Shown here in pieces: positions 1 to 64,000 of a DNA stretch of 64,000 bases (position 1 is its first letter; each line of letters begins with the position of its first letter). This DNA is from Gemmatimonadota bacterium (lineage in GTDB: Bacteria > Gemmatimonadota > Gemmatimonadetes > Gemmatimonadales > GWC2-71-9): assembly GCA_003169895.1 (NCBI GenBank), contig PNAE01000012.1:1-64000 (forward strand). Direction: 5' to 3'. The position numbers and the translations under genes were made by a program. The notes beneath the pieces are model-generated. The model was given only the letters and a program-made list of their open reading frames with translations. It did not search any database and was not told the origin of the DNA.

Positions 1-130
1 CCTATGTCCCCGGTCCGTACCTGACGCGAGGCTGTCTTTCTCTACTAACCCGTGATCCATCCGGTCGAGCGGAAGCAACAAGCGACCTTCTTCGCCCCAG
101 CGGCGCTGGTGGAGGCGGTGCTGCGTGTGC

Positions 131-186
131 GCCTCCAGGCTTTGCGGGCAGGGGGGTCACCGGCTCGATCCCGGTCGGCTTCGCCG
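131..186 (+). pseudogene. Degraded tRNA-Ala-like 3' half, copy 1
   Basis: The sequence runs like the anticodon-to-acceptor half of tRNA-Ala: an anticodon-loop-like TTTGCGG, then GGTCACC and a T-arm-like GGCTCGATCCC. The 5' strand of the anticodon stem carries a four-base insertion (CCAG), the loop is altered, and no convincing D-arm or 5' acceptor strand precedes it. It aligns over about 50 bases with the copy at 297-350. It is probably a tRNA remnant or a former integration-site scar; I see no integrase in the window. Confidence 0.55.
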
Positions 187-296
187 CTTGTCGAAATACG
201 TGTCCGGGTAACTGCGGTAGCGGATAAACGCACAACCCCGCACATTACCCGCAGGAGCGCACAAGCAGGACCAAGAGGGACACCCTTAGATGAGTG

Positions 297-350
297 CCCC
301 TCCGGGCTTTGCAAGCAGGGGGTCACCGGTTCGATCCCGGTCCGCTCCAC
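297..350 (+). pseudogene. Degraded tRNA-Ala(TGC)-like 3' half, copy 2
   Basis: This copy is better preserved than the one at 131-186. It has the anticodon loop TTTGCAA (anticodon TGC), GGTCACC, a consensus T-loop GGTTCGATCCC and an acceptor-like CCGCTCC followed by A. The expected 5' anticodon strand is interrupted by CCGG at the same place as the insertion in copy 1, and the 5' half of a tRNA is not recognisable. The rest of 1-384 holds no gene I can support. Confidence 0.6.
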
Positions 351-384
351 TGGTACCCCGTCAGTCCTCGTCACCCGGGTTGTC

Positions 385-1803
385 ATGCGCTTCCTCGCCT
401 CGCTGCTTCGTCCGCGCGCCGTCCTGGCCGCGGCCTCGTGCGCACTCGCCGGATGCAACGGCGGGGCGCTCTCGCCCAATCAGGCACGCACGGCCACGGT
501 GGCCGAGGTGCCGGGCGGCACGCTCAAGGGGGCCACGCTGGAGCGCTGGCTGCTCAGGTTGCCGACGCCGCCGACTTCAATCCCGGCCAACGTGCTGGTG
601 AGCACATGGATCAATACGGCGCTGATGGTCGACGCCCTGCGCAGCAACCGGCCCCTCGACGACTCCGCCACGATCGACGCCGTGATCCGGCCCGACGCCG
701 AACGCGGCGTCTCGATGCAGTATCTCGCCCAGCGCGACGCCAAGCGACCGCCAATCACCGACGCGGAAGCCGACTCGCTGGCCGACATCGATGCGGTCCG
801 TGTCTTCCAGCAGATCCTGGTGCGCCTTCCGATCAATGCGGATTCCCTCGCCGCGGCCGCCGTGAGTAATCGCGCCAAAGCGCTGCTGAAGCGCGCGCAA
901 GACGGCGCCAACTTCACGGCGCTGGCGATCGAGGCGTCGCCGGATTCGCAGACGCGCCGCGCTGGCGGCTACCTGCCCGCGCTCACCCGCGATCAGGTCT
1001 CCCGGCTGCCGCGACAGATGCAGCAGATCTGGATGCTCAAACCCGGCGGCATCTCCAACCCATTCATTTCCTCGGCCGGCGTCCATATCATGCGCCGCGC
1101 CACGCGTACCGAGGCGCGAGCGCAGCTGAAGCAATTCCTGGCGCCAATCCGGGCGCACCGGGCGGATTCCTTGTTCGTCGACTCGCTTGCCACCGCACAA
1201 CACATCGTGGTGCCGCCGGACGCAAGACCGCGCGTGCGCCTCATGGCGGTGGAACCGGTGATCGCCGCCGACAGCGCCCCGATGGCAACCTGGCAGGGTG
1301 GCGTCCTTACGCCGGCAATGGTCCGGAGCGCCACGCTCATGCTCGATCCCGCGACTCGCGTCCGGTTGAGCAACGGCTCCGATTCGGCAATCACCAGCTA
1401 TCTGATCGAGCTCGCCAAGCGGAAGATCGTGCTCACCGTCGTGGCCCCTGGACCCGGTCCCACCCTGGAGGCTCGCGGCACTCTCGCGCCGGCATACCGG
1501 AACGCGCTCGGAACGCTGCGCGAGTCGTTGGGCCACCTGCCGGCGACCCTCAATGCTGGCGACGCCGCGAGCCAGTACATCGATTCCGCCCTGGCGGGCC
1601 AGCACTCCGTGGCGCTTCCCGGTGCGCTCAGCGAGATCCTGCGGTCCAGCGCGAAGGTGCGGGTGGATTCCGTCGCGCTCCAATCGGTGCTGCGGGCCGT
1701 TGGGCCCGAGTGGCAAGTGCAGCACGCGAACGATTCCACCGCCCCGGCGAAGTCCGGTGCGGCGAGGGGCACAGCCCGACCGGCCGGCCCGCCGCCGCGA
1801 TGA
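385..1803 (+). CDS. Parvulin-type peptidyl-prolyl isomerase lipoprotein
   Basis: The 472-residue product starts with MRFLASLL, a hydrophobic stretch and a lipobox-like LAGC, so it is probably an outer-membrane or periplasmic lipoprotein. The middle (about residues 135-255) has PpiC/SurA features: QQILVRL, a GGYLPAL segment and a conserved ISNPFISSAGVHIM-type stretch. Proteins of this type assist folding of secreted and outer-membrane proteins. The frame stays open upstream, but that extension translates the tRNA-like remnants, so I chose the ATG that opens the signal sequence. No clear Shine-Dalgarno is visible. The stop overlaps the DUF167 start by 4 bp. The family call is fairly firm; client and catalytic activity are unknown. 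Confidence 0.75.
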   Translation: MRFLASLLRPRAVLAAASCALAGCNGGALSPNQARTATVAEVPGGTLKGATLERWLLRLPTPPTSIPANVLVSTWINTALMVDALRSNRPLDDSATIDAVIRPDAERGVSMQYLAQRDAKRPPITDAEADSLADIDAVRVFQQILVRLPINADSLAAAAVSNRAKALLKRAQDGANFTALAIEASPDSQTRRAGGYLPALTRDQVSRLPRQMQQIWMLKPGGISNPFISSAGVHIMRRATRTEARAQLKQFLAPIRAHRADSLFVDSLATAQHIVVPPDARPRVRLMAVEPVIAADSAPMATWQGGVLTPAMVRSATLMLDPATRVRLSNGSDSAITSYLIELAKRKIVLTVVAPGPGPTLEARGTLAPAYRNALGTLRESLGHLPATLNAGDAASQYIDSALAGQHSVALPGALSEILRSSAKVRVDSVALQSVLRAVGPEWQVQHANDSTAPAKSGAARGTARPAGPPPR

Positions 1804-2159
1804 GTATCGTTGCGACGGCGTCCGGCGTGCGGCTTACGCTGCATGTCCGGCCCGGTGCCGCGCAGAGCGCCATCACGGGCCCGCACGGCGACGCGATCGG
1901 GGTTCGCGTCGCGGCGGCTCCGGTGGATGGCAACGCGAATCGGGAATTGATCGGGTACTTGGCCGGATGTCTTGGCGTGCGACCGCGCGCCATCGCGCTC
2001 GTCGCCGGGCTCAGTTCACGGCGGAAGGTGATCGAGGTTGCCGGGATCGACGTCACAACGGCGACCCAATTGCTTCAGCCCGTCGGTTCGCTCTCGACCG
2101 CCCGTCGTGCTTCCACGGACAAGAGCTGCCGCAGTCGCCGTCGTTCGGCCTTGGGGTAG
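1800..2159 (+). CDS. DUF167 (YggU) family protein
   Basis: This 119-residue cytoplasmic protein contains the YggU/DUF167 pattern: an early HVRPGA segment, VAAAPVDGNANRELI in the middle (around residues 38-52) and SSRRKVIEV near residue 70. The family is widespread and has no settled biochemical role. The start overlaps the preceding stop as ATGA, so the two genes are probably translated together. About the last 30 residues are arginine- and serine-rich, do not resemble the family, and overlap the convergent gene at 2075-2572, so the true end of the conserved domain is near residue 90. Confidence 0.75.
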   Translation: MSIVATASGVRLTLHVRPGAAQSAITGPHGDAIGVRVAAAPVDGNANRELIGYLAGCLGVRPRAIALVAGLSSRRKVIEVAGIDVTTATQLLQPVGSLSTARRASTDKSCRSRRRSALG

Positions 2160-2572
2160 GGATACCGCGGCGACAGCCGCGCCCAGCCATCGGGTCCGTG
2201 GCCCACCCACAATACGTCCAGCACCAGCACCAGCTCGCGGGCAAGCACCGCCAGGGGGCACGCGATCGCGACCGACCGCTCCTGCGACAACACCATGTCG
2301 GCGGACCCCGAACTCCGGTCGGCCCAGCTGTGGATCCGTACGTGCACAACGATGCCGCGCCGCTCGAAGCTCCATTCATGCACTCCGGGCGCGTCCTCGA
2401 GTACCACGGACGCACGGTCGGCGCCTTCGAGTAGCATGGTCGTAGCCCGGGCCAGGTCGCCGAGGGCGTCGGTCGCGTCGGTGGCCTGCATTGCGACACG
2501 CAAGTCATCGGCCTCGAGCGCGATGAGTGCGCGTCCGGGCGTAGTGAGGGCGTAACGCAGCGAGAGAGGCAT
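2075..2572 (-). CDS. Unrecognised protein of 165 residues
   Basis: I do not recognise a family. The reading frame has plausible protein composition, including ALIALEADDLRVAM, a stretch rich in alanine, aspartate and leucine, and a hydrophobic ELVLVLDVLWVG near the C-terminus. It has no signal peptide. I chose the ATG at 2572 because a TACTTC hexamer lies exactly six bases before it, close to the TANNNT arrangement seen at other starts in this window. A GTG at 2653 would add 27 arginine-rich residues and would nearly touch the divergent start at 2655. The 3' end overlaps DUF167 convergently. Confidence 0.45.
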   Translation of the reverse strand: MPLSLRYALTTPGRALIALEADDLRVAMQATDATDALGDLARATTMLLEGADRASVVLEDAPGVHEWSFERRGIVVHVRIHSWADRSSGSADMVLSQERSVAIACPLAVLARELVLVLDVLWVGHGPDGWARLSPRYPYPKAERRRLRQLLSVEARRAVESEPTG

Positions 2573-2654
2573 CGGACCGAAGTATCGGCCCGAAAGTCGG
2601 CGATACCAATCGCGGGTGGTGTTGTCGCGACGGCGCCGCGAGATTGCCGCCACG

Positions 2655-3842
2655 ATGTCCGCGGTCCTGCTCTGGCTCGCCGCCCCGCTCCTCCTGCTGC
2701 CGATGGTCGCCCGGCGCGATCGACTCGGCGCGGCGGCGGGACAGTTGATCGTCGCCGGCCTTGGCCTGGCGGCGCTCCTTCAGGGCGCCGGCTCGCTCGA
2801 TCCGAGGGATCTGCGCGAGATTGCCAACCAATCGTCGGGTGGTGCATGGTTTGTCGGCATCACGGTGGGCGCGCTCATCACCGGTGCATGCCTGCTTCCG
2901 GACATCCGCCACTGGCGAAGCCGTCTGGTCGCTGCCCCGCTGCTGATCGGCTTGGTGCTGAGTGTCACGGTCCACGCCGCGCTCGCCCTGGTGCTCGGCG
3001 GGCTGATCGGCTGTCTTCCCGCGACACTGGGCCGCTCGAGTGGCGGCGGGACGCCGGCTGGCCCACCGGCGCACGGGGCGAGTGCGTACCGTCGGCCTGC
3101 GTCGTTGCTCCTGGGTGGCGTGACAATCGTCATGGCAGCGGCCGGACCGGCGCTGCTCGCCGCCGTCGCGTGGTGTGCGCTCGGATGGCATGAATGGCAG
3201 GGGCTGCGGACCGCGCGCGGCGCGCGGACGATGCCAATCCTTCCCGCCGCCGGAACGCTCCTCGTGGGCGTCTGGACCTGGCTCGCCCTCACCATCGCGG
3301 CGTCGCCGCTGGTCGGACTGCGCGCATTCGCGACCGACGCGCCGGTGTCGCCAGCGGCGGGCGAGTGGCTTGCGCTGCTCGCCATCGGCTGGGGCATCGC
3401 GATGACCGCGCCGTGGCCGCTCGATAGACTCGCCGATGTCCGGGTGCAGCTACCGGTGGCCGCGGTCGTCCTGTATCTGGCGGTGGCGTGCGCCACGCCC
3501 GATGGCGTGGCACACTGGCAGCCGCTGCTCAGCGTGATCCTGGTGCCCGTGGCGATCGTCGCCGCGGCATCCCGGCGATGGGACGGCGCGGCAGCGGCGT
3601 TGCTGCTCCTCGCAGCGACCCGTCCGGGGCCCGGCACCCTGGCCGCTGCACTGGTCGTGGCACTGGCGCCGGCCGGGCGGCGGCTGGCGCCATCCGACCG
3701 GTTGCGGAGTGGCGCGGCCGGCGTCGGCGTGGCCTTGCTGGTCGCCACGCTGCTGCGCGACCAGGTCCTGCTGGCGGTGATCCTTGCACTCGGACTCGCC
3801 GTCCTTGCGAACCGGCACGACCATGTCGTTGCTCCCGCGTGA
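2655..3842 (+). CDS. Polytopic membrane protein, function unknown
   Basis: The 395-residue product is almost entirely hydrophobic. About ten or more membrane segments are visible, beginning with LLWLAAPLLLLPM and ending with a long leucine/valine/alanine-rich stretch. Short polar or arginine-rich loops such as RTARGARTMP separate them. The overall look is of a multi-pass inner-membrane protein, perhaps related to the NADH:ubiquinone/Mrp antiporter ND2-like type, but no charged membrane-embedded motif convinces me. It is not in a clear operon: superoxide dismutase follows after 47 bp with its own ribosome site. The start is uncertain. Confidence 0.5.
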   Translation: MSAVLLWLAAPLLLLPMVARRDRLGAAAGQLIVAGLGLAALLQGAGSLDPRDLREIANQSSGGAWFVGITVGALITGACLLPDIRHWRSRLVAAPLLIGLVLSVTVHAALALVLGGLIGCLPATLGRSSGGGTPAGPPAHGASAYRRPASLLLGGVTIVMAAAGPALLAAVAWCALGWHEWQGLRTARGARTMPILPAAGTLLVGVWTWLALTIAASPLVGLRAFATDAPVSPAAGEWLALLAIGWGIAMTAPWPLDRLADVRVQLPVAAVVLYLAVACATPDGVAHWQPLLSVILVPVAIVAAASRRWDGAAAALLLLAATRPGPGTLAAALVVALAPAGRRLAPSDRLRSGAAGVGVALLVATLLRDQVLLAVILALGLAVLANRHDHVVAPA

Positions 3843-3889
3843 TGGGAGCGACATCTTTGGCACTCAATTCATTTGGCAGGAGCTGACCG

Positions 3890-4498
3890 ATGGCTTTCAC
3901 GTTGCCGCCCCTCCCCTACGACTCCGCCGCGCTGGAGCCGCACATCGACGAGCAGACGATGCGCATCCATCATGACAAGCATCACGGCGCGTACGTCACC
4001 AATCTCAACGCCGCACTCGAAGGCGAAAGCGCCCTCCAATCGCTGTCGATCGAACAGCTCCTTGCCGACTTGGGCAAAGTCCCCGAGGCCAAGCGCATTG
4101 CCGTGCGCAACAACGGCGGCGGTCACGCCAATCACACGCTTTTTTGGGAACTGATGACGCCCGGCGGCGCCAGGCGCCCGGACGGGCAGCTGGCAAGCGC
4201 AATCGATCAGTCGTTCGGCAGTTTCGACGCATTCAAGGAGCAGTTCGCCAAGGCATGCGTCGGCCGGTTCGGCAGCGGCTGGGGCTGGTTGCTCCGCGCC
4301 AGCGATGGCAAGCTCAGCATCGCGAGCACGCCCAACCAGGACGCGCCCATCATGGACGGGAACTACCCGGTGCTGGGATGCGATGTCTGGGAGCATGCGT
4401 ACTATCTCAAGTATCAGAATCGCCGGCCGGATTACGTCACCGCCTGGTGGAACGTCGTCAACTGGACCGTGGCCGGCCGCCGGTTCGCCGCAAAGTGA
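3890..4498 (+). CDS. sodA: Superoxide dismutase, Mn/Fe family
   Basis: This 202-residue enzyme converts superoxide to peroxide and oxygen. The metal ligands are visible: His27 in MRIHHDKHH, a His in [11 protein letters not shown], and Asp and His in [18 protein letters not shown]. The STPNQD segment and the GGHANH form resemble manganese-type enzymes, but metal preference cannot be fixed from sequence. An AGGAG lies at normal distance before the ATG. No export signal is present, so it should be cytoplasmic. The peroxiredoxin start overlaps its stop, which pairs superoxide and peroxide removal in one unit. Confidence 0.95.
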
Positions 4499-4977
4499 CA
4501 ATTGCGAGCCTGGAGGCCGGATGCCCCGCCGTCGGGTCGGCAGCCCCGGAGTTCACGCTCCGCTCGACGGCCGACACCGACGTCACGCTGGCGTCCTTCC
4601 GCGGCCGGAAGAATGTGCTCCTCACGTTCTTCCCCCTGGCGTTCACGAGCACCTGCACGGCGGAAATGCAAGCCTTCACCGACGACATTGCGCAGTTCGA
4701 GGGACGCGACACGGTGGTCCTCCCCATCAGTGTCGATTCGACGGCGACGCTGAAGGAGTTCAAGGCGAAGTGGCAGATGCCGTTCGACCTGCTCAGCGAC
4801 TTCAAGCGTGGCGTATCGCGCCAGTACGGCGTGCTGAATGACGAGAAGTTCTACGCCAACCGCGCTTACGTTCTCATCGACAAGCAGGGGATCGTGCGCT
4901 GGACCTGGCAGGAACAGCAGAACAGCAACCGTCGGGAGAATGCGGAGCTGCTGGAAAGGTTGCGGCGCCTGGAATGA
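4495..4977 (+). CDS. Peroxiredoxin of the AhpE/Bcp (AhpC-TSA) type
   Basis: The 160-residue thioredoxin-fold protein should reduce hydrogen peroxide or organic peroxides. The peroxidatic cysteine is Cys54 in [12 protein letters not shown], which is the AhpE-like form of the motif. The only other cysteine is Cys10, outside the usual resolving positions, so a one-cysteine mechanism with an external thiol partner is likely. Translation starts at GTG 4495, overlapping the dismutase stop as GTGA. No ATG in this frame gives a full-length domain. A thioredoxin reductase lies far away at 45.7 kb. Confidence 0.88.
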
Positions 4978-5009
4978 AGACGTCCTGAGTCGTGCCCGCC
5001 CGCCGAATC

Positions 5010-5468
5010 ATGCGCCGGCTCGTGCTCATCAGCTTGCTCCTCAGTTCCTGCCGGTTTCAGGACCTGACGCCAGGCACTGCACGCCACGATGAAGCGACGG
5101 TTCAGGCGGTCGTCACCGCGCTCTACCAGGCGATCGGCACTCGTAGTCCAACCGGACTGCAGCGGATCGCGCTCCCCGCCGCGACGGCGTTGCTGACCTC
5201 CGACCATGGCCCGACCGTGCTCGTGCCGTTGCGCACCCTGATCGAGGTGCCGGAGCGGCGTAACCAGGGCGGTGGGGCGCGCATCGTGCGGACCGACCTG
5301 CACACGGACGGCGACGTCGCGACCGACCGCGTGGTGGTTGCCGCTCGGAGCGGTGACGGCCGGCGCGAATATGAAGCGTCCGACATGCTCACCCTTGCCC
5401 GTCGCGCCGGTGTCTGGCAAGTCGCTCACGCGATGTTCGGACCTTGGCGCACGCGGTCGGCGCCATGA
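5010..5468 (+). CDS. Small NTF2/SnoaL-like lipoprotein
   Basis: The 152-residue product starts MRRLVLISLLLSSC, a short lipoprotein signal with the lipobox cysteine at about residue 14. The mature part resembles the NTF2/SnoaL-like fold: an N-terminal helix (VQAVVTALYQAIGTRS), then beta segments ending in AGVWQVAHAMFGPW. Members of this fold often bind small ligands or act as domain partners; no catalytic residues can be assigned here. The stop overlaps the histidine kinase start as ATGA, which places it in the kinase operon, possibly as a periplasmic sensor component. That role is inference only. Confidence 0.55.
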   Translation: MRRLVLISLLLSSCRFQDLTPGTARHDEATVQAVVTALYQAIGTRSPTGLQRIALPAATALLTSDHGPTVLVPLRTLIEVPERRNQGGGARIVRTDLHTDGDVATDRVVVAARSGDGRREYEASDMLTLARRAGVWQVAHAMFGPWRTRSAP

Positions 5469-6916
5469 CGGACCCGGCGCGAATGGTGCCACCGCCGCTG
5501 GCGGTCGTTGCCGGTGCCGCCCGCGCGCTCTCGGGCGCCGATGCTCCGGCGGAACGGCTGCGCGCGCTCTGCCAGTACTTGCGTGCCGCGCTGCCCGCCG
5601 CTGAAGTGCGCTTTCGCGCCGGCGCTCGTCGCTCCGACCGCATGGCGGCCGGCGAAAGTCCGGTGCCGCCGCCGTCAAGCCTGTCGGTCGACATCCCGTG
5701 GCGTGCGGGCCGGAGCGCGGTGCTCGAGGCGGTGGACTCGCCGCGGCCGCCGGCGGAGTTGCGGCCCATCCTCGAGACGATCGCCGCGCTGCTCGCGACC
5801 GTGCTGCCGGCGCTCGAGTCCGAGGAACCGGACGACGCCGGCGTGGTCAGCAGGCTGCACCGTCTCACGGTGGACTCCCTGCCGGTCGGCCTGTACGTCG
5901 TCGACCGGGCCTACCGCGTGGTGCTCTGGAATCGCAAGCGCGAGACCGGGACGCAGGGCCTCCGTCGTGGCGATGTGATCGGCAAGCGGATCATGGAGGT
6001 GCTGCGCCGCCAGCCGCCGGAAGTGCTCCAGGCGGAATTCGACCGCGTGTTCGCGACGGGCGAAGTGCGCGTCAGCGAGCAGGATGTCCACGTTGGGAGC
6101 GACGTGCGCACCTATCGCACCTCGCGGCTGCCGATGCGGCTCGATGGCACCACTGTGTCGCACGTGATCACCATCGGCGAAGATGTCACCGAAACCCGTG
6201 CCATCCAGCGGTCGATGCATCAGACCGAAAAGCTCGCCGCCGTCGGCCAGCTCGCCGCCGGCGTGATGCACGAGATCAACAACCCGCTCGCGACAATTGG
6301 CGGCTGCGTCGCGGCGATCGCCGCCCGCCTCGGCACCGGTGCCGAGCCGGTGGTGCGCGAGTATCTCGACATCATCGAGAGCGAGGTGGCGCGATGCACC
6401 AACATCATCGACGGGTTGCTGGACTTCTCGCGCGCCGGTCGCGCCGGTGGCATCTTCGAACCCACCGATCTCAACGCGCTGCTCGAGCGCACGCTCTACC
6501 TGCTCAAGCACCACCAGCGATTCCGCCGGCTGAAAGTGACCTGCGACTTCGCCGACGGCATGCCGCCCATCCTCGGCAACGGTGAACGGCTGATTCAGGC
6601 GGCGATGGCGATCCTCCTCAACGCCGCCGATGCCACCGGCGGCAATGGCAACGTCACGGTGCGCACCCGGGTGGACGGCCAGACGGCCGTGACGGAATTC
6701 GAGGACGATGGCCCCGGCATCCCGCCGGACGCGTTGCCCAGGATTTTCGATCCGTTCTTCACGACCAAGGGTCCGGCGCGCGGCACCGGGCTCGGGCTCG
6801 CCATCTGTTACGGCATCATCGCCGATCATCAGGGCCACCTGGACGTGCGCAGCGAACCCGGTTCTCCCACGGTGTTTCGCATGACCCTGCCGCTCGCGGC
6901 CCCGGAGGACGCGTGA
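5465..6916 (+). CDS. Soluble PAS-domain histidine kinase
   Basis: The 483-residue kinase has no membrane segment. After a variable N-terminus comes a PAS domain (about residues 135-245: VDSLPVGLYVVDRAYRVVLW), a dimerisation domain with phospho-accepting His269 in MHEINNPLATIGG, and an ATPase domain with N-box LLNAADA, G1 DDGPGIPPDALPRIF and G2 GTGLGLAI. The HEINNPL form is typical of NtrB-like kinases. It overlaps the next gene, an OmpR-type regulator, by 4 bp, yet that regulator is followed by a second kinase. It probably supplies a cytoplasmic input to the same regulator. Confidence 0.9.
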   Translation: MTDPARMVPPPLAVVAGAARALSGADAPAERLRALCQYLRAALPAAEVRFRAGARRSDRMAAGESPVPPPSSLSVDIPWRAGRSAVLEAVDSPRPPAELRPILETIAALLATVLPALESEEPDDAGVVSRLHRLTVDSLPVGLYVVDRAYRVVLWNRKRETGTQGLRRGDVIGKRIMEVLRRQPPEVLQAEFDRVFATGEVRVSEQDVHVGSDVRTYRTSRLPMRLDGTTVSHVITIGEDVTETRAIQRSMHQTEKLAAVGQLAAGVMHEINNPLATIGGCVAAIAARLGTGAEPVVREYLDIIESEVARCTNIIDGLLDFSRAGRAGGIFEPTDLNALLERTLYLLKHHQRFRRLKVTCDFADGMPPILGNGERLIQAAMAILLNAADATGGNGNVTVRTRVDGQTAVTEFEDDGPGIPPDALPRIFDPFFTTKGPARGTGLGLAICYGIIADHQGHLDVRSEPGSPTVFRMTLPLAAPEDA

Positions 6917-7581
6917 AGTTGCTGGTGGTTGAAGACGACAAGACCGTCGGACAGTACGTCAAGCGCGGGCTCGAAGAGCAGCAGTACATCGCCGACTGGG
7001 TGACCGACGGCGACGAAGGCCTGCGATTGGTGTCCACCGTGCCCTACGACCTGCTTATCCTCGACCTCCGGCTGCCGGGAATGACCGGGCTCGAGGTGCT
7101 CCGCAACCTGCGCGCCCGGGGACTCACGCTGCCGGTGCTGGTGCTGACGGCGCAGGACAGCGTGGAGTTCAAGGTCGACGCCCTGCGTGCCGGCGCCGAC
7201 GACTACGTCACCAAGCCGTTCTCATTCGAGGAACTGCTGGCGCGGGTGGAGGCGCTCTCGCGACGCCCCAAGCAGCTCAGCGCACGCTCGCTGCGGGTGG
7301 CCGACCTCGAGCTCGACCTCGAATCGCGCGACGTGCGCCGCGGCGGCACGCCGATCGAGCTGACGCCCAAGGAATTCACTGTGCTCGAGTACCTGATGCG
7401 GCACACCGGTCGCGTGATGTCGCGCACGCTGATCACCGAATATGCGTGGGACTATCACTTCGACCCGGGCACCAACATCGTCGACGTCGTCATCAATCGA
7501 TTGCGCAAGAAGGTGGACGCCGGATTCCCCGGAAAGCTCGTGCACACGGTGCGCGGCGTGGGCTATGTGGTAAAGGGATAG
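6913..7581 (+). CDS. OmpR-family response regulator
   Basis: The 222-residue regulator has a receiver domain with acidic pair Asp8-Asp9, phosphorylation site Asp51 (LILDLRLPG) and the KPFSFEELLAR signature. A winged-helix DNA-binding domain follows (ELTPKEFTVLEYLM, then HTVRGVGYVV). It is closest in style to CusR/QseB-type regulators. Its start overlaps the soluble kinase upstream and the membrane kinase starts directly after its stop. A Ton operon follows within about 120 bp. Targets are unknown. Confidence 0.93.
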   Translation: MKLLVVEDDKTVGQYVKRGLEEQQYIADWVTDGDEGLRLVSTVPYDLLILDLRLPGMTGLEVLRNLRARGLTLPVLVLTAQDSVEFKVDALRAGADDYVTKPFSFEELLARVEALSRRPKQLSARSLRVADLELDLESRDVRRGGTPIELTPKEFTVLEYLMRHTGRVMSRTLITEYAWDYHFDPGTNIVDVVINRLRKKVDAGFPGKLVHTVRGVGYVVKG

Positions 7582-9057
7582 ATGCAGTCGATCCGCTTCC
7601 GGCTGGCGGCGTACTACTCGCTCGCCCTGACCGCCACGATGGTGGCGTTCGGGGCGGCGGTGTATTGGGAGCGGGCCCTCACCGCGCCCCGGGAAGCGGA
7701 ACTGGTGCTGGACCAGCACCTCGCCGACCGGGCGACATCCGTGACCGAACTGCTGCGCCAGCAGGCGCGCACGTCGCGCCTGACGAATGCCCCGGCCGCG
7801 AACAGCCGCGACAGCCTGCGCACGCTGGTGGACAGCGCGCACACCTATTTCGATGAAATGGGCGATGAAATGTTCATCGCCGACGCCGCCGGGCACGTCG
7901 TCTATGTCTCCCCCGCCGCCCAATCCCTGCCGGCAGCGGCGTATTCCGAGGTCAGCGGCTTGCTGGTCCGTCACCCGTTGCCGGCGGGCAGCGGCGAGCT
8001 GGTCACTGGGCCCGACGAAGCCCCGCTGCGGTACCACCTCGCCAGCGTTGATTCCGCCGGCGGGATCGGCGGCGGCGTGCTGGTGGCGGGGCAACTGGAG
8101 ATCGACTCCACGGCGTTGCAGCGGATCCTCTTGTCGATGCTGATGATGGCGCCGCTGATCCTGGTCGCGTCGGCCAGTCTCGGCTACTGGCTGGCCGGCC
8201 GGTCGCTCAGACCGGTGGAAGTGATGATCACGGAGCTTGGCGCCATCCAGGACGGTACCTCGCTCAATCGCCGGCTGGCGGTGCCACCGGGCGACGACGA
8301 GTTGTCCCGCCTCGGCCAGAAGCTCAACGACATGCTCGGTCGCGTCGAACGGAGCTTCATCGCGCTGCGCCGCTTCACCGCCGACGCGTCCCATGAGCTC
8401 AAGACCCCGCTGATGGTGCTCCGCGCCGGCGTCGAACGGTCGCTCACCCATCCGCAGACACCCGCGGAGATCGTCCCGGCGCTCGACGAGACGCTGCGGC
8501 AGATCAACCAGATGAGCGAGCTGGTCAACAACCTGCTGACACTCGCCCGGGCCGACGAACGCCGGGCGTCACTCGCACTCGTTGACACCGACCTCCGGAC
8601 CGTAGTTGCGGAAGCTGCCGAAACGGCGGAGATTCTGGGTGAAGAACGCCAGATCTCGGTTACGGCCGCGCTGCCCGGGCACCCGGTACAGCTCCCGGTG
8701 GACACCGGGCGGATGCGGCAGCTCCTGATGAACCTCGTGACCAACGCTGTCAAGTACACGCTGCCCGGTGGCAGCATCACCATCCGGCTGGTGGACGGCG
8801 CCGACACGGTGACGATCGCCGTGCAGGACACCGGGATCGGCATTGCGCCGGGCGACCTGCCCAACGTGTTCGAACGCTTCTGGCGCGCCGACATCGCGCG
8901 GTCGCGCACGGGAGAACATCCCGGCACCGGGCTTGGGCTGGCGATCTCGCAGTGGATTGCGGAAGCGCACGGGGGCACCATCACCGCGCAGAGTCGGCCG
9001 GGGCGGGGCAGTACCTTTACGGTCACGTTTCCGAAGGGCTCACGGCCCCCCTCCTAG
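7582..9057 (+). CDS. Membrane histidine kinase, CusS/QseC type
   Basis: The 491-residue sensor has a first membrane segment near residues 8-30 and a second near 185-208, bracketing a periplasmic sensor region. It also has a HAMP-like linker, phospho-accepting His271 in ADASHELKTPLMVL, an N-box (MNLVTNAVKYTLPGG), DTGIGIAPGDLPNVFERF and GTGLGLAI. Its ATG follows the regulator stop immediately, so it is the classical partner of the regulator at 6913. The stimulus cannot be read from sequence. Confidence 0.92.
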   Translation: MQSIRFRLAAYYSLALTATMVAFGAAVYWERALTAPREAELVLDQHLADRATSVTELLRQQARTSRLTNAPAANSRDSLRTLVDSAHTYFDEMGDEMFIADAAGHVVYVSPAAQSLPAAAYSEVSGLLVRHPLPAGSGELVTGPDEAPLRYHLASVDSAGGIGGGVLVAGQLEIDSTALQRILLSMLMMAPLILVASASLGYWLAGRSLRPVEVMITELGAIQDGTSLNRRLAVPPGDDELSRLGQKLNDMLGRVERSFIALRRFTADASHELKTPLMVLRAGVERSLTHPQTPAEIVPALDETLRQINQMSELVNNLLTLARADERRASLALVDTDLRTVVAEAAETAEILGEERQISVTAALPGHPVQLPVDTGRMRQLLMNLVTNAVKYTLPGGSITIRLVDGADTVTIAVQDTGIGIAPGDLPNVFERFWRADIARSRTGEHPGTGLGLAISQWIAEAHGGTITAQSRPGRGSTFTVTFPKGSRPPS

Positions 9058-9141
9058 CCCATATCGTTGCGTAATCCGGCTGTCATGGAATTGTCATCCA
9101 GGGGTGAGCCCGGCGCGAAGTCGCGCGTCCACATTGCAGCG

Positions 9142-9147
9142 TATCTT
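9142..9147 (+). promoter_or_regulatory. Possible -10 element before the Ton operon
   Basis: TATCTT lies 31 bases before the GTG start at 9179 in the only gap between the kinase and the Ton genes. The same hexamer precedes rpmJ and the regulator at 13924. No convincing -35 is seen at 16-18 bp. A transcript starting here would have a short leader carrying the GGAGG at 9166-9170. Confidence 0.35.
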
Positions 9148-9178
9148 TCGTCCGTAGCCATTCACGGAGGTCGTGACT

Positions 9179-9874
9179 GTGTTTGACAACCTGATCGAGT
9201 CGAAGCCAAGGCGCGAACGGACGCTGGGCGAGACCATCGCCTCTGTCATCGCGCACGTGATCGTGATCGCGGTGGCGGTCAAGCTCACGTCCGGCGCGGC
9301 GGAGACGGTCAAGAAGATCCTCGCCGACTCCCACATGCTGTTCATCAAGGCGCCGGAGCCGCCGCCGCCGCCACCGCCGCCCGACCAGAAGGTGGTCGTC
9401 TCGGCAAATCCGCCGCCGCAGGGTTTCCAGACCATCATGCCGCCCAGGGTGATCCCGACGGAAATTCCGCCGGTCAACCTGAACGAGAAGTTCGACCCGA
9501 AGAACTTCTCGGGTAAGGGCGTCGAGGGCGGCCTGGCAACGGGCGTCGTTGGCGGCACCGGCCCGGTGACCACGCAGGACACGTACACCGAAGCACAGGT
9601 CGACGACCCAATGCTGCAAACGAATTGTCCGGAGCCGAAATACCCGCCGGCCCTCAAGACCGTGGGCGTGCAGGGATCGGTCACGCTGCGGTGGGTCGTT
9701 GGAGTCGATGGCCGGGTGGAGCCGGGCTCGGTGAAGGTGGTGAGCAGCACCAACAAGTCCTTCGAAGAGCCCGCGGTTGAAACGATCACCAAGTGCACGT
9801 ACAAGCCGGCGAAGATCAAGGGGACCCCGGTGAAACAGCTGGTCGAGCAGAACGTGAGGTTCACCATTGGGTGA
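9179..9874 (+). CDS. TonB-family energy transducer
   Basis: The 231-residue protein couples the inner-membrane proton gradient to outer-membrane receptors. It has an N-terminal membrane anchor (about residues 14-35, ASVIAHVIVIAVAV), a proline-rich spacer with eight consecutive prolines near residue 60, and a TonB C-terminal domain with CPEPKYPPALKTVGVQGSV and a final VEQNVRFTIG. I chose GTG 9179 over GTG 9173 because GGAGG at 9166-9170 then sits at a normal distance. It opens a unit with ExbB and two ExbD proteins. Confidence 0.9.
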   Translation: MFDNLIESKPRRERTLGETIASVIAHVIVIAVAVKLTSGAAETVKKILADSHMLFIKAPEPPPPPPPPDQKVVVSANPPPQGFQTIMPPRVIPTEIPPVNLNEKFDPKNFSGKGVEGGLATGVVGGTGPVTTQDTYTEAQVDDPMLQTNCPEPKYPPALKTVGVQGSVTLRWVVGVDGRVEPGSVKVVSSTNKSFEEPAVETITKCTYKPAKIKGTPVKQLVEQNVRFTIG

Positions 9875-9877
9875 TAG

Positions 9878-9893
9878 ACGGCGCTTCCGCCGT
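9878..9893 (+). other. Short hairpin between tonB-like and exbB-like genes
   Basis: ACGGCG and CGCCGT flank a CTTC loop, giving a perfect 6-bp stem just after the TonB stop codon. There is no T-run, so it is more likely an RNA processing or stability element than a terminator. Confidence 0.4.
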
Positions 9894-9949
9894 ATGCAGA
9901 CGGACCGCGCCGTCGCGGCCGCCAACCATCAGCGTCGAAAGGTTGCAAG

Positions 9950-10702
9950 ATGAGCGTTAGTTTGCTGGATCTGTGGTCCCAGGCGGGCAATTTCGCCAAG
10001 GGTATCGTGATTATCCTGTTGATGATGTCGATCTACTCGCTCACCATCGTGGTGCAGAAGCTGATCAAGATCAAGAAGAGCGAGAGTGCCACCCGCAAGT
10101 TCGCGCCGCTGTTCTCGCGCGCCGTGCAGGAAGAGAATCTCGACCAGGCGATCACGCTGGCCGAAAAGAACAAGGATTCCCACGTCGCCCGCGTGCTTGG
10201 CGGTGCGCTCTCGGAAGTGAAGCCGCTGCTGCGTGACCGCGCCACGGTCACCGCCGCCGACATCAACTCAGCCGAGCGTGCGGTCGAGCGCCAGATGCTG
10301 ATCGTGCTGGCCGAGTTCAAGCGCGGCTCCGGCGTGCTCGGTACCGTGGGCGCCACGGCGCCGTTCGTGGGCCTGCTCGGCACCACGATGGGTATCGTCA
10401 ATGCGTTCCAGTCGATGTCCGCGGCGGGTGGCGCGGCGGGCGGCCTGGCCGGTATTGGCTCCGGAATCGCCGAAGCGCTGATCACCACCGCGTTCGGCCT
10501 GCTGGTCGCGATCCCGGCGGTGTGGGCGTACAACTACTTCACGACCAAGGTCGAAAACCTGACGGTCGAGATGACCTACACCTCCAAGGAACTGATTGAC
10601 TACCTGATCAAGAGCGTGGGGAGCGAGTTTGGCCGCTCGATCTTCACCAAGGAGTTCCAGGCTCAGAAGGCGGTAAGTGGCAGTGGCCATATCCACGGGT
10701 AG
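9950..10702 (+). CDS. exbB: ExbB/TolQ/MotA-family proton channel subunit
   Basis: The 250-residue inner-membrane protein has the family layout: one N-terminal membrane helix (about residues 20-40, IVIILLMMSIYSLTIVVQ), a cytoplasmic domain, then two helices. The second and third helices contain GTVGATAPFVGLLGTTMGIVNAF and IAEALITTAFGLLVAIPAVWAYNYF. These are the signature segments that line the proton path with ExbD. It precedes two ExbD genes and overlaps the first by 26 bp, so the proteins are probably co-translated. Confidence 0.93.
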   Translation: MSVSLLDLWSQAGNFAKGIVIILLMMSIYSLTIVVQKLIKIKKSESATRKFAPLFSRAVQEENLDQAITLAEKNKDSHVARVLGGALSEVKPLLRDRATVTAADINSAERAVERQMLIVLAEFKRGSGVLGTVGATAPFVGLLGTTMGIVNAFQSMSAAGGAAGGLAGIGSGIAEALITTAFGLLVAIPAVWAYNYFTTKVENLTVEMTYTSKELIDYLIKSVGSEFGRSIFTKEFQAQKAVSGSGHIHG

Positions 10703-11129
10703 CGGCCCGGGCGAGGTCAACGCGAACATCAACGTCACGCCGATGATCGACGTGATGCTGGTGCTGCTGATCATCTTCATGATCGTGACCCCGCTGCTCG
10801 AGGCCGGCTTCACGGCGACCATGCCCAGCGCGTCGAACACGGAGCAGGCGAAAGAGGGCAAGGACGAGCTCACGCTGGGGCTTGACGCCGACGGCAAGTA
10901 CTTCTTCAACAAGATGCCGTACACCAAGGAGCAGGTGGAGGACACGCTGACGAAACTGTACGCCGCGCGGACCAAGGACAAGATCCTGTTTTTCAAGGCG
11001 GACGTGAATCTGAAATACGGCAAGGTGCAGGAGGCGATCGAAGTGGGACGCCGGGCCGGCGCGCGCGTACTGATTGCGATCACGCAACATACCGGCGGGC
11101 TCATGGGCGACAAGAAGAAGGGGAAGTAG
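10677..11129 (+). CDS. exbD: ExbD/TolR-family protein, first copy
   Basis: The 150-residue protein has an N-terminal membrane helix with the essential aspartate: INVTPMIDVMLVLLIIFM (Asp at about residue 25). The periplasmic domain ends with a long helix before the C-terminus. GTG 10677 is the first in-frame start, with GTG 10683 as the alternative; both lie inside the end of exbB. It works with ExbB as the Ton motor stator. Compared with the second copy it has a longer, lysine-rich periplasmic part. Confidence 0.9.
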   Translation: MAVAISTGSGPGEVNANINVTPMIDVMLVLLIIFMIVTPLLEAGFTATMPSASNTEQAKEGKDELTLGLDADGKYFFNKMPYTKEQVEDTLTKLYAARTKDKILFFKADVNLKYGKVQEAIEVGRRAGARVLIAITQHTGGLMGDKKKGK

Positions 11130-11131
11130 CC

Positions 11132-11548
11132 ATGGCCATGTCTGCCGGTAGTAGTGGCGGCGTCAACTCCGACATCAACGTGACGCCGATGATCGACGTA
11201 CTGCTGGTGCTGCTGATCATCTTCATGGTGGTGATCGCCCTGGGACGTACCGCCGTGCCGATCCAGATTCCGCCGACCGATACGGAGGCCAAGAACGTGG
11301 ACCAGAGCACCCAGATCGTGCTCGAACTGCGCGACGATGGCACGTACTGGATCAATGGCACCCAATACTCGCTGGCGAACCTCGGCACCGCGATCAAGAC
11401 GATCTTCGATCCGCGCCCGGTCAAGCTCCTGTTCCTCAAGCCGGGATTGAATCGCCTGTACAAGGACGTGATCGCCGCCGTCGACGTGGCGCGCGGCTCC
11501 GGCGTGGAAGTGATTGGCGTGACTCCAATCGAGGCGAATGGCAGCTGA
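11132..11548 (+). CDS. exbD: ExbD/TolR-family protein, second copy
   Basis: This 138-residue paralogue has the same membrane helix and aspartate (DINVTPMIDVLLVLLIIFMVV) but a divergent periplasmic domain (RTAVPIQIPPTDTEAKNVDQ). It ends with GVEVIGVTPIEANGS. It begins two bases after the first ExbD stop. Two different ExbD proteins beside one ExbB are a common arrangement in Bacteroidota-like and related Ton loci, where hetero-oligomers are assumed; for this organism that is inference. Confidence 0.9.
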   Translation: MAMSAGSSGGVNSDINVTPMIDVLLVLLIIFMVVIALGRTAVPIQIPPTDTEAKNVDQSTQIVLELRDDGTYWINGTQYSLANLGTAIKTIFDPRPVKLLFLKPGLNRLYKDVIAAVDVARGSGVEVIGVTPIEANGS

Positions 11549-12338
11549 GTTTGCGATGAAATCGTCGCCGCTTCCTCTGGACGCGGACGTTCCGGCACGG
11601 AGCGTCCGCGTCCATGCTTCGCTCCCCGGCACGGAGCGCCGGAATCGCTTTGCCCCCGCCATTTCATTCCTGCTGCACGCGATCGTCATCTATCTCGCGA
11701 TCCGCATGACCGCCGCGGTGACCATGCCGCAGCACAGCCCCATTGGCGACGCGATCCAGCTGGTGCTCGGTGGCGGCGGCGGTGGCGGGCAGGGGGGATC
11801 GGCATTCGAGCACGCGATGCCACCACCACCACCGCCGGTGACGCCTCCGGTGCAGCCGCCACCGATGCCGGTTCCGGCGGTCACCCCGCCACCGGTGGTG
11901 CCGCCGCCGGCACCGCCGGCCGTCGTCGAGCCCAGCTCTCCCCTCCCGGTAGCCGGGGCAGGGACCGGGACGGGAAGTGGGGGCGGCAACGGGCCGGGTC
12001 GCGGCCCTGGCACGGGAAGCGGACAGGGGCCGGGCACTGGCAGCGGCTCGGGCGGCGGTAACGGCGCGGGAAAGGGCGTCAGCCAGCCCATGTGGAAGCA
12101 GATGCCCTTGCCGCCGATGGACAAGACGCCGAAAAAATTGCGGGGGAAGGATGTCGCAGTCACCTTCATGGTCAGCGCCGACGGGCGGGCGCTCGCATGG
12201 ACTGTCACTCCGCCAATCGAGGACCGCAACTTTGCGAAGATCTTCGAGGAAGTCCTCCGAAACTTCCGGTTCTTCCCGGCGACCGACGCGACTGGCAAGC
12301 CCATCCCCGGCACCGTCACCTTCACGTACACTTTCTAG
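11538..12338 (+). CDS. TonB/TolA-like transducer with Pro- and Gly-rich spacer
   Basis: The 266-residue protein has an N-terminal membrane anchor at about residues 40-62, then two low-complexity spacers: a proline-rich one (about 90-130) and a glycine-rich one built of GTGSG/GGGNG/GPG units (about 137-180). The C-terminal 80 residues (KDVAVTFMVSADGRALAWTV through GTVTFTYTF) look like a TonB or TolA end domain. They lack the usual YP motif, so receptor specificity may differ from the protein at 9179. The start overlaps the second ExbD by 11 bp; ATG 11556 is an alternative. Confidence 0.75.
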   Translation: MAAEFAMKSSPLPLDADVPARSVRVHASLPGTERRNRFAPAISFLLHAIVIYLAIRMTAAVTMPQHSPIGDAIQLVLGGGGGGGQGGSAFEHAMPPPPPPVTPPVQPPPMPVPAVTPPPVVPPPAPPAVVEPSSPLPVAGAGTGTGSGGGNGPGRGPGTGSGQGPGTGSGSGGGNGAGKGVSQPMWKQMPLPPMDKTPKKLRGKDVAVTFMVSADGRALAWTVTPPIEDRNFAKIFEEVLRNFRFFPATDATGKPIPGTVTFTYTF

Positions 12339-12341
12339 GGC

Positions 12342-13835
12342 ATGAAACTCTTCCAGCGCAAACCGATCGCAGCTGAAAGCGACCGTCTGCTGGTCCGCGT
12401 CCTTGGTGGCGGCGACCTGATCATGCTCGCCATCGGGGCCGTGATCGGCGCCGGCATCTTCGGCGCCATCGGGTCCGCGGCCGCGGGCCAGGTGGACGCG
12501 GCGGGCCACGTCATCCGCGTGGGCGCCGGCCCGGCCCTCGTCCTGTCGTTTGTTCTCGCTGCCGCTGCGTGTGCGTTCGCCGGCCTCTGCTACGCGGAAC
12601 TCGCATCGATGATTCCGCAGGCAGGCAGCGCGTACGCCTACTCCTACGCCACCCTCGGCGAGATCGTGGCCTGGATCATCGGCTGGGACCTGATTCTCGA
12701 GTATGCCGTCGGGAATGTGGCCGTCGCGATCTCATGGAGTGACTACTTCAAGTCCCTGGTCGGCGATTGGGTTACGATGCCGGTATGGCTCACCACGGGA
12801 TACCGGACGGCGTTGCTCAGTCCCGATCCGGCCGTGCACGGACTCCTGCGGACGGTTCCGCACATCGCGGGCATCCCGCTGCTCATCAACCTGCCGGCGT
12901 TCACGATCGTGATGTTGATCACCTGGTTGCTGTTACTCGGCGTGCGCGAGAGCGCGCGCGTCAACAACATCCTGGTCGTGGTGAAACTGCTCGTGCTGGG
13001 CCTGTTCATCGTGATGGGCTCGCAGCACATCAACACCGCCAACTACCATCCATTCGCACCCGGCGGCTTCAAGGGGATCGGCCAGGGCGCCGCGATCGTC
13101 TTCTTCGCATACATCGGATTCGATGCGATATCCACGGCGGCGGAAGAGACCAGGAACCCGCAACGCAACCTTCCGATCGGGATTCTCGGCGGCCTGGCGA
13201 TCTGCACGGTGATTTACATCATCGTCGGTGTGGTGCTAACGGGAATGGTGCCATCCAGCGCCCTCGGTTCGGCGGCGGACCCGCTGGCGTATGCGCTCAA
13301 GGCAACCGGGTTGACGAGCATCGCCAGGATTGTCTCGCTGGGAGCCGTCTTCTCGCTGTCGGCGGTCCTGCTTGTGTTCCAGTACGGCCAGCCGCGGATC
13401 TTCTTCGCGATGGCCCGGGACGGGCTGTTGCCGCAGTGGGCGGCGAAGGTTCACCCGAAGCGCCGCATTCCCCACATCACCACGCTGGTGACCGGCCTGT
13501 TCGTGGCGACCTGGGCACTCATCGGCGATGCAGGCGAGACCTACGACCTGACGAACATCGGAACCCTCTTCGCATTCGTGCTGGTATGCGTCGGCGTGAT
13601 GGTTCTCAGGCGCAAGGAACCGGATCGGCCGCGCCCGTTCCGCGTCCCGTTCGTGAACGCCGTCGGCGTAATCGGCGCAGCGCTCTGCCTGTACCTGATG
13701 AAGGATCTGCCCGGCGTGACGTGGATCCGATTCGTCGTCTGGCTGGCGATCGGCGGCGTGCTCTACGCGTTGTACGGCTACCGGCACTCCGTGCTGCGCA
13801 CGGGGCGGGAAGTCATGACTGAGAGCCTGGAGTAA
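12342..13835 (+). CDS. APC-superfamily amino acid permease
   Basis: The 497-residue inner-membrane protein has about twelve hydrophobic segments. The APC signature lies in the first helix, where the substrate-binding loop reads MLAIGAVIGAGIFGAIGSAA (about residues 29-48), followed by FAGLCYAELASMIPQAGSAY. The sequence resembles the cationic amino acid transporter (CAT/YfnA) group, including FFAYIGFDAISTAAEETRNP. The substrate is not certain. It starts three bases after the TonB-like stop, so it may share that transcript, and it ends beside a heptamer-repeat hairpin. Confidence 0.88.
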   Translation: MKLFQRKPIAAESDRLLVRVLGGGDLIMLAIGAVIGAGIFGAIGSAAAGQVDAAGHVIRVGAGPALVLSFVLAAAACAFAGLCYAELASMIPQAGSAYAYSYATLGEIVAWIIGWDLILEYAVGNVAVAISWSDYFKSLVGDWVTMPVWLTTGYRTALLSPDPAVHGLLRTVPHIAGIPLLINLPAFTIVMLITWLLLLGVRESARVNNILVVVKLLVLGLFIVMGSQHINTANYHPFAPGGFKGIGQGAAIVFFAYIGFDAISTAAEETRNPQRNLPIGILGGLAICTVIYIIVGVVLTGMVPSSALGSAADPLAYALKATGLTSIARIVSLGAVFSLSAVLLVFQYGQPRIFFAMARDGLLPQWAAKVHPKRRIPHITTLVTGLFVATWALIGDAGETYDLTNIGTLFAFVLVCVGVMVLRRKEPDRPRPFRVPFVNAVGVIGAALCLYLMKDLPGVTWIRFVVWLAIGGVLYALYGYRHSVLRTGREVMTESLE

Positions 13836-13836
13836 G

Positions 13837-13917
13837 AAAGACGAGAGACGAGAGACGAGAGAAGTGACGTCGCCCCAGCCTCAGGGCGTCTCTCGTCTCT
13901 CGTCTCTCGTCTATCTT
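13837..13917. repeat. Heptamer inverted repeat, ACGAGAG family (locus A)
   Basis: Three tandem ACGAGAG units start at 13841, two bases past the permease stop region. The reverse complement (CTCTCGT units) returns at 13887-13912. The arms pair perfectly over about 24 bp with a 26-base loop. There is no T-run after the hairpin, but its right arm runs into the TATCTT element just before the next gene. The same heptamer occurs at 21496-21517 and 22537-22618. Confidence 0.9.
13912..13917 (+). promoter_or_regulatory. TANNNT -10 element of a probable leaderless mRNA
   Basis: TATCTT lies exactly six bases before the ATG of the response regulator at 13924, and no Shine-Dalgarno sequence is present. 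Transcription from such an element would begin at or next to the A of the start codon. Confidence 0.55.
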
Positions 13918-13923
13918 TGTCCG

Positions 13924-14592
13924 ATGCGCCTCCTGCTGGTCGAAGACGACGCCGAACTCGCCGAAGTGGTCACGGTCGGTCTCCGCGAACATGGCTATCA
14001 GGTGAGCTGCGCCGCCACCCTGGCCGACGCCCGCCATCGCGCTTGCGATGCCGACTTCAGTGTCATACTGCTCGACGTGATGCTGCCGGGGGGGTCTGGC
14101 TTCGACCTCTGCCGCGAGCTGCGCGCCCGCGGCGTGGCGACGCCGATTCTGATGCTCACGGCGCGTGATGCGGTCGATGACCGGGTCACCGGACTGGATG
14201 TTGGTGCGGACGACTATCTGACCAAGCCGTTCGCATTTCGCGAGCTGCTGGCCCGCGTCCGGGCACTCTCGCGCCGACCGCGGGAGATGGAGCCCGAGAC
14301 CATCGAGATCGCGGACCTCAAGGTCGACCTTGCGCGGCGCCGCGTCTCACGTGGTGGACGCGACATCGAGCTGACCGCCAAGGAATTCGCGCTGCTGGCC
14401 TGCTTTGTCGAGCATCGCGGCCAGGTGATCGACCGCCCGCTGATCACCGCGCATGTGTGGGACGACAATCACGATCCATTCACCAACGTCCTCGAGGTGC
14501 TGGTCCGCCGGCTGCGTCGGAAGATCGACGATGGCTTCGCCCCCAAGCTGATCCACACCTTCCGCGGCGCGGGCTACCGCCTCGGCGTCTAG
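13924..14592 (+). CDS. OmpR-family response regulator of the efflux locus
   Basis: The 222-residue regulator has a receiver domain with Asp8-Asp9, phosphorylation site Asp51 (ILLDVMLPGGSGF) and TKPFAFRELLAR. It also has a winged-helix domain (ELTAKEFALLACF through HTFRGAGYRL). I chose the ATG at 13924 because the upstream frame encodes only the heptamer repeat. It is followed by its kinase and a three-gene efflux system, so control of efflux is the natural inference. The mRNA is probably leaderless. Confidence 0.92.
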   Translation: MRLLLVEDDAELAEVVTVGLREHGYQVSCAATLADARHRACDADFSVILLDVMLPGGSGFDLCRELRARGVATPILMLTARDAVDDRVTGLDVGADDYLTKPFAFRELLARVRALSRRPREMEPETIEIADLKVDLARRRVSRGGRDIELTAKEFALLACFVEHRGQVIDRPLITAHVWDDNHDPFTNVLEVLVRRLRRKIDDGFAPKLIHTFRGAGYRLGV

Positions 14593-14601
14593 CCGCGGGC
14601 A

Positions 14602-15948
14602 ATGCCAATCACCCCGCTCGGTTCCCTTCGGCTCAAGCTCACCGTCTGGTACCTGTCGACCCTGTGCGCCATCATCCTGTTGCTCGGTGGCGGGCTGTTC
14701 GTCGCCATTAGCCATCGGTTCGCGACCGAACTCGACCAGTCGTTGCGCGGCGCGACAGCGCAACTCGAGCGGGCGGCGCGCATTCGCGAGCTGGAATCGG
14801 GCGCCCGCGGCCGCGTGGTCGACGCCGTCGAGGAATTGCGCATCCCCGAACGCGCGCTCTATCTGCTTGACACAGCCGGGACGCCGGTAACGCCGGCGCA
14901 GGCGGAGCCATGGATTCGCACCGCCGCCGTGCGCGCCGCCGGGTCGGGCAGTTCTGACGAGGAACACCACACTCGCCACGATGCGACCCTGCGCCTGCAC
15001 GCCGAACGCTTTGTGTTGAACGGCGGGCGCACGCTCGTTGCCGCGGCGGTGGCCGACAAGGTCGAGCTGGAAGACCGGTACGCTGCACTGATTGCAGAGT
15101 TTGGCGGCGCGGCGCTGATCGCGATGGTTCTGGTGGCCGGTGGCGGCTGGCTCCTGGTGCGTCAGGCCACCGCGCCGATTGAGCGCAGCATGGCGCAGAT
15201 GCGGCGATTCATGGCCGACGCCGCGCATGAGCTGCGCACGCCGATCACCGTGCTGCGGACCCAGGCGGAGGTGGCGCTGCAGCGCGATCGCGATCCTGGC
15301 ACCTACGTCGCTTCGTTGCGCGGTATCGAATCGGAAAGCCGCCGGCTCGGCCGCATCGTCGACGACCTGCTCATCCTCGCGCGCGCCGATTCCGGTGAAC
15401 GCCCGCTCGGGTTCGGGCGCGTCTTTCTCGACGACATCGTGATGGATGCGGTCGGAGCCGCCGGCGCGATGGCCACCGCTCGGGGCGTGGGACTCACCCT
15501 CGGCGGATTCGACGAGGCGGCGGTGCATGGCGACCCCGAACTGCTCAGGCAGCTGGTGATGATCCTGCTCGACAACGCGATCAAGTTCACGCCCCGGGGT
15601 GGCTGGGTCGACGTGACGGTTGGCGTCCGCGAGGGCGCCGCCGTGGTCACGGTATCCGACAGCGGGCCGGGCATTAGTGCCGACCAGTTGCCGCACATCT
15701 TCGAACGGTTTTATCGCGGTGACCCGGCGCGAAGCCGCACCGACCACGACACTCCTGGCGCGAGCGGTGCCGGCCTCGGACTCTCGATCGCGCAATGGAT
15801 CGCAGAGGCGCATCAGGCCGCGATCGCCGTTCGATCACCGTCAGGAGGCGGCACGATCATGACGGTGCGGTTTCCGGCTGTGGCCGGGCCGGGGAGCATG
15901 TCATCGTCCCGACAGGTGAGCGTCACTAGGGTCAGCCATGAGTCGTGA
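14602..15948 (+). CDS. Membrane histidine kinase of the efflux locus
   Basis: The 448-residue kinase has membrane segments near residues 13-36 and 170-192 around a periplasmic region. It has phospho-accepting His209 in ADAAHELRTPITVL, an N-box (LLDNAIKFTPRGG), DSGPGISADQLPHIFERFYRG and a G2 box (GAGLGLSIAQWIAEAH). There is little room for a HAMP domain between the second helix and the H-box. It starts nine bases after the regulator and is its likely partner. Its last codons lie in a loosely heptameric stretch (TGAGTC units). Confidence 0.9.
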   Translation: MPITPLGSLRLKLTVWYLSTLCAIILLLGGGLFVAISHRFATELDQSLRGATAQLERAARIRELESGARGRVVDAVEELRIPERALYLLDTAGTPVTPAQAEPWIRTAAVRAAGSGSSDEEHHTRHDATLRLHAERFVLNGGRTLVAAAVADKVELEDRYAALIAEFGGAALIAMVLVAGGGWLLVRQATAPIERSMAQMRRFMADAAHELRTPITVLRTQAEVALQRDRDPGTYVASLRGIESESRRLGRIVDDLLILARADSGERPLGFGRVFLDDIVMDAVGAAGAMATARGVGLTLGGFDEAAVHGDPELLRQLVMILLDNAIKFTPRGGWVDVTVGVREGAAVVTVSDSGPGISADQLPHIFERFYRGDPARSRTDHDTPGASGAGLGLSIAQWIAEAHQAAIAVRSPSGGGTIMTVRFPAVAGPGSMSSSRQVSVTRVSHES

Positions 15949-16052
15949 GTCCGTCGACGGACCCGGCGGGCCGCTTGTGCCCGCTGATGGGCCATTTCGG
16001 GCTCAGGTCTTACGGCTTACGGATTCTACTCGTGCCTCTCACCCCCGAGGTT

Positions 16053-17276
16053 ATGCGCGGCATTGTCTGTATTGTCCTGGTACTGTCCAGCGCTCCCTTC
16101 GTCGCGGGCGTCGCACAGCAAGGTCCGTCCCTCAGCCGCACGCAGGCGATCGCGGCGGCGCTGTCCCGCAATCCGCGTCTCGCCGCCGCCCGCGCCGATA
16201 GCGCGACCGCCGTGGCGCGGATCACGACGGCCGGTGCGCTACCCAACCCGACCATCGCCGCGACCTATACCAAGTCGACGCCGCAGTACCATGTCACCGC
16301 GGAGATGCCGCTCGATCAACTCTGGCTCCGTGGAACGCGGGTCGCCGCGGCGGAAGCTGGCCGGCTGTCGGCCCGCTACCGCTTGCGTTACGAAATCGCG
16401 TCCGTGAGCCTCGACGTGGATACGAGCTACACCCGCTCGCTCGCCGCGGTGGCTCATTCCCGGTTGTCGACCCGCAACGCGCAGGATGCCGATAGTCTGC
16501 GTCGCATCGCGATTGCCCGGCGCGACGCGGGCGATGCCAGCGATCTGGACGTGGAACTGGCGACGCTGACCGCGGGCCAGCAAGCCAATGCTGCCGCGGC
16601 GGATTCGGTGACGGCTCGCGCCACGCTTCTCGAGTTGCAGGCGCTGATCGGCGTGGGCAATGATGGCGGTGGCGTAACGCTGACCGATTCGCTCGATGTG
16701 TCGGCGGACATCACCGCTGCAGCGCCGCCGTCTGCTGAGGCGCCGCTGCTCGTGGCAAGCGGCGTCGCGCTGGTCCAGGCTGCCACCCTCAACGCGCGGG
16801 TGCAGCATCGCAACGTGTTCGGCAGTCCGGGCGTGGTGGTCGGTTTCGAAACTGGGGACCCCACCGGTGCTGAGCCGGGATTGCTGCCGACCGTGGGAAT
16901 CGCACTGCCGTTGCCGATTTTCAATCACAACCGCGGACCGATCGCCGAAGCCGAGGCCGAGCAGGCCCACGCGGTGGCGGCGCTCGACGTGGTCAGGATC
17001 GAGTCGCAATTGCAGCTCAGCCGCACCCGGAGCGCGCTCGTGGCAACCGCGGGCCGCCTGACCCGCGACCGCCAATTGCTGCAGATCGCGACCCGGGTCG
17101 AGACGATGTCCCTCGCCGCCTACCGCGAAGGCGCCTCTCCGCTCACCAGCGTGCTGGAGGCCCAACGCACCGCCCGCGACGTGCAGGCGCAGTATGTCGA
17201 CGACGCCGCGAATGCGTTGATCGCCGCGGCGACACTCCGACTCCTCACGCTCACACCAGCCTCGGCGACGCCATGA
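16053..17276 (+). CDS. TolC/CzcC-type outer membrane efflux protein
   Basis: The 407-residue product has a signal peptide (MRGIVCIVLVLSSAPFVAGV) and two repeated helical outer-membrane-efflux domains. The first begins LSRTQAIAAALSRNPRLAAA; the second has SRTRSALVATAGRLTRDRQLL and a YREGASPLTSVLEAQRTA segment typical of CzcC-like proteins. It would form the outer-membrane channel for the adaptor and pump encoded next. I chose ATG 16053 because it opens the signal peptide; the frame is open further upstream. The stop overlaps the adaptor start by 4 bp. Confidence 0.85.
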   Translation: MRGIVCIVLVLSSAPFVAGVAQQGPSLSRTQAIAAALSRNPRLAAARADSATAVARITTAGALPNPTIAATYTKSTPQYHVTAEMPLDQLWLRGTRVAAAEAGRLSARYRLRYEIASVSLDVDTSYTRSLAAVAHSRLSTRNAQDADSLRRIAIARRDAGDASDLDVELATLTAGQQANAAAADSVTARATLLELQALIGVGNDGGGVTLTDSLDVSADITAAAPPSAEAPLLVASGVALVQAATLNARVQHRNVFGSPGVVVGFETGDPTGAEPGLLPTVGIALPLPIFNHNRGPIAEAEAEQAHAVAALDVVRIESQLQLSRTRSALVATAGRLTRDRQLLQIATRVETMSLAAYREGASPLTSVLEAQRTARDVQAQYVDDAANALIAAATLRLLTLTPASATP

Positions 17277-18391
17277 GTGCACCCGCAATCGGCCGGCAAT
17301 GGCCCCTCCACGTCCTGCTCTCCGTGCTCGCCGTCACTGCCTGCTCGAAAAAGGACGGTGGCGACGCCGCGGCAACGGACAAGGTGCAGCCCGTGATTGC
17401 GGCCGGGACCGCCGTTGTGACGGCGCAGCCGTTCACCGAGACCATCGTTGCGATCGGCACGGTTCAGGCCCGCGCCGGATACTCCGCGGTCCTCAGCGCG
17501 CCGGCGCCGGCGCGCATCGCGAACGTCCTCGTCACGGCCGGGCAGACGGTCACCCGCAACCAGCCGCTGGTCGAGTTTGATAGCGCCGCGTTCCAGGCGG
17601 CGGCTCAGAGCGCCGATGCCGCGCTGACCGCGGCGCAACTCGCCCGCGACCGTGCGCAACGCCTGGTCGATCTGGGTGTTGCGGCGCGCAAGGACCTCGA
17701 GCAGGCCGACGCCGAGCTCGCCCGGGCCAAGGCGGATGTGGTCGGCGCACGGCGGCTCGTCGAACTCGCAGTGATGCGCTCACCGATCAGCGGTGTGGTG
17801 ACCCGGATGGCCGCGACGCTCGGTGCGGCCGCCGATCCCAACCAGCCGCTGGTCGAACTCGCCGACCCGTCCATGGTCGACGTCCTGCTGTCGATGCAAC
17901 CCACCGATGCGGCGCGCATTCGACCGGGCGCCGCAGTGACCTTGCACACGGGCCAGGCGGCGAACGCCGAGACGCTGGCGAGCGGATCGGTGGCGGATGT
18001 CGGTGGTATCGTCGATTCCACCGCGCGAACGGTGGCCGTGCGGGTGCGCGCCGATCATGCCCGGCGGCCACTGCGGATTGGCGAGACGCTCTTCGGCGAG
18101 GTCGTCGTCGCCGTGCGTCCGCGGGCGATTACGGTACCACTTGAGTCGCTGGTGCCGGAGGGCGATGGCTTCAAGGTGTTCGTGGTCGACTCGGCTGATG
18201 TCGCGCATGGGCGTCCCGTCACGCTCGGCGGCCGGACGGACAAGTTTGCCGAAGTGCTCAAGGGCGTCTCGGCGGGAGAGCGGGTCGTGACGCTGGGCGC
18301 GTTTGGTGTTGAGGATGGCGCGAAGATCACGGCACCGGCGAAGTCCGGCCTGGGTGCGACTGCCGGCTCCGATTCGGCAGCCAAGCCGTGA
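17273..18391 (+). CDS. RND efflux periplasmic adaptor (HlyD/MFP) lipoprotein
   Basis: The 372-residue adaptor begins with a signal sequence ending in AVTAC, so it is probably lipid-anchored. It then has the barrel-sandwich half (VLVTAGQTVTRNQPLVEFDS), an alpha-helical hairpin (about residues 100-150, alanine/arginine rich), the second lipoyl-like half (MRSPISGVVTRM) and beta-barrel segments (VPLESLVPEGDGFKVFVVD). It links the outer-membrane channel to the pump. Overlaps of 4 bp on both sides show tight coupling. Confidence 0.88.
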   Translation: MSAPAIGRQWPLHVLLSVLAVTACSKKDGGDAAATDKVQPVIAAGTAVVTAQPFTETIVAIGTVQARAGYSAVLSAPAPARIANVLVTAGQTVTRNQPLVEFDSAAFQAAAQSADAALTAAQLARDRAQRLVDLGVAARKDLEQADAELARAKADVVGARRLVELAVMRSPISGVVTRMAATLGAAADPNQPLVELADPSMVDVLLSMQPTDAARIRPGAAVTLHTGQAANAETLASGSVADVGGIVDSTARTVAVRVRADHARRPLRIGETLFGEVVVAVRPRAITVPLESLVPEGDGFKVFVVDSADVAHGRPVTLGGRTDKFAEVLKGVSAGERVVTLGAFGVEDGAKITAPAKSGLGATAGSDSAAKP

Positions 18392-21300
18392 CGGATGCTG
18401 CGGCGCTGCCGGTGAAGCGCTCGCTGTTCGGACTGCTGGCGGAGCAGCGGCGATTCATCTACCTCGTCGTGACGCTGCTGAGTCTGGGCGGCGTCTGGAT
18501 GGCCACCCGGCTTCCATCTGCGATCTATCCCGAACTCAAGTTCTCCCGCATCACGGTGGTCGCCGAAGGAAGTTCACTCGGCGCGCGCCAGGTGTTGTTC
18601 GGCATCACCCGCCCGCTGGAGGAGGCGGTGAGTGTCGTGCCGGGCGTGATTCGCGTCCAGTCGCGATCGATCCGCGGCGGCACAGAGGTCAACGTCACGT
18701 TTGCACCGAACATCGACATGGTGATCGCGCTCCAGCAGGTCCAGGCGCGGGTCAATCAGGCGCAGGGCCAGCTGCCGTCGGGACTCGATATTCGGGTGGA
18801 GCGGCTCACGCCTTCGCTCTTCCCGATTCTCTCCTACAACCTCGAGGGTGGCGATCCCGCGACGCTGTACGACATCGCGCGGTACCAGATTCGTCCCCTG
18901 ATCTCCCGTGTTCCGGGCGTCGCCCGCGTTGACGTCCAGGGCAATGACGTCCGCGAGATCGAGGTGATCGCCGACCCGGCACGCTTGGCCGCGCAAGGCA
19001 TGACCTACGAAGACCTGGCGGCGGCGATCCGGCAGTCGACCACCGTGAACGCGGTGGGTCGGATGCCGTCCACGTACAAGCAGTTCCTCGTCGTGACGAC
19101 GAACGAAGCGCGGTCCGCCGATGACATCGCCGCCGTGGTCGTGGGTCACGGTCTGCATGTTCGCGACGTCGCGTCCGTCATTCCGGGGACAGAAGACCAC
19201 GTCCGGATCATCGCGGGCGACGGCAAACCCGTGGCCGCCCTCAACATCTCGCGGCAGGTCGGCGGCAACACGCTGCAGATTGCCGATAGCATCACCGGCA
19301 TCGCCAAGGCGCTCGCCGCAACGCTACCGCCCGGCGTGCATCTCAAGCCGCTCTACGATCAGGCGTCGCTGGTCCGGGAGGCGGTCCACTCGGTACGCGA
19401 CGCGATGCTGATTGGCGCCGCACTCGCCGTGATCGTGCTGCTCCTCTTCCTGCGGCACGCACGCATCACCGCGATCAGCGCATCGTCGATCCCGCTGACC
19501 CTCGCCATCACGGTGTTCGTGATGTCCCTGGGAGGGCAGACGTTCAACCTGATGACGCTCGGCGCGATGGCGATCGCCATCGGGCTGGTGATCGATGACG
19601 CGGTGGTGATCACCGAGAATATCGTCCGGCACGTGCACCTCAATCCTGATCGCGTAATTGCCGTCCGTGAAGCAGTGCAGGAGCTGCTCTGGCCCGTCAC
19701 GACGTCGACCATCACCACCGTGGTGGTGTTCCTGCCGCTTGGCCTGCTCACCGGCGTCGAGGGTCAGTTCTTCAAGACTCTTTCCGTCACGTTGACGATC
19801 GCGGTCCTGGTCTCGCTCCTCCTTGCGTTCACCCTGATTCCGCTGCTGAGCGCACAGTTCCTCACCGCAGCTGATGCCGAGCCGACGCCGCTCCTCGAAC
19901 AGCGCGGCATCCTGGCGGCCGTCGGGCGCCGCATCGAGGCGATCTCCGATGCCTACGAGCGCTCGCTGGGCGCGGTGCTCCGTCACCCGCGCTGGTCGGC
20001 GGCCGCGGCAGTGGTGCTGGTCTTTGCGGGAATCATGGCGTACCGGTTTGTCGGTACCGGTTTCCTCCCCGAAATGGACGAAGGTGCGTTCGTCCTCGAC
20101 TACTGGAGTCCGGGCGGAACGGCTCTGGCTGAGACCGACCGGCAGCTCCACATCGTGGAGGCGATTCTCGCAGCGACTCCCGAGGTTACCGGTACGTCGC
20201 GGCGCACCGGCGCCGAGCTCGGCCTGTTCGCGACGCAACAGAACCGCGGCGACCTCGTCGTCCGTCTCAAGGCAGCGGGAGACCGCAAGCGATCGAGCGA
20301 TCAGGTTATCGACGAGGTGCGGGACAAGATCGCCAAGGGTGTGCCCCGGCTCCGCGTCGAGTTCGTGCAGATCCTGTCGGATGTGATTAACGACCTGGCC
20401 GGCGCGGCGCGGCCGGTGGAGATCAAGCTCTTCGGTTCTGACCTGGCGGCGTTGGAGGCGTACGGCAAGAAGCTGGCGGCCCCGCTCGGGAAAGTGGCCG
20501 GGATCGAGGATCTCTACAATGGCGCCAGCGAGCCGAGTGCCGAGCTGGCAATGACAATTGACGCGGCGAAGGCCAATCGCGCCGGGCTGACGCTCGAACA
20601 GGTGAGCAGCCAGGTGAGCGGCGCGCTGCTGGGAGCGGACGCAGGCACGGTCCGCCTCGAGGACCGCTCGGTCGGCGTACGTGTCCGGGCGCCCGATTCC
20701 GTGCGTTACGATCCGCGCCAGCTCGGCGTACTTCCGGTCGTGTCGGTCCCGGGCGGCACTCCGACGCCGCTGGCCACGTTCGCATCGTTTCAGCCGGTCG
20801 AGGCCCGCGCCGAGTTGCTCCGCGAGAACCAGCAGCAGATGATCGATATGACGGCGGACATCAGCGGGCGTTCCCTTGGCGCGATCATGACGGACGTGAA
20901 GCGGGTGGTCGCCGAGACCCCGCCTCCCGCCGGCATCAGACTCGAACTCGCCGGGCAGTACCGCAGCCAGCAGGCCGCCTTCCGTGCCCTTCTGGTCGTG
21001 CTCGCCCTGGCGGCGCTGAGCGTGGTCACCGTGATGGTGGTGCAGTTCCGCTCGTTCGTCGAGCCGCTGGTAGTTCTCGTCGCGGCACCGCTGTCGTTCG
21101 TTGGTGCGCTGACACTGCTGCTGGTGACCGGCACGGTCCTCAATGTGTCGAGCTTCATGGGGCTGATCCTGCTGGTTGGCTTGATCGTCAAGAACGGAAT
21201 CATCCTGCTCGACTTCACCCATCACCGCATGCGCGAGGGGGGCCTGGAGCTCGAATCGGCAATTCGTGAGGCAGGTCGCATCCGCTTGCGCCCCATCCTG

Positions 21301-21528
21301 ATGACTACCCTCTGCACCCTGTTCGGCCTGCTGCCGCTGGCTCTCGGCCTTGGCGCCGGAAGTGAATTGCAGCGGCCGCTGGCCCTGGCGGTAATCGGTG
21401 GACTCGCACTGTCGACGCCGATCACGCTGTATGTCGTGCCGACGCTGCTCGTGGCGATTCGCGGGCGCGACTATCGGGAGGCAGAGATGGGGCAAGCGAG
21501 ACGAGAGACGAGAGAAGCAGAGAAGTGA
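18388..21528 (+). CDS. RND-family efflux pump
   Basis: The 1046-residue inner-membrane pump has the RND plan of twelve membrane helices and two large periplasmic loops. Helix 4 reads IAIGLVIDDAVVITENIVRH, with the paired aspartates of the proton relay. The heavy-metal form of this motif (DFG followed by DG) is absent, so despite the CzcCBA-like gene order I would not call it a metal pump. The GTG start overlaps the adaptor stop. The last ten codons are made of the ACGAGAG heptamer repeat, giving a charged tail (ARRETREAEK) unlike the family. Confidence 0.9.
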   Translation: MTDAAALPVKRSLFGLLAEQRRFIYLVVTLLSLGGVWMATRLPSAIYPELKFSRITVVAEGSSLGARQVLFGITRPLEEAVSVVPGVIRVQSRSIRGGTEVNVTFAPNIDMVIALQQVQARVNQAQGQLPSGLDIRVERLTPSLFPILSYNLEGGDPATLYDIARYQIRPLISRVPGVARVDVQGNDVREIEVIADPARLAAQGMTYEDLAAAIRQSTTVNAVGRMPSTYKQFLVVTTNEARSADDIAAVVVGHGLHVRDVASVIPGTEDHVRIIAGDGKPVAALNISRQVGGNTLQIADSITGIAKALAATLPPGVHLKPLYDQASLVREAVHSVRDAMLIGAALAVIVLLLFLRHARITAISASSIPLTLAITVFVMSLGGQTFNLMTLGAMAIAIGLVIDDAVVITENIVRHVHLNPDRVIAVREAVQELLWPVTTSTITTVVVFLPLGLLTGVEGQFFKTLSVTLTIAVLVSLLLAFTLIPLLSAQFLTAADAEPTPLLEQRGILAAVGRRIEAISDAYERSLGAVLRHPRWSAAAAVVLVFAGIMAYRFVGTGFLPEMDEGAFVLDYWSPGGTALAETDRQLHIVEAILAATPEVTGTSRRTGAELGLFATQQNRGDLVVRLKAAGDRKRSSDQVIDEVRDKIAKGVPRLRVEFVQILSDVINDLAGAARPVEIKLFGSDLAALEAYGKKLAAPLGKVAGIEDLYNGASEPSAELAMTIDAAKANRAGLTLEQVSSQVSGALLGADAGTVRLEDRSVGVRVRAPDSVRYDPRQLGVLPVVSVPGGTPTPLATFASFQPVEARAELLRENQQQMIDMTADISGRSLGAIMTDVKRVVAETPPPAGIRLELAGQYRSQQAAFRALLVVLALAALSVVTVMVVQFRSFVEPLVVLVAAPLSFVGALTLLLVTGTVLNVSSFMGLILLVGLIVKNGIILLDFTHHRMREGGLELESAIREAGRIRLRPILMTTLCTLFGLLPLALGLGAGSELQRPLALAVIGGLALSTPITLYVVPTLLVAIRGRDYREAEMGQARRETREAEK
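21496..21517 (+). repeat. Heptamer repeat, ACGAGAG family (locus B), inside the RND 3' end
   Basis: GAGACGAGAGACGAGAGAAG-type units form the end of the RND reading frame and stop nine bases before its TGA. No inverted partner is found downstream, so this locus is a single arm of the type seen at 13837-13917 and 22537-22618. Confidence 0.8.
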
Positions 21529-21566
21529 GTAGTTCGGTTCCCTTTTGATGTATCGGAGGACGGACA

Positions 21567-22529
21567 ATGATTTACAAACTCGTTTCCATCACGGCCGCAC
21601 TCCTCGCGGTCTCCACCGCGCCGCTCCAGGCGCCCGGCTATCACGTCGTCAACAGCTTTGCGCTCGGCGGCGACGGCAGCTGGGACTACCTCGCCTTCGA
21701 CGGCGTCGGTCATCGGGTGTTTATCGCGAGACAGAACCGGGTGATGGTGATCGACGCATCCACCGGTAAGTTGCTCGGCGAGATCCCAGGGCTCGTTGGC
21801 GCGCATGGCGTGGCATTCGCATATGCCAACAATCGCGGGTTCGCGACGTCGGGCCGGGATTCATCGGTCGTCATGTTCGACTTGCAAACGCTGCGGGTGC
21901 TGGGCCGAATCCACGCCGCCGAGGACGCTGATGCCATTCTGTTCGACCCGGCGACGAAACACGTCTTCACGATGAACGGTGATGCGGGTTCGATGTCGGT
22001 GATCGATCCCGTCACGGGCACCAGCATCGGGACCATTCCGCTCGGTGGCAAACCCGAGTTTGGCGTCTCCGCGGGGAATGGCAAGCTCTACGCCAACCTC
22101 ACGGACAGGGGTGAAGTTGTCGAGATCGACGCTGCGGCGATGAAAGTAACCCGGCGATGGTCAGTGGCGCCGTGCGGATCCTCGACTGGCCTGGCAATCG
22201 ACGTGCCGCATCAGCGCTTGTTCTCGGCCTGCCGCAGCAGGCATCTGGCGGTGTCGGACATCGCCGCCGGCAAGCTGGTCACGACACTCCCAATCGGTTC
22301 GGGCGTCGATGCCGCGGCGTTCGATCCCGCCACGCAACTGATATTCGCCTCGAATGGCGACGGCACGCTCAGCGTCGTCCACGAAGACACGCCGGACAAG
22401 TTTACCGTCGTCGAGACGGTGCCGACCGGCCCACGTGCCAAGACGATGACGCTGGATCCCGCGACGCACACGGTGTATCTCGGGGCGGCCCTGACGCCGT
22501 TCACCGTGCTGATGCTCGCACCGAAATAG
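21567..22529 (+). CDS. YncE-like beta-propeller protein
   Basis: The 320-residue product has an N-terminal signal sequence (MIYKLVSITAALLAVSTAP) and repeated propeller blades, each with a D-x-x-T-G-type turn such as VMVIDASTGKLLGEIPG and MSVIDPVTGTSIGTIPLGG. Proteins of this group are extracytoplasmic seven-bladed propellers of mostly unknown role. A GGAGG lies eight bases before the ATG. It faces a homologous gene at 22623-23678 with only a heptamer hairpin between. Function is unknown. Confidence 0.75.
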   Translation: MIYKLVSITAALLAVSTAPLQAPGYHVVNSFALGGDGSWDYLAFDGVGHRVFIARQNRVMVIDASTGKLLGEIPGLVGAHGVAFAYANNRGFATSGRDSSVVMFDLQTLRVLGRIHAAEDADAILFDPATKHVFTMNGDAGSMSVIDPVTGTSIGTIPLGGKPEFGVSAGNGKLYANLTDRGEVVEIDAAAMKVTRRWSVAPCGSSTGLAIDVPHQRLFSACRSRHLAVSDIAAGKLVTTLPIGSGVDAAAFDPATQLIFASNGDGTLSVVHEDTPDKFTVVETVPTGPRAKTMTLDPATHTVYLGAALTPFTVLMLAPK

Positions 22530-22536
22530 GAGAGCA

Positions 22537-22618
22537 GAGAGACGAGAGACGAGAGAAACCTGCCGCAGTCCGGGGCTTCCACCCGACCGGCAGGTTTCTC
22601 TCGTCTCTCGTCTCTCTC
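22537..22618. repeat. Perfect 29-bp heptamer inverted repeat (locus C)
   Basis: The left arm 22537-22565 contains ACGAGAG units and ends AAACCTGCC. The right arm 22590-22618 is its exact reverse complement and continues into a CT dinucleotide run. The loop is 24 bases. It lies between two convergent genes and could terminate or stabilise both transcripts. The heptamer is the same as at 13837-13917 and 21496-21517. Confidence 0.92.
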
Positions 22619-22622
22619 TCTC

Positions 22623-23678
22623 TCAGTGGCTTACTACAAAGAACCACGCTCCAATGATCGGACCGCGCGGACCGCCGCGGCCACGTTGCCCGGCGGGAGC
22701 CGGCGGCGCGTTGGGGTCCGGGGCGGGGGCGGGCCCATACTCCGGCTGGAAGAGGTACGCCCTGTGGTTCACCGGATCAACGGCGATGGTCTTTGCACCG
22801 GGCGTGGTGTTAACCGTCGCTACCACCGTGTACTTGTCCGGCGAGTCCTCATGCACGACCGTCACCGTGCCGTTGGCTGCGCCACGGCCGCCATTGGCCG
22901 GTATGTAGATCAGCTTCTGTGATTGGTCCCAGCCGAGCGCGTCGACCCCGTCGCCATTGGCGATCTGGGCCACGACCTTACCGGACTTCGCGTCCACCAC
23001 AACTGATGTCTTGCCGCAGCCGGAGAAGATGCGGTTCGTGGCACGATCCATCGCGATCCCGGTCGGGCCTTCGCAGGGCGCGATCGGCCAGATGGCGACG
23101 GACTTCATTGCCTTGACATCCAAGACCTGAATCTCGGCCTTGCCTTCGAGATTCACGAAAATCGTGCCTTTGCCATCGCTCGCGGCACCTTCGGGGCCGC
23201 TGTCGTCGAGCTGAACGGTTCCCACGATGTCGCCATTCTTCGCATCGAGCACGACGACGGTTCCGATCGGGCGACTGTGATTGGTGAGAATGATGCGGTC
23301 TTGAAAATCATCATACATGATACCGTCGAGGCCGCCGGTCGGTACCGGGATCTTCTTGATCACCGCCAGGGTCTTGAGGTCGAACATCGTGACGGTCGAG
23401 TCGCCGCCATTCGTCGTGAAGCCGCGATTGTCCTTGGCCGACAAGGCAATGCCATGCATCCGCGGCGTGTCAGGAATGTCACCGAGAACCTTGCCGGTCA
23501 TGCCGTCAACCACCATGGTGTGCGTGCCACGCGACACGAAGACGCGGCCCGTGCCGGGCTCGGCAGTCAGGTAGTCGGTGCCACCATCGCCCCCGATGTT
23601 GAACCGGTCGACCTTGAATGTTTGTGCGGTCAACGAGCATGGCAGCGCCATCACGGCGGCGATCACGGCGATCTTCAT
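22623..23678 (-). CDS. YncE-like beta-propeller protein, convergent paralogue
   Basis: The 351-residue product has a signal peptide (MKIAVIAAVMALPCSLTAQ) and propeller blades clearly homologous to the gene at 21567. Shared anchors are a GGDG near the start, DNRGF, a PC-GPTG or PC-SSTG segment and VVHEDSPDKYTVV. It has an extra C-terminal tail rich in proline, glycine and arginine. I chose the ATG at 23678 because it opens the signal peptide; the ATG at 23699 lies inside a TATGAT that could be the -10. Function is unknown. Confidence 0.75.
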   Translation of the reverse strand: MKIAVIAAVMALPCSLTAQTFKVDRFNIGGDGGTDYLTAEPGTGRVFVSRGTHTMVVDGMTGKVLGDIPDTPRMHGIALSAKDNRGFTTNGGDSTVTMFDLKTLAVIKKIPVPTGGLDGIMYDDFQDRIILTNHSRPIGTVVVLDAKNGDIVGTVQLDDSGPEGAASDGKGTIFVNLEGKAEIQVLDVKAMKSVAIWPIAPCEGPTGIAMDRATNRIFSGCGKTSVVVDAKSGKVVAQIANGDGVDALGWDQSQKLIYIPANGGRGAANGTVTVVHEDSPDKYTVVATVNTTPGAKTIAVDPVNHRAYLFQPEYGPAPAPDPNAPPAPAGQRGRGGPRGPIIGAWFFVVSH

Positions 23679-23776
23679 GCGTGCGGAAGTACAGATCATA
23701 CCAACCTCGGTGCGGGTGGGAATCGCTGGAACTCGGCGATGCGGAGGATAGAACCGCGAACCTTACGCGTAGATGA

Positions 23777-23795
23777 CAAAGGCCGCCGTTGCGGC
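23777..23795 (-). terminator. Weak hairpin after the PepSY gene
   Basis: On the minus strand GCCGC and GCGGC flank a short loop followed by CTTTG, just past the PepSY stop. The T-run is short, so this may be only a processing hairpin. Confidence 0.3.
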
Positions 23796-23799
23796 AGGC

Positions 23800-24195
23800 T
23801 TACGGCTTCTTCACCGGCGGCTTGCTGGCTTCACCGGCCGCTTCCTTCTTCTCATCCGCCGGCGATTCGTGTGACTTGTCCACCAGCGCGCCGGTCTTCG
23901 CATCGATATTGACCTCGTCGATGCCGGTCTTGCCCGGGACCTTGAATTCGAGCGAGTAGATCAGCTTTCCCTTCTCGCGCTCGAGCTCGTGGGCGGTGAG
24001 CTTGGCGCCCGGTTCCTCTTTCTGCGCGGTGGCGCTGGCCTCAGCCAAGGTGATGGTTGCTTCCTTCTGCAGCTGCGCCTGGGTTTCCTTTTTCGGCTTG
24101 GGGGTGGTGGTGTTCGCCGGTGCCTGAGCCAGCATGGCGGCCGGCAGTACCACGGCAAGCGCAATGCTGAACAGGGCGGTGCGTCCGAGAATCAT
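23800..24195 (-). CDS. Secreted PepSY-domain protein
   Basis: The 131-residue product has a signal peptide (LFSIALAVVLPAAMLA) and then a lysine- and glutamate-rich region containing one PepSY-like unit (ITLAEASATAQKEEPGAKL, then YSLEFKVPGKTGIDEVNIDAKTGALVD). The tail is rich in lysine, glutamate and proline. PepSY proteins are thought to bind or inhibit peptidases, but this is not shown for this group. GGAG lies seven bases before the ATG. No operon partner is obvious. Confidence 0.75.
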   Translation of the reverse strand: MILGRTALFSIALAVVLPAAMLAQAPANTTTPKPKKETQAQLQKEATITLAEASATAQKEEPGAKLTAHELEREKGKLIYSLEFKVPGKTGIDEVNIDAKTGALVDKSHESPADEKKEAAGEASKPPVKKP

Positions 24196-24332
24196 GGGTT
24201 GCTCCGGTGGCGTGTTGCGAGAGTCGACGTCAATGAATCGGCAAGGGTACCCTGGGGCACCTGACGGTACGATTACATCGGCGGCTTCTTGTTACGTTTT
24301 GTCGCCAGCGGCGAACACCAATCGCCCGATTC

Positions 24333-25217
24333 TCATCTTTCGATCGCTTCTTTCGCCAGGAATGGCGCACCACGGCACGGATCGATCGCGCGCCGGATGA
24401 TCGTGGCTCCGTGAGCCTGCTCCAGCGCGGCCGCAACGCGGTCGCGCAACGGTCGATCCGGCGCGAGCAGGCCCCCGGACATCGCAACGGGAAGACGTCC
24501 GGCACCGGCGGCCACCGCAAGTTCCACCAACGCATTCACCGCGGCGTCACGAACACCTCCGGCGACGGGATCCCCCGACGCGGCACACGCCAGCACTGCC
24601 GGACCGAGTGCCGCCACTTCACTCGGCGTCGCGGTGGCGGACCACTGGATCAGGCCGGCCATGCCCGGAACTCGTGCTGCCGTGCACAACGCTTCCGCCA
24701 GGTGTGTGACGGTGCCGAGACCGTCGTGCATCGCGCCGACGGCCTCGAGCGCGCGCACAGCGATCCAGTACGCCGAGCCCTGGTCACCCATTCGCCAGCC
24801 GAGCCCGCCGACGCGGCGGCTTGTGCCGTTGGCATCGCGCGCGACGGCGATGCTGCCCGTCCCGGCAATGAGCAGCACGCCGGGCCCGCCTTCGAATGCC
24901 GCTGCACGCGCGAGTTCGGCGTCCGTGGTCACGACCACGCGCCACGCGAGCCGCTGCTTCTGAAGCGCCGCGAGCAGTTCGTCGCGTTCCACTTCGCGGC
25001 CCGCTCCCGAGGCCCCGACCACGAGGGCATCGGCGCGCACCGTCTTCCCGCGCAATAGCAGCGGACGCGCCAGGTCGACCACGGCGGCAGCAAGCCGGCC
25101 GCCCTCCCCGCTTCGCATGGGCGAGCCGGGAGCCTCAGCGCGGCCCCGCTCGCTGTCATCCTTGAACAGGACAACGCGCGTAGACGTGCCGCCCACATCT
25201 GCGCCGAGAACGATCAC
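24333..25217 (-). CDS. BadF/BcrA-type sugar kinase, GlcNAc or MurNAc kinase-like
   Basis: The 294-residue protein has the ASKHA kinase pattern: phosphate loop LGADVGGTSTRVVLF at the N-terminus, ADALVVGASGAGRE, a GTGSIAVARD segment around residue 123 and MSGGLLAPD near residue 254. Members phosphorylate N-acetylglucosamine or related amino sugars. The start overlaps the stop of a sodium symporter as ATGA. With the GH3 and DUF1343 genes 6-8 kb further on, salvage of cell-wall sugars is a reasonable inference; anhydro-MurNAc or glucosamine are alternatives. Confidence 0.8.
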   Translation of the reverse strand: MIVLGADVGGTSTRVVLFKDDSERGRAEAPGSPMRSGEGGRLAAAVVDLARPLLLRGKTVRADALVVGASGAGREVERDELLAALQKQRLAWRVVVTTDAELARAAAFEGGPGVLLIAGTGSIAVARDANGTSRRVGGLGWRMGDQGSAYWIAVRALEAVGAMHDGLGTVTHLAEALCTAARVPGMAGLIQWSATATPSEVAALGPAVLACAASGDPVAGGVRDAAVNALVELAVAAGAGRLPVAMSGGLLAPDRPLRDRVAAALEQAHGATIIRRAIDPCRGAPFLAKEAIER

Positions 25218-26746
25218 GGAGCCGGCCGGTCGCGAGCGTCGGCGCGGGATGAAAGGTCAGCGGGAAGCGGGATCGCGGCGTTGCTACGCGGTCCGAATCG
25301 ACTCGACGCGGTTGCGACCAGGAGCGTGAGCACCAGTCCCATCGGGACGTACCAGGGGAACGCCAATTGGCCGAGACCGGTCAGCCCGGTGATTCCCGCG
25401 GCCGCGAGGCGGGAGGCGAAAACGGTGACGAGCATGATCGCCATGGCCACGGAGGTGCCGACGATGACATCCCGTCCGTGCAGCCGCGGTCCGGCGGCGG
25501 TCAGCACGTAGGTTCCGAGCAGCGCGCCGTAGGTCACCGATGCGATCGACAGCGCGAGCACGACGACCGGCGTGCCGGTGCCACCGGTCCAGACACTGAA
25601 TCCGACGGCGGCGAGAATCAGCGCGGTGCCCCACGCGAACGAGACGATGCGTCCGACGCGCAGCAGCTTCACGGGATCACGTTCACCGGTCCACGATGCG
25701 TACTGGTCGTACGTCAGCGACGATGCCAGGGCGCTGATCGCCGACGAATGCGAACTCATCGCGGCCGCCAGAATCCCGGCGATTACCAGCCCGGATAAGC
25801 CAACTGGCAGGTGATGCAGCACGAATTCGCTGAACAATTGATCGGGGCCCACGCCAGCCGGAGCGTTCTGCGAGGCCCACAACGCCACACCGACCAGCAG
25901 GAAGAGGAGGAACTGCAGGATCACGAGCACGCCGGATCCGATTATGGCAACTCGCGCATCACGAAGCGAGCGCGTCGAGAGGAGTCGCTGCACAATCAGC
26001 TGATCCGTGCCGTGCGAGGCCGCTGACAGCAGCGCGCCGCCAATCAACCCACCGAGAAACGTGTATGGCGCGGTGAGCGAGAGATGAAAGTCGAACACGC
26101 GCAACTTTCCGGCGCCGCTCGCCAGCGACCAGGCATGGCCGGGGCCGCCGGCGAGGTGGATTGCGATCAGCAGCGCCGCGACGCCACCCGTGACGTACAC
26201 GCAGAGCTGGATCACGTCCGCCCAGATCACCGCCTTGATCCCCCCAAGCCACGTGTACACCAGGGTGATCGCGCCGAGCACGACGATCGCCGTCGGAACG
26301 GTCCAGCCGGTGAGCAGGGCCAGGGGGATCGCGCCGGCAAACACGCGTACGCCGTCGGCGAGAAACCTGGTGATCAGGAACACCAGCGACAGCATCCGGC
26401 GTGTCGGTGGTCCGAACCGGGTCTCCAGTCGAGCATACGCGGTCTCCTGTTCGCCACGGAAGTATCCCGGTAGCAGCCAGATCGCCACACCGATGCGACC
26501 GAACAGATAGCCGATCGGCAGCTGCAGGAACGTCAGGTCGCCACGCGCGCCAATGCCTGGAACCGAGATCACCGTGAGCGCCGAGGTCTCCGCCGCGACG
26601 ATCGACAGCATTACACTCCACGCAGGCAGGTTGCGTGCGCCAAGGAAGTAATCACTCGCGGACCGCTGACCCTGCGACATCCAGAAGCCGATGCCCAGCG
26701 TGGCGGCGAAATAGATGCCGATGACGGCGAGATCTATCGGGGACAC
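25214..26746 (-). CDS. Sodium:solute symporter (SSS family)
   Basis: The 510-residue membrane protein has about thirteen hydrophobic segments and SSS features: an N-terminal helix ending in GFWMSQGQRSASDYFLGARNLPAW, AETSALTVISVPG, and TWLGGIKAVIWADVIQL. Transport of a sugar or organic acid with sodium is expected. Being coupled by 4 bp to the amino-sugar kinase, it is a candidate importer for the kinase substrate. The start is GTG with GGAG five bases before it. A heptamer repeat begins about 15 bp upstream of the start. Confidence 0.88.
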   Translation of the reverse strand: MSPIDLAVIGIYFAATLGIGFWMSQGQRSASDYFLGARNLPAWSVMLSIVAAETSALTVISVPGIGARGDLTFLQLPIGYLFGRIGVAIWLLPGYFRGEQETAYARLETRFGPPTRRMLSLVFLITRFLADGVRVFAGAIPLALLTGWTVPTAIVVLGAITLVYTWLGGIKAVIWADVIQLCVYVTGGVAALLIAIHLAGGPGHAWSLASGAGKLRVFDFHLSLTAPYTFLGGLIGGALLSAASHGTDQLIVQRLLSTRSLRDARVAIIGSGVLVILQFLLFLLVGVALWASQNAPAGVGPDQLFSEFVLHHLPVGLSGLVIAGILAAAMSSHSSAISALASSLTYDQYASWTGERDPVKLLRVGRIVSFAWGTALILAAVGFSVWTGGTGTPVVVLALSIASVTYGALLGTYVLTAAGPRLHGRDVIVGTSVAMAIMLVTVFASRLAAAGITGLTGLGQLAFPWYVPMGLVLTLLVATASSRFGPRSNAAIPLPADLSSRADARDRPAP

Positions 26747-26761
26747 GGCGCTCCGTTACGA

Positions 26762-26910
26762 AAGGCGTGAGAGGTGAGAGGTAAGAGGTGAAAGGGACTG
26801 CCGTCAAGCACGCCGGGGGGGCACAGTGAAAGCTCCAGCCTGACAAATCAAAAGGGCTCCTTCAGCGGAGCCCCCTGTCACCTCTTACCGCTCACCGCTC
26901 ACGCCTTACG
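26762..26910. repeat. Heptamer inverted repeat, GTGAGAG family (locus D)
   Basis: The left arm 26762-26791 holds GTGAGAG, GTGAGAG, GTAAGAG and GTGAAAG. The right arm 26878-26910 holds the complementary CTCACCG/TTACCGC units and reaches the stop codon of the IscA/ErpA gene. The arms match over about 27 bases with two mismatches and are 86 bases apart. A normal terminator sits between them. Confidence 0.85.
26846..26873 (-). terminator. Rho-independent terminator of the IscA/ErpA gene
   Basis: On the minus strand a 7-bp stem (GGGCTCC with GGAGCCC) and a 6-base loop are followed by TTTTGATTT. It lies about 30 bp past the stop of the gene at 26906. Confidence 0.85.
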
Positions 26911-27280
26911 CGGTGAAGCTCGTTCCGCATCCGCAGCCGCCGGTCGCGTTGGGGTTGTTGAACGTGAAGCCGCTGCCTTGCATCGCAGTGACGTAGTCGA
27001 TCGTCACGCCGGACAGGTACTGCGCCGAGAATGCGTCTATGAAGACACGAATCCCGTTGAGCTCGGCGGTGAGGTCATCGTCGGCGGCGTGGTCTTCGAT
27101 GTTGAGGGAATACTTGAACCCCGAGCAGCCGCCGGGAAGCACCGACACGCGCAGCCCGCCGGCGTCAGTCGAGACGTTCTCGGCCGCGATGAACTTGCGG
27201 ACTTCGGCGGCGGCCTGGTCCGTGAGATTGAGTACGAAGCCCTCGGGGAGGGCTTGGGTTTCGGTGGTGCCCGGTGCCAT
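26906..27280 (-). CDS. A-type iron-sulfur carrier, IscA/ErpA/HesB family
   Basis: The 124-residue protein carries iron-sulfur clusters to target enzymes. The three conserved cysteines are visible: one in VLPGGCSGFKY and two in TGGCGCGTSF near the C-terminus. The first 15 residues are an extra non-conserved extension. GCAGGAG is at normal distance before the ATG. It is transcribed alone and ends at a clear terminator. ErpA is the most likely subfamily but paralogues are hard to separate by eye. Confidence 0.9.
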   Translation of the reverse strand: MAPGTTETQALPEGFVLNLTDQAAAEVRKFIAAENVSTDAGGLRVSVLPGGCSGFKYSLNIEDHAADDDLTAELNGIRVFIDAFSAQYLSGVTIDYVTAMQGSGFTFNNPNATGGCGCGTSFTA

Positions 27281-27417
27281 GGTCTGCTCCTGCTGCAGGT
27301 ACGGTTGAAGCTACGCCGGATGGGGCCTGTCGGTCAATCAGGCCGAATTGGCGCCATCGGTGGCCGCTCCTGGTCACTGACAGTGAACGATCTCCGGCTC
27401 CGCGGAGTTCCGAATGC

Positions 27418-29499
27418 TTATCGCAGCGCCTTCAGGAGGTAGGTAAAGGTCACCGCAAGCATCCGGGCCCGCTGTTCCGGGGTGTCGCCCGCGCCATGGC
27501 CGCCTTCGGTGTTCTCGAAGAAGTACACCGGGTAGCCCATCGCCTCCATTTTCGCGGCCATCTTGCGCGCATGGGCTGGGCCGACCCGGTCGTCGCTCGT
27601 CGTGGTGGTGAACAGCACCGGCGGGTACCTCCGGTTCGGAAAGACGTTCTGGTACGGCGAGTACTTCGAGATGTACGCCCACTGCGCCGGCACGTCCGGA
27701 TCGCCATACTCGTCGATCCAGCTCGCCCCGGCCGACATCTTGGTATACCGGCGCATGTCGAGCAGCGGCACTTCGTCGGCGACTGCCGCGAAGAGGTCCG
27801 GACGCTGGGTGAACGCCGCTCCCACGAGGAGCCCGCCGTTGCTCCCTCCGATGATGCCGAGATGGGCCGGCGAGGTCACCTTGCGGGCGATCAGGTCGAG
27901 AGCGACCGCAATGAAGTCATCATAGGATCGCTGTTTGTTCTCCTGCTGTGCCGCGCGATGCCACGCCGGGCCGAACTCACCGCCGCCACGGATGTTCGCC
28001 AGCACGTAGACGCCGCCGCGCTCCAGCCAGGCGGATCCCGTGAACGGATCATAGCCCGGCAGCACGGACACCTGGAACCCACCGTACGCACTGAGGAGCG
28101 TGTGTTGCTGGCCATCGAACGGCATGTCCGCGCGATGCACGATGAAATACGGGATGTGTGTCCCGTCCGGGGAGGTGGCCTCGAACTGACCGACCACGAG
28201 CCCGTTGGCGTCGAACATCGCCGGCAGGCGGGTCACCTCCCTGATCGTGCCGTCATCGGCTGCCGAAAGCAGGGTGGTCGGCTGCAGGAACGAGGTCGAC
28301 GAGAAGAAGTAGCTGTCGGTCGCGTCCGATGCGTCGGCGACGCTGACGTCGCCGAACTCGGGAGCGGGAACCTTCGTGCCAGACCACCGTTCGCCGACGT
28401 AGCGGTAGCGGTGGAGTTCGCTGCGCACGTTGTTGAGCAACTTGACGAGCAACTGCGTCCGGGTCGTGGTGATGGATTCGATCGTTCGTCTGGCATTCGG
28501 CGTTACGATCGCCTGAAACGTCCGGCTTCCGGCCAGGAACCGGCGATACCCAATGCTGATGAGCGCGCCCTGCGGATAGGTCTGCGTCCCGGGCTTCCAA
28601 TCGGAGCGCAGATACACCACCAACTGGGCGCCGACAGTATAGAAGTCCGCATCCAGCGGAATGTCGAGCAATCGGAGCCTACCCGCCTCGATCACGCGTG
28701 AGGTGCTGTGGAAGAACGTGATTCCTTCGCTGACCACCGGGACCCGACGGCCATCAACCCGGGTGGTGCCCACGCCGACGCTCACGTCCGAGGGTTTCCC
28801 CTCGAAGAGTGTCTCTGCCTGCGCCAGCGGCGTGCCACGGTGCCAGGTCTTCGCGATCCGAGGATAGCCGGAGGTCGTCATCGTGCCGGGCCCGAAGTTG
28901 GTCGCCACCAGGAGCGTGTTGTCATTCGTCCAAGTCGCGTTGCCCTTCGCCTCCGGAAGGAAGAATCCTCCGGTCACGAACGCTCTGGCCACGGCGTCAA
29001 ACTCGCGCATCTCGATCGCGTCGCCGCCCCCGCGCGACAGCGAGATGAGGCACCGGTGATATGCCGGCGGAAGGCAGTCGGCGCCTTTCCACGCCCAGGT
29101 GACTTTCTCCGCCGCCGACAACGAATCGATGTCGAGCACCGTTTCCCAGCGCGGATGGCCGCTGAGGTACGACGCCGGCGTGGTCCGACGCCAGAGTCCG
29201 CGCGGATTCTTCGCATCCGTCCAGAAGTTGTAGATCAGGTTGCCGCGCCGGTCTGGAAACGCGATGCGCGTAGTTGAGTTCAGGATGGCGAGGTCACGCG
29301 TGTAGACGGAGTCGAACGTGGGGTCGGCCTTCAGCGCGGCGAGGGTGCCCTGGTCGTGCGCGTTGACCCAGGCCATCGATTTCTCGCCATGGATGTTCTC
29401 GAGCCAGAGGAACGGGTCCTGCGGCTCCTGGGCCGCCGCCCGGCCAATTAGCAGCGCGAAGGGGAGTGCGAGCGTCACGAGCGAGCGGATCGATTTCAT
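27418..29499 (-). CDS. Secreted prolyl oligopeptidase, S9A family
   Basis: The 693-residue peptidase has a signal peptide (MKSIRSLVTLALPFALLIG, then AAAQ), an N-terminal propeller starting QDPFLWLENIHGEKSMAWV, and a C-terminal alpha/beta hydrolase domain. The catalytic residues are visible: Ser in GGSNGGLLVGA, Asp in SDDRVGPAHARK and His in EGGHGAGD. It should cleave short proline-containing peptides in the periplasm. I chose the ATG at 29499, not 29535, because it opens the signal peptide and avoids overlap with the next gene. Confidence 0.92.
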   Translation of the reverse strand: MKSIRSLVTLALPFALLIGRAAAQEPQDPFLWLENIHGEKSMAWVNAHDQGTLAALKADPTFDSVYTRDLAILNSTTRIAFPDRRGNLIYNFWTDAKNPRGLWRRTTPASYLSGHPRWETVLDIDSLSAAEKVTWAWKGADCLPPAYHRCLISLSRGGGDAIEMREFDAVARAFVTGGFFLPEAKGNATWTNDNTLLVATNFGPGTMTTSGYPRIAKTWHRGTPLAQAETLFEGKPSDVSVGVGTTRVDGRRVPVVSEGITFFHSTSRVIEAGRLRLLDIPLDADFYTVGAQLVVYLRSDWKPGTQTYPQGALISIGYRRFLAGSRTFQAIVTPNARRTIESITTTRTQLLVKLLNNVRSELHRYRYVGERWSGTKVPAPEFGDVSVADASDATDSYFFSSTSFLQPTTLLSAADDGTIREVTRLPAMFDANGLVVGQFEATSPDGTHIPYFIVHRADMPFDGQQHTLLSAYGGFQVSVLPGYDPFTGSAWLERGGVYVLANIRGGGEFGPAWHRAAQQENKQRSYDDFIAVALDLIARKVTSPAHLGIIGGSNGGLLVGAAFTQRPDLFAAVADEVPLLDMRRYTKMSAGASWIDEYGDPDVPAQWAYISKYSPYQNVFPNRRYPPVLFTTTTSDDRVGPAHARKMAAKMEAMGYPVYFFENTEGGHGAGDTPEQRARMLAVTFTYLLKALR

Positions 29500-29518
29500 G
29501 GGTGCGCCTTTCGATCGA

Positions 29519-30907
29519 TTATCGCGGTTGGGCATCGGGAAACAGGCTTTGCATCACCGCATCCGCCACGGCGGCGCGAATCAGCCCGAACTTCGGCGTG
29601 TTTCGCGTGGGATTCACCCGGTTGGTGAGCAGGACGATGACGATGTCCCGTTCGGGGTCGATCCAGATCGACGTCCCGGTGAACCCGGTGTGGCCGAAGC
29701 TCCGCGCCGACATGTAATTGCCGGCCGAGGACACGACCGACGGCGTGTCCCAGCCGATCGCGCGTGACGATCCTTCGGGGTGGTCTTGCCGTATGGTCCA
29801 GGTGGCGAATTCGGCCGGCGGCTGCAATGGACCGTCGAACCGCCGTCGCAGGGATCCCGCCAGGGCCCACTCACCGAAGCGCAGGAGGTCGTCGGCGTCG
29901 CCGAATAATCCGGCGTGTCCCGACACCCCACCCAACCACCACGCGTTCTCATCATGCACCTCGCCGCGCAACGCCGCCGCGCCGCGAAACGGCATCGCTT
30001 CGATCTCGGTCGGCGCGATCTCGTCACGCCAGCTGCGCGGCGGGAGAAAGCGCGTTCGCGTGAGACCGAGCGGGCGGGTGACCCGTTCCGCAAACAGTCG
30101 GTCGAGTCGCTTGTGGTACAGCTTCTCCACGATCGCGGCCAGCGTGATCGCGCTGAGATCGGAATAGACGAAGCGCGCGCCGGGCACGGTGTCGAGATTG
30201 GCGGCGAGCGCGGTCTTGATCGCTGTGCGGCGGCGATGACTCCCTTTCCATAACGGTGGCACCGGGTCGGGCGGCAATCCGCTGTCATGCAACAGCAGGT
30301 CGCGCACGGTGATGTGCGACTTGTCGCCCCTGCCGCGGGCGAACAGGGGGAGATAGTGCACCACCGGAGTGTCGAGATCGAGCTTGTGTTCCTCGACGGC
30401 AAACATCGCCACCGTCGTCAGTGCGACGACCTTGGTCAGCGACGCCACGTCGTAAAGCGTGCGCCCATCCGGTGGTCGCGGATCATCCACCGCGAGTTGC
30501 CCCACTGCGTGTTCGAAATGCTGGCCACGCCACGAAACCGCCAGCACCGCTCCCGGCGCGGCACCCGCCGCGATGGCCGAATCGAGCGTGCGGGCGGCCG
30601 GCTCAAGCTGCATTGACAATGTGGCACTCAGGGGAATGGGGTCGGTGCGCGGCGGGGCGGAAGGATTGCACGCTGCCGCAACCACCGACAGCGCCGCCCA
30701 GACCGGTCGCGAGGCCTCCCTTCGGGCCGCTGCGAATCGCAGGCGCGGCCGCCGGGAGCACTGCGCGCGAGGCGAGAACCATGGATGGTGGCCGCTGGCG
30801 ATCCGAGGCGTCCCTGTAGGAGCCTCGTGCCCCTTCTGGGCTGCGATTCCGCGCGCCCACGTCATCATTTCGCTCTCGCCCCAATGCTCGTGGCCCGTGC
30901 GCGTCAT
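29519..30907 (-). CDS. Serine hydrolase of the beta-lactamase/AmpC-like family
   Basis: The 462-residue product has the class C-like motifs SLTK (nucleophile Ser and Lys), YSD and HTGFTG in the expected order. Such proteins include D-aminopeptidases, esterases and AmpH-type carboxypeptidases. A lipoprotein signal seems to end at SVVAAAC, but it lies about 75 residues after the ATG. That ATG overlaps the GH3 stop as ATGA. The true start may therefore be a later unusual codon. The position behind a NagZ-like gene suggests a role in cell-wall turnover. Confidence 0.82.
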   Translation of the reverse strand: MTRTGHEHWGESEMMTWARGIAAQKGHEAPTGTPRIASGHHPWFSPRAQCSRRPRLRFAAARREASRPVWAALSVVAAACNPSAPPRTDPIPLSATLSMQLEPAARTLDSAIAAGAAPGAVLAVSWRGQHFEHAVGQLAVDDPRPPDGRTLYDVASLTKVVALTTVAMFAVEEHKLDLDTPVVHYLPLFARGRGDKSHITVRDLLLHDSGLPPDPVPPLWKGSHRRRTAIKTALAANLDTVPGARFVYSDLSAITLAAIVEKLYHKRLDRLFAERVTRPLGLTRTRFLPPRSWRDEIAPTEIEAMPFRGAAALRGEVHDENAWWLGGVSGHAGLFGDADDLLRFGEWALAGSLRRRFDGPLQPPAEFATWTIRQDHPEGSSRAIGWDTPSVVSSAGNYMSARSFGHTGFTGTSIWIDPERDIVIVLLTNRVNPTRNTPKFGLIRAAVADAVMQSLFPDAQPR

Positions 30908-32685
30908 GGGGCGTCGCGCTGCAACCCGGTCCCGATCGGCCACGCCGGCGGAATCAGGATCGGCGACCTGCCGGTGATGGCCGCGCCCGTGAGCGCGTTC
31001 GCCACCGCCGTCTCACTCGCCGTGGTCGCCGTCCACGCGAGCAGGTAGGACGGCACGCCGGGCACCTGTGAAATCAGGTACGGCGAGCCGAAGGAAATGA
31101 GCACCGTGGGTTGCCGCGCAGCGATCGTGTTGATCGCCTGCGCCGCTCCATCCGGCAGGGCGATCGTGCCCTTGCCCGAGCTGACCCGCACCGATGCGGC
31201 GATCAGCGCGACCGCCGTGGGATCGATGAGTTGCAGCACGGAGTCGCGCACGGCGGAATCCGCTTGCAACGGCAGTGTCATCTGCCGCACGGTGAAGCCC
31301 TTGCGGCGCAATTCGCTCGCGAGCGTGGGACCAAGGGTGGTGCCCGTCTCTGCCATCACGACCAGGGTGAGGTTCTGGGCCTGGGCACGCAGCTGGTCGA
31401 CCGTGCCGAGCGAGTCCTTGAGGAGCGTGATCGATCGCTGGGTTGTCTCCGCGCCGATTCGCCGGAATTCCGCCTGGCCGACCACCGCCGCGATATGGTC
31501 GAGGTTGACCTCGCGATGCTGGAACAAGCCGAGGCGTTCCTTCATTTCCAGGATTCGGCGTACCGACTGGTCAACGCGTTCGCGCGTGATCCGTCCGGTC
31601 TCTACTGCGTGCACCATCGCGTCGATGGCGCGGCCCGCGTCGGTGGGCATCAACAGCAGATCGGACCCCGCGAGAAAGGCGAGCACCGGCGCTTCATCGG
31701 CGCCAACCTCCTTGACGATGGCGCCCATGTTGAGCGCATCGGTCGTGATCAGCCCAGTGAAGTGCAGCGAGTCACGGAGGATACCCGTCAGAATCGGCGG
31801 GGAGAGCGTGCCGGGACGGTTCTGGCCGGGGTCGAGGGCCGGCAGCGCGATGTGCGCCGACATCACCGCATCGACACCGGCGGCGATGGCGGCACGGAAC
31901 GGCACCAGCTCCAGCGTGTCGAAGCGCGTCCACCCTGCGGTGATGGTCGGCAAGGACAGGTGCGAATCGGTCTCGGTATCGCCGTGCCCGGGGAAGTGCT
32001 TGGCGGTCGCGAACATGCCGTTGTCGCGGATGCCGCGGATGGTTGCCGCCACGAAACGTGCCACCACCTGGGGATCGCCGCCGAAAGAGCGGGTATTGAT
32101 GATCGGATTGTTCGGGTTGCTGTTGACGTCCGCCACCGGGGCGAAGGCGAGATGGATCCCGACCGCGCGCCCTTCAAGGGCCGTGATCCGTCCCATCTGA
32201 TACGCGTCGTCCTCGCGGCCGCCGGCGCCGATCCCCATCTGCGTCGGGAACGCCGTACCGCCAACGAACCGGAGGGTCGTCCCACCCTCGAGATCGCTGG
32301 CGACCAGGAGGGGGAGTGGCGCGGCGCGCTGCAAGGCATTCAACTTCGCGGCGATTTCCGTCGGTGACCCGATCGACATGATGATGCCGCCGACCTTGAG
32401 CGAATCGACCCACAGCAGCGCCTGCTGCATCTCGGCGCCATCGATTGGTTCATACCCGCCGGCGATCCAGGGCATGACGAGCTGCGCCACCTTGTCGCGC
32501 AGTGACAGCGAATCGAGCAGGCGCTGGACGCGCGCCGCGCCGGGGCCGGTAATCGGCCGGATCTCGGGCCGCCGCTCGGGCAGCCGGGGCGGGTGCATCA
32601 CCGGTTGGGGCACTGCCTCCGGCACCCCGTGACCGCATGACGCCACTAAGACCAGGATGGCAAACAGTGAGAGGGGTCGATGCAT
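30904..32685 (-). CDS. GH3 beta-N-acetylhexosaminidase, NagZ-like lipoprotein
   Basis: The 593-residue enzyme begins MHRPLSLFAILVLVASC, a lipoprotein signal. The GH3 domain carries the NagZ-type dyad loop KHFPGHGDTETDSH and the nucleophile segment LITTDALNMGAI. It should release N-acetylglucosamine from cell-wall fragments. Unlike E. coli NagZ it has a second C-terminal domain of about 190 residues, typical of secreted bacterial forms. Its ATG abuts the divergent DUF1343 start in the palindrome ATGCAT. It overlaps the serine hydrolase by 4 bp. Confidence 0.9.
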   Translation of the reverse strand: MHRPLSLFAILVLVASCGHGVPEAVPQPVMHPPRLPERRPEIRPITGPGAARVQRLLDSLSLRDKVAQLVMPWIAGGYEPIDGAEMQQALLWVDSLKVGGIIMSIGSPTEIAAKLNALQRAAPLPLLVASDLEGGTTLRFVGGTAFPTQMGIGAGGREDDAYQMGRITALEGRAVGIHLAFAPVADVNSNPNNPIINTRSFGGDPQVVARFVAATIRGIRDNGMFATAKHFPGHGDTETDSHLSLPTITAGWTRFDTLELVPFRAAIAAGVDAVMSAHIALPALDPGQNRPGTLSPPILTGILRDSLHFTGLITTDALNMGAIVKEVGADEAPVLAFLAGSDLLLMPTDAGRAIDAMVHAVETGRITRERVDQSVRRILEMKERLGLFQHREVNLDHIAAVVGQAEFRRIGAETTQRSITLLKDSLGTVDQLRAQAQNLTLVVMAETGTTLGPTLASELRRKGFTVRQMTLPLQADSAVRDSVLQLIDPTAVALIAASVRVSSGKGTIALPDGAAQAINTIAARQPTVLISFGSPYLISQVPGVPSYLLAWTATTASETAVANALTGAAITGRSPILIPPAWPIGTGLQRDAP

Positions 32686-33930
32686 CGCAGTCGTGTTGAA
32701 AGAGTGAAATGGTCCGCGTTCAGCGTGTGCTGTATCGGCTGCGCCGGTGCCACCGCTGCGGCGCCACCAATCCCGCGCTCCCCCACGCGCCCCGGCATCG
32801 ACGTGCTGCTGAGCGACTCGGCGGCGCTGGTGCGCGGCAAGCGCATCGGCTTCGTGACCAACGTCGCGGCGGTCGATGCGCGAGGAACGAGCGCGATCAC
32901 CCGGCTTCGCGCCGAGGCTGTTCATCTGGTCGCGTTGTTCGCACCCGAGCACGGCCTGACCCAAGCCGCCGCGCCGGGCGAACACGTGGCTTCTGGGGTC
33001 GATTCCAGCACCAACACTCCAATCTACTCGCTGTATGGACCGACTGTCGCCCCGACGGACGCGATGCTCGCGGGCATCGACGTGTTGCTCGTGGACCTCC
33101 CGGACGTGGGCGCGCGCTACTACACGTATCTCGCCACGACCGTGGCGGTGATGAAGGCGGCCGCTGCCCACGGTATACCGGTCGTGATCCTCGATCGCCC
33201 CAACCCGATCGGCGGGGCGGTGCAGGGGAACATCCTCGATACCACGTTCACGTCGATGGTCGGCCGACTCGCCGTGCCGATGCGGCACGGTCTCACGCTT
33301 GGCGAGGAGGCGCGTCTCGCGCGCGCCGATCTCCGCATCCCCGTCGAGTTGCATGTCATCCCGGTGGCCGGCTGGCGGCGCGACATGTTCCTCGACGCGA
33401 CCGGACTGCCGTTCCGCGCGCCGAGTCCGAATCTGCAGGACCTCGAGGCGCTATTCGACTATCCGGGAACCTGCCTGTTCGAAGGAACGGCGCTGTCAGT
33501 CGGACGCGGCAGCGACGCCCCGTTTCACCAGATCGGGGCGCCGTGGCTCGACACCGCCGCCGTGCTCACGAGGCTCCGGGCGGCATGGTTGCCTGGCGTG
33601 ACCTTCGCGGGCGTGATGTTCACGCCGCACCAGCCTGGCGACCGGAAGTTCGCGGACACAACCCTCGCCGGCATCCGGCTCACGGTCACCGACCGCAAGA
33701 CATTCGACCCGACGCGTACCGCGGTGTTCATGCTGGCGATCATTCGGTCAGTTCATCCTGACCTGATCCGGATCGGCGCAACGTTCGACCGGCTCGCTGG
33801 TGGGCCGCTCCTGCGTGAGGCGCTCATGCGTGGCGACGACCCCCAGCGCATTGTTGCATCGTGGCAATCGGGGCTTCGGGCATTCCGGGAGCGGGTGCGG
33901 CCGTTTCTGATCTACCAGCCGGTGTTGTAG
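32680..33930 (+). CDS. DUF1343 protein, NamZ-like exo-beta-N-acetylmuramidase
   Basis: The 416-residue protein has an N-terminal signal (hydrophobic part SAFSVCCIGCAGATA) and the DUF1343/GH171 pattern: RIGFVTNVAAVDARG, LFAPEHGLTQAAAPGEHV, VDLPDVGARYYTYL, ILDRPNPIGG and PSPNLQDLEALFDYPGTC. The Bacillus subtilis NamZ of this family removes terminal MurNAc from peptidoglycan. GAGAGG before the ATG supports this start; GTG 32704 is the alternative. Its divergent partner is the NagZ-like GH3, so the pair could dismantle glycan chains. Confidence 0.88.
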   Translation: MHRSRVERVKWSAFSVCCIGCAGATAAAPPIPRSPTRPGIDVLLSDSAALVRGKRIGFVTNVAAVDARGTSAITRLRAEAVHLVALFAPEHGLTQAAAPGEHVASGVDSSTNTPIYSLYGPTVAPTDAMLAGIDVLLVDLPDVGARYYTYLATTVAVMKAAAAHGIPVVILDRPNPIGGAVQGNILDTTFTSMVGRLAVPMRHGLTLGEEARLARADLRIPVELHVIPVAGWRRDMFLDATGLPFRAPSPNLQDLEALFDYPGTCLFEGTALSVGRGSDAPFHQIGAPWLDTAAVLTRLRAAWLPGVTFAGVMFTPHQPGDRKFADTTLAGIRLTVTDRKTFDPTRTAVFMLAIIRSVHPDLIRIGATFDRLAGGPLLREALMRGDDPQRIVASWQSGLRAFRERVRPFLIYQPVL

Positions 33931-33940
33931 TGGCTGCGAT

Positions 33941-34030
33941 CGGCTTTGCATGAGGGTTTTGAGTGGATCAGGCGGATCCGCTTCATCCGTTCAATCCGCC
34001 TCGTCCGGTTGAACCACCCATGCAAAGCCG
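33941..34030. repeat. Nonamer-based inverted repeat between convergent genes
   Basis: CGGCTTTGCATG at 33941-33952 returns as its complement at 34019-34030. Inside lie tandem nine-base units (ATCCGCTTC, ATCCGTTCA, ATCCGCCTC, GTCCGGTTG) at 33976-34011 with complementary units to the left. The stem is long but imperfect. A TTCTTTT follows on the plus strand, so it may also end the DUF1343 transcript. Confidence 0.75.
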
Positions 34031-34041
34031 ACCGGTTCTTT

Positions 34042-34386
34042 TCAAACGCTCGCAACCGACTCCGAGATCATCTTCCGCACGCCGACCCCGACGTACGTTC
34101 CGATGAATGCTGGAATTAGCGCGATCAGCGTTCCCCAGTTGAACGGTTGCGCTGGTCCGCGGGCGAGCCCCAGGCGTGGAGCGCCGTTGTCCCCAATGAG
34201 GATAGAGAGTCCCAGGATCAGCGCCCATCGCCATGCACCGCCTGGCCAGATCGCGCCGAGAATGAACCCGCCTACCAGCAAGACCAGGACGACGGCCTGC
34301 ACCTCGTCATTGTGCAGGTCGACGGAGACCGCGAAGCAGCCGACTGCGACGGCGAGTGCGGACGGAATGAGTGTACGGGTGAGCAT
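34042..34386 (-). CDS. Small membrane protein, function unknown
   Basis: The 114-residue product has about four hydrophobic segments, among them TLIPSALAVAVGCFAV, AVVLVLLVGGFILGAIWPG and LIALIPAFIGTYVGVG. It has a positively charged beginning and no recognisable motif. It is transcribed alone. The ATG at 34386 is preferred over the GTG at 34395, though neither has a good ribosome site. Homologues are probably small conserved hypotheticals. Confidence 0.55.
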   Translation of the reverse strand: MLTRTLIPSALAVAVGCFAVSVDLHNDEVQAVVLVLLVGGFILGAIWPGGAWRWALILGLSILIGDNGAPRLGLARGPAQPFNWGTLIALIPAFIGTYVGVGVRKMISESVASV

Positions 34387-34720
34387 GGAGGTCACTGGTG
34401 GATCCCGGTTTCAGGGTAGCAAGAACTCGAGCAGGCATCGCCGCCGACGGCTCATCATCAGGCAAACGGAGTTGGGCGGGCTTCGGTGTCGCTCATCCAA
34501 TCGACTCCGGTGAAGGTCGCCTCGTGGCTGGACGCCTGCATGATACGACCTTCCCGCCCTTCCGGAATGGCCTGTGCAGTCGGTGCGGCGGCCATTGCAG
34601 CGAACGGGCCCGAACTCGGTTCGTGTTTGCCCCACCCCCCTGCGGCGGTTAGGTTTTCGGCCGATTCCGCCGTCTCAGAAGGCGGCAGAACTGTTCAAAT
34701 ACCATGAGAATCGGGGGCGC
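34387..34720. other. Intergenic stretch without a supported gene
   Basis: About 330 bp separate a minus-strand membrane gene from the plus-strand lipid gene. A TACCAT about 20 bases before the GTG at 34721 could be a -10 element. Short open frames here are arginine- and serine-rich and look like chance. I see no repeat, tRNA or clear hairpin. Confidence 0.5.
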
Positions 34721-35350
34721 GTGACCGAGCTGGTCAGTGGGGCCGTGAATGCGTACCACAAGGGGACAGCGCCGCTGGTCCGGGTCCTCCTGCGCACCGG
34801 CGTCACTCCCAACACGCTCACCACCGTGGGCGCCCTGCTGATCGGACTCTCCGCCATCGCCTATGGGTACGGGCACATGCACTGGGGCGGCGGCCTGCTC
34901 CTGGCGAGCGGCATCATCGACACGCTGGATGGCTCGGTGGCCCGGCTCGGCCACCGCACCACGAAGTGGGGCGCCTTCTACGATTCCACGCTCGATCGCA
35001 TGGGCGATGGCGCCCTGTTCATCGGCCTCGCCTCATGGATGATCTACGCCCGGGACATCCAGTTGCGCGAGCTGTCGATCATCGCCTGCATGCTGGGGAT
35101 CCTCAGTTCATTGCTGGTGTCCTACATGCGCGCACGGGCCGAAAGCCTCGGCATGGACTGCACGGTCGGCATTGCCCAGCGTGCCGAGCGGATCCTGGGC
35201 CTCGGCCTCACGACGATCGTGTTCGGCTCGAACTGGCACGCGGTGCCGATCACCGTGGTCCTCACGCTGTTGACGGCACTTTCACTCATTACCGTGGGTC
35301 AACGATTCGCGCACGTCCGCCGACAGGCGAACGCTGCCGACATCACATGA
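34721..35350 (+). CDS. CDP-alcohol phosphatidyltransferase
   Basis: The 209-residue membrane enzyme joins a CDP-diacylglycerol-type donor to an alcohol acceptor. The family signature is present as DTLDGSVARLGHRTTKWGAF followed by YDSTLDR, with all four aspartates (D-x2-DG-x2-AR-x8-G-x3-D-x3-D). About six membrane segments are seen. The next gene makes inositol-3-phosphate, so the acceptor is probably inositol phosphate and the product phosphatidylinositol phosphate. This inference rests on context. GTG 34721 is used because the frame upstream is not conserved-looking. Confidence 0.88.
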   Translation: MTELVSGAVNAYHKGTAPLVRVLLRTGVTPNTLTTVGALLIGLSAIAYGYGHMHWGGGLLLASGIIDTLDGSVARLGHRTTKWGAFYDSTLDRMGDGALFIGLASWMIYARDIQLRELSIIACMLGILSSLLVSYMRARAESLGMDCTVGIAQRAERILGLGLTTIVFGSNWHAVPITVVLTLLTALSLITVGQRFAHVRRQANAADIT

Positions 35351-35363
35351 CAAGGGAGTCAGC

Positions 35364-36689
<1,326 letters not shown>

Positions 36690-36699
36690 GGGACGACGC

Positions 36700-36990
36700 G
36701 TGAAGTACTTTCATCGCACCCAGGTGCTCCCCGATGCCGTCATGCAGCGGGCGGCGACGTTCTTCGGCGCACGGCTCACGCCGTCCGGCGAAGCGCCACG
36801 GCGGGCGGCGTTCGCCGGCTCGCTGGGATCGGTGACGGTCACGGCCGTGCCGGAAGGCGGGCATTACACGCTGGTCACCGTGGCGAGCGACCAGCCCGGC
36901 GAAAGCGAACTGGACAAGCTGGCGAAGCATTTTCTCGGCACCGTCCACGTCCTCGCCGAACCGGAGCACGTGCTCCGCGGCGACTACTGA
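36700..36990 (+). CDS. Small unrecognised protein of 96 residues
   Basis: I do not recognise a family. The protein starts MKYFHRTQVLPDAVMQRAATFF and ends with ESELDKLAKHFLGTVHVLAE, and looks like a small cytoplasmic alpha/beta protein. It lies ten bases after the inositol synthase stop and 15 before the DUF47 gene, all in one direction, so it is probably co-transcribed. The start codon is GTG. Confidence 0.6.
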   Translation: MKYFHRTQVLPDAVMQRAATFFGARLTPSGEAPRRAAFAGSLGSVTVTAVPEGGHYTLVTVASDQPGESELDKLAKHFLGTVHVLAEPEHVLRGDY

Positions 36991-37005
36991 GCCCCGGAAT
37001 ACCTC

Positions 37006-37626
37006 ATGCAGCTGCTGCCCCGCGACGAGCGTTTCTTCGAGCTGTTCACGACCCTCGCCACCGTCGCCGTCAACGGTGCACAGAACCTGGCGGAAATGTT
37101 TCGCCGGACGGATGACGACCGGTGGAAGCTGGTCGAGGTCATCAAGGGGCTGGAGCACGACGCCGACGACGTCACGCACGCGATTGTCACCCGTCTCGAT
37201 CGGACGTTCATCACGCCCTTCGACCCGGAGGACATCCATGAGCTCGCCTCGAGACTCGACGACATCGTGGACCGGATCGACAGCACGGCGCGGCGCGCGC
37301 GGATCTTCCGCATCGGCGAAGTGCCCGAGGGCGCGCTCCTGCTCTGTGACGCCATCCATCGCACCACCACCCAGGTGCTGGTTGCGGTCGAGGCGCTGAA
37401 GGATGGTCCCTCCGCCACCATACTCGCCGCCTGCCGCGAGATCAAGCGCCTCGAGGAAGAGGGCGACGCCATGTACTACCTCTGGCTCGGCCGTCTCTTC
37501 GAGGACCAGCACGAAGCGATCACGGTGATTAAGTGGAAGGAGCTGTACGACACGCTCGAGAAGACGCTCGACAGCGCCGAGGACGCCGCGAACGTGCTCG
37601 AGTCGGTCACCATCAAGCACGGCTGA
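37006..37626 (+). CDS. DUF47 (PhoU-like) protein
   Basis: The 206-residue helical protein has the DUF47 pattern: an N-terminal DERFFELFTTLATVAVNGAQ, KGLEHDADDVTHAIV, PFDPEDIHELASRLDDIVD and KRLEEEGDAMYYLW. Members accompany Pit transporters and are thought to control them, by analogy with PhoU. The Pit gene starts three bases after its stop. Metal-binding acidic residues (EHDADD) are conserved. Confidence 0.9.
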   Translation: MQLLPRDERFFELFTTLATVAVNGAQNLAEMFRRTDDDRWKLVEVIKGLEHDADDVTHAIVTRLDRTFITPFDPEDIHELASRLDDIVDRIDSTARRARIFRIGEVPEGALLLCDAIHRTTTQVLVAVEALKDGPSATILAACREIKRLEEEGDAMYYLWLGRLFEDQHEAITVIKWKELYDTLEKTLDSAEDAANVLESVTIKHG

Positions 37627-37629
37627 CCG

Positions 37630-38661
37630 ATGGACCACAGTCTCACGTTCGTGCTCGTTGTGGGGGTCGTGGCGCTCGTCTTCGATTTCATCAACGGCTT
37701 TCATGACAGCGCGAACTCGATCGCCACCGTCGTCGCGACACGAGTCCTCTCGCCGCGGTTTGCTGTGCTGTGGGCTGCGGGGTTCAACTTCCTCGCGGCG
37801 TTCGTCGTCGGCACCGCGGTGGCGCAGACGTTCGCGAAGGGCCTGATCGACCCCCGCGTCGTCACGCCGTCGCTGGTCTGTGCCGGGCTGATCGGCGCGA
37901 TCGGCTGGAACCTGATCACCTGGTGGCTCGGGCTGCCAAGCTCGTCGTCGCATGCACTGATGGGCGGCTACGCCGGCGCGGCCCTCGCCAAGGCGGGGTT
38001 CAGCGCGATCATCGTCGCCGGCTGGATCAAGCCGATCCTCGGCATCGTGGTATCGCCGCTGCTCGGCATGGCCCTCGGGCTGCTGCTGTCGGTCTCGCTG
38101 TCGTGGTCGCTCTGGCGACAGGATGGCCGGTTCATGCAGTGGCTGTTCCGGAAGCTGCAGCTTTTCTCTGCCGCGCTCTACTCGCTGAGTCACGGATCCA
38201 ACGACGCCCAGAAGACGATGGGCATCATCGTGGGACTGCTGGTCTCATCGCAGGGCCTGTTTGCCGAGCGTCACGGGATCCTGCATCGCTTCTACCTGGC
38301 CAGCGCCGACCGCATTCCCGTCTGGATCATCATATCGTGCTACGCAGCGATTGCCGCCGGCACCGCGATGGGCGGCTGGCGCATCGTGCGCACCATGGGA
38401 ATGCGCATCACCCGGCTGCGCCCCTTTGACGGCTTCTGTGCCGAAACGGGCGGGGCGGTCACCATCCTCTTTGCGTCCAGCCTCGGCGTTCCGGTCAGCA
38501 CCACACATACCATCACCGGTGCGATCGTCGGCGTCGGCGCCTCCAAGCGCCTCGGGGCGGTGCGGTGGGGTATCGCGCGCCGGATTGTCTGGGCCTGGGT
38601 GATGACCATCCCGGCCGCCGCGGCGATCGCGGCGGTGGTGTTCTGGGTGCTGCCAAAGTAG
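37630..38661 (+). CDS. pitA: Inorganic phosphate transporter, Pit family
   Basis: The 343-residue membrane protein contains both halves of the PHO4 signature: FDFINGFHDSANSIATVVAT at the start and LYSLSHGSNDAQKTMGIIVG in the second half. It also has PVSTTHTITGAIVGVGASKR near the end. It should import phosphate, usually as a metal-phosphate complex with protons. It is the last gene of the unit with DUF47, and its stop is followed at once by a heptamer repeat. Confidence 0.93.
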   Translation: MDHSLTFVLVVGVVALVFDFINGFHDSANSIATVVATRVLSPRFAVLWAAGFNFLAAFVVGTAVAQTFAKGLIDPRVVTPSLVCAGLIGAIGWNLITWWLGLPSSSSHALMGGYAGAALAKAGFSAIIVAGWIKPILGIVVSPLLGMALGLLLSVSLSWSLWRQDGRFMQWLFRKLQLFSAALYSLSHGSNDAQKTMGIIVGLLVSSQGLFAERHGILHRFYLASADRIPVWIIISCYAAIAAGTAMGGWRIVRTMGMRITRLRPFDGFCAETGGAVTILFASSLGVPVSTTHTITGAIVGVGASKRLGAVRWGIARRIVWAWVMTIPAAAAIAAVVFWVLPK

Positions 38662-38795
38662 CTGCCGGCTATCGGCTATTGGCCAATGGCGATCGGGTCC
38701 TCCGACGCTGCCGAAACCCCTTGTGGGAACGCTGAACGGCCAGCAACCAGCAGCAACAGCCAACGGCCAATAGCCAGCGGCCAATCGCCACCCGT
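38662..38795. repeat. Heptamer inverted repeat, GCCAAT family (locus E)
   Basis: The left arm 38662-38695 begins directly after the pitA stop and reads CGGCTAT, CGGCTAT, TGGCCAA, TGGCGAT. The right arm 38736-38789 repeats degenerate GCCAAC/GCCAAT/GCCAGC units at a seven-base period, complementary to the left. The pairing is imperfect but period and complementarity are clear. The E1alpha -10-like element follows. Confidence 0.75.
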
Positions 38796-38801
38796 CACCG
38801 T

Positions 38802-38807
38802 TAACTT
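38802..38807 (+). promoter_or_regulatory. TANNNT -10 element of a probable leaderless mRNA
   Basis: TAACTT lies exactly six bases before the ATG of the E1alpha gene at 38814, and there is no Shine-Dalgarno sequence between. Confidence 0.5.
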
Positions 38808-38813
38808 CCCGCC

Positions 38814-39914
38814 ATGGCAGTCCCAACGACCTCGTCTCTTCCGGCGCCGCCCGCGGGGCTGTCGCGCGCGCAGCTGCTTGAGTTGTACCGCTGGATGCGC
38901 CTCACTCGAACGCTCGAGGAGCGCCTGGTCGCGCTGTACCGCCAGACCAAGGTGATCGGCGGCCTGTTCCGCTCCCTCGGCCAGGAAGCCTGCTCCGTCG
39001 GCTCCGCCTACGCCCTCGAACGCCGCGACGTGCTGTCGCCCTTGATTCGCAATCTCGGCTCGATGCTGGTCAAGGGGGCCGAGCCGATCGAGATCCTGCG
39101 GCAGTACATGGCCAAGGGCGATTCCCCCACGCGTGGCCGCGAGCTCAACATCCATTTCGGTGATGTGGTCGACCGCAACTTCGTTGGCCAGATCTCTCAC
39201 CTGGGCGACATGGTGCCGGTGATGGCGGGCGTGACGCTCACCTTCCGGATGCGCGGCGAGGATCGCGTCGGTCTCGTCTACGTCGGCGACGGGGCGACCA
39301 GCACCGGCGCGTTCCACGAAGGCATCAACTTCGCCGCGGTGCAGCGCTGTCCCATGGTGGTGGTCGTGGAGAACAATGGCTACGCCTATTCCACCCCGAC
39401 CAACCGGCAGACCGCGGCGGCTCGCCTGGTGGACAAGGCGGCCGGCTACGGCGTTCCCGGGGTGCGCGCGGACGGCAACGATGTGCTCGAAGTGTACGCC
39501 GTGACGCGCGCGGCCGTGGATCACGCGCGCGCGGGTGGCGGCGTCAGCCTCCTCGAACTCATGACGTACCGTCGCAAGGGCCACGCAGAGCACGACAGCC
39601 AGAGCTATGTGCCCCCGGGCGAGATCGAGACGTGGGCCGCGACCAACGACCCGATCGATCGCTACACCGCCCGGCTCACCGGCGAGTTTGCCTTCGATCC
39701 GTCCGAGCTCACGGCGATCGACGCTGAAGTGCGTGCCACCGTCGACGCTGCGACCGACGTGGCCGAGGCATCGCCGCCGTGCGACGGCCCCGACGCGTTG
39801 CGCGGCGTGTACGTCGACCCCGCCAGCATGCCGACGCTCTGGTATCGCGGCGACGCGACCGCCGCGGTGGTGGCCCACGAACGCCCGGCTGGCTGGGGCA
39901 CGCACGATGGCTGA
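38814..39914 (+). CDS. 2-oxoacid dehydrogenase E1 component, alpha subunit
   Basis: The 366-residue subunit binds thiamine diphosphate: the motif is YVGDGATSTGAFHEG, followed by the conserved VVVVENNGYAYSTP. It also shows GLFRSLGQEACSVG and TYRRKGHAEHD. With the beta subunit and E2 it decarboxylates pyruvate or branched-chain 2-oxoacids; the sequence alone does not settle which, though the style is of the branched-chain/acetoin type. The beta start overlaps its stop by 8 bp. No E3 gene is adjacent, so dihydrolipoamide dehydrogenase must come from elsewhere. Confidence 0.92.
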   Translation: MAVPTTSSLPAPPAGLSRAQLLELYRWMRLTRTLEERLVALYRQTKVIGGLFRSLGQEACSVGSAYALERRDVLSPLIRNLGSMLVKGAEPIEILRQYMAKGDSPTRGRELNIHFGDVVDRNFVGQISHLGDMVPVMAGVTLTFRMRGEDRVGLVYVGDGATSTGAFHEGINFAAVQRCPMVVVVENNGYAYSTPTNRQTAAARLVDKAAGYGVPGVRADGNDVLEVYAVTRAAVDHARAGGGVSLLELMTYRRKGHAEHDSQSYVPPGEIETWAATNDPIDRYTARLTGEFAFDPSELTAIDAEVRATVDAATDVAEASPPCDGPDALRGVYVDPASMPTLWYRGDATAAVVAHERPAGWGTHDG

Positions 39915-40884
39915 GATCACATTCGTCGAAGCCATCCGCGAGGCATTGGCGGAAGAAATGGAGCGCGACCCCAGCGTCTTCTGCCTGGGTGAGGACATCG
40001 GCCGCTACGGCGGTGCATTCAAGGCCACCGACGGGTTGCAGGCGCGCTTTGGCGAACATCGCGTGATCGACACCCCGGTGTCGGAGGCGGCGATCGTCGG
40101 CGCGGCGGCCGGTGCAGCCCACTACGGCATGCGCCCGGTGTGCGAAATGCAGTTCATCGATTTCGTCTCCTGTGCCTACGACATGCTCACCAATTACGTC
40201 GCGACCGCGCGCTATCGCGCCATGCTGCCGTGCCCGATCGTGGTTCGCGGACCGTCCGGTGGATACGTTCGCGGCGGACCGTTTCACTCGCAGAATCCCG
40301 AAGCGGCGTTCCTCCACACGCCCGGGCTCAAGATCGCCTATCCCGCGACGGCCGAAGATGCCAAAGGCATGCTCAAGGCGGCGATTCGCGACGATGATCC
40401 GGTCCTGTTCTTCGAACACAAGTACCTCTACCGCCGCATCAAGGGGACGATGCCCGCCGGCGATCACCTCGTGCCGCTCGGCAAGGCCCGGGTGGCGAGG
40501 GAAGGGGCCGATCTCTCCATCATTACCTACGCCGCCACGGTGTGGAAAGCGCTGGACGCGGCCGAGGAACTCGAACGGGACGACGGCCTCTCGGTGGAAG
40601 TGATCGACCTGCGTTCCTTGCTGCCGCTGGACGATGACGCCATCGTTGCCACGGTGAAGAAGACCAATCGCGTCCTTGTAGTGCACGAGGACACCGTCAC
40701 CGGCGGCATCGCCGGTGAGATCACCGCGCGGATCAACGAGCTCTGCTTTGAATGGCTCGACGCGCCCGTGCGCCGGGTTGCGGCGCACGACGTACCGCTG
40801 CCCTACGCACCGCCGCTCGAGGATTTCGTGTTGCCGCAGACGTCGGACATCGTGCGTGCGAGCCGCTGGCTCGCCGCCTATTGA
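39907..40884 (+). CDS. 2-oxoacid dehydrogenase E1 component, beta subunit
   Basis: The 325-residue transketolase-like subunit starts MAEITFVEAIREALAEEMER and has FCLGEDIGRYGGAFKATDGL, DTPVSEAAIVGAAAG, EMQFIDFVSCAYDMLTN and the C-terminal VLVVHEDTVTGGIAGEI. It supplies the catalytic glutamate partner for the cofactor bound by the alpha subunit. It is translated from an ATG inside the end of the alpha gene and precedes the E2 gene by 22 bp. Confidence 0.93.
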   Translation: MAEITFVEAIREALAEEMERDPSVFCLGEDIGRYGGAFKATDGLQARFGEHRVIDTPVSEAAIVGAAAGAAHYGMRPVCEMQFIDFVSCAYDMLTNYVATARYRAMLPCPIVVRGPSGGYVRGGPFHSQNPEAAFLHTPGLKIAYPATAEDAKGMLKAAIRDDDPVLFFEHKYLYRRIKGTMPAGDHLVPLGKARVAREGADLSIITYAATVWKALDAAEELERDDGLSVEVIDLRSLLPLDDDAIVATVKKTNRVLVVHEDTVTGGIAGEITARINELCFEWLDAPVRRVAAHDVPLPYAPPLEDFVLPQTSDIVRASRWLAAY

Positions 40885-40906
40885 AGTTGTTGACTGAGGA
40901 GTTGTC

Positions 40907-42358
40907 ATGGCCCGCATCGATGTGATCATGCCGCAGATGGGTGAATCCATCACCGAAGGCACCATGTCGCGCTGGCTCAAGAAGGTCGGCGATGCCGTCA
41001 AGCGCGACGAGCCGATCTTCGAGATTTCCACCGACAAGGTCGACGCGGAGATCCCTGCGCCGACGGCCGGTGTGCTGGCGGAAGTCATCGTGGTTGATGG
41101 GCAGACCGTTGCGGTCGGCACCGTCGTCGCGCGGATCGAGACGGACGCGAGTACCGCGACCACCGTGCCATCCGCCGGGGCGGCGCGCACCGCGCCCCAA
41201 CAATCTGCCCCGCCTACGCCGACCGTCGCACAGCCAGCCGGGGCGCAGCATGCGGCGCCTCAACAACCTGCGCCCCAACAATCTGCGCCCCAACAGCCAC
41301 CCGCCGCATCACTGCCCCCCCCGACGACAGTGGCGCCAACGTCCGCTGCCGGCGCCGACGAAACGGCCGAGGAGCGCCTCAAGCGGAAGTCCACGCCGCT
41401 TGTTCGCAAGATGGTCGAGGAGCATCATCTCGACCTCGGCGCCATCCCGGGCAGTGGCTCAGCTGGCCGGGTGACCAAGCAGGATGTGCTGAGTTATCTC
41501 GAATCGGGTACCGCCGTACCGCCGGGTGCTGCGGCTGATGGCACCAGGGATGCTCCCAGCGACGACCGCGCCACAGGTGCAGCGCCCGTGCCTGCAGCAC
41601 CGGCGCCGCGACAACCCTCGTCGGTTCCGCCAGCTGCCACGGTTGAGGCGTGGGCTGGTGATCGCGTCGAGCCGTGGAGTCGCATCCGGAAGCTGACGGC
41701 CGATCACATGGTGCTGTCGCGGCGCGTGTCGGCGCACGTGAATTCGCTGATCGAAATTGATTTCAGTCACGTCGCCAGCGTCCGCAAGCGGTATCGCGAC
41801 GCCTACGCCGAGCGCGGGGTCAATCTGACGTACTTGGCCTTCATCGTGAAGGCCATCGCGGAAAATCTCCGCAATCACCCGGTCGTGAACGCTGCGGTTT
41901 CCGGTGACAATACGATCTACCGGCGCGACATCAATGTCGGCATCGCGGTCGCATTTGATTTGGGCCTGATCGTTCCGGTCGTCCGGCACGCCGACGAGTT
42001 GTCGCTGCTGGGCGTTGCCCGCGCGGTTCAGGATCTCGCCGATCGTGCGCGCACCAAACGGCTGACGCCGGACGAGGTGCAGAAGGGCACGTTCACGATC
42101 ACCAATCCGGGGGGATTCGGCACCTTCGTTGGCACGCCGATCATCAATCAGCCGCAGGTTGCCATTCTTGCGATCGGTGCGATCGAGAAGCGGCCGGCGG
42201 TGATCACGCTGCCCGACGGGAGCGACACCATCGGCGTGCGGACCAAGGGCATGTGCTGTCTCGCCTACGATCATCGTGTCGTTGACGGCGCGGATGCCGA
42301 TCGCTTCCTTGCCGCCGTTCGCAAGACGCTGCACACATTCCCGGAGCATGAGGGCTGA
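40907..42358 (+). CDS. 2-oxoacid dehydrogenase E2 acyltransferase
   Basis: The 483-residue E2 has one lipoyl domain (lipoyl lysine in FEISTDKVDAEIPAP, about residue 44) and a long Pro/Gln/Ala linker (about residues 85-145). It also has an E3-binding domain (STPLVRKMVEEHHLDL, about 163-200), a second linker, and a catalytic domain ending with the DHRVVDGADADRF active site. The first linker is built partly of 15-base DNA repeats encoding APQQS/APQQP. GAGGAG precedes the ATG. It forms the core of the complex with the two E1 subunits. Confidence 0.93.
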   Translation: MARIDVIMPQMGESITEGTMSRWLKKVGDAVKRDEPIFEISTDKVDAEIPAPTAGVLAEVIVVDGQTVAVGTVVARIETDASTATTVPSAGAARTAPQQSAPPTPTVAQPAGAQHAAPQQPAPQQSAPQQPPAASLPPPTTVAPTSAAGADETAEERLKRKSTPLVRKMVEEHHLDLGAIPGSGSAGRVTKQDVLSYLESGTAVPPGAAADGTRDAPSDDRATGAAPVPAAPAPRQPSSVPPAATVEAWAGDRVEPWSRIRKLTADHMVLSRRVSAHVNSLIEIDFSHVASVRKRYRDAYAERGVNLTYLAFIVKAIAENLRNHPVVNAAVSGDNTIYRRDINVGIAVAFDLGLIVPVVRHADELSLLGVARAVQDLADRARTKRLTPDEVQKGTFTITNPGGFGTFVGTPIINQPQVAILAIGAIEKRPAVITLPDGSDTIGVRTKGMCCLAYDHRVVDGADADRFLAAVRKTLHTFPEHEG

Positions 42359-42359
42359 T

Positions 42360-42662
42360 ATGGCACGCGTGCTGACCGCTGCGCGGGTGCAGGTGGCACC
42401 GGCCGCCGAGCCGGAATACATCGAGGCGGTCCAGCAGCTGTCATGGCGGCTCGCGCGCCGCGGGCAGCACGTATGGCTGTTTCGCCATCGCACCACGGCG
42501 GGACTCTTCCTCGAGTTCACCGAGGGACAGGACGAGGCAACCCATCGATCGGCGGGGCCGGCGGATGCCGAAGAGCGCCAGCTCGAGGAGCGACTCCGCG
42601 CGCTGGGACAGTACGAAGACAATGCAACGATCAGCTGGGACGAAGTGCGTTTCGGCGGTTGA
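42360..42662 (+). CDS. Small unrecognised protein of 100 residues
   Basis: The protein starts MARVLTAARVQVAPAAEPEY and contains a WRLARRGQHVWLFRH stretch and an acidic C-terminal half. It resembles small antibiotic-biosynthesis-monooxygenase-like or ferredoxin-like folds only loosely, and I do not assign a family. It starts two bases after the E2 stop, so it is co-transcribed with the dehydrogenase complex. Confidence 0.6.
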   Translation: MARVLTAARVQVAPAAEPEYIEAVQQLSWRLARRGQHVWLFRHRTTAGLFLEFTEGQDEATHRSAGPADAEERQLEERLRALGQYEDNATISWDEVRFGG

Positions 42663-42673
42663 GGAGATTGCGC

Positions 42674-42946
42674 ATGGCACGACGCATCATCGACGCATCC
42701 GGTTCCGTATGGGAGGTGTCACCCACTGGACGCCGCACCCAGTACGGTTCGGATGAAGTGTCACTCGAGTTCGCCAAGGTCAGCGGTGGCGAGCCCGAAC
42801 TGCGTGTGGTGCGCTATGCGCCGCGCGGCGCCAAGGCGGTCGAGATGGCGCTCGAGGAGGCCAGCGATCGGGCGCTGCTCGAACTGCTGGCGACCACCCA
42901 GCCGGCTTGGTCCTCGCCCGACACCGACTACGGCCGCCCGGTGTGA
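42674..42946 (+). CDS. Small unrecognised protein of 90 residues
   Basis: The protein starts MARRIIDASGSVWEVSPTGR and has the sequence YGSDEVSLEFAKVSGGEPEL, suggesting a compact beta-rich fold. No catalytic motif or signal is visible. GAGGAG lies at normal distance before the ATG. The stop overlaps the GTG of the PHP gene as GTGA, so it belongs to the same unit. Confidence 0.6.
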   Translation: MARRIIDASGSVWEVSPTGRRTQYGSDEVSLEFAKVSGGEPELRVVRYAPRGAKAVEMALEEASDRALLELLATTQPAWSSPDTDYGRPV

Positions 42947-43779
42947 TCGACCTCCATTGCCATTCCACGGCGTCCGACGGCATGCTGCCACCGGCGGAGG
43001 TGGTGGGCGCCGCGGCGACGCTGGGTCTCAGCGCGATCGCACTCACCGATCATGACACGACTGGTGGACTTGCCGAGGCGCGAGACGAAGGCAGGCGACT
43101 CGGTGTGGAAGTCGTCGGCGGTTGCGAGTTTTCGGTCGGCGTGGGATGGGGCGAGATGCACCTGCTCGCCTACTTTGTCGAGCCGGGCGACCCGGACATC
43201 GAAGCCTTCCTCACTGCCGCGCGCGACGACCGCTCCCGGCGCGCCCGTGACATGGTCTCGCGCCTTGTGGGTCTCGGTGTCAAGATCTCGTCCGACGACG
43301 TGATGCGTGAAGCACTCGGCGCCGCGATCGGACGGCCGCACGTCGCTCGTGCGCTGCAGCGACTGGGACACGTCCCGACCATCCAGCAGGCATTCGACCG
43401 GTACATTGGCCGGGGCCGACCGGCATTTGTCGAAAAGCAGCTACCGTCGCTGCCAGTCGTGGCCGAGTTGGTGCACGCCAAGGGCGGCGTGGTTTCGGCT
43501 GCGCACCTCAAGAGCTTCGGGACCATGGCAAACCTCGCGCGATTGAAGGATCAGGGACTCGACGCCGTCGAGACGCGTCATCCGAGTCATACCGGCGACC
43601 AGCTCGCCCTCATCACCGACGCCGCGCTGGCGCTCGGTCTTGCCCGAACCGGCGGTTCGGACTGGCATGGCGACACCGATGCGATCGGTACCCACGCCAC
43701 GCTCGGTTCGCAGCAGGTGCCTGATGAGTGGCTCACGCTGTTGCGGGCCCGCTGCGCCGAACGCATGGGCTCGCGCTGA
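42943..43779 (+). CDS. PHP-domain phosphoesterase, RNase AM/YciV-like
   Basis: The 278-residue enzyme shows PHP metal ligands: IDLHCHSTASDGML at the N-terminus, ALTDHDTTGG, a Glu in GGCEFSV, His in VVSAAHLKS and the C-terminal GSDWHGD. Relatives hydrolyse 3',5'-nucleoside bisphosphates or trim 5' ends of RNA. The GTG start overlaps the previous stop and the stop overlaps the SDR start (TGATG). The metal-site residues all seem present, so activity is expected. Confidence 0.85.
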   Translation: MIDLHCHSTASDGMLPPAEVVGAAATLGLSAIALTDHDTTGGLAEARDEGRRLGVEVVGGCEFSVGVGWGEMHLLAYFVEPGDPDIEAFLTAARDDRSRRARDMVSRLVGLGVKISSDDVMREALGAAIGRPHVARALQRLGHVPTIQQAFDRYIGRGRPAFVEKQLPSLPVVAELVHAKGGVVSAAHLKSFGTMANLARLKDQGLDAVETRHPSHTGDQLALITDAALALGLARTGGSDWHGDTDAIGTHATLGSQQVPDEWLTLLRARCAERMGSR

Positions 43780-44513
43780 TGGATCTCGCCGGTCGCGTCG
43801 CGCTCGTGACCGGAGGCGCCCGGCGCCTCGGGCGGGCGTTCGTGGAGGCGCTCGCGAACAGAGGCATGCGGGTCGCCATCCACTACGGTACGTCGCGAGG
43901 CGACGCCGACGCGCTGGTGGCCGCGCTGGCCGCGCGCGGCCTTGAGGCGGCGCACTTCAACGCCGACCTGCGTGATGCCGAGGCTGCCGCGGCATTGCCC
44001 GACCGCGTCGTCGAGCGATTCGGCCGGCTCGATGTGCTGGTCAACTCCGCTGCGGTGATGGAACGAGTCGGTGTGGCGGATGCCACGGTTCAGCACTGGA
44101 ATGACGTCATCGATCTCAACCTCCGTGCGCCGTTCTTCATTGCGCAGCAGGCCGCGCCGCACCTGGCGGCGGTGCGCGGAACGATCGTCAACATCGCCGA
44201 CCTCGGTGGGCTCGAGCCGTGGCCGCATTACGCCGTCCACTCGATCAGCAAGGCCGGTGTGATCATGCTCACCAAGGTCCTGGCAATGGCGCTCGCCCCG
44301 GATGTCACGGTCAACGCAATCGCGCCCGGCACGGTCCTCGTGCCGGATGACTACGATGCCGAGAAGCGCGCATTTCTGAGTACGACCACGCCGCTGCAGC
44401 GACTGGGCACGCCAGCCGATGCCGTCAATGCGTTGCTCTACCTGGTCGAGCGTGCAGACTTTGTCACCGGCGAGACGGTGGTGGTCGACGGCGGGCGAGT
44501 CTTGCGGCGATGA
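43779..44513 (+). CDS. Short-chain dehydrogenase, pteridine-reductase-like
   Basis: The 244-residue SDR has the cofactor loop LVTGGARRLGRAF and VNSAAV. The usual catalytic serine is Asp141 (NIADLGG), as in the PTR1/FolM group of pteridine reductases. The usual tyrosine of YxxxK is His154 (HSISKAG, with Lys158 kept). The arginine-rich start of the cofactor loop suggests NADPH. The His replacement makes the activity uncertain. The start overlaps the PHP gene and the stop overlaps the next gene by 4 bp. Confidence 0.82.
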   Translation: MDLAGRVALVTGGARRLGRAFVEALANRGMRVAIHYGTSRGDADALVAALAARGLEAAHFNADLRDAEAAAALPDRVVERFGRLDVLVNSAAVMERVGVADATVQHWNDVIDLNLRAPFFIAQQAAPHLAAVRGTIVNIADLGGLEPWPHYAVHSISKAGVIMLTKVLAMALAPDVTVNAIAPGTVLVPDDYDAEKRAFLSTTTPLQRLGTPADAVNALLYLVERADFVTGETVVVDGGRVLRR

Positions 44514-45262
44514 TCACATTGGGCGACGTCGCGATCATGGGCGGCGGGTGCTACGGCACCTTCTACCTCAGGCAGCTGGAAGCGGCGCGCGCAAAGCATG
44601 CCGTGCAATACCGCCATCTGCTCATCGTTGACCGCGATCCCGGCTGTGCGGCAGCCGCGCACCTGCACGCGCAGACGTGCACGCAAGTCGCGTCGGACTG
44701 GGGTGAGTTTCTGGATCAGTGGCTCGACCCGACCGCTCGCGACCGCGCCGGGCTGGCCGATACCATCGTGCCGACGCCACTCATGCCGCACCTGCTGGCG
44801 CAGTGGCTCGAGCGCCGGGCGCGGTGGCGGTGGCCGGAACGCGACGTGTCGCTCGTGCCGGTCGAACCCGCACTCGGCACGCCGTACGATCGGCTGCACG
44901 CCGACGGCGTCCGGTATGTGTCGTTCGCTGACTGGCTCTGTCCCACGCATTGTGTCGAGCCGCTGCTCTGCCCGGCCATCAAGGCGCCGCGCACCTGGGA
45001 AATGGGTGACGCGGTCGCGGCGTGGACCGCCGAGCGGGCGCGCGAGCGGCCGACGGCAGGCCCGGCGCTGTTTACGTGCCGGCACGCGGTGTACGGCGTC
45101 GGCATGTACCCGGTTCGCTCGGCGTTCGATGCATTCGATGCCTTCATGCCGGTGGCTGATACCGACATTGGTGGTGATCTCGTCATTGGCTCGGTGTCGG
45201 CGTGCCACGGGGCGATCGCGCTGCTGCGGGTCGGGCCGGCGCACGCTGCCGTGCCGGCATGA
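44510..45262 (+). CDS. Unrecognised protein with Rossmann-like N-terminus
   Basis: The 250-residue protein starts MITLGDVAIMGGGCYGTFYL, a GxGxxG-type nucleotide-binding loop, followed by LLIVDRDPGCAAA, where an acidic residue ends the second strand. It then has an unusual middle with PTPLMPHLLAQWLERR and DWLCPTHCVEPLLCPAIKAP, rich in cysteine and proline, and a C-terminal GDLVIGSVSACHGAI. I do not recognise the family. It is translationally coupled (ATGA) to the SDR, so a role in the same pathway is likely. Confidence 0.6.
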   Translation: MITLGDVAIMGGGCYGTFYLRQLEAARAKHAVQYRHLLIVDRDPGCAAAAHLHAQTCTQVASDWGEFLDQWLDPTARDRAGLADTIVPTPLMPHLLAQWLERRARWRWPERDVSLVPVEPALGTPYDRLHADGVRYVSFADWLCPTHCVEPLLCPAIKAPRTWEMGDAVAAWTAERARERPTAGPALFTCRHAVYGVGMYPVRSAFDAFDAFMPVADTDIGGDLVIGSVSACHGAIALLRVGPAHAAVPA

Positions 45263-45692
45263 CCCGCGCGCCCGGTGCGCCTGCCCGAAACGAGCAGCCC
45301 TGCGCGGGTCTGCGGTTTGCTGGCGCGCGCGTTGGGAGTCCTGCGGGCTCGGCGTCATCACGAAATGGCGGCCGCTCGCTCACCGACACCCCGCTCCGGG
45401 CGTTCGTTCCGGAGTGGCTGCCGACGCGCGATTGGCGTGCATCCTCCGGAGGCCGCGTCGGTGAGCCGGCGGCCGCCCGTTCGCAATCGTGCCATGTGCG
45501 CAAGGCCCGCCGCGGCCGCGCCTGCGCAACCGCAGCGGCCGGAGCGGGGATGCACGCCGGTCGCGCGTCATTGCCGGGCTGCCCGTCCCGGCCTGGCTGC
45601 CCATCGCTCCGGCATCAGCGGAACCAGGACTTGTTCTATATTCGCAATTCACGACTGACGACTGACGACTAGTGACTCATGGCCCGTGACCG
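45263..45692. other. Structured non-coding stretch before trxB
   Basis: This 430-bp gap holds a large inverted repeat: 45361-45387 pairs with 45457-45483 over 27 positions with four mismatches. It encloses a smaller hairpin (CTCCGG at 45394-45399 with CCGGAG at 45409-45414). A reading frame from the ATG at 45259 spans it but has arginine/glycine/serine-rich composition and ends in the heptamer repeat, so I do not call it. A promoter-like TATATT and the heptamers lie at its end. Confidence 0.6.
45637..45642 (+). promoter_or_regulatory. Possible -10 element of trxB
   Basis: TATATT is the most AT-rich hexamer in the gap and lies 50 bases before the trxB ATG. A transcript from it would carry the heptamer repeat as its leader. 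No good -35 is seen. Confidence 0.4.
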
Positions 45693-45701
45693 ATGACTGA
45701 C
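45651..45701 (+). repeat. Heptamer repeat, ACGACTG family (locus F)
   Basis: Units ACGACTG, ACGACTG, ACGACTA, GTGACTC, ATGGCCC, GTGACCG and ATGACTG follow each other at a strict seven-base period. The last unit provides the ATG start and second codon of trxB. No inverted partner is obvious nearby. Confidence 0.8.
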
Positions 45702-46670
45702 CCCTTCGCGCCTCCGCCCGACGAAATCGGCACCGAGTTCGACGTCATCATCATTGGCGCCGGCCCGGCGGGCCTGTGCGCGGCGATGTACTGCGGACGG
45801 GGCATGCTGCGTGCCGTCGTCCTCGAACGCGGCATTCCGGGAGGGGAGCTGCTGAACACCGAAAAGATCGAGGATTATCCCGGCTTCATCTCGATCCTGG
45901 GACCAGATCTCGCGGACAAGATGGCGGAGCACGCCCGGCAGTTTGGTGCCGACATCCGGATGGAGGAGGTCACCTCGGTGATCCGCCGCGACGACGCGAT
46001 CTTCGAAGTCGCCACGGCCACCGGCGCCACGTTTACCGCGCCCGCCGTCATCCTGACGGCGGGCGGCACGCCCAACAAGCTCGGCATCCCGGGCGAGTCG
46101 GAACACGCGGGGAGGGGTGTGTCGTACTGCGCCGTGTGCGACGGGGCGTTCTTCAAGGGCGAGACCATCGCGGTCATTGGCGGCGGCGATGCCGCGGTCG
46201 AGGAGGCGGACTACCTCACCCGCTATGCGAAGAAGGTCTACATCGTGCACCGTCGCGACGAGTTTCGCGCCGCCCGCGTGCTGCAGGAACGGGCCTTTTT
46301 CAATCCGACGATCGAGGTGCTCTGGAACCAGAAGGTGCTCGAGATGCTCGGCGACGGCAAAGGCCTGCGGGAACTCGAGCTTGAACACTCCGTGTCCGGC
46401 CTCCGCTCACGGCTGGCCGTGACCGGTGCGTTCGTGTTCATCGGGTTCACGCCCAACAGCGGCCTCGTCAAGCAGCACATGGACCATGATGCCGCCGGCT
46501 ACATCATCACGAACGATCGGATGGAGACGTCGATTCGCGGATTGTTCGCGGCGGGCGACCTGCGGGTGCAACTCACTCGGCAGGTGACGACGGCCGTCGG
46601 CGACGCGACAACCGCTGCAATCGCGGTGGAAAAGTTCCTCACCGCCCGGAAGGCCCTGCTGGCAGGCTAG
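45693..46670 (+). CDS. trxB: Thioredoxin reductase
   Basis: The 325-residue flavoenzyme reduces thioredoxin with NADPH. It has an FAD loop (FDVIIIGAGPAGLCAAMYCGR), the redox-active CAVCDGAFF, an NADPH loop (IAVIGGGDAAVEEADYL) followed by HRRDEFRA, and the terminal GLFAAGDLR segment. All key residues are intact. The first ten residues are extra and partly encoded by the heptamer repeat, so the leader may have grown. No ribosome site is clear because the repeat occupies it. Confidence 0.93.
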   Translation: MTDPFAPPPDEIGTEFDVIIIGAGPAGLCAAMYCGRGMLRAVVLERGIPGGELLNTEKIEDYPGFISILGPDLADKMAEHARQFGADIRMEEVTSVIRRDDAIFEVATATGATFTAPAVILTAGGTPNKLGIPGESEHAGRGVSYCAVCDGAFFKGETIAVIGGGDAAVEEADYLTRYAKKVYIVHRRDEFRAARVLQERAFFNPTIEVLWNQKVLEMLGDGKGLRELELEHSVSGLRSRLAVTGAFVFIGFTPNSGLVKQHMDHDAAGYIITNDRMETSIRGLFAAGDLRVQLTRQVTTAVGDATTAAIAVEKFLTARKALLAG

Positions 46671-46792
46671 CGGACCAGATTGAACGTTTGCCCGGACAGC
46701 CAGGCACCATCTGTCGCCCGCTCAGGACGAACAGCCCTGCGCGGGCGACGGCCGGACGGGAACGGCCCGCACCGCCGGCCAGCGCCCGTGGG

Positions 46793-46798
46793 TACATT
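46793..46798 (+). promoter_or_regulatory. TANNNT -10 element of a probable leaderless mRNA
   Basis: TACATT lies exactly six bases before the ATG of the aspartase gene at 46805, with no Shine-Dalgarno sequence. Confidence 0.55.
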
Positions 46799-46804
46799 TC
46801 CGGC

Positions 46805-48226
46805 ATGACTTTCCGCACTGAAACGGATCCGCTCGGCGAAAAGCAGGTCCCCGCCGACGCACTGTACGGCATCCAGACGCTGCGCGCCGCGGAGAACTTC
46901 CCGATTTCCGGATTGCGGCCGCTCCCCGCCTTCGTCGACGCGGTCATCATCATCAAGCGGTGCGCCGCGCAGACGCATCGCGAGACCGGGCGGTTGGAGC
47001 CCGAGTACGCCGACGCGATCATTCGCGCCGCCGACGAGGTGCTCGCCGGCCAGTATCGCGACCAGTTCATCGTCGACCCGTACCAGGCGGGCGCCGGCAC
47101 GTCGCACAACATGAACTGCAACGAGGTGCTGGCGAACCGCGCCAACGAGTTGCTTGGCAAGTCCCGCGGCAGCTACTCGCCGATCCATCCGAACGACCAC
47201 GTCAACATGGCGCAATCCACCAACGACGTGATCCCGACCGCAATGCGTCTCGCAACGCTGCGCACGCTGCCGTCGCTGCTCTCGGCGATGGCGGGGCTGT
47301 CGGCGAGTCTGCTGGCCAAGGGACGGCAGTTCGATGCCGTGCTGAAATCAGGGCGCACGCATCTCCAGGATGCCACCCCGATTCGCCTCGGCCAGGAGTT
47401 CACGGCCTACGGCCACACGATCGAGCGCCATCAGCAGAAGCTGGCGCAGGCGGCAGAGTGGTTGTACGCGATGAATATTGGCGGCACGGCAGTCGGCACC
47501 GGACTGAATGCGGAGGTGCGTTATCCGGCGCTGATGGTCAAGTACCTGCGCGACCTCACCGGCCTCCCCGTCGCTGTCGCCGACGACCGGATTCAGTTGA
47601 TGCAGTCGATGGGAGACATCGCGACCTTCAGCGGCGCCTACCGCGCCTTCGTGCTCGACCTCTGCAAGATCGCCGACGATATCCGGCTGCTGGCATCCGG
47701 TCCGCGCACCGGCCTCGCCGAAATCCAGCTGCCTGCCGTGCAACCCGGCTCAAGCATCATGCCCGGCAAGGTGAACCCCTCGATTGCGGAAATGGTGAAC
47801 CAGGTCTGCTACCAGGCGATCGGTTTCGATACCACGGTGGCGATGGCAGCCAAGGCCGGTGAACTCGAGCTCAACGTCATGATGCCGGTGATCACGCACA
47901 ATATTGTCTTCGGGCTCATGATCCTGGCGCGCGCCGTGCAGGTCTTCGATGAAAAGTGCATTCGCGGCATCGAGGCGGACGCGGCGCAGTGCGCGCACTG
48001 GCTCGAGCGCAGTCCCGCGCTGGTCACCGCGCTTGCACCCCGGATCGGATATGCCGCGGCAGCCAAGCTCGCCAAGGAAGCGATCGCAACCGGCCTCACC
48101 GTCAAGCAGCTGGTGGTCGAGAAGAAGTTGCTGCAAGGGCGCGAACTGGAAGAGGTGCTCGACCTGCGCGCCATGACCGAGCTTGGCGTGCCCGGCGGCG
48201 GAAAGGGCAGCCCGGCCGGCGGGTGA
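46805..48226 (+). CDS. aspA: Aspartate ammonia-lyase
   Basis: The 473-residue enzyme interconverts aspartate and fumarate plus ammonia. It has the superfamily signature GSSIMPGKVNPSIAEMVNQV and the substrate-region segments AGAGTSHNMNCNEVLANRA, HPNDHVNMAQSTNDVIPTAM and KSGRTHLQDATPIRLGQEF. The start MTFRTETDPLGEKQVPADALYGIQTLRA fits aspartases better than fumarases. The upstream open frame is not conserved-looking. The MFS gene begins inside its stop (GTGA), so the transporter may carry a dicarboxylate or amino acid for it. Confidence 0.92.
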   Translation: MTFRTETDPLGEKQVPADALYGIQTLRAAENFPISGLRPLPAFVDAVIIIKRCAAQTHRETGRLEPEYADAIIRAADEVLAGQYRDQFIVDPYQAGAGTSHNMNCNEVLANRANELLGKSRGSYSPIHPNDHVNMAQSTNDVIPTAMRLATLRTLPSLLSAMAGLSASLLAKGRQFDAVLKSGRTHLQDATPIRLGQEFTAYGHTIERHQQKLAQAAEWLYAMNIGGTAVGTGLNAEVRYPALMVKYLRDLTGLPVAVADDRIQLMQSMGDIATFSGAYRAFVLDLCKIADDIRLLASGPRTGLAEIQLPAVQPGSSIMPGKVNPSIAEMVNQVCYQAIGFDTTVAMAAKAGELELNVMMPVITHNIVFGLMILARAVQVFDEKCIRGIEADAAQCAHWLERSPALVTALAPRIGYAAAAKLAKEAIATGLTVKQLVVEKKLLQGRELEEVLDLRAMTELGVPGGGKGSPAGG

Positions 48227-49404
48227 GCGAATCGCCGCGGCGGTGGCGCCAGTTGGGGCTGCTCGCCGCGGCCGAGTTGCTCGGCATGTCGGTCTGGTTC
48301 GCCGGCACGGCCGTGGCCCCGGCGCTGCGGTCGCGCCTCATGCTGTCGGGCAGTGAAACCGCCTGGCTTACGTCCGCCGTCCAGCTCGGGTTCGTGGCCG
48401 GCACGCTCATCGCCGCTCTGCTCAACCTGCCCGACATTCTTCCGCTACGCTGGTACGTGGCCGGCTCTGCCCTCCTCGCCGCCGTGGCGAACGCGGCGCT
48501 CGTCCCGGCCGACTCGTTCGTCACGGCGATTGCGAGCCGGGCGCTCACCGGCGTGGCGCTTGCAGGCGTATACCCACCGGCGATGAAGATGGCGGCGACC
48601 TGGTTCCGCGCCGAACGTGGGCTCGCCATCGGCGCGATCGTCGGCGCACTCACGATTGGCAAGGCCATGCCGTACCTGCTCGAAGGCGGCGGCCACCTGC
48701 CATTCGTCACCGTCGTCGCATTGCCGTCGTTCGCCGCGATTGCAGCCGCGCTGCTCGTCGCGCTCTGGTATCGGGACGGACCGCACGCATTTCCCGCGCG
48801 CCCGTTCTCCTGGGGACTGGCCGCCGCGGTGGCGCGCGAACCGCTGCTGCGCCGCATCACCGGAGGCTACCTCGGACACATGTGGGAGTTGTACGCATTC
48901 TGGGCGTGGATCCCCGGCTACCTCGCCGCATCATTCTCCGCGCGCGCGCCCCGCGCGTCCGTGGGCGCGTGGCCGTTCCTCTGCGTCGCGATCGGTGCGC
49001 TGGGATGCGTCTGGGGCGGGCGCGCCGCCGACCGCATCGGTCGCGTCGCGGTGCTGCGAACGGCCCTGGCCACGAGCGGCGTGTGCTGCGTCCTCAGCGC
49101 GATTGCGTTCGGCGGGCCACACTGGCTCGTGCTGGTCATCGCCCTGCTCTGGGGTGTTGCCGTGATCGCCGATTCGGCGCAGTTCTCCGCGCTCGTCACC
49201 GAGCACGCGCCGCCGCATGCGGTTGGTACCGCACTTACACTCCAGACGTCGCTCGGATTCCTGCTCACCGTCGTAAGTATTCAGTTGGTACCGGCGATCG
49301 CCGATGCACTGGGATGGCGGTGGGCCATGGTCATACTGTCGCTGGGCCCGGTGGCGGGGCTGGCTAGCCTGCGCGGGTTGCGGCGGATGAGCGCTGAGGC
49401 CTGA
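48223..49404 (+). CDS. Major facilitator superfamily transporter
   Basis: The 393-residue protein has twelve hydrophobic segments and an MFS-like motif A region between helices 2 and 3 that is weakly conserved (NLPDILPLRWYVAGS). The second half has GGRAADRIGRVAVL, which fits motif A better. The substrate is unknown. The GTG start overlaps the aspartase stop. The gene ends in the heptamer repeat: its last codons (GCT GAG GCC) and stop are part of tandem GAGGCCT units. Confidence 0.85.
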   Translation: MSESPRRWRQLGLLAAAELLGMSVWFAGTAVAPALRSRLMLSGSETAWLTSAVQLGFVAGTLIAALLNLPDILPLRWYVAGSALLAAVANAALVPADSFVTAIASRALTGVALAGVYPPAMKMAATWFRAERGLAIGAIVGALTIGKAMPYLLEGGGHLPFVTVVALPSFAAIAAALLVALWYRDGPHAFPARPFSWGLAAAVAREPLLRRITGGYLGHMWELYAFWAWIPGYLAASFSARAPRASVGAWPFLCVAIGALGCVWGGRAADRIGRVAVLRTALATSGVCCVLSAIAFGGPHWLVLVIALLWGVAVIADSAQFSALVTEHAPPHAVGTALTLQTSLGFLLTVVSIQLVPAIADALGWRWAMVILSLGPVAGLASLRGLRRMSAEA

Positions 49405-49417
49405 GGCCTCAAGGCTT
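49393..49417 (+). repeat. Heptamer repeat, GAGGCCT family (locus G)
   Basis: GAGCGCT, GAGGCCT, GAGGCCT and CAAGGCT units cover the last codons and stop of the MFS gene. The centre (TGAGGCCTCA) is palindromic. It lies between convergent genes. Confidence 0.6.
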
Positions 49418-49420
49418 CCC

Positions 49421-50722
49421 TCAAAAAACCACCATCCCGATCGTCGCCGCGAACATTGCGATCGTCGTCACAAGAACCACGATCCGGCCGAGGTCCGAAC
49501 TCCGCTGCCCTTGCATCAATTTCTTGTCCGACGCGGCGATCAGGATCCCCGTCAGCAGGAACGGCGCGAGCACCCCGTTGATCACCGCGGTCCAGTACAG
49601 CGCCTTGATGGGGTTCACATTGGCGAAGTCGAATGCCACGCCGGCGGCGACCGAAATGATGATCACGGCGTAGAATGCCGGTGCGCCGCGGAAGTGCTCG
49701 TCGATGCCCTGCCGCCAGCCGAATAGTTCCGCAAACGCATAGGCGGCAGAGCCCGCGAGCGTCGGAATCGCGAGCGCGCCGGTCCCGAGCAGGCCGACCG
49801 TGAACAGCAGCGCCGAAAACCTCCCGGCCAGGGGTCTCAGCGCCTCGGCCACGTCCCGGCTGGTGTCGAGGTGAACGACGCCGTGCACATGCAGCGTCAG
49901 TGCTGTCGTGAGGATGATGAAGAACATTGCGAGGTTGGAAAAGAACGTCCCCACGCCAACATCCACCTTGCGCCGGGTGATTTCATGGGTCGTCGCTCCG
50001 CTGCGCGCAACCAGCGTGTGGCGGCCGAGCGCCTTTTCTTCCTCCACTTCCTGTGATGCCTGCCAGAAGAACAGGTAGGGCGAGATCGTGGTGCCGAGAA
50101 TCGCGACGATGGTGGCCCACGGGGCGGACCCGCGTGGCATCGAGGGGACGAAGGTGTCCCGCAATACCTGGCCCCAGTGCGGACCAAGCTTGATTGCCGT
50201 GATGACATACGCGAACAGGACCAGTGCCAGCCACTTCAGCGTGTTGGCGATGACGGCGTAGCGCAACCGAACGGTTGCCCACGCGATCAGTCCGGCGAAC
50301 AGCACGACCCAGAGATGGGAATTGACGCCGGACAGCATCTCCGCCGCGTCGGCCATGCCGGAGAGGTCGGCGCCGATGTTCGCGGTGTTCGCAACGAGGA
50401 GGGCGAAACACGCGACGGCGAGCACGGCGCGCGGGAATTTGAGCCGCAATGCGGCCATCAGGCCTTCGCCGGTGACCATGCCGATGCGCGCGCACATTGA
50501 TTGCACCGCGGCCATCATCGGCCACGTTAGCGGTGCGAGCCAGAGCAGTGATGTGCCGAACTGGGCGCCCGCAATCGAATAGGTCGCGATACCCGATGGA
50601 TCATCATCGGCGGCGCCGGTGATCACTCCCGGGCCCAGCGCGCCCCAGAAATGGCGCAGGAGGCGCAGCGCGCGGCCCGGCTGCCGGGCGGCGGATCGAG
50701 CGAGCGACGAGACCTTCGGCAT
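49421..50722 (-). CDS. Nramp-related metal transporter-like carrier
   Basis: The 433-residue protein has about eleven membrane segments in the Nramp arrangement. The first helix reads PGVITGAADDDPSGIATYS, with DPSG where classical Nramps have DPGN. The sixth-helix region reads ILGTTISPYLFFWQASQE and lacks the metal-binding MPH motif. It therefore belongs to a divergent Nramp-related branch whose ion (for example magnesium, or none) cannot be assigned. The mRNA appears leaderless: TAGAAT sits six bases before the ATG. It is divergent from the MoeB-like gene. Confidence 0.82.
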   Translation of the reverse strand: MPKVSSLARSAARQPGRALRLLRHFWGALGPGVITGAADDDPSGIATYSIAGAQFGTSLLWLAPLTWPMMAAVQSMCARIGMVTGEGLMAALRLKFPRAVLAVACFALLVANTANIGADLSGMADAAEMLSGVNSHLWVVLFAGLIAWATVRLRYAVIANTLKWLALVLFAYVITAIKLGPHWGQVLRDTFVPSMPRGSAPWATIVAILGTTISPYLFFWQASQEVEEEKALGRHTLVARSGATTHEITRRKVDVGVGTFFSNLAMFFIILTTALTLHVHGVVHLDTSRDVAEALRPLAGRFSALLFTVGLLGTGALAIPTLAGSAAYAFAELFGWRQGIDEHFRGAPAFYAVIIISVAAGVAFDFANVNPIKALYWTAVINGVLAPFLLTGILIAASDKKLMQGQRSSDLGRIVVLVTTIAMFAATIGMVVF

Positions 50723-50728
50723 GGCGCA

Positions 50729-50734
50729 ATTCTA
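50729..50734 (-). promoter_or_regulatory. TANNNT -10 element of a probable leaderless mRNA
   Basis: On the minus strand TAGAAT lies exactly six bases before the ATG of the Nramp-related gene (50722), without a Shine-Dalgarno sequence. Confidence 0.55.
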
Positions 50735-50739
50735 GCCCA

Positions 50740-50772
50740 TTGACCCTCGACCCTCGACCCTCGACCATTAAT
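50740..50772 (+). repeat. Heptamer repeat, TCGACCC family (locus H)
   Basis: TTGACCC, TCGACCC, TCGACCC, TCGACCA and a degenerate TTAATCC fill most of the 53-bp divergent gap between the Nramp-related and MoeB-like genes. The first unit also reads as a -35-like TTGACC for the plus strand. Confidence 0.8.
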
Positions 50773-50775
50773 CCG

Positions 50776-51924
50776 ATGCCCAACCCGCCGCTATTCTCGT
50801 CCGACGAGCTCCTCCGCTACGCGCGGCATCTCACGCTCGCCGAGATCGGGGTCGCCGGCCAGGCCAAGCTCAAGTCGGCACGCGTGCTGCTCGTTGGCGC
50901 GGGCGGTCTCGGTTCGCCGGCCGCACTCTACCTGGCCGCGGCCGGCGTGGGCACGCTTGGCATTGTGGACAGCGACGTCGTCGACCTGTCGAACCTGCAG
51001 CGGCAGGTGTTGCACGACACCGCGGCAATCGGCGAGGCGAAGACGGCGTCGGCCAGGCGGCGCATTTCCGCGCTCAATCCGCATGTCAATGTCGACACGT
51101 TCGACGAGCGGCTTGCATCCGCCAACGCGCGCGAGATCATCCGCGGCTACGACCTGGTGCTGGACGGCAGCGACAATTTTCCCACGCGGTACCTGGTCAA
51201 CGACGCGTGTGTCATGGAACGCCGGCCGCTCGTGTATGGCAGCATCCTGCGATTCGAGGGGCAGTTGTCGCTCTTCGTCGTGCCCGGCGGTCCGTGTTAT
51301 CGGTGCCTGTTTGCCGAGCCGCCGCCGGCAGACCTCGTCCCGAGTTGCGCCGACGCCGGCGTTCTCGGCGTGTTGCCGGGCGTGATCGGCACGCTGCAAG
51401 CGCTCGAAGCGATCAAGTGGATTGTCGGCATCGGCGACTCGGCGGCGGGGCGGTTGCTGGTGTTCGACGCACTGCAGTTGCGCGTCCGCGAAATTGCAGT
51501 GCGACGTGATCCGGCGTGCGTCGTATGCGGCGACCATCCGACGCTGACCGAACTGATCGACTACGAAGCCTGGTGCGGTGCGTCGCAGTTCGCCGATGCC
51601 GGTACCGCGATCGAGGTCGAGGCTTTGGCGCTTGCACGGGTACTGCAGGAGGCCGCGGCTCCGTTCGTTCTCGATGTGCGCGAACCATGGGAATTTGCGG
51701 TGGCCCACCTGGCTGGATCGCATCTGGTCCCACTCGGGGACCTCCCCGGGCGCCTCGCGGAACTCCCCCGGAACCGCGAGGTGGTCACGATATGCCATCA
51801 CGGTGCCCGATCACGGACCGCGTGCGCGCTGCTGGTGCGCGCCGGATTCTCGCCGGTGCGCAGTCTGGCCGGCGGCCTCGATGCTTGGGCCCGAGTCGTC
51901 GATCCGACGATGCGACGGTACTGA
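50776..51924 (+). CDS. moeB: MoeB/ThiF-type adenylyltransferase with rhodanese domain
   Basis: The 382-residue protein activates the C-terminus of a sulfur-carrier protein for molybdopterin, thiamine or related synthesis. The adenylation domain shows RVLLVGAGGLGSPAALYLA, DSDVVDLSNLQRQVLHD, a catalytic cysteine region (VPSCADAGVLG) and a zinc pair (CVVCGDH). The C-terminal rhodanese domain (about residues 290-380) has active cysteine in CHHGARSRTA. The fusion couples sulfur supply with adenylation. I chose ATG 50776 because the upstream frame is heptamer repeat. Confidence 0.92.
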   Translation: MPNPPLFSSDELLRYARHLTLAEIGVAGQAKLKSARVLLVGAGGLGSPAALYLAAAGVGTLGIVDSDVVDLSNLQRQVLHDTAAIGEAKTASARRRISALNPHVNVDTFDERLASANAREIIRGYDLVLDGSDNFPTRYLVNDACVMERRPLVYGSILRFEGQLSLFVVPGGPCYRCLFAEPPPADLVPSCADAGVLGVLPGVIGTLQALEAIKWIVGIGDSAAGRLLVFDALQLRVREIAVRRDPACVVCGDHPTLTELIDYEAWCGASQFADAGTAIEVEALALARVLQEAAAPFVLDVREPWEFAVAHLAGSHLVPLGDLPGRLAELPRNREVVTICHHGARSRTACALLVRAGFSPVRSLAGGLDAWARVVDPTMRRY

Positions 51925-52021
51925 GCCGCCGTCATGCGGCTGGGGAATCGGTATCAAGGTGGGAAGATTGGGGCGGGGCGGAGCAGTCAGGCACCCAAAG
52001 CGCACTTCTTGCGGTATGCAG

Positions 52022-52105
52022 TGCCGAAGGGGGGACTCGAACCCCCACGGGCTTGCGCCCACTGCGCCCTGAACGCAGCGCGTCTACCAGTTCCACCACT
52101 CCGGC
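52022..52105 (-). tRNA. tRNA-Leu (anticodon CAG)
   Basis: The 84-nt gene folds with acceptor GCCGGAG against CTTCGGC, discriminator A, a D-arm, anticodon stem CTGCG/CGCAG with loop TTCAGGG, a long class II variable arm (GGGCGCAAGCCC) and T-loop TTCGAGT. It reads CUG codons. The CCA end is not encoded. Confidence 0.95.
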
Positions 52106-52166
52106 GAGGCACGCAAACGTAGCCGTCTCGCGGGCTTAGCGTCAAGCAGATGGCATATGCGACCGT

Positions 52167-52172
52167 TACTCT
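52167..52172 (+). promoter_or_regulatory. TANNNT -10 element of a probable leaderless mRNA
   Basis: TACTCT lies exactly six bases before the ATG of smpB at 52179, with no Shine-Dalgarno sequence. Confidence 0.5.
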
Positions 52173-52178
52173 TTAGAC

Positions 52179-52679
52179 ATGATGTCTGGCCAGGCCTCAC
52201 CCCGCGCACCTGCGCCGCCTCCCGAGCGGGTCAGCGTGGCGCGCAACCCCAAGGCGACGCATGACTTCCATGTGCTCGACACGATGGAGGCAGGCCTCGT
52301 GCTGACCGGCACCGAGGTCAAGTCGCTGCGGCGCCGTGGCGCCTCGATCAAGGAGGCGTTTGCGCGCGTCTCGCGGGGCGAAATCTGGGTGGAGAAGCTC
52401 AACATCACACCCTACGAGCAAGGCAACCGCTACAACCATGACCCCATTCGGGCGCGCAAGCTCCTGCTGCATCGTCGCGAGATCGAGAAGCTGATCGGCG
52501 CGGTGGAACGCGACGGTCTGGCGCTCATCCCGCTGGAGCTCTACTTCCTTCGCGGTCGCGCCAAGCTGCTGCTCGCCCTTGCCAAGGGCAAGAAGGCACA
52601 CGACAAGCGGGAAGACCTGAAGCGCCGTGAGGCCGACCGGGAAGTCGCCCGCGCCATGGCGTGGCGGGGCCGCAAGTGA
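52179..52679 (+). CDS. smpB: SsrA-binding protein SmpB
   Basis: The 166-residue protein binds tmRNA and brings it to stalled ribosomes. The family core is clear: VARNPKATHDFHVLDTMEAG, LTGTEVKSLRRRGASIKEAF, NRYNHDPIRARKLLLHRREI and PLELYFLRGRAKLLLALAKG. It ends in the basic tail KKAHDKREDLKRREADREV that enters the mRNA channel. About 20 extra proline- and alanine-rich residues precede the core. The tmRNA gene itself is not in the window. The amidase gene starts inside its stop. Confidence 0.95.
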   Translation: MMSGQASPRAPAPPPERVSVARNPKATHDFHVLDTMEAGLVLTGTEVKSLRRRGASIKEAFARVSRGEIWVEKLNITPYEQGNRYNHDPIRARKLLLHRREIEKLIGAVERDGLALIPLELYFLRGRAKLLLALAKGKKAHDKREDLKRREADREVARAMAWRGRK

Positions 52680-53884
52680 TCGCACCGCTGCTGGCACTGT
52701 TGTTGGCGACCTCGCCGCCGACGCATCTGCAGGTCAGCAGCGCGCGCGGCATCATCATGATCCCGCTGCTGCAGCAGCGCAGCGACGGCCCACTCGTGTC
52801 GCTCAACGCACTCGCGCGTGCGCTCGGCGGAACCGTGGAACCGGACGCGACCTGGGTCACATTGTCGACGGCGGCGGGCCGGTTCCGGTTCCTCGCGGGC
52901 ACCCCGCTGGTACAGGATGGGGTCGCACTGCGCGGCATGCCGGGCGCGTCGCAACGTCGCGGGGATTCGCTCTTCGTTCCGCTCGCGTTCGTCGCCGAGG
53001 TGCTGGCCGACTCGGCACGCCGCGCGTGGAACTGGACGGCCGCGACGACAATGCTCAGCGAAGGCGCCGGTCCCGCGCAACTCACCATGCCCGTGTCGAA
53101 GACCACCGTCGGCAACGCCGGGCGAAATCGTCTGCCCGGAGGGCTGCGCGCCGGGCATCGCGTCACCATCGATCCGGGTCACGGCGGCATCGACCCGGGC
53201 AACCCCGGCATGTTCTTCCCGCGGGGACTGCGGGAGAAGGACGTGACGCTCGCCGTCGGCTTGCTGGTGGCGGCCGAGCTCGAGAAGAAGGGCGTTCGCG
53301 TCACCATGACGCGGACCCGCGATACGCTGATCAATCTCGGGCAGCGCGCACCGCGTTACTGTCAGGTTGACTGTGATCTCTTCGTGTCGATCCATGTCAA
53401 CTCGCTCGATCGGCGGCCCGGGTTCACCCAGGTGCGTGGCTTCGAGACCTACTTCCTCTCCGAGGCTCGTTCGGCCGATGCCGAGCGCGTGGCGCGCATG
53501 GAGAACAGTGCGGTGCGCTACGATATGCACCCGAGCGACGTGGAGCGTTCGACCGGGCTCGACTTCATGTTCAAGGACCTGCAGCGCGCCGAGTTTCTCC
53601 GCCAGTCGCAGCACGCGGCGTCGCTGATCCAGAGCATGCTCGAAGAGGTGCATGACGGGCCGAACAACGGCGTCAAACAGGCGGGCTTCGCGGTGCTCAA
53701 TACGGCGCGCCGGCCGTCGGTGCTGATCGAGATGGGATTCAGCACCAACCGCGACGACGCGGAATTGATGACGACGCCAGATGGGCAGCGCGACCTCGCC
53801 GCCGCCATCGCCCGGGCGATCGTGGCCTACCTCCGGTACTACGACCAGGAAACCGCCGACACGTCGAGCGGATCCGGCCAGTGA
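52676..53884 (+). CDS. N-acetylmuramoyl-L-alanine amidase
   Basis: The 402-residue zinc amidase cleaves the peptide from MurNAc in the wall. It has a signal peptide (MIAPLLALLLATSPPTHL), an N-terminal copper-amine-oxidase-N-like or AMIN-like region (about residues 20-130) and an Amidase_3 domain. Zinc ligands and catalytic glutamate are visible: TIDPGHGGIDPG, LREKDVTL, FVSIHVNS and LIEMGF. The GTG start overlaps the smpB stop and the stop overlaps the TPR lipoprotein start. Confidence 0.92.
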   Translation: MIAPLLALLLATSPPTHLQVSSARGIIMIPLLQQRSDGPLVSLNALARALGGTVEPDATWVTLSTAAGRFRFLAGTPLVQDGVALRGMPGASQRRGDSLFVPLAFVAEVLADSARRAWNWTAATTMLSEGAGPAQLTMPVSKTTVGNAGRNRLPGGLRAGHRVTIDPGHGGIDPGNPGMFFPRGLREKDVTLAVGLLVAAELEKKGVRVTMTRTRDTLINLGQRAPRYCQVDCDLFVSIHVNSLDRRPGFTQVRGFETYFLSEARSADAERVARMENSAVRYDMHPSDVERSTGLDFMFKDLQRAEFLRQSQHAASLIQSMLEEVHDGPNNGVKQAGFAVLNTARRPSVLIEMGFSTNRDDAELMTTPDGQRDLAAAIARAIVAYLRYYDQETADTSSGSGQ

Positions 53885-55242
53885 AGCGGTTCGCGCTCAC
53901 CGGCCTCGCAATGCTCGCCGGGTGCGCTTGGTCCAACTCATTGTATCAGGCGCGCCACCTCACCCAGGACGCGACACGCTCAGAACGCGAGCGGCGGCCG
54001 GGCGAGGCGCAACAGCTATGGGGTCAGGTGGTCGTCAAGGCGGAATCCGCCTACGCGCGCGCGCCGCGCGGTGTCCGCGGCGCCGAAGCCCTCTGGCTCG
54101 CAGGCAACGCTGAGGCGCACAGCGACAATTGCGGGCGTGCCGTGCCATACCTCGAGCGTTCCCTGTTCTCGGGACCGAACGCGCCGTGGAGCCAGCAACT
54201 GCTGCTCGAGCTGGGGCGATGTGACGAGGCGATCGGCGGGCCGACCGCAGCCTCCGTGTACGCCATGCTGATGACGCTGGGCACCGACGCCACGGTGCGC
54301 CGCCACGCGCGGCTACGGCAGGGCCACGTGCTCGTGCTGCAGGGTCACTGGGCGGAGGGTGCCGCGGTTCTCGCCGGGGATGACACGGTGCCAGCGCGAC
54401 TCGATCGCGCCACGGCACTCGCGCAACTCGGTCGCACCGACCAGGCACTGGCCGATCTCGCTCCGCTGCTTGCCGCCGCCGATACCAGCATCAAGTGGGT
54501 CGGCTATGTCGAGGCCTTCGCGGCGCATAACAGTGCCGGCGCCGATCAGCTGCTCGCTCGCCTGCTCAGTTTTGCCAACGTCAGCGATGAGCAACGATCG
54601 GCATGGCTATTGGCCGGAGCGCAGGCGGCGATGGACTTCGATCCCGGTGCCGCGGACCGCCGGCTCCGCCAGCTCGCAACCCGCCCGCGCGGGCGGTCGG
54701 TGAGCGAAGGCCAGATGGTCGAGGCTCAGGGTCAACTCGCGCGGGCGGCATCGATTCCGCGGCTGCGTGCGGTGCTCGACTCGCTGCAGCGCGCCGGCGA
54801 ACTGCCAGAGGGTTCACCCGCGACAATCCGGGTTGCCGACATGGAGCGAGCCGCTCTGTGGCTGGTCGGCACGAACGACTCGACTCGGGCCGGCGCGCCG
54901 ACCGGCGACCTGACGGTCTTCGCGCTTGCCGAGTTTGCGCGCGACTCGTTCGCTGCGCCGCACTTGGCCGGGTGGCTGTTCGCACGCCTGGAGCGGGACT
55001 GGCCACACTCGGACTACTTGCCGAAAGCACTGCTGGCGCGGGCGATGCTCGAACCCGACTCGACCGCATCCCTGCTCGAGCGGGCTCGGCGCTACGTTGC
55101 CAATCCCTACGTCGCCGCGGCAAACGGCGATCGTGGCGGGCAGGTTCGCGTTGCTCAGCTCGAAGACTCCCTCGGCAAGTTCATCCGCGCGATGTGGGTC
55201 GCGCTGCCGCAGGCGCCTCGCGTAGTGCGGGAACGCGAGTGA
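53881..55242 (+). CDS. TPR-like helical repeat lipoprotein
   Basis: The 453-residue product begins MKRFALTGLAMLAGCAWSN, a lipoprotein signal with lipobox LAGC. The rest is alanine- and leucine-rich helical pairs resembling tetratricopeptide repeats, such as AEALWLAGNAEAHSDNCGRA and LDRATALAQLGRTDQALADL. Such proteins usually scaffold envelope complexes. Coupling by 4 bp to a peptidoglycan amidase suggests an envelope role, as a possible activator; that is inference. Confidence 0.7.
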   Translation: MKRFALTGLAMLAGCAWSNSLYQARHLTQDATRSERERRPGEAQQLWGQVVVKAESAYARAPRGVRGAEALWLAGNAEAHSDNCGRAVPYLERSLFSGPNAPWSQQLLLELGRCDEAIGGPTAASVYAMLMTLGTDATVRRHARLRQGHVLVLQGHWAEGAAVLAGDDTVPARLDRATALAQLGRTDQALADLAPLLAAADTSIKWVGYVEAFAAHNSAGADQLLARLLSFANVSDEQRSAWLLAGAQAAMDFDPGAADRRLRQLATRPRGRSVSEGQMVEAQGQLARAASIPRLRAVLDSLQRAGELPEGSPATIRVADMERAALWLVGTNDSTRAGAPTGDLTVFALAEFARDSFAAPHLAGWLFARLERDWPHSDYLPKALLARAMLEPDSTASLLERARRYVANPYVAAANGDRGGQVRVAQLEDSLGKFIRAMWVALPQAPRVVRERE

Positions 55243-56102
55243 GTCTGGCCCGCGACGTCGCCGGCATCCGCTTCTCCAACCCGATTCTGCTGGCCGCCGG
55301 CACCGCCGGCTACGGACGCGAAGTTGCCGGCGTCATCGCGCTGCGCCGCTTGGGCGGCCTCGTGACCAAGGCGGTGTCGCTGGAGCGGCGCGTCGGGAAC
55401 CGGGCGCCGCGTGTCGCGGAGTTTCACGGCGGCATGCTCAACGCCGTCGGACTGGCGAACCCCGGCGTCGCGCACGTGCGGGCGCACGACCTGCCGTGGT
55501 TGCGGACGGCCGAACCGGCCCTGCCGGTCCTGGTCAACGTGGTTGGCTTTACCACCGCAGAGTACGCCGAGGTGATCACGCAGCTCGATGACCGCGAAGG
55601 CCACGCGGGCTATGAGTTGAACCTCTCCTGCCCAAACACGAACGCGGGCGGTGTGGAGTTCGGCGCCGACGCAGCCACCGTGACCGATGTGGTGGCGCGC
55701 TGTCGCCGCGCAACCCGCCGGCCGCTGTTCGCCAAGCTCTCGCCGGCGCTTCCGGTCATCGCGGTCATCGCGCGCGCGGCTCGCGATGCGGGCGCCGATG
55801 GCATCACGCTCGTCAACACCATGCCCGGCTTGGCGTATCATGGCAGCCAGACCCGGCTCGGCAACGGGTTCGGCGGCGTCAGCGGCCCGGCGCTCTTGCC
55901 AGTCGGACTGCTGGCCGTCAGTCGGACGGCGGAAGCGCTCCCCGACGTGCCGATTATCGGCACGGGCGGCGTGTCGACTGCCGAGCACGCTCGCGATTAT
56001 TTCCGCGCCGGTGCCACGCTCGTCGCCATCGGTACCGCGGCGCTCGCCGACCCTCGGCTGCCCGAACGGATCATCACCGCGCTGGAGCGAACCGATGGCT
56101 GA
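55239..56102 (+). CDS. pyrD: Dihydroorotate dehydrogenase, class 1B type
   Basis: The 287-residue FMN enzyme oxidises dihydroorotate to orotate in pyrimidine synthesis. Landmarks are NPILLAAGTAGYG, LVTKAVSLERRVGNRAPRV, NAVGLANPG, the catalytic cysteine in ELNLSCPNTN and the FMN phosphate loop PIIGTGGVSTAEHARDYF. It is cytosolic in type; the class 1B partner PyrK is not next to it. The GTG start overlaps the TPR gene, and pyrF begins 8 bp inside its end. Confidence 0.92.
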   Translation: MSLARDVAGIRFSNPILLAAGTAGYGREVAGVIALRRLGGLVTKAVSLERRVGNRAPRVAEFHGGMLNAVGLANPGVAHVRAHDLPWLRTAEPALPVLVNVVGFTTAEYAEVITQLDDREGHAGYELNLSCPNTNAGGVEFGADAATVTDVVARCRRATRRPLFAKLSPALPVIAVIARAARDAGADGITLVNTMPGLAYHGSQTRLGNGFGGVSGPALLPVGLLAVSRTAEALPDVPIIGTGGVSTAEHARDYFRAGATLVAIGTAALADPRLPERIITALERTDG

Positions 56103-56781
56103 ACTGATCGTGGCATTGGACCACGCCGACGCGCCGGCCGCCATCGCATTGCTCGATCACTTGCCGGACGCGTGCCCGGTCAAGGTCGGCTCCGTGCTAC
56201 TGACCCGCGCGGGCATTGGTTTCGTGCGTGGACTGGTCGCCGGTGGACATCGCGTGTTCGTAGACGCCAAGTGGCACGACATCCCGAACACGGTGGCTGG
56301 CGCAGTCGACGCGGCCGCCGATCTCGGCGTCGAGATGGTCACGGTGCATGCGAGCGGTGGTGGCGACATGTTGCGATCGGCCATGCAGGCCGCTTCAGGG
56401 CGGATCAAGGTGGTTGCCGTCACGGTGCTGACCTCGCTTGACGCGGCGACCTACGCTGCGCTGACCGGCCGCGATCGGGTGGTCGTCGCCGACGAAGTCG
56501 TCCGGCTCGCCCAGCTGGCGATCGACGCCGGCGTCGACGGCGTGGTATGCTCGGCGGAAGAAATCGCCCGGGTGCGCGCCGTAGTGGGTCACGGGCGGAT
56601 TGTGGTGCCGGGGATCCGGCGGGCAGGGGACACGGCCGGTGATCAGCGGCGCATCGCGACGCCCGAAGCCGCGGTGGCGGCGGGGGCGACGCACCTGGTG
56701 GTCGGCCGACCGATCACGGACGCCGACGACCCGGGGGCGGCATATCGTGAGTTCATGGCCGCCATGGGCCATGAGCCATGA
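56095..56781 (+). CDS. pyrF: Orotidine 5'-phosphate decarboxylase
   Basis: The 228-residue barrel enzyme makes UMP from OMP. The catalytic set is visible: LIVALDHADAP, KVGSVLLTRAG, FVDAKWHDIPNTVAGA (the DxKxxD motif) and VVPGIRRAGDTAGDQRRIAT followed by LVVGRPIT. It follows pyrD in the pathway and overlaps it by 8 bp. Its last codons (ATG GCC GCC ATG GGC CAT GAG CCA) and stop belong to a heptamer repeat. Confidence 0.94.
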   Translation: MAELIVALDHADAPAAIALLDHLPDACPVKVGSVLLTRAGIGFVRGLVAGGHRVFVDAKWHDIPNTVAGAVDAAADLGVEMVTVHASGGGDMLRSAMQAASGRIKVVAVTVLTSLDAATYAALTGRDRVVVADEVVRLAQLAIDAGVDGVVCSAEEIARVRAVVGHGRIVVPGIRRAGDTAGDQRRIATPEAAVAAGATHLVVGRPITDADDPGAAYREFMAAMGHEP

Positions 56782-56788
56782 GCCCCTG
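56754..56788 (+). repeat. Heptamer repeat, GCCATGA family (locus I)
   Basis: CATGGCC, GCCATGG, GCCATGA, GCCATGA and GCCCCTG run through the pyrF C-terminus and stop codon at a seven-base period. No inverted partner is seen. Confidence 0.7.
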
Positions 56789-56886
56789 ACAGTCGGGTCA
56801 GCGCGAACCCCGGCGCTCCGCACCGAGAGTGCTGTTCGGGGCGCACCGCCCTTGGCGCACGGCCCAACTCCGTGCCCCCGGCCCAG

Positions 56887-56915
56887 TTGCGCCCCCTCAA
56901 ACTCGCCGCTATCTT
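56887..56915 (+). promoter_or_regulatory. Promoter of the rpmJ-rplQ operon
   Basis: TTGCGC at 56887-56892 and TATCTT at 56910-56915 are separated by 17 bp, the best -35/-10 pair in the window. The transcript would start about 35 bases before rpmJ. The rest of the 176-bp gap after pyrF holds no gene; infA, a frequent neighbour, is absent. Confidence 0.6.
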
Positions 56916-56957
56916 GCCTTGCTGTCCCATAAACCCCAGTGCCGGAGTCGATCCCGC

Positions 56958-57074
56958 GTGAAGGTTCGTTCGAGTGTCAAGCCGATCTGTGAGAGCTGCC
57001 GCGTCGTCAAGCGACGGGGTGTGGTGCGCGTGATCTGCAGCCGCACCACCAAGCACAAGCAGCGGCAGGGCTGA
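56958..57074 (+). CDS. rpmJ: 50S ribosomal protein L36
   Basis: The 38-residue protein [20 protein letters not shown] and following residues is a zinc-type L36. Its zinc ligands Cys11, Cys14, Cys27 and His33 are all present. The start codon is GTG. It lies one base before rpsM, the conserved order in bacterial alpha operons. Confidence 0.95.
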
Positions 57075-57075
57075 C

Positions 57076-57456
57076 ATGGCGCGTATCGCCGGGGTCGACC
57101 TGCCGCGCGAAAAGCGCGTCGAAATTGGACTCACCTATATCTTCGGCGTCGGCCGCGTGACCAGCCGCAAGCTGCTCGCGGAGACCGGCATCAACCCGGA
57201 CACGCGGGTGCGCGACCTGACTGACGTTGAAGTCGGGCGTCTGCGCCAGCTCATCGAGCGTTCCACCAAGACCGAGGGCGCGCTGCGCACCGAGGTCGCC
57301 ATGAACATCAAGCGCCTGATGGACATCGGCAGCTATCGCGGCATTCGTCATCGCCGTGGCCTGCCGGTGCGCGGTCAGCGCACGCATACCAACGCCCGGA
57401 CCAAGAAGGGCCCTCGTCGGGCCATCGCCGGCAAGAAGAAGGTGACCAAGAAGTAA
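57076..57456 (+). CDS. rpsM: 30S ribosomal protein S13
   Basis: The 126-residue protein shows [20 protein letters not shown], the [14 protein letters not shown] helix-hairpin region, [20 protein letters not shown] and a basic tail. It contacts the tRNAs and the subunit bridge. All conserved segments are intact, and rpsK follows after three bases. Confidence 0.97.
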
Positions 57457-57459
57457 TCC

Positions 57460-57861
57460 ATGACCGCACCCGTCACTGCTCCGAAGCCGAGCGCCAAGCG
57501 CTCGAAGAAGTTGGTGGAATCCGAGGGGATCGTTCATATCTCCGCGACGTTCAACAACGTGCTGATCACCATCACCGACCTCCGTGGCAACACGGTGGCA
57601 TGGGGAACCGCCGGCAAGGCGGGATTCAAGGGCTCCAAGAAGTCGACGCCCTTCGCCGCCACGGTGGCGGGCGAGAACTGCGCGCGCGAGGCGCTCAATC
57701 TCGGCATGCGCAAGGTGCACGTGCGGGTGCAGGGGCCGGGCAGCGGCCGCGAGTCGGCAATCCAGGCGCTCGCCTCGGTGGGCCTCAAGGTGGCGTCGAT
57801 CCGCGATGTTACCCCCATCCCGCACAACGGCTGTCGTCCACCGAAGAAGCGGCGGGTCTGA
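57460..57861 (+). CDS. rpsK: 30S ribosomal protein S11
   Basis: The 133-residue platform protein has the core [56 protein letters not shown] and the terminal [18 protein letters not shown]. The first 20 residues are a non-conserved alanine/proline/lysine extension, as is common. It lies between rpsM and rpsD in the expected order. Confidence 0.97.
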
Positions 57862-57864
57862 GCC

Positions 57865-58497
57865 ATGCGATACACCGGACCACAGTGCCGCCTCTGCCGG
57901 CGCGAAGGCACCAAGCTGTTCCTCAAGGGCACTCGCTGCCTGACCGAAAAGTGCGCTATTGACCGCCGCCAGTATCCGCCGGGGCAGCACGGGCAGGCGG
58001 CTGGTCGCGGGCGCAAGATGTCCGAGTACGCCAAGCAGCTGCGGGAAAAGCAGAAGGTCAAGCGGATGTACGGCCTGTCCGAGTCGCAGTTCCGCAACAC
58101 CTATTCGGGTGCGTCGCGACTGCCCGGCGTCAAGGGCACCAACTTGCTGGTGGCGCTCGAAACCCGGCTGGACAACATCGTCTACCGCATGGGTTTCGCG
58201 TCGTCGCGCCGCGGCGCGCGCCAGCTGGTCGGGCACGGCCACGTCGAAGTGAACGGACGCAAGGTCGACATTCCCAGCTATCGGGTGGTGCCGGGCCAGG
58301 AAGTGCGCGTGACGCCCAAGGACCGCGAGCAACTCAGCGTCAAGCTGTCGCAGGAACACGCGTCCCGGGGTGCGCCGGTCTCGTGGCTGTCGATCGACAC
58401 CGACAACGCAGCCGGACGGCTGCTGGAGCTGCCCACGCGCGACGCCATTCCGGTGAACGCGCAGGAGCAACTCATCGTCGAGCTCTACTCGAAGTAA
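57865..58497 (+). CDS. rpsD: 30S ribosomal protein S4
   Basis: The 210-residue assembly protein keeps a zinc site (Cys8, Cys11, Cys25, Cys30), so it is the C+ form. It has an S4 RNA-binding domain (ETRLDNIVYRMGFASSRRGA, then GHVEVNGRKVDIPSYRV). In many bacteria S4 represses its own operon; a binding site cannot be identified here by eye. It precedes rpoA. Confidence 0.97.
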   Translation: MRYTGPQCRLCRREGTKLFLKGTRCLTEKCAIDRRQYPPGQHGQAAGRGRKMSEYAKQLREKQKVKRMYGLSESQFRNTYSGASRLPGVKGTNLLVALETRLDNIVYRMGFASSRRGARQLVGHGHVEVNGRKVDIPSYRVVPGQEVRVTPKDREQLSVKLSQEHASRGAPVSWLSIDTDNAAGRLLELPTRDAIPVNAQEQLIVELYSK

Positions 58498-58515
58498 TCT
58501 GAGGGATACGGGCTG

Positions 58516-59565
58516 ATGGCTATTGATCTGACCGGACTGGTACGCCCGCAAGTCGTCGAGATGACCAAGCGGGAAGACAATCCGAACATCGCCGAGTTCC
58601 GGCTCCAGCCGCTCGAACGCGGCTTCGGTCACACGCTCGGCAATTCATTGCGCCGGCTACTGTTATCGTCGCTGCCGGGGAGTGCCGTCTGGGGCTTCCG
58701 GCTGGACGGCGTCGTGCACGAGCACCAGACCGTGCAGGGCGTACTTGAGGACGTGCACCAGATCGTGCAACGCCTCAAGTCGCTCACCCTCGTGCTCGAC
58801 GATGCGGTCGACGAAGCCGTGCTGCGCATCTCCAAGCAGGGGCCGGGCGCGGTGTACGCCAGCGACATCCAGGAATCGGGACAGGGCCGCGTGTTCAATC
58901 CCGATCACCTGCTGTTCACGGTGCAGGACGACCGCGAGGTGAACTGCGAACTCTACGTCAACAAGGGCCGCGGCTACGTCGAGTCGGAAATGCACCCGAC
59001 CGATCGGTCCTATCCGGTGGACCTGGTGCGCATCGACGCCATCTACAATCCGGTGCGGCGCGCCAACTTCACGGTGGCGGAGACCCGGGTCGGCCAGCGC
59101 ACGGACTACGACCGCCTCGCCGTGTCGGTCGAAACCAACGGCACCCTCACGCCGGAAGACGCCATTGCCTACGCGGCCGCGCTCGCCCAGGAGCACCTTC
59201 GGTACTTCGTTGAATTCGGCAAGACACCGGCGTACACCGCACCGGCCACCGACGCGCGCGCACCGGCCTCGGGTCTCGCCGGCCGCCTCGGACGCGCCAT
59301 CGACGATCTCGGCCTTTCGGTGCGCACGGTGAATTCGCTGAAGAACTCCAACATCCGCACGCTGCAGGATCTGGTGGAGTTCTCGGTCAAGGATCTCAAG
59401 GACGTGAAGAACATCGGTGACAAGGCGCTCCAGGAAATTGCCGACCTGCTGCAGGGCGAAGAGCTGAACTTCGAAATGCAGTTCGAGGAAGTCGGCGGTG
59501 ACCTGCGCATCACCGATCAGGGAACACCGCCGGTCGTGCCGGTGAGCCACGGAGAGGACGAGTAA
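58516..59565 (+). CDS. rpoA: RNA polymerase alpha subunit
   Basis: The 349-residue subunit has the N-terminal dimerisation domain (ERGFGHTLGNSLRRLLLSSL near residue 36), a linker rich in alanine and proline (about 240-255), and a C-terminal DNA- and activator-binding domain (LSVRTVNSLKNSNIRTLQDL through IGDKALQEIADLL). An acidic extension follows the C-terminal domain. It assembles RNA polymerase and reads UP elements. Confidence 0.97.
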   Translation: MAIDLTGLVRPQVVEMTKREDNPNIAEFRLQPLERGFGHTLGNSLRRLLLSSLPGSAVWGFRLDGVVHEHQTVQGVLEDVHQIVQRLKSLTLVLDDAVDEAVLRISKQGPGAVYASDIQESGQGRVFNPDHLLFTVQDDREVNCELYVNKGRGYVESEMHPTDRSYPVDLVRIDAIYNPVRRANFTVAETRVGQRTDYDRLAVSVETNGTLTPEDAIAYAAALAQEHLRYFVEFGKTPAYTAPATDARAPASGLAGRLGRAIDDLGLSVRTVNSLKNSNIRTLQDLVEFSVKDLKDVKNIGDKALQEIADLLQGEELNFEMQFEEVGGDLRITDQGTPPVVPVSHGEDE

Positions 59566-59568
59566 CCC

Positions 59569-59925
59569 ATGCGTCACCGCGCCAAGGGACGGCAGCTGTC
59601 GCGCACGGCAAGCCACCGGCGGGCGCTGCTGCGCAACATGGCGGCCTCGCTGTTCAAGCATGAAGGCATCAACACCACCGTGGCCAAGGCGAAGGAGCTG
59701 CGCCCCTACGCGGAGAAGCTCGTCACGCTGGCGCGCCGCGGCGATCTGCACGCCGTGCGGCAGGTGGAACAGAAGATCCCGGATCGCGAAGTGCTGACCA
59801 AGCTGTTCAAGACCATCGGTCCGCGATTCGCATCACGGCCAGGTGGCTACATCCGGATTCTCAAGCTGGGACATCGTCCTGGCGATGGTGCCGAGATGGC
59901 GCGGATCGAGCTGCTCGCCGAGTGA
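59569..59925 (+). CDS. rplQ: 50S ribosomal protein L17
   Basis: The 118-residue protein begins MRHRAKGRQLSRTASHRRAL and has LLRNMAASLFKHEGINTTVA, KAKELRPYAEKLVTLARRGD and the terminal GGYIRILKLGHRPGDGAEMA. It lines the exit tunnel region of the large subunit. It is the last gene of the operon and is followed by a strong terminator. Confidence 0.97.
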   Translation: MRHRAKGRQLSRTASHRRALLRNMAASLFKHEGINTTVAKAKELRPYAEKLVTLARRGDLHAVRQVEQKIPDREVLTKLFKTIGPRFASRPGGYIRILKLGHRPGDGAEMARIELLAE

Positions 59926-59958
59926 CCGGGCTGCCGGGGGGAGAGGAACCAGCGATGA

Positions 59959-59983
59959 GGGGACCTTCGGGTCCCCTTTTTTT
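59959..59983 (+). terminator. Rho-independent terminator after rplQ
   Basis: GGGGACC, a UUCG-type tetraloop TTCG and GGTCCCC form a perfect 7-bp stem followed by seven T residues. It lies about 33 bp past the rplQ stop and ends the ribosomal protein operon. Confidence 0.97.
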
Positions 59984-60005
59984 CAGTGAGTCGAGCGGCG
60001 GACCG

Positions 60006-60221
60006 CTACGCCGTGGTCGTCGTCGCGGTCCGCTGCGCCTTGACGACCTTGCCGGTCTTGAGGCACTGGGTGCAGACCCGGACGCGGCGCGGCGCCGCGC
60101 CGACCATCACGCGCACCGTCTGCAGGTTGGGGAACCAGCGGCGCTTGCGGCGATTGTTGGCATGACTGACATGGTTGCCCGTGATCGGGCCCTTGCCGCA
60201 CATGGTGCAGACCCGCGCCAT
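60006..60221 (-). CDS. rpmB: 50S ribosomal protein L28
   Basis: The 71-residue protein reads [20 protein letters not shown], then [16 protein letters not shown] and [14 protein letters not shown]. It keeps four cysteines in two CxxC pairs, the zinc-binding form. GGAG lies seven bases before the ATG. It is convergent with rplQ and transcribed alone. Confidence 0.95.
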
Positions 60222-60384
60222 GGTGGAACTCCGGAAAAAAGTGGTCCTAAGCCAAACCAGCCATGCAACTTAGGGCCGATGGCGTCCGGAGGCAACGGTG
60301 CATGGGCGACAACAGGTGCGATTCACGACGCATGGCCGGGCGCAGCGTGCGGCGCCCGGTACGACCTCCGACTGGCGAGCCCTC

Positions 60385-61347
60385 ATGCCTAAAGCCCTCA
60401 TCACCGGCATCACCGGCCAGGACGGTTCCTACCTGGCGGAGCACCTCCTCGCGAAGGGCTACGACGTCGTTGGCGTCGTCCGCCGAACCTCGCATCACTC
60501 GTACGAGCGCATCGAGCACCTGATCCCGCGGGTCGAGATCGTCGCGGCCGATTTGCTCGACCAGCACTCGTTGACGATCGTGATCCAGGAGGCACAGCCC
60601 GATGAGATCTACAATCTTGCCGCGCAGTCCTTCGTGCCCACCTCGTTCACCCAGCCCGTTCTCACCGGCGAATTCACAGCGCTCGGCGTCACCCGGATTC
60701 TCGAGGCCGTGCGCCTCGTCTGTCCCCGGGCCCGTTTCTATCAGGCGAGCTCGTCGGAAATGTTCGGCAAGGTGCAGCAGACCCCCCAGCGCGAGACCAC
60801 GCCGTTCTACCCACGCTCACCCTATGGCATCGCGAAGCTATACGGTCACTGGATCACGGTGAACTACCGCGAGTCCTACGGGTTGTACGCGGTGAGCGGC
60901 ATTCTCTTCAATCACGAGTCTCCGCGCCGCGGCATGGAGTTCGTGACGCGCAAGGTGACCGACGCTGCGGCGCGCATCAAGCTCGGGCGCGCCACGGAAC
61001 TGCGCATGGGCAACCTCGACGCCAAGCGGGATTGGGGGTTTGCCGGCGACTACGTCGACGCGATGTGGCGCATGCTGCAAGCACCCACGCCGCAGGATTA
61101 CGTCGTCGGCACCGGCGAATCGCACTCGGTGGAAGAGCTCGTGGCGGTGGCGTTCGGGCACGTGGGGCTCGACTGGCGCAAGCATATCGTGGTCGATCCC
61201 AAGTTCTACCGGCCCGCCGAGGTCGATTTCCTCATCGCCGATCCCGCGCGCATCAAGGCGGAGTTGGGTTGGACGCCGACGCTCTCGTTCGAACAGCTGG
61301 TAACGATGATGGTCGATGCCGACCTGCGGCGGCTTCAGGCCCGGTGA
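60385..61347 (+). CDS. gmd: GDP-mannose 4,6-dehydratase
   Basis: The 320-residue SDR removes water from GDP-D-mannose to give GDP-4-keto-6-deoxymannose. It has the NADP loop [19 protein letters not shown], the substrate segment [20 protein letters not shown] with catalytic Ser/Glu, and the YGIAK active site. It also has [17 protein letters not shown] and [20 protein letters not shown], both diagnostic for the family. I chose ATG 60385 because the upstream frame is not conserved. The next gene, a reductase-like SDR, overlaps by 4 bp. Confidence 0.94.
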
Positions 61348-62288
61348 ATCGCCTGCTCATCACCGGCGCCGACGGCTTCGTCGGCCGATGGCTGGTGCGC
61401 GCGGCGCGGGCCGCGGGAACGCCCGTTGTCGCCGTGATCCTTCCCGACGCCGCCCCGCCTGCTGAATGGCAGGCGTTGTCGGGCGCCTTGGCGCCCGTGA
61501 CCACGGTGTTTGCCGATCTGCGCGATCGCGCATCCGTTGACCGGGTCGCCCGCTGTCGCCCGGATGCGGTAGTTCATCTCGCGGCGATCGCGTCCGTGAC
61601 CGCAGCCCGCCAGGATCCGACGGCGGCGACGGCGGTAAACCGCGTCGCCACCGTCTCGCTCGCCGAGTCGCTGTCCGCCACGAGCTGCCCGCGGTTCCTG
61701 TTCGTATCGACTGCCGAGGTCTATGGTCCCGGGCACGCCGCGCCGATCGCGGAGTCGGCGCCGGTCAACCCGTGTTCGTCCTACGCCGCGAGCAAGGCGG
61801 AGGCTGAGGCGTCCCTGACCGTAGTGTCACGCCGCGACAGGCTCCCCGTGGTAGTGGCACGCGCCTTTCCGCACACCGGACCGGGGCAGACCACGACCTA
61901 CGTCCTCCCGGCCCTGGCGGCTCGACTGAAAGCCGCCAGGCGGACGGGCTCCACGGTGGTGCAGACCGGGAATCTCGCGGCCGTCCGCGACTTCCTCGAT
62001 GTCCGTGACGTTGTACGCGCCTATCTCCTGCTGCTGGAACGCGGCACGCCCGGCGAGGTGTACAACGTCGCCAGCGGCGTTGGCCGCCGGCTGGCAGATT
62101 GCTTCGATCTGCTCGCGCGGTTCATTGGTGTGGACGCCCATGCGGAGCAGGATCCATCGCTGCTCCGATCCACCGATATTCCGGTCCTGATCGGTGACGC
62201 GACCCGGCTGCGGACCGCGACCGCGTGGTCGGCCGAGATTCCTTTCGAACGCACGCTCCAGGACATCGTGGATGCCCAAGCGGACTGA
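61344..62288 (+). CDS. NAD-dependent epimerase/reductase, GDP-4-keto-6-deoxymannose reductase-like
   Basis: The 314-residue extended SDR has a cofactor loop ([19 protein letters not shown]), [10 protein letters not shown], the catalytic segment [11 protein letters not shown] and [10 protein letters not shown], and [18 protein letters not shown]. Coupled to gmd, it most likely reduces the 4-keto sugar to GDP-D-rhamnose (Rmd-like). GDP-fucose formation is less likely because the epimerising GMER family looks different. Such sugars go into surface polysaccharide. Its end overlaps carB by 17 bp. Confidence 0.8.
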
Positions 62289-64000
62289 CATCTCTTCCAT
62301 CCTGATCATCGGTTCCGGGCCCATCATCATCGGCCAGGGCGCCGAATTCGACTACTCCGGCACGCAGGCGGTGCGCGCGCTGAAGGAGGAGGGGTACCGG
62401 GTCATCCTGGTGAATTCGAATCCCGCCACCATCATGACCGACCCGGAACTGGCCGATCGCACCTACATCGAGCCGGTGACGCCGGAATGGGTCGCCAAGG
62501 TGATCGAGCGCGAGCGGCCGGACGCCCTGTTGCCGACAATGGGTGGGCAGACCGCGCTCAACGTCGCGATGGCGCTGGTCCGCGATGGCACGCTGGAGAT
62601 GTACGGCGTGGAACTGATCGGCGCCAACGAGCGGGCGATCCGGATTGCCGAGGACCGGGCCGAATTCGCCCAGGCGATGGATCGCATCGGGCTGGCCACG
62701 CCGGCGGGCAGCGTCGTTGGCTCGATCGAAGCCGGCCTCGCCGCGGTCGAGCGCACCGGCTATCCCTCGATCCTGCGCCCGTCCTACACCCTTGGCGGTA
62801 CCGGGGGTGGCATCGCGTACAACCGCGAGGAGTTCGAGGCACTGCTCAAGCACGGCCTGGACCTGTCGCCGGTGCATTCGGTCCTCGTCGAGCGGAGCAT
62901 CATCGGCTGGAAAGAGTTCGAGCTTGAGGTGATGCGCGACAGCGCTGACAACGTCGTGATCGTCTGCTCGATCGAAAACGTCGATCCGATGGGAGTCCAC
63001 ACTGGTGACTCGATCACGGTGGCGCCGGCGATGACGCTGACCGATCGCGAATACCAGAAAATGCGGGACGCGTCCATCAGGATCATCCGCGAAGTTGGTG
63101 TCGCGGCCGGCGGCTGCAACATCCAGTTCGCCGTCGACCCGGCGACGGGCGAACAGCTTGTCATCGAGATGAATCCGCGCGTGTCGCGATCGTCGGCGCT
63201 GGCTTCCAAGGCAACGGGCTTCCCGATTGCGCGCATCGGCGCGAAGGTCGCCGTCGGCTACACCCTGGCTGAGCTGCCGAACGACATCACCAGAACCACG
63301 CCCGCGTCGTTCGAACCGGTGCTCGATTACGTCGTGGTCAAGATTCCGCGCTTCGCGTTCGAGAAGTTCCCCACGGCCGAGCCGTTCCTGACCACCCAGA
63401 TGAAGTCGGTGGGCGAGGCAATGGCCATCGGCCGCACCTTCAAGGAAGCGCTGCAAAAGGGCTTCCGTGGCCTCGAAGCCGGCCGCGCCGGCTGGGTGAT
63501 CGGTGCCGGGCCGATCGACGACCGCCTGAGCGACGTGGACCGCGCCACGTTGCTTTCGGCGATCCGCCGTCCAACACCCGAGCGGCTGTTTCAGATCAAG
63601 CGCGCGCTGATCGCGGGCGTCTCCGTCGACGACCTGCACGACGCGTCCAGGATCGATCCGTGGTTCCTCCACCAACTCGCCGAGCTGGTCGCAATGGAAG
63701 ACGAATGGATCGCGTTCCGCTACGGCGAAGACGCAGCCGCCGATCGGGCCATGTTGCTGCGGTTCAAGCGCGCCGGCTTTTCCGACTGGCAGCTCGGTGA
63801 TCTGAAGCAACTCGACGAGGCGCACATTCGCGCTGGGCGGCATCGGCTGGGGCTCCGTCCGGTATACAAGACCGTGGACACCTGCGCGGGCGAATTTCCG
63901 TCGAGTACCCCCTATCTGTACTCCTGCTGGGACGAAGAGAACGAGGCGGCCCCGGACGGGCGGCCGACCGTGATCATCCTGGGCTCCGGCCCGAATCGGA
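62272..64000 (+). CDS. carB: Carbamoyl-phosphate synthase large subunit, 5' part
   Basis: The reading frame runs off the window after 576 codons, about half of the usual 1070. It begins [20 protein letters not shown] and continues [17 protein letters not shown], then ATP-grasp segments [37 protein letters not shown] and [18 protein letters not shown]. The enzyme makes carbamoyl phosphate for pyrimidine and arginine synthesis. The start lies 17 bp inside the reductase gene. The last visible residues ([10 protein letters not shown]) open the second half. Confidence 0.96.

Follow-up and report, generated by a model that had tools for sequence, protein, structure and literature searches.

Two tRNA-Ala(TGC) 3' halves as the probable attachment-site remnants of a decayed genomic island

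Two 3' halves of tRNA-Ala(TGC), located at the very beginning of contig C5, are very probably the attachment-site leftovers of a genomic island that was inserted into the tRNA-Ala(TGC) gene by a tyrosine integrase and has since decayed, and the locus would mark one end of that island. The genome consisted of 13 contigs with 3.42 Mb. The window, which refers to the whole stretch of DNA analysed, represents the first 64 kb of contig C5. The following features were placed at its beginning:

1..23, no strand assigned: insertion sequence end, where contig C5 begins; the 23 bases equal the start of contig C3
52..127, + strand: 76 bases of a gene for an Eco57I-type methylase, probably left over from the island; 89% identity to C8:351255-351330
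127..138, + strand: putative element-side flank of copy 1; 10 of 12 bases in common with the flank of copy 2
139..180, + strand: copy 1, decayed 3' half of tRNA-Ala(TGC); 88% identity to the tRNA, E 1.2e-7
294..305, + strand: putative element-side flank of copy 2; contains the CCGG previously taken for an insertion and is not tRNA sequence
306..349, + strand: copy 2, displaced 3' half of tRNA-Ala(TGC), proposed attR; 44/44 to the tRNA 3' end
385..1803, + strand: PPIC-type peptidyl-prolyl isomerase gene, Pfam Rotamase E 3.7e-11; right-hand neighbour of tRNA-Ala in relatives

The tRNA-Ala halves and the bases that precede them

The intact tRNA-Ala(TGC) gene was located at C8:1846898-1846970 and was the sole tRNA-Ala(TGC) found in the genome. 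ARAGORN assigned it the anticodon TGC, and the two other tRNAs of the genome matched by the DNA search received CGC and GGC. The same type of search aligned copy 2 with bases 31-74 of the 74-nt query, which included the C8 gene (E 1.4e-16), and this directly observed identity ran to the last encoded base of the tRNA. Considering this E-value together with the 1.2e-7 of copy 1, chance similarity could therefore be excluded. The preliminary description of this DNA had reported two tRNA-Ala(TGC)-like 3' halves lying 166 bp apart; both halves proved to be real when compared with the genome's own tRNA-Ala, both lie on the + strand, and the spacing of 166 was confirmed as a start-to-start distance.

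No tRNA was found at either copy by ARAGORN or in Rfam at the gathering threshold, and a permissive Rfam scan (E up to 10) of window 1-1000 gave no match. A tRNA 5' half, described as lacking, was indeed not found in window 1-350, where the best ungapped matches to tRNA bases 1-30 were 17/30 on the + strand and 16/30 on the - strand. These values were within the range of 500 base shuffles, for which one strand was scored (mean 15.7, maximum 20). ARAGORN also ruled out the candidate reading of either copy as an intact tRNA. Neither an intact tRNA model at a copy nor a lack of similarity to the genome's tRNA-Ala, the two outcomes named beforehand as contrary to the observation, was encountered, and the observation stands.

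An ORF of 144 residues on the - strand (window 45-479) crosses both halves in antisense, and the tRNA read in reverse accounts for its ERTGIEPVTPCLQS stretch. Antisense-tRNA ORFs of this kind are common, and this one is probably spurious.

The preliminary description had further placed four extra bases in the anticodon stem of both copies, which turned out to be a misreading. Before GCTTTGC, the tRNA reads GGGAGAGCACCT, copy 2 reads GTGCCCCTCCGG, and copy 1 reads GTGCGCCTCCAG. The tRNA identity of the halves ends at GCTTTGC and everything 5' of this motif is non-tRNA sequence, leaving no tRNA stem with four added bases. The CCT that makes CCGG or CCAG look inserted is part of the 12-base flanks, which match at 10 of 12 positions, and the four bases are no longer to be taken for an insertion. 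Similarity between copy 1 and copy 2 spans about 57 bases, flank included. As far as sequence comparison can tell, the shared bases before the halves most plausibly represent the element's side of the crossover. Since the displaced halves of a tRNA-Gly(CCC) array in this genome also share one foreign flank, the shared flank is taken to be a residue of related elements.

A novel structured RNA, evolved from a tRNA and with the four inserted bases conserved, had also been suggested for the repeats. The two copies do have the tRNA part and 10 of the 12 bases 5' of it in common; however, displaced tRNA-Ala halves in three other genomes (G011, G039, and G041) did not keep the flank and were preceded by unrelated bases, neither Rfam nor ARAGORN gave a match, and the predicted folding gained no stability over shuffled sequences (z -0.60 for window 255-360 and z +0.43 for window 90-195). 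No cloverleaf or other supported structure, as for a tRNA or tRNA-like RNA gene, was found, and the probability of a structured RNA is close to negligible.

Copies 1 and 2 could also stem from one att end that was simply duplicated in place, in which case no second element was involved. Similarity that extends into the flank over about 57 bases, starts that are 166 bp apart, and the lack of an integrase between the copies all speak for this event, but the tRNA is matched far less well by copy 1 than by copy 2, and the genome carries tandem arrays with common flanks. Such a duplication is possible, though we lean against it, and it alters the origin of copy 1 only; the interpretation of the locus as an island end is untouched.

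Empty site in relatives and the contig ends

The isomerase gene starts 35 bases after copy 2. An uninterrupted empty site, with an intact tRNA-Ala and the isomerase gene immediately after it, was observed in four of the nine same-genus genomes (G001, G003, G004, and G007). The gene row of G001 consisted of an efflux pump, an outer membrane factor, an M28 peptidase, a small gene, tRNA-Ala, and the isomerase. G007 showed the same row minus the peptidase match, G004 showed the peptidase, tRNA, and isomerase, and G003 showed the adjacency, with the left-hand genes absent from the stretch read. The first five members of the G001 row were directly observed near the end of C8 in the present genome, and the isomerase gene at the start of C5. 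Direct adjacency of tRNA and isomerase was missing in five of the nine genomes: the two were 3 kb apart in G002, G005 and G006 were rearranged, and no adjacency was seen in G008 and G009. The empty site, the synteny, and an integrase stub beside the tRNA therefore suggest that the window opens at attR, the right-hand scar of a decayed island or of a collapsed tandem.

Insertion sequences were present at both contig ends. An IS21 element, whose ATPase gene was matched by Pfam, terminates C8 approximately 0.4 kb past tRNA-Ala, and 21 of the 23 bases that begin C5 were found again near the ends of C11 and C12. Because both ends lie at insertion sequences, no single contig contains the whole island, which would be bracketed by the C8 end and the C5 start. 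Among exact contig overlaps, no sequence joining the C8 end to the C5 start was found; the C8 end was tied by exact 23-base overlaps to C7 and C10, and none of these touches C5. It is very unlikely that rearrangement or insertion sequences alone split the tRNA-Ala/isomerase pair, with the tRNA 3' end copied by chance. The insertion sequences at both contig ends would fit such an event, but site-specific integration is what characteristically leaves a 44-base copy ending exactly at the tRNA 3' end and an integrase stub next to the tRNA. The C8 counterpart of the methylase gene fragment (C8:351255-351330) sits within a longer ORF that Pfam matches to Eco57I (E 3.2e-19).

The integrase stub and similar elements

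An open stub of 40 residues was observed at C8:1847053-1847172 on the - strand, opposite to tRNA-Ala, with its stop 79 bases past the tRNA. The stub aligned to the C-terminal ends of the integrases at 7 of the 11 PF00589 loci of the genome, with E-values of 7.6e-5 to 3.7e-4 against a very small database, and a Pfam search with the 40 residues gave no match. Five of the seven integrases lie beside an intact tRNA (tRNA-Ile, tRNA-Gly, two tRNA-Pro, and tRNA-Arg) and two beside a displaced 3' half. All seven point the C-terminal end at the tRNA part, at a distance of 97-152 bases in six and 721 in one. Judged from these alignments, the stub is a putative C-terminal remnant of a tyrosine integrase, placed like the seven integrases elsewhere in the genome, and one tyrosine integrase family would use several tRNA genes here (Ala, Ile, Gly, Pro, and Arg). 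This stub beside the tRNA was the only integrase sequence of the proposed island, to which no intact integrase was assigned. The general suggestion that tRNA 3' halves are traces of integrative elements is thus backed by the empty site of the relatives and by the stub beside the intact tRNA-Ala.

Thirty tRNA-Ala loci obtained by DNA search, one of them this genome's own, were compared for the stub. A match at E 3e-4 or better was found at 4 of the 29 other loci (G011, G022, G014, and G029). The match was downstream on the opposite strand in G011 and G022, as here, and on the 5' side of the tRNA in G014 and G029. The G011 element resembles the present one in its tRNA-Ala(TGC), in an integrase of the same family downstream on the opposite strand, and in a displaced 3' half (exact 47 bases, 15.7 kb past tRNA-Ala(TGC)), whereas its integrase is full-length and the flank of its displaced half is unrelated. 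A displaced tRNA-Ala(TGC) 5' half could be observed upstream of the intact copy in G014 (L171) and G029 (L172), with remnants of integrases likewise on the 5' side, so the related elements of these two genomes apparently target tRNA-Ala(TGC) from its opposite side.

Two further loci of the present genome carry displaced halves and support the island reading by their matching layout. Three displaced 3' halves of tRNA-Gly(CCC) at C1:49564-49631 (L143), C1:52583-52650 (L144), and C10:1315-1382 (L141) form a tandem array, each with the exact 42-base 3' end and all with one long foreign flank in common; one of the three is followed by an integrase gene. At C8:1404739-1424084 (L149, L150), tRNA-Ile(GAT) is accompanied by an integrase, and its exact 42-base 3' end is displaced 17.8 kb downstream, where a second integrase follows. 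This tRNA-Ile(GAT) locus represents two elements in tandem.

Comparison with known tRNA islands and proposed events

According to the Islander description (PMC4383910), a tRNA gene invaded by an island is made whole again and a displaced fragment of it persists, gene and fragment together delimiting the island; tandems and anticodon-centred sites are frequent. A 3' fragment was given there for 3760 of 3919 islands, an anticodon-centred site for 2083, and 125 tandems of two or more were counted (PMC4383910). The 3' fragment is to lie downstream of the gene at 2-200 kb, in the same orientation and on the same replicon, with an integrase gene in the island, and each member of a tandem is to have its own integrase and its own fragment (PMC4383910). 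An intact tRNA gene and a fragment ending at the tRNA end (44/44 to the 3' end) are present here, and the orientation of the fragment at the C8 end and C5 start fits this layout, C8 and C5 being unjoined contigs.

Like the anticodon-centred islands described there, the proposed island would have an intact tRNA at one end, a 3' fragment running to the tRNA 3' end at the other, and a tyrosine integrase beside the tRNA; it differs in that the integrase is reduced to a stub, an extra decayed half site is present, and the island is spread over separate contigs. Tandem tRNA-island arrays likewise contain several 3' fragments that point the same way, but the 166 bp between the half-site starts is too short for a second integrase, and no second member with its own integrase was found. 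The locus is a further instance of the common and well-known textbook tRNA-targeted integration and is otherwise ordinary.

The island is proposed to have been inserted into tRNA-Ala(TGC) by a tyrosine integrase, with the crossover presumably in the anticodon arm. It would have carried a tRNA 3' half of its own, for which reason the tRNA at the left end remained whole. The original chromosomal 3' half would have been displaced to the right end, where, as copy 2, it still immediately precedes the isomerase gene. Copy 1 may derive from a second, related element inserted in tandem, whose att site it would be, or from a duplicated end of the same element, and has since decayed. The preservation of the two, with copy 2 perfect and the inner copy 1 decayed, is the reverse of that given by simple accretion at a tRNA and speaks against the proposal in this respect. 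Both copies would share foreign bases 5' of the tRNA part because these are the end sequence of the element type. The island would since have decayed: the 40-residue integrase stub remains by the tRNA, the IS21 element lies past it, and another insertion sequence borders copy 1.

The 166-bp unit between the half sites could in addition be pictured as a minimal non-autonomous cassette, movable in trans by the other tRNA-island integrases of the genome. If true, this would account for the flank that the two half sites share on the element side, and we consider it improbable to a high degree.
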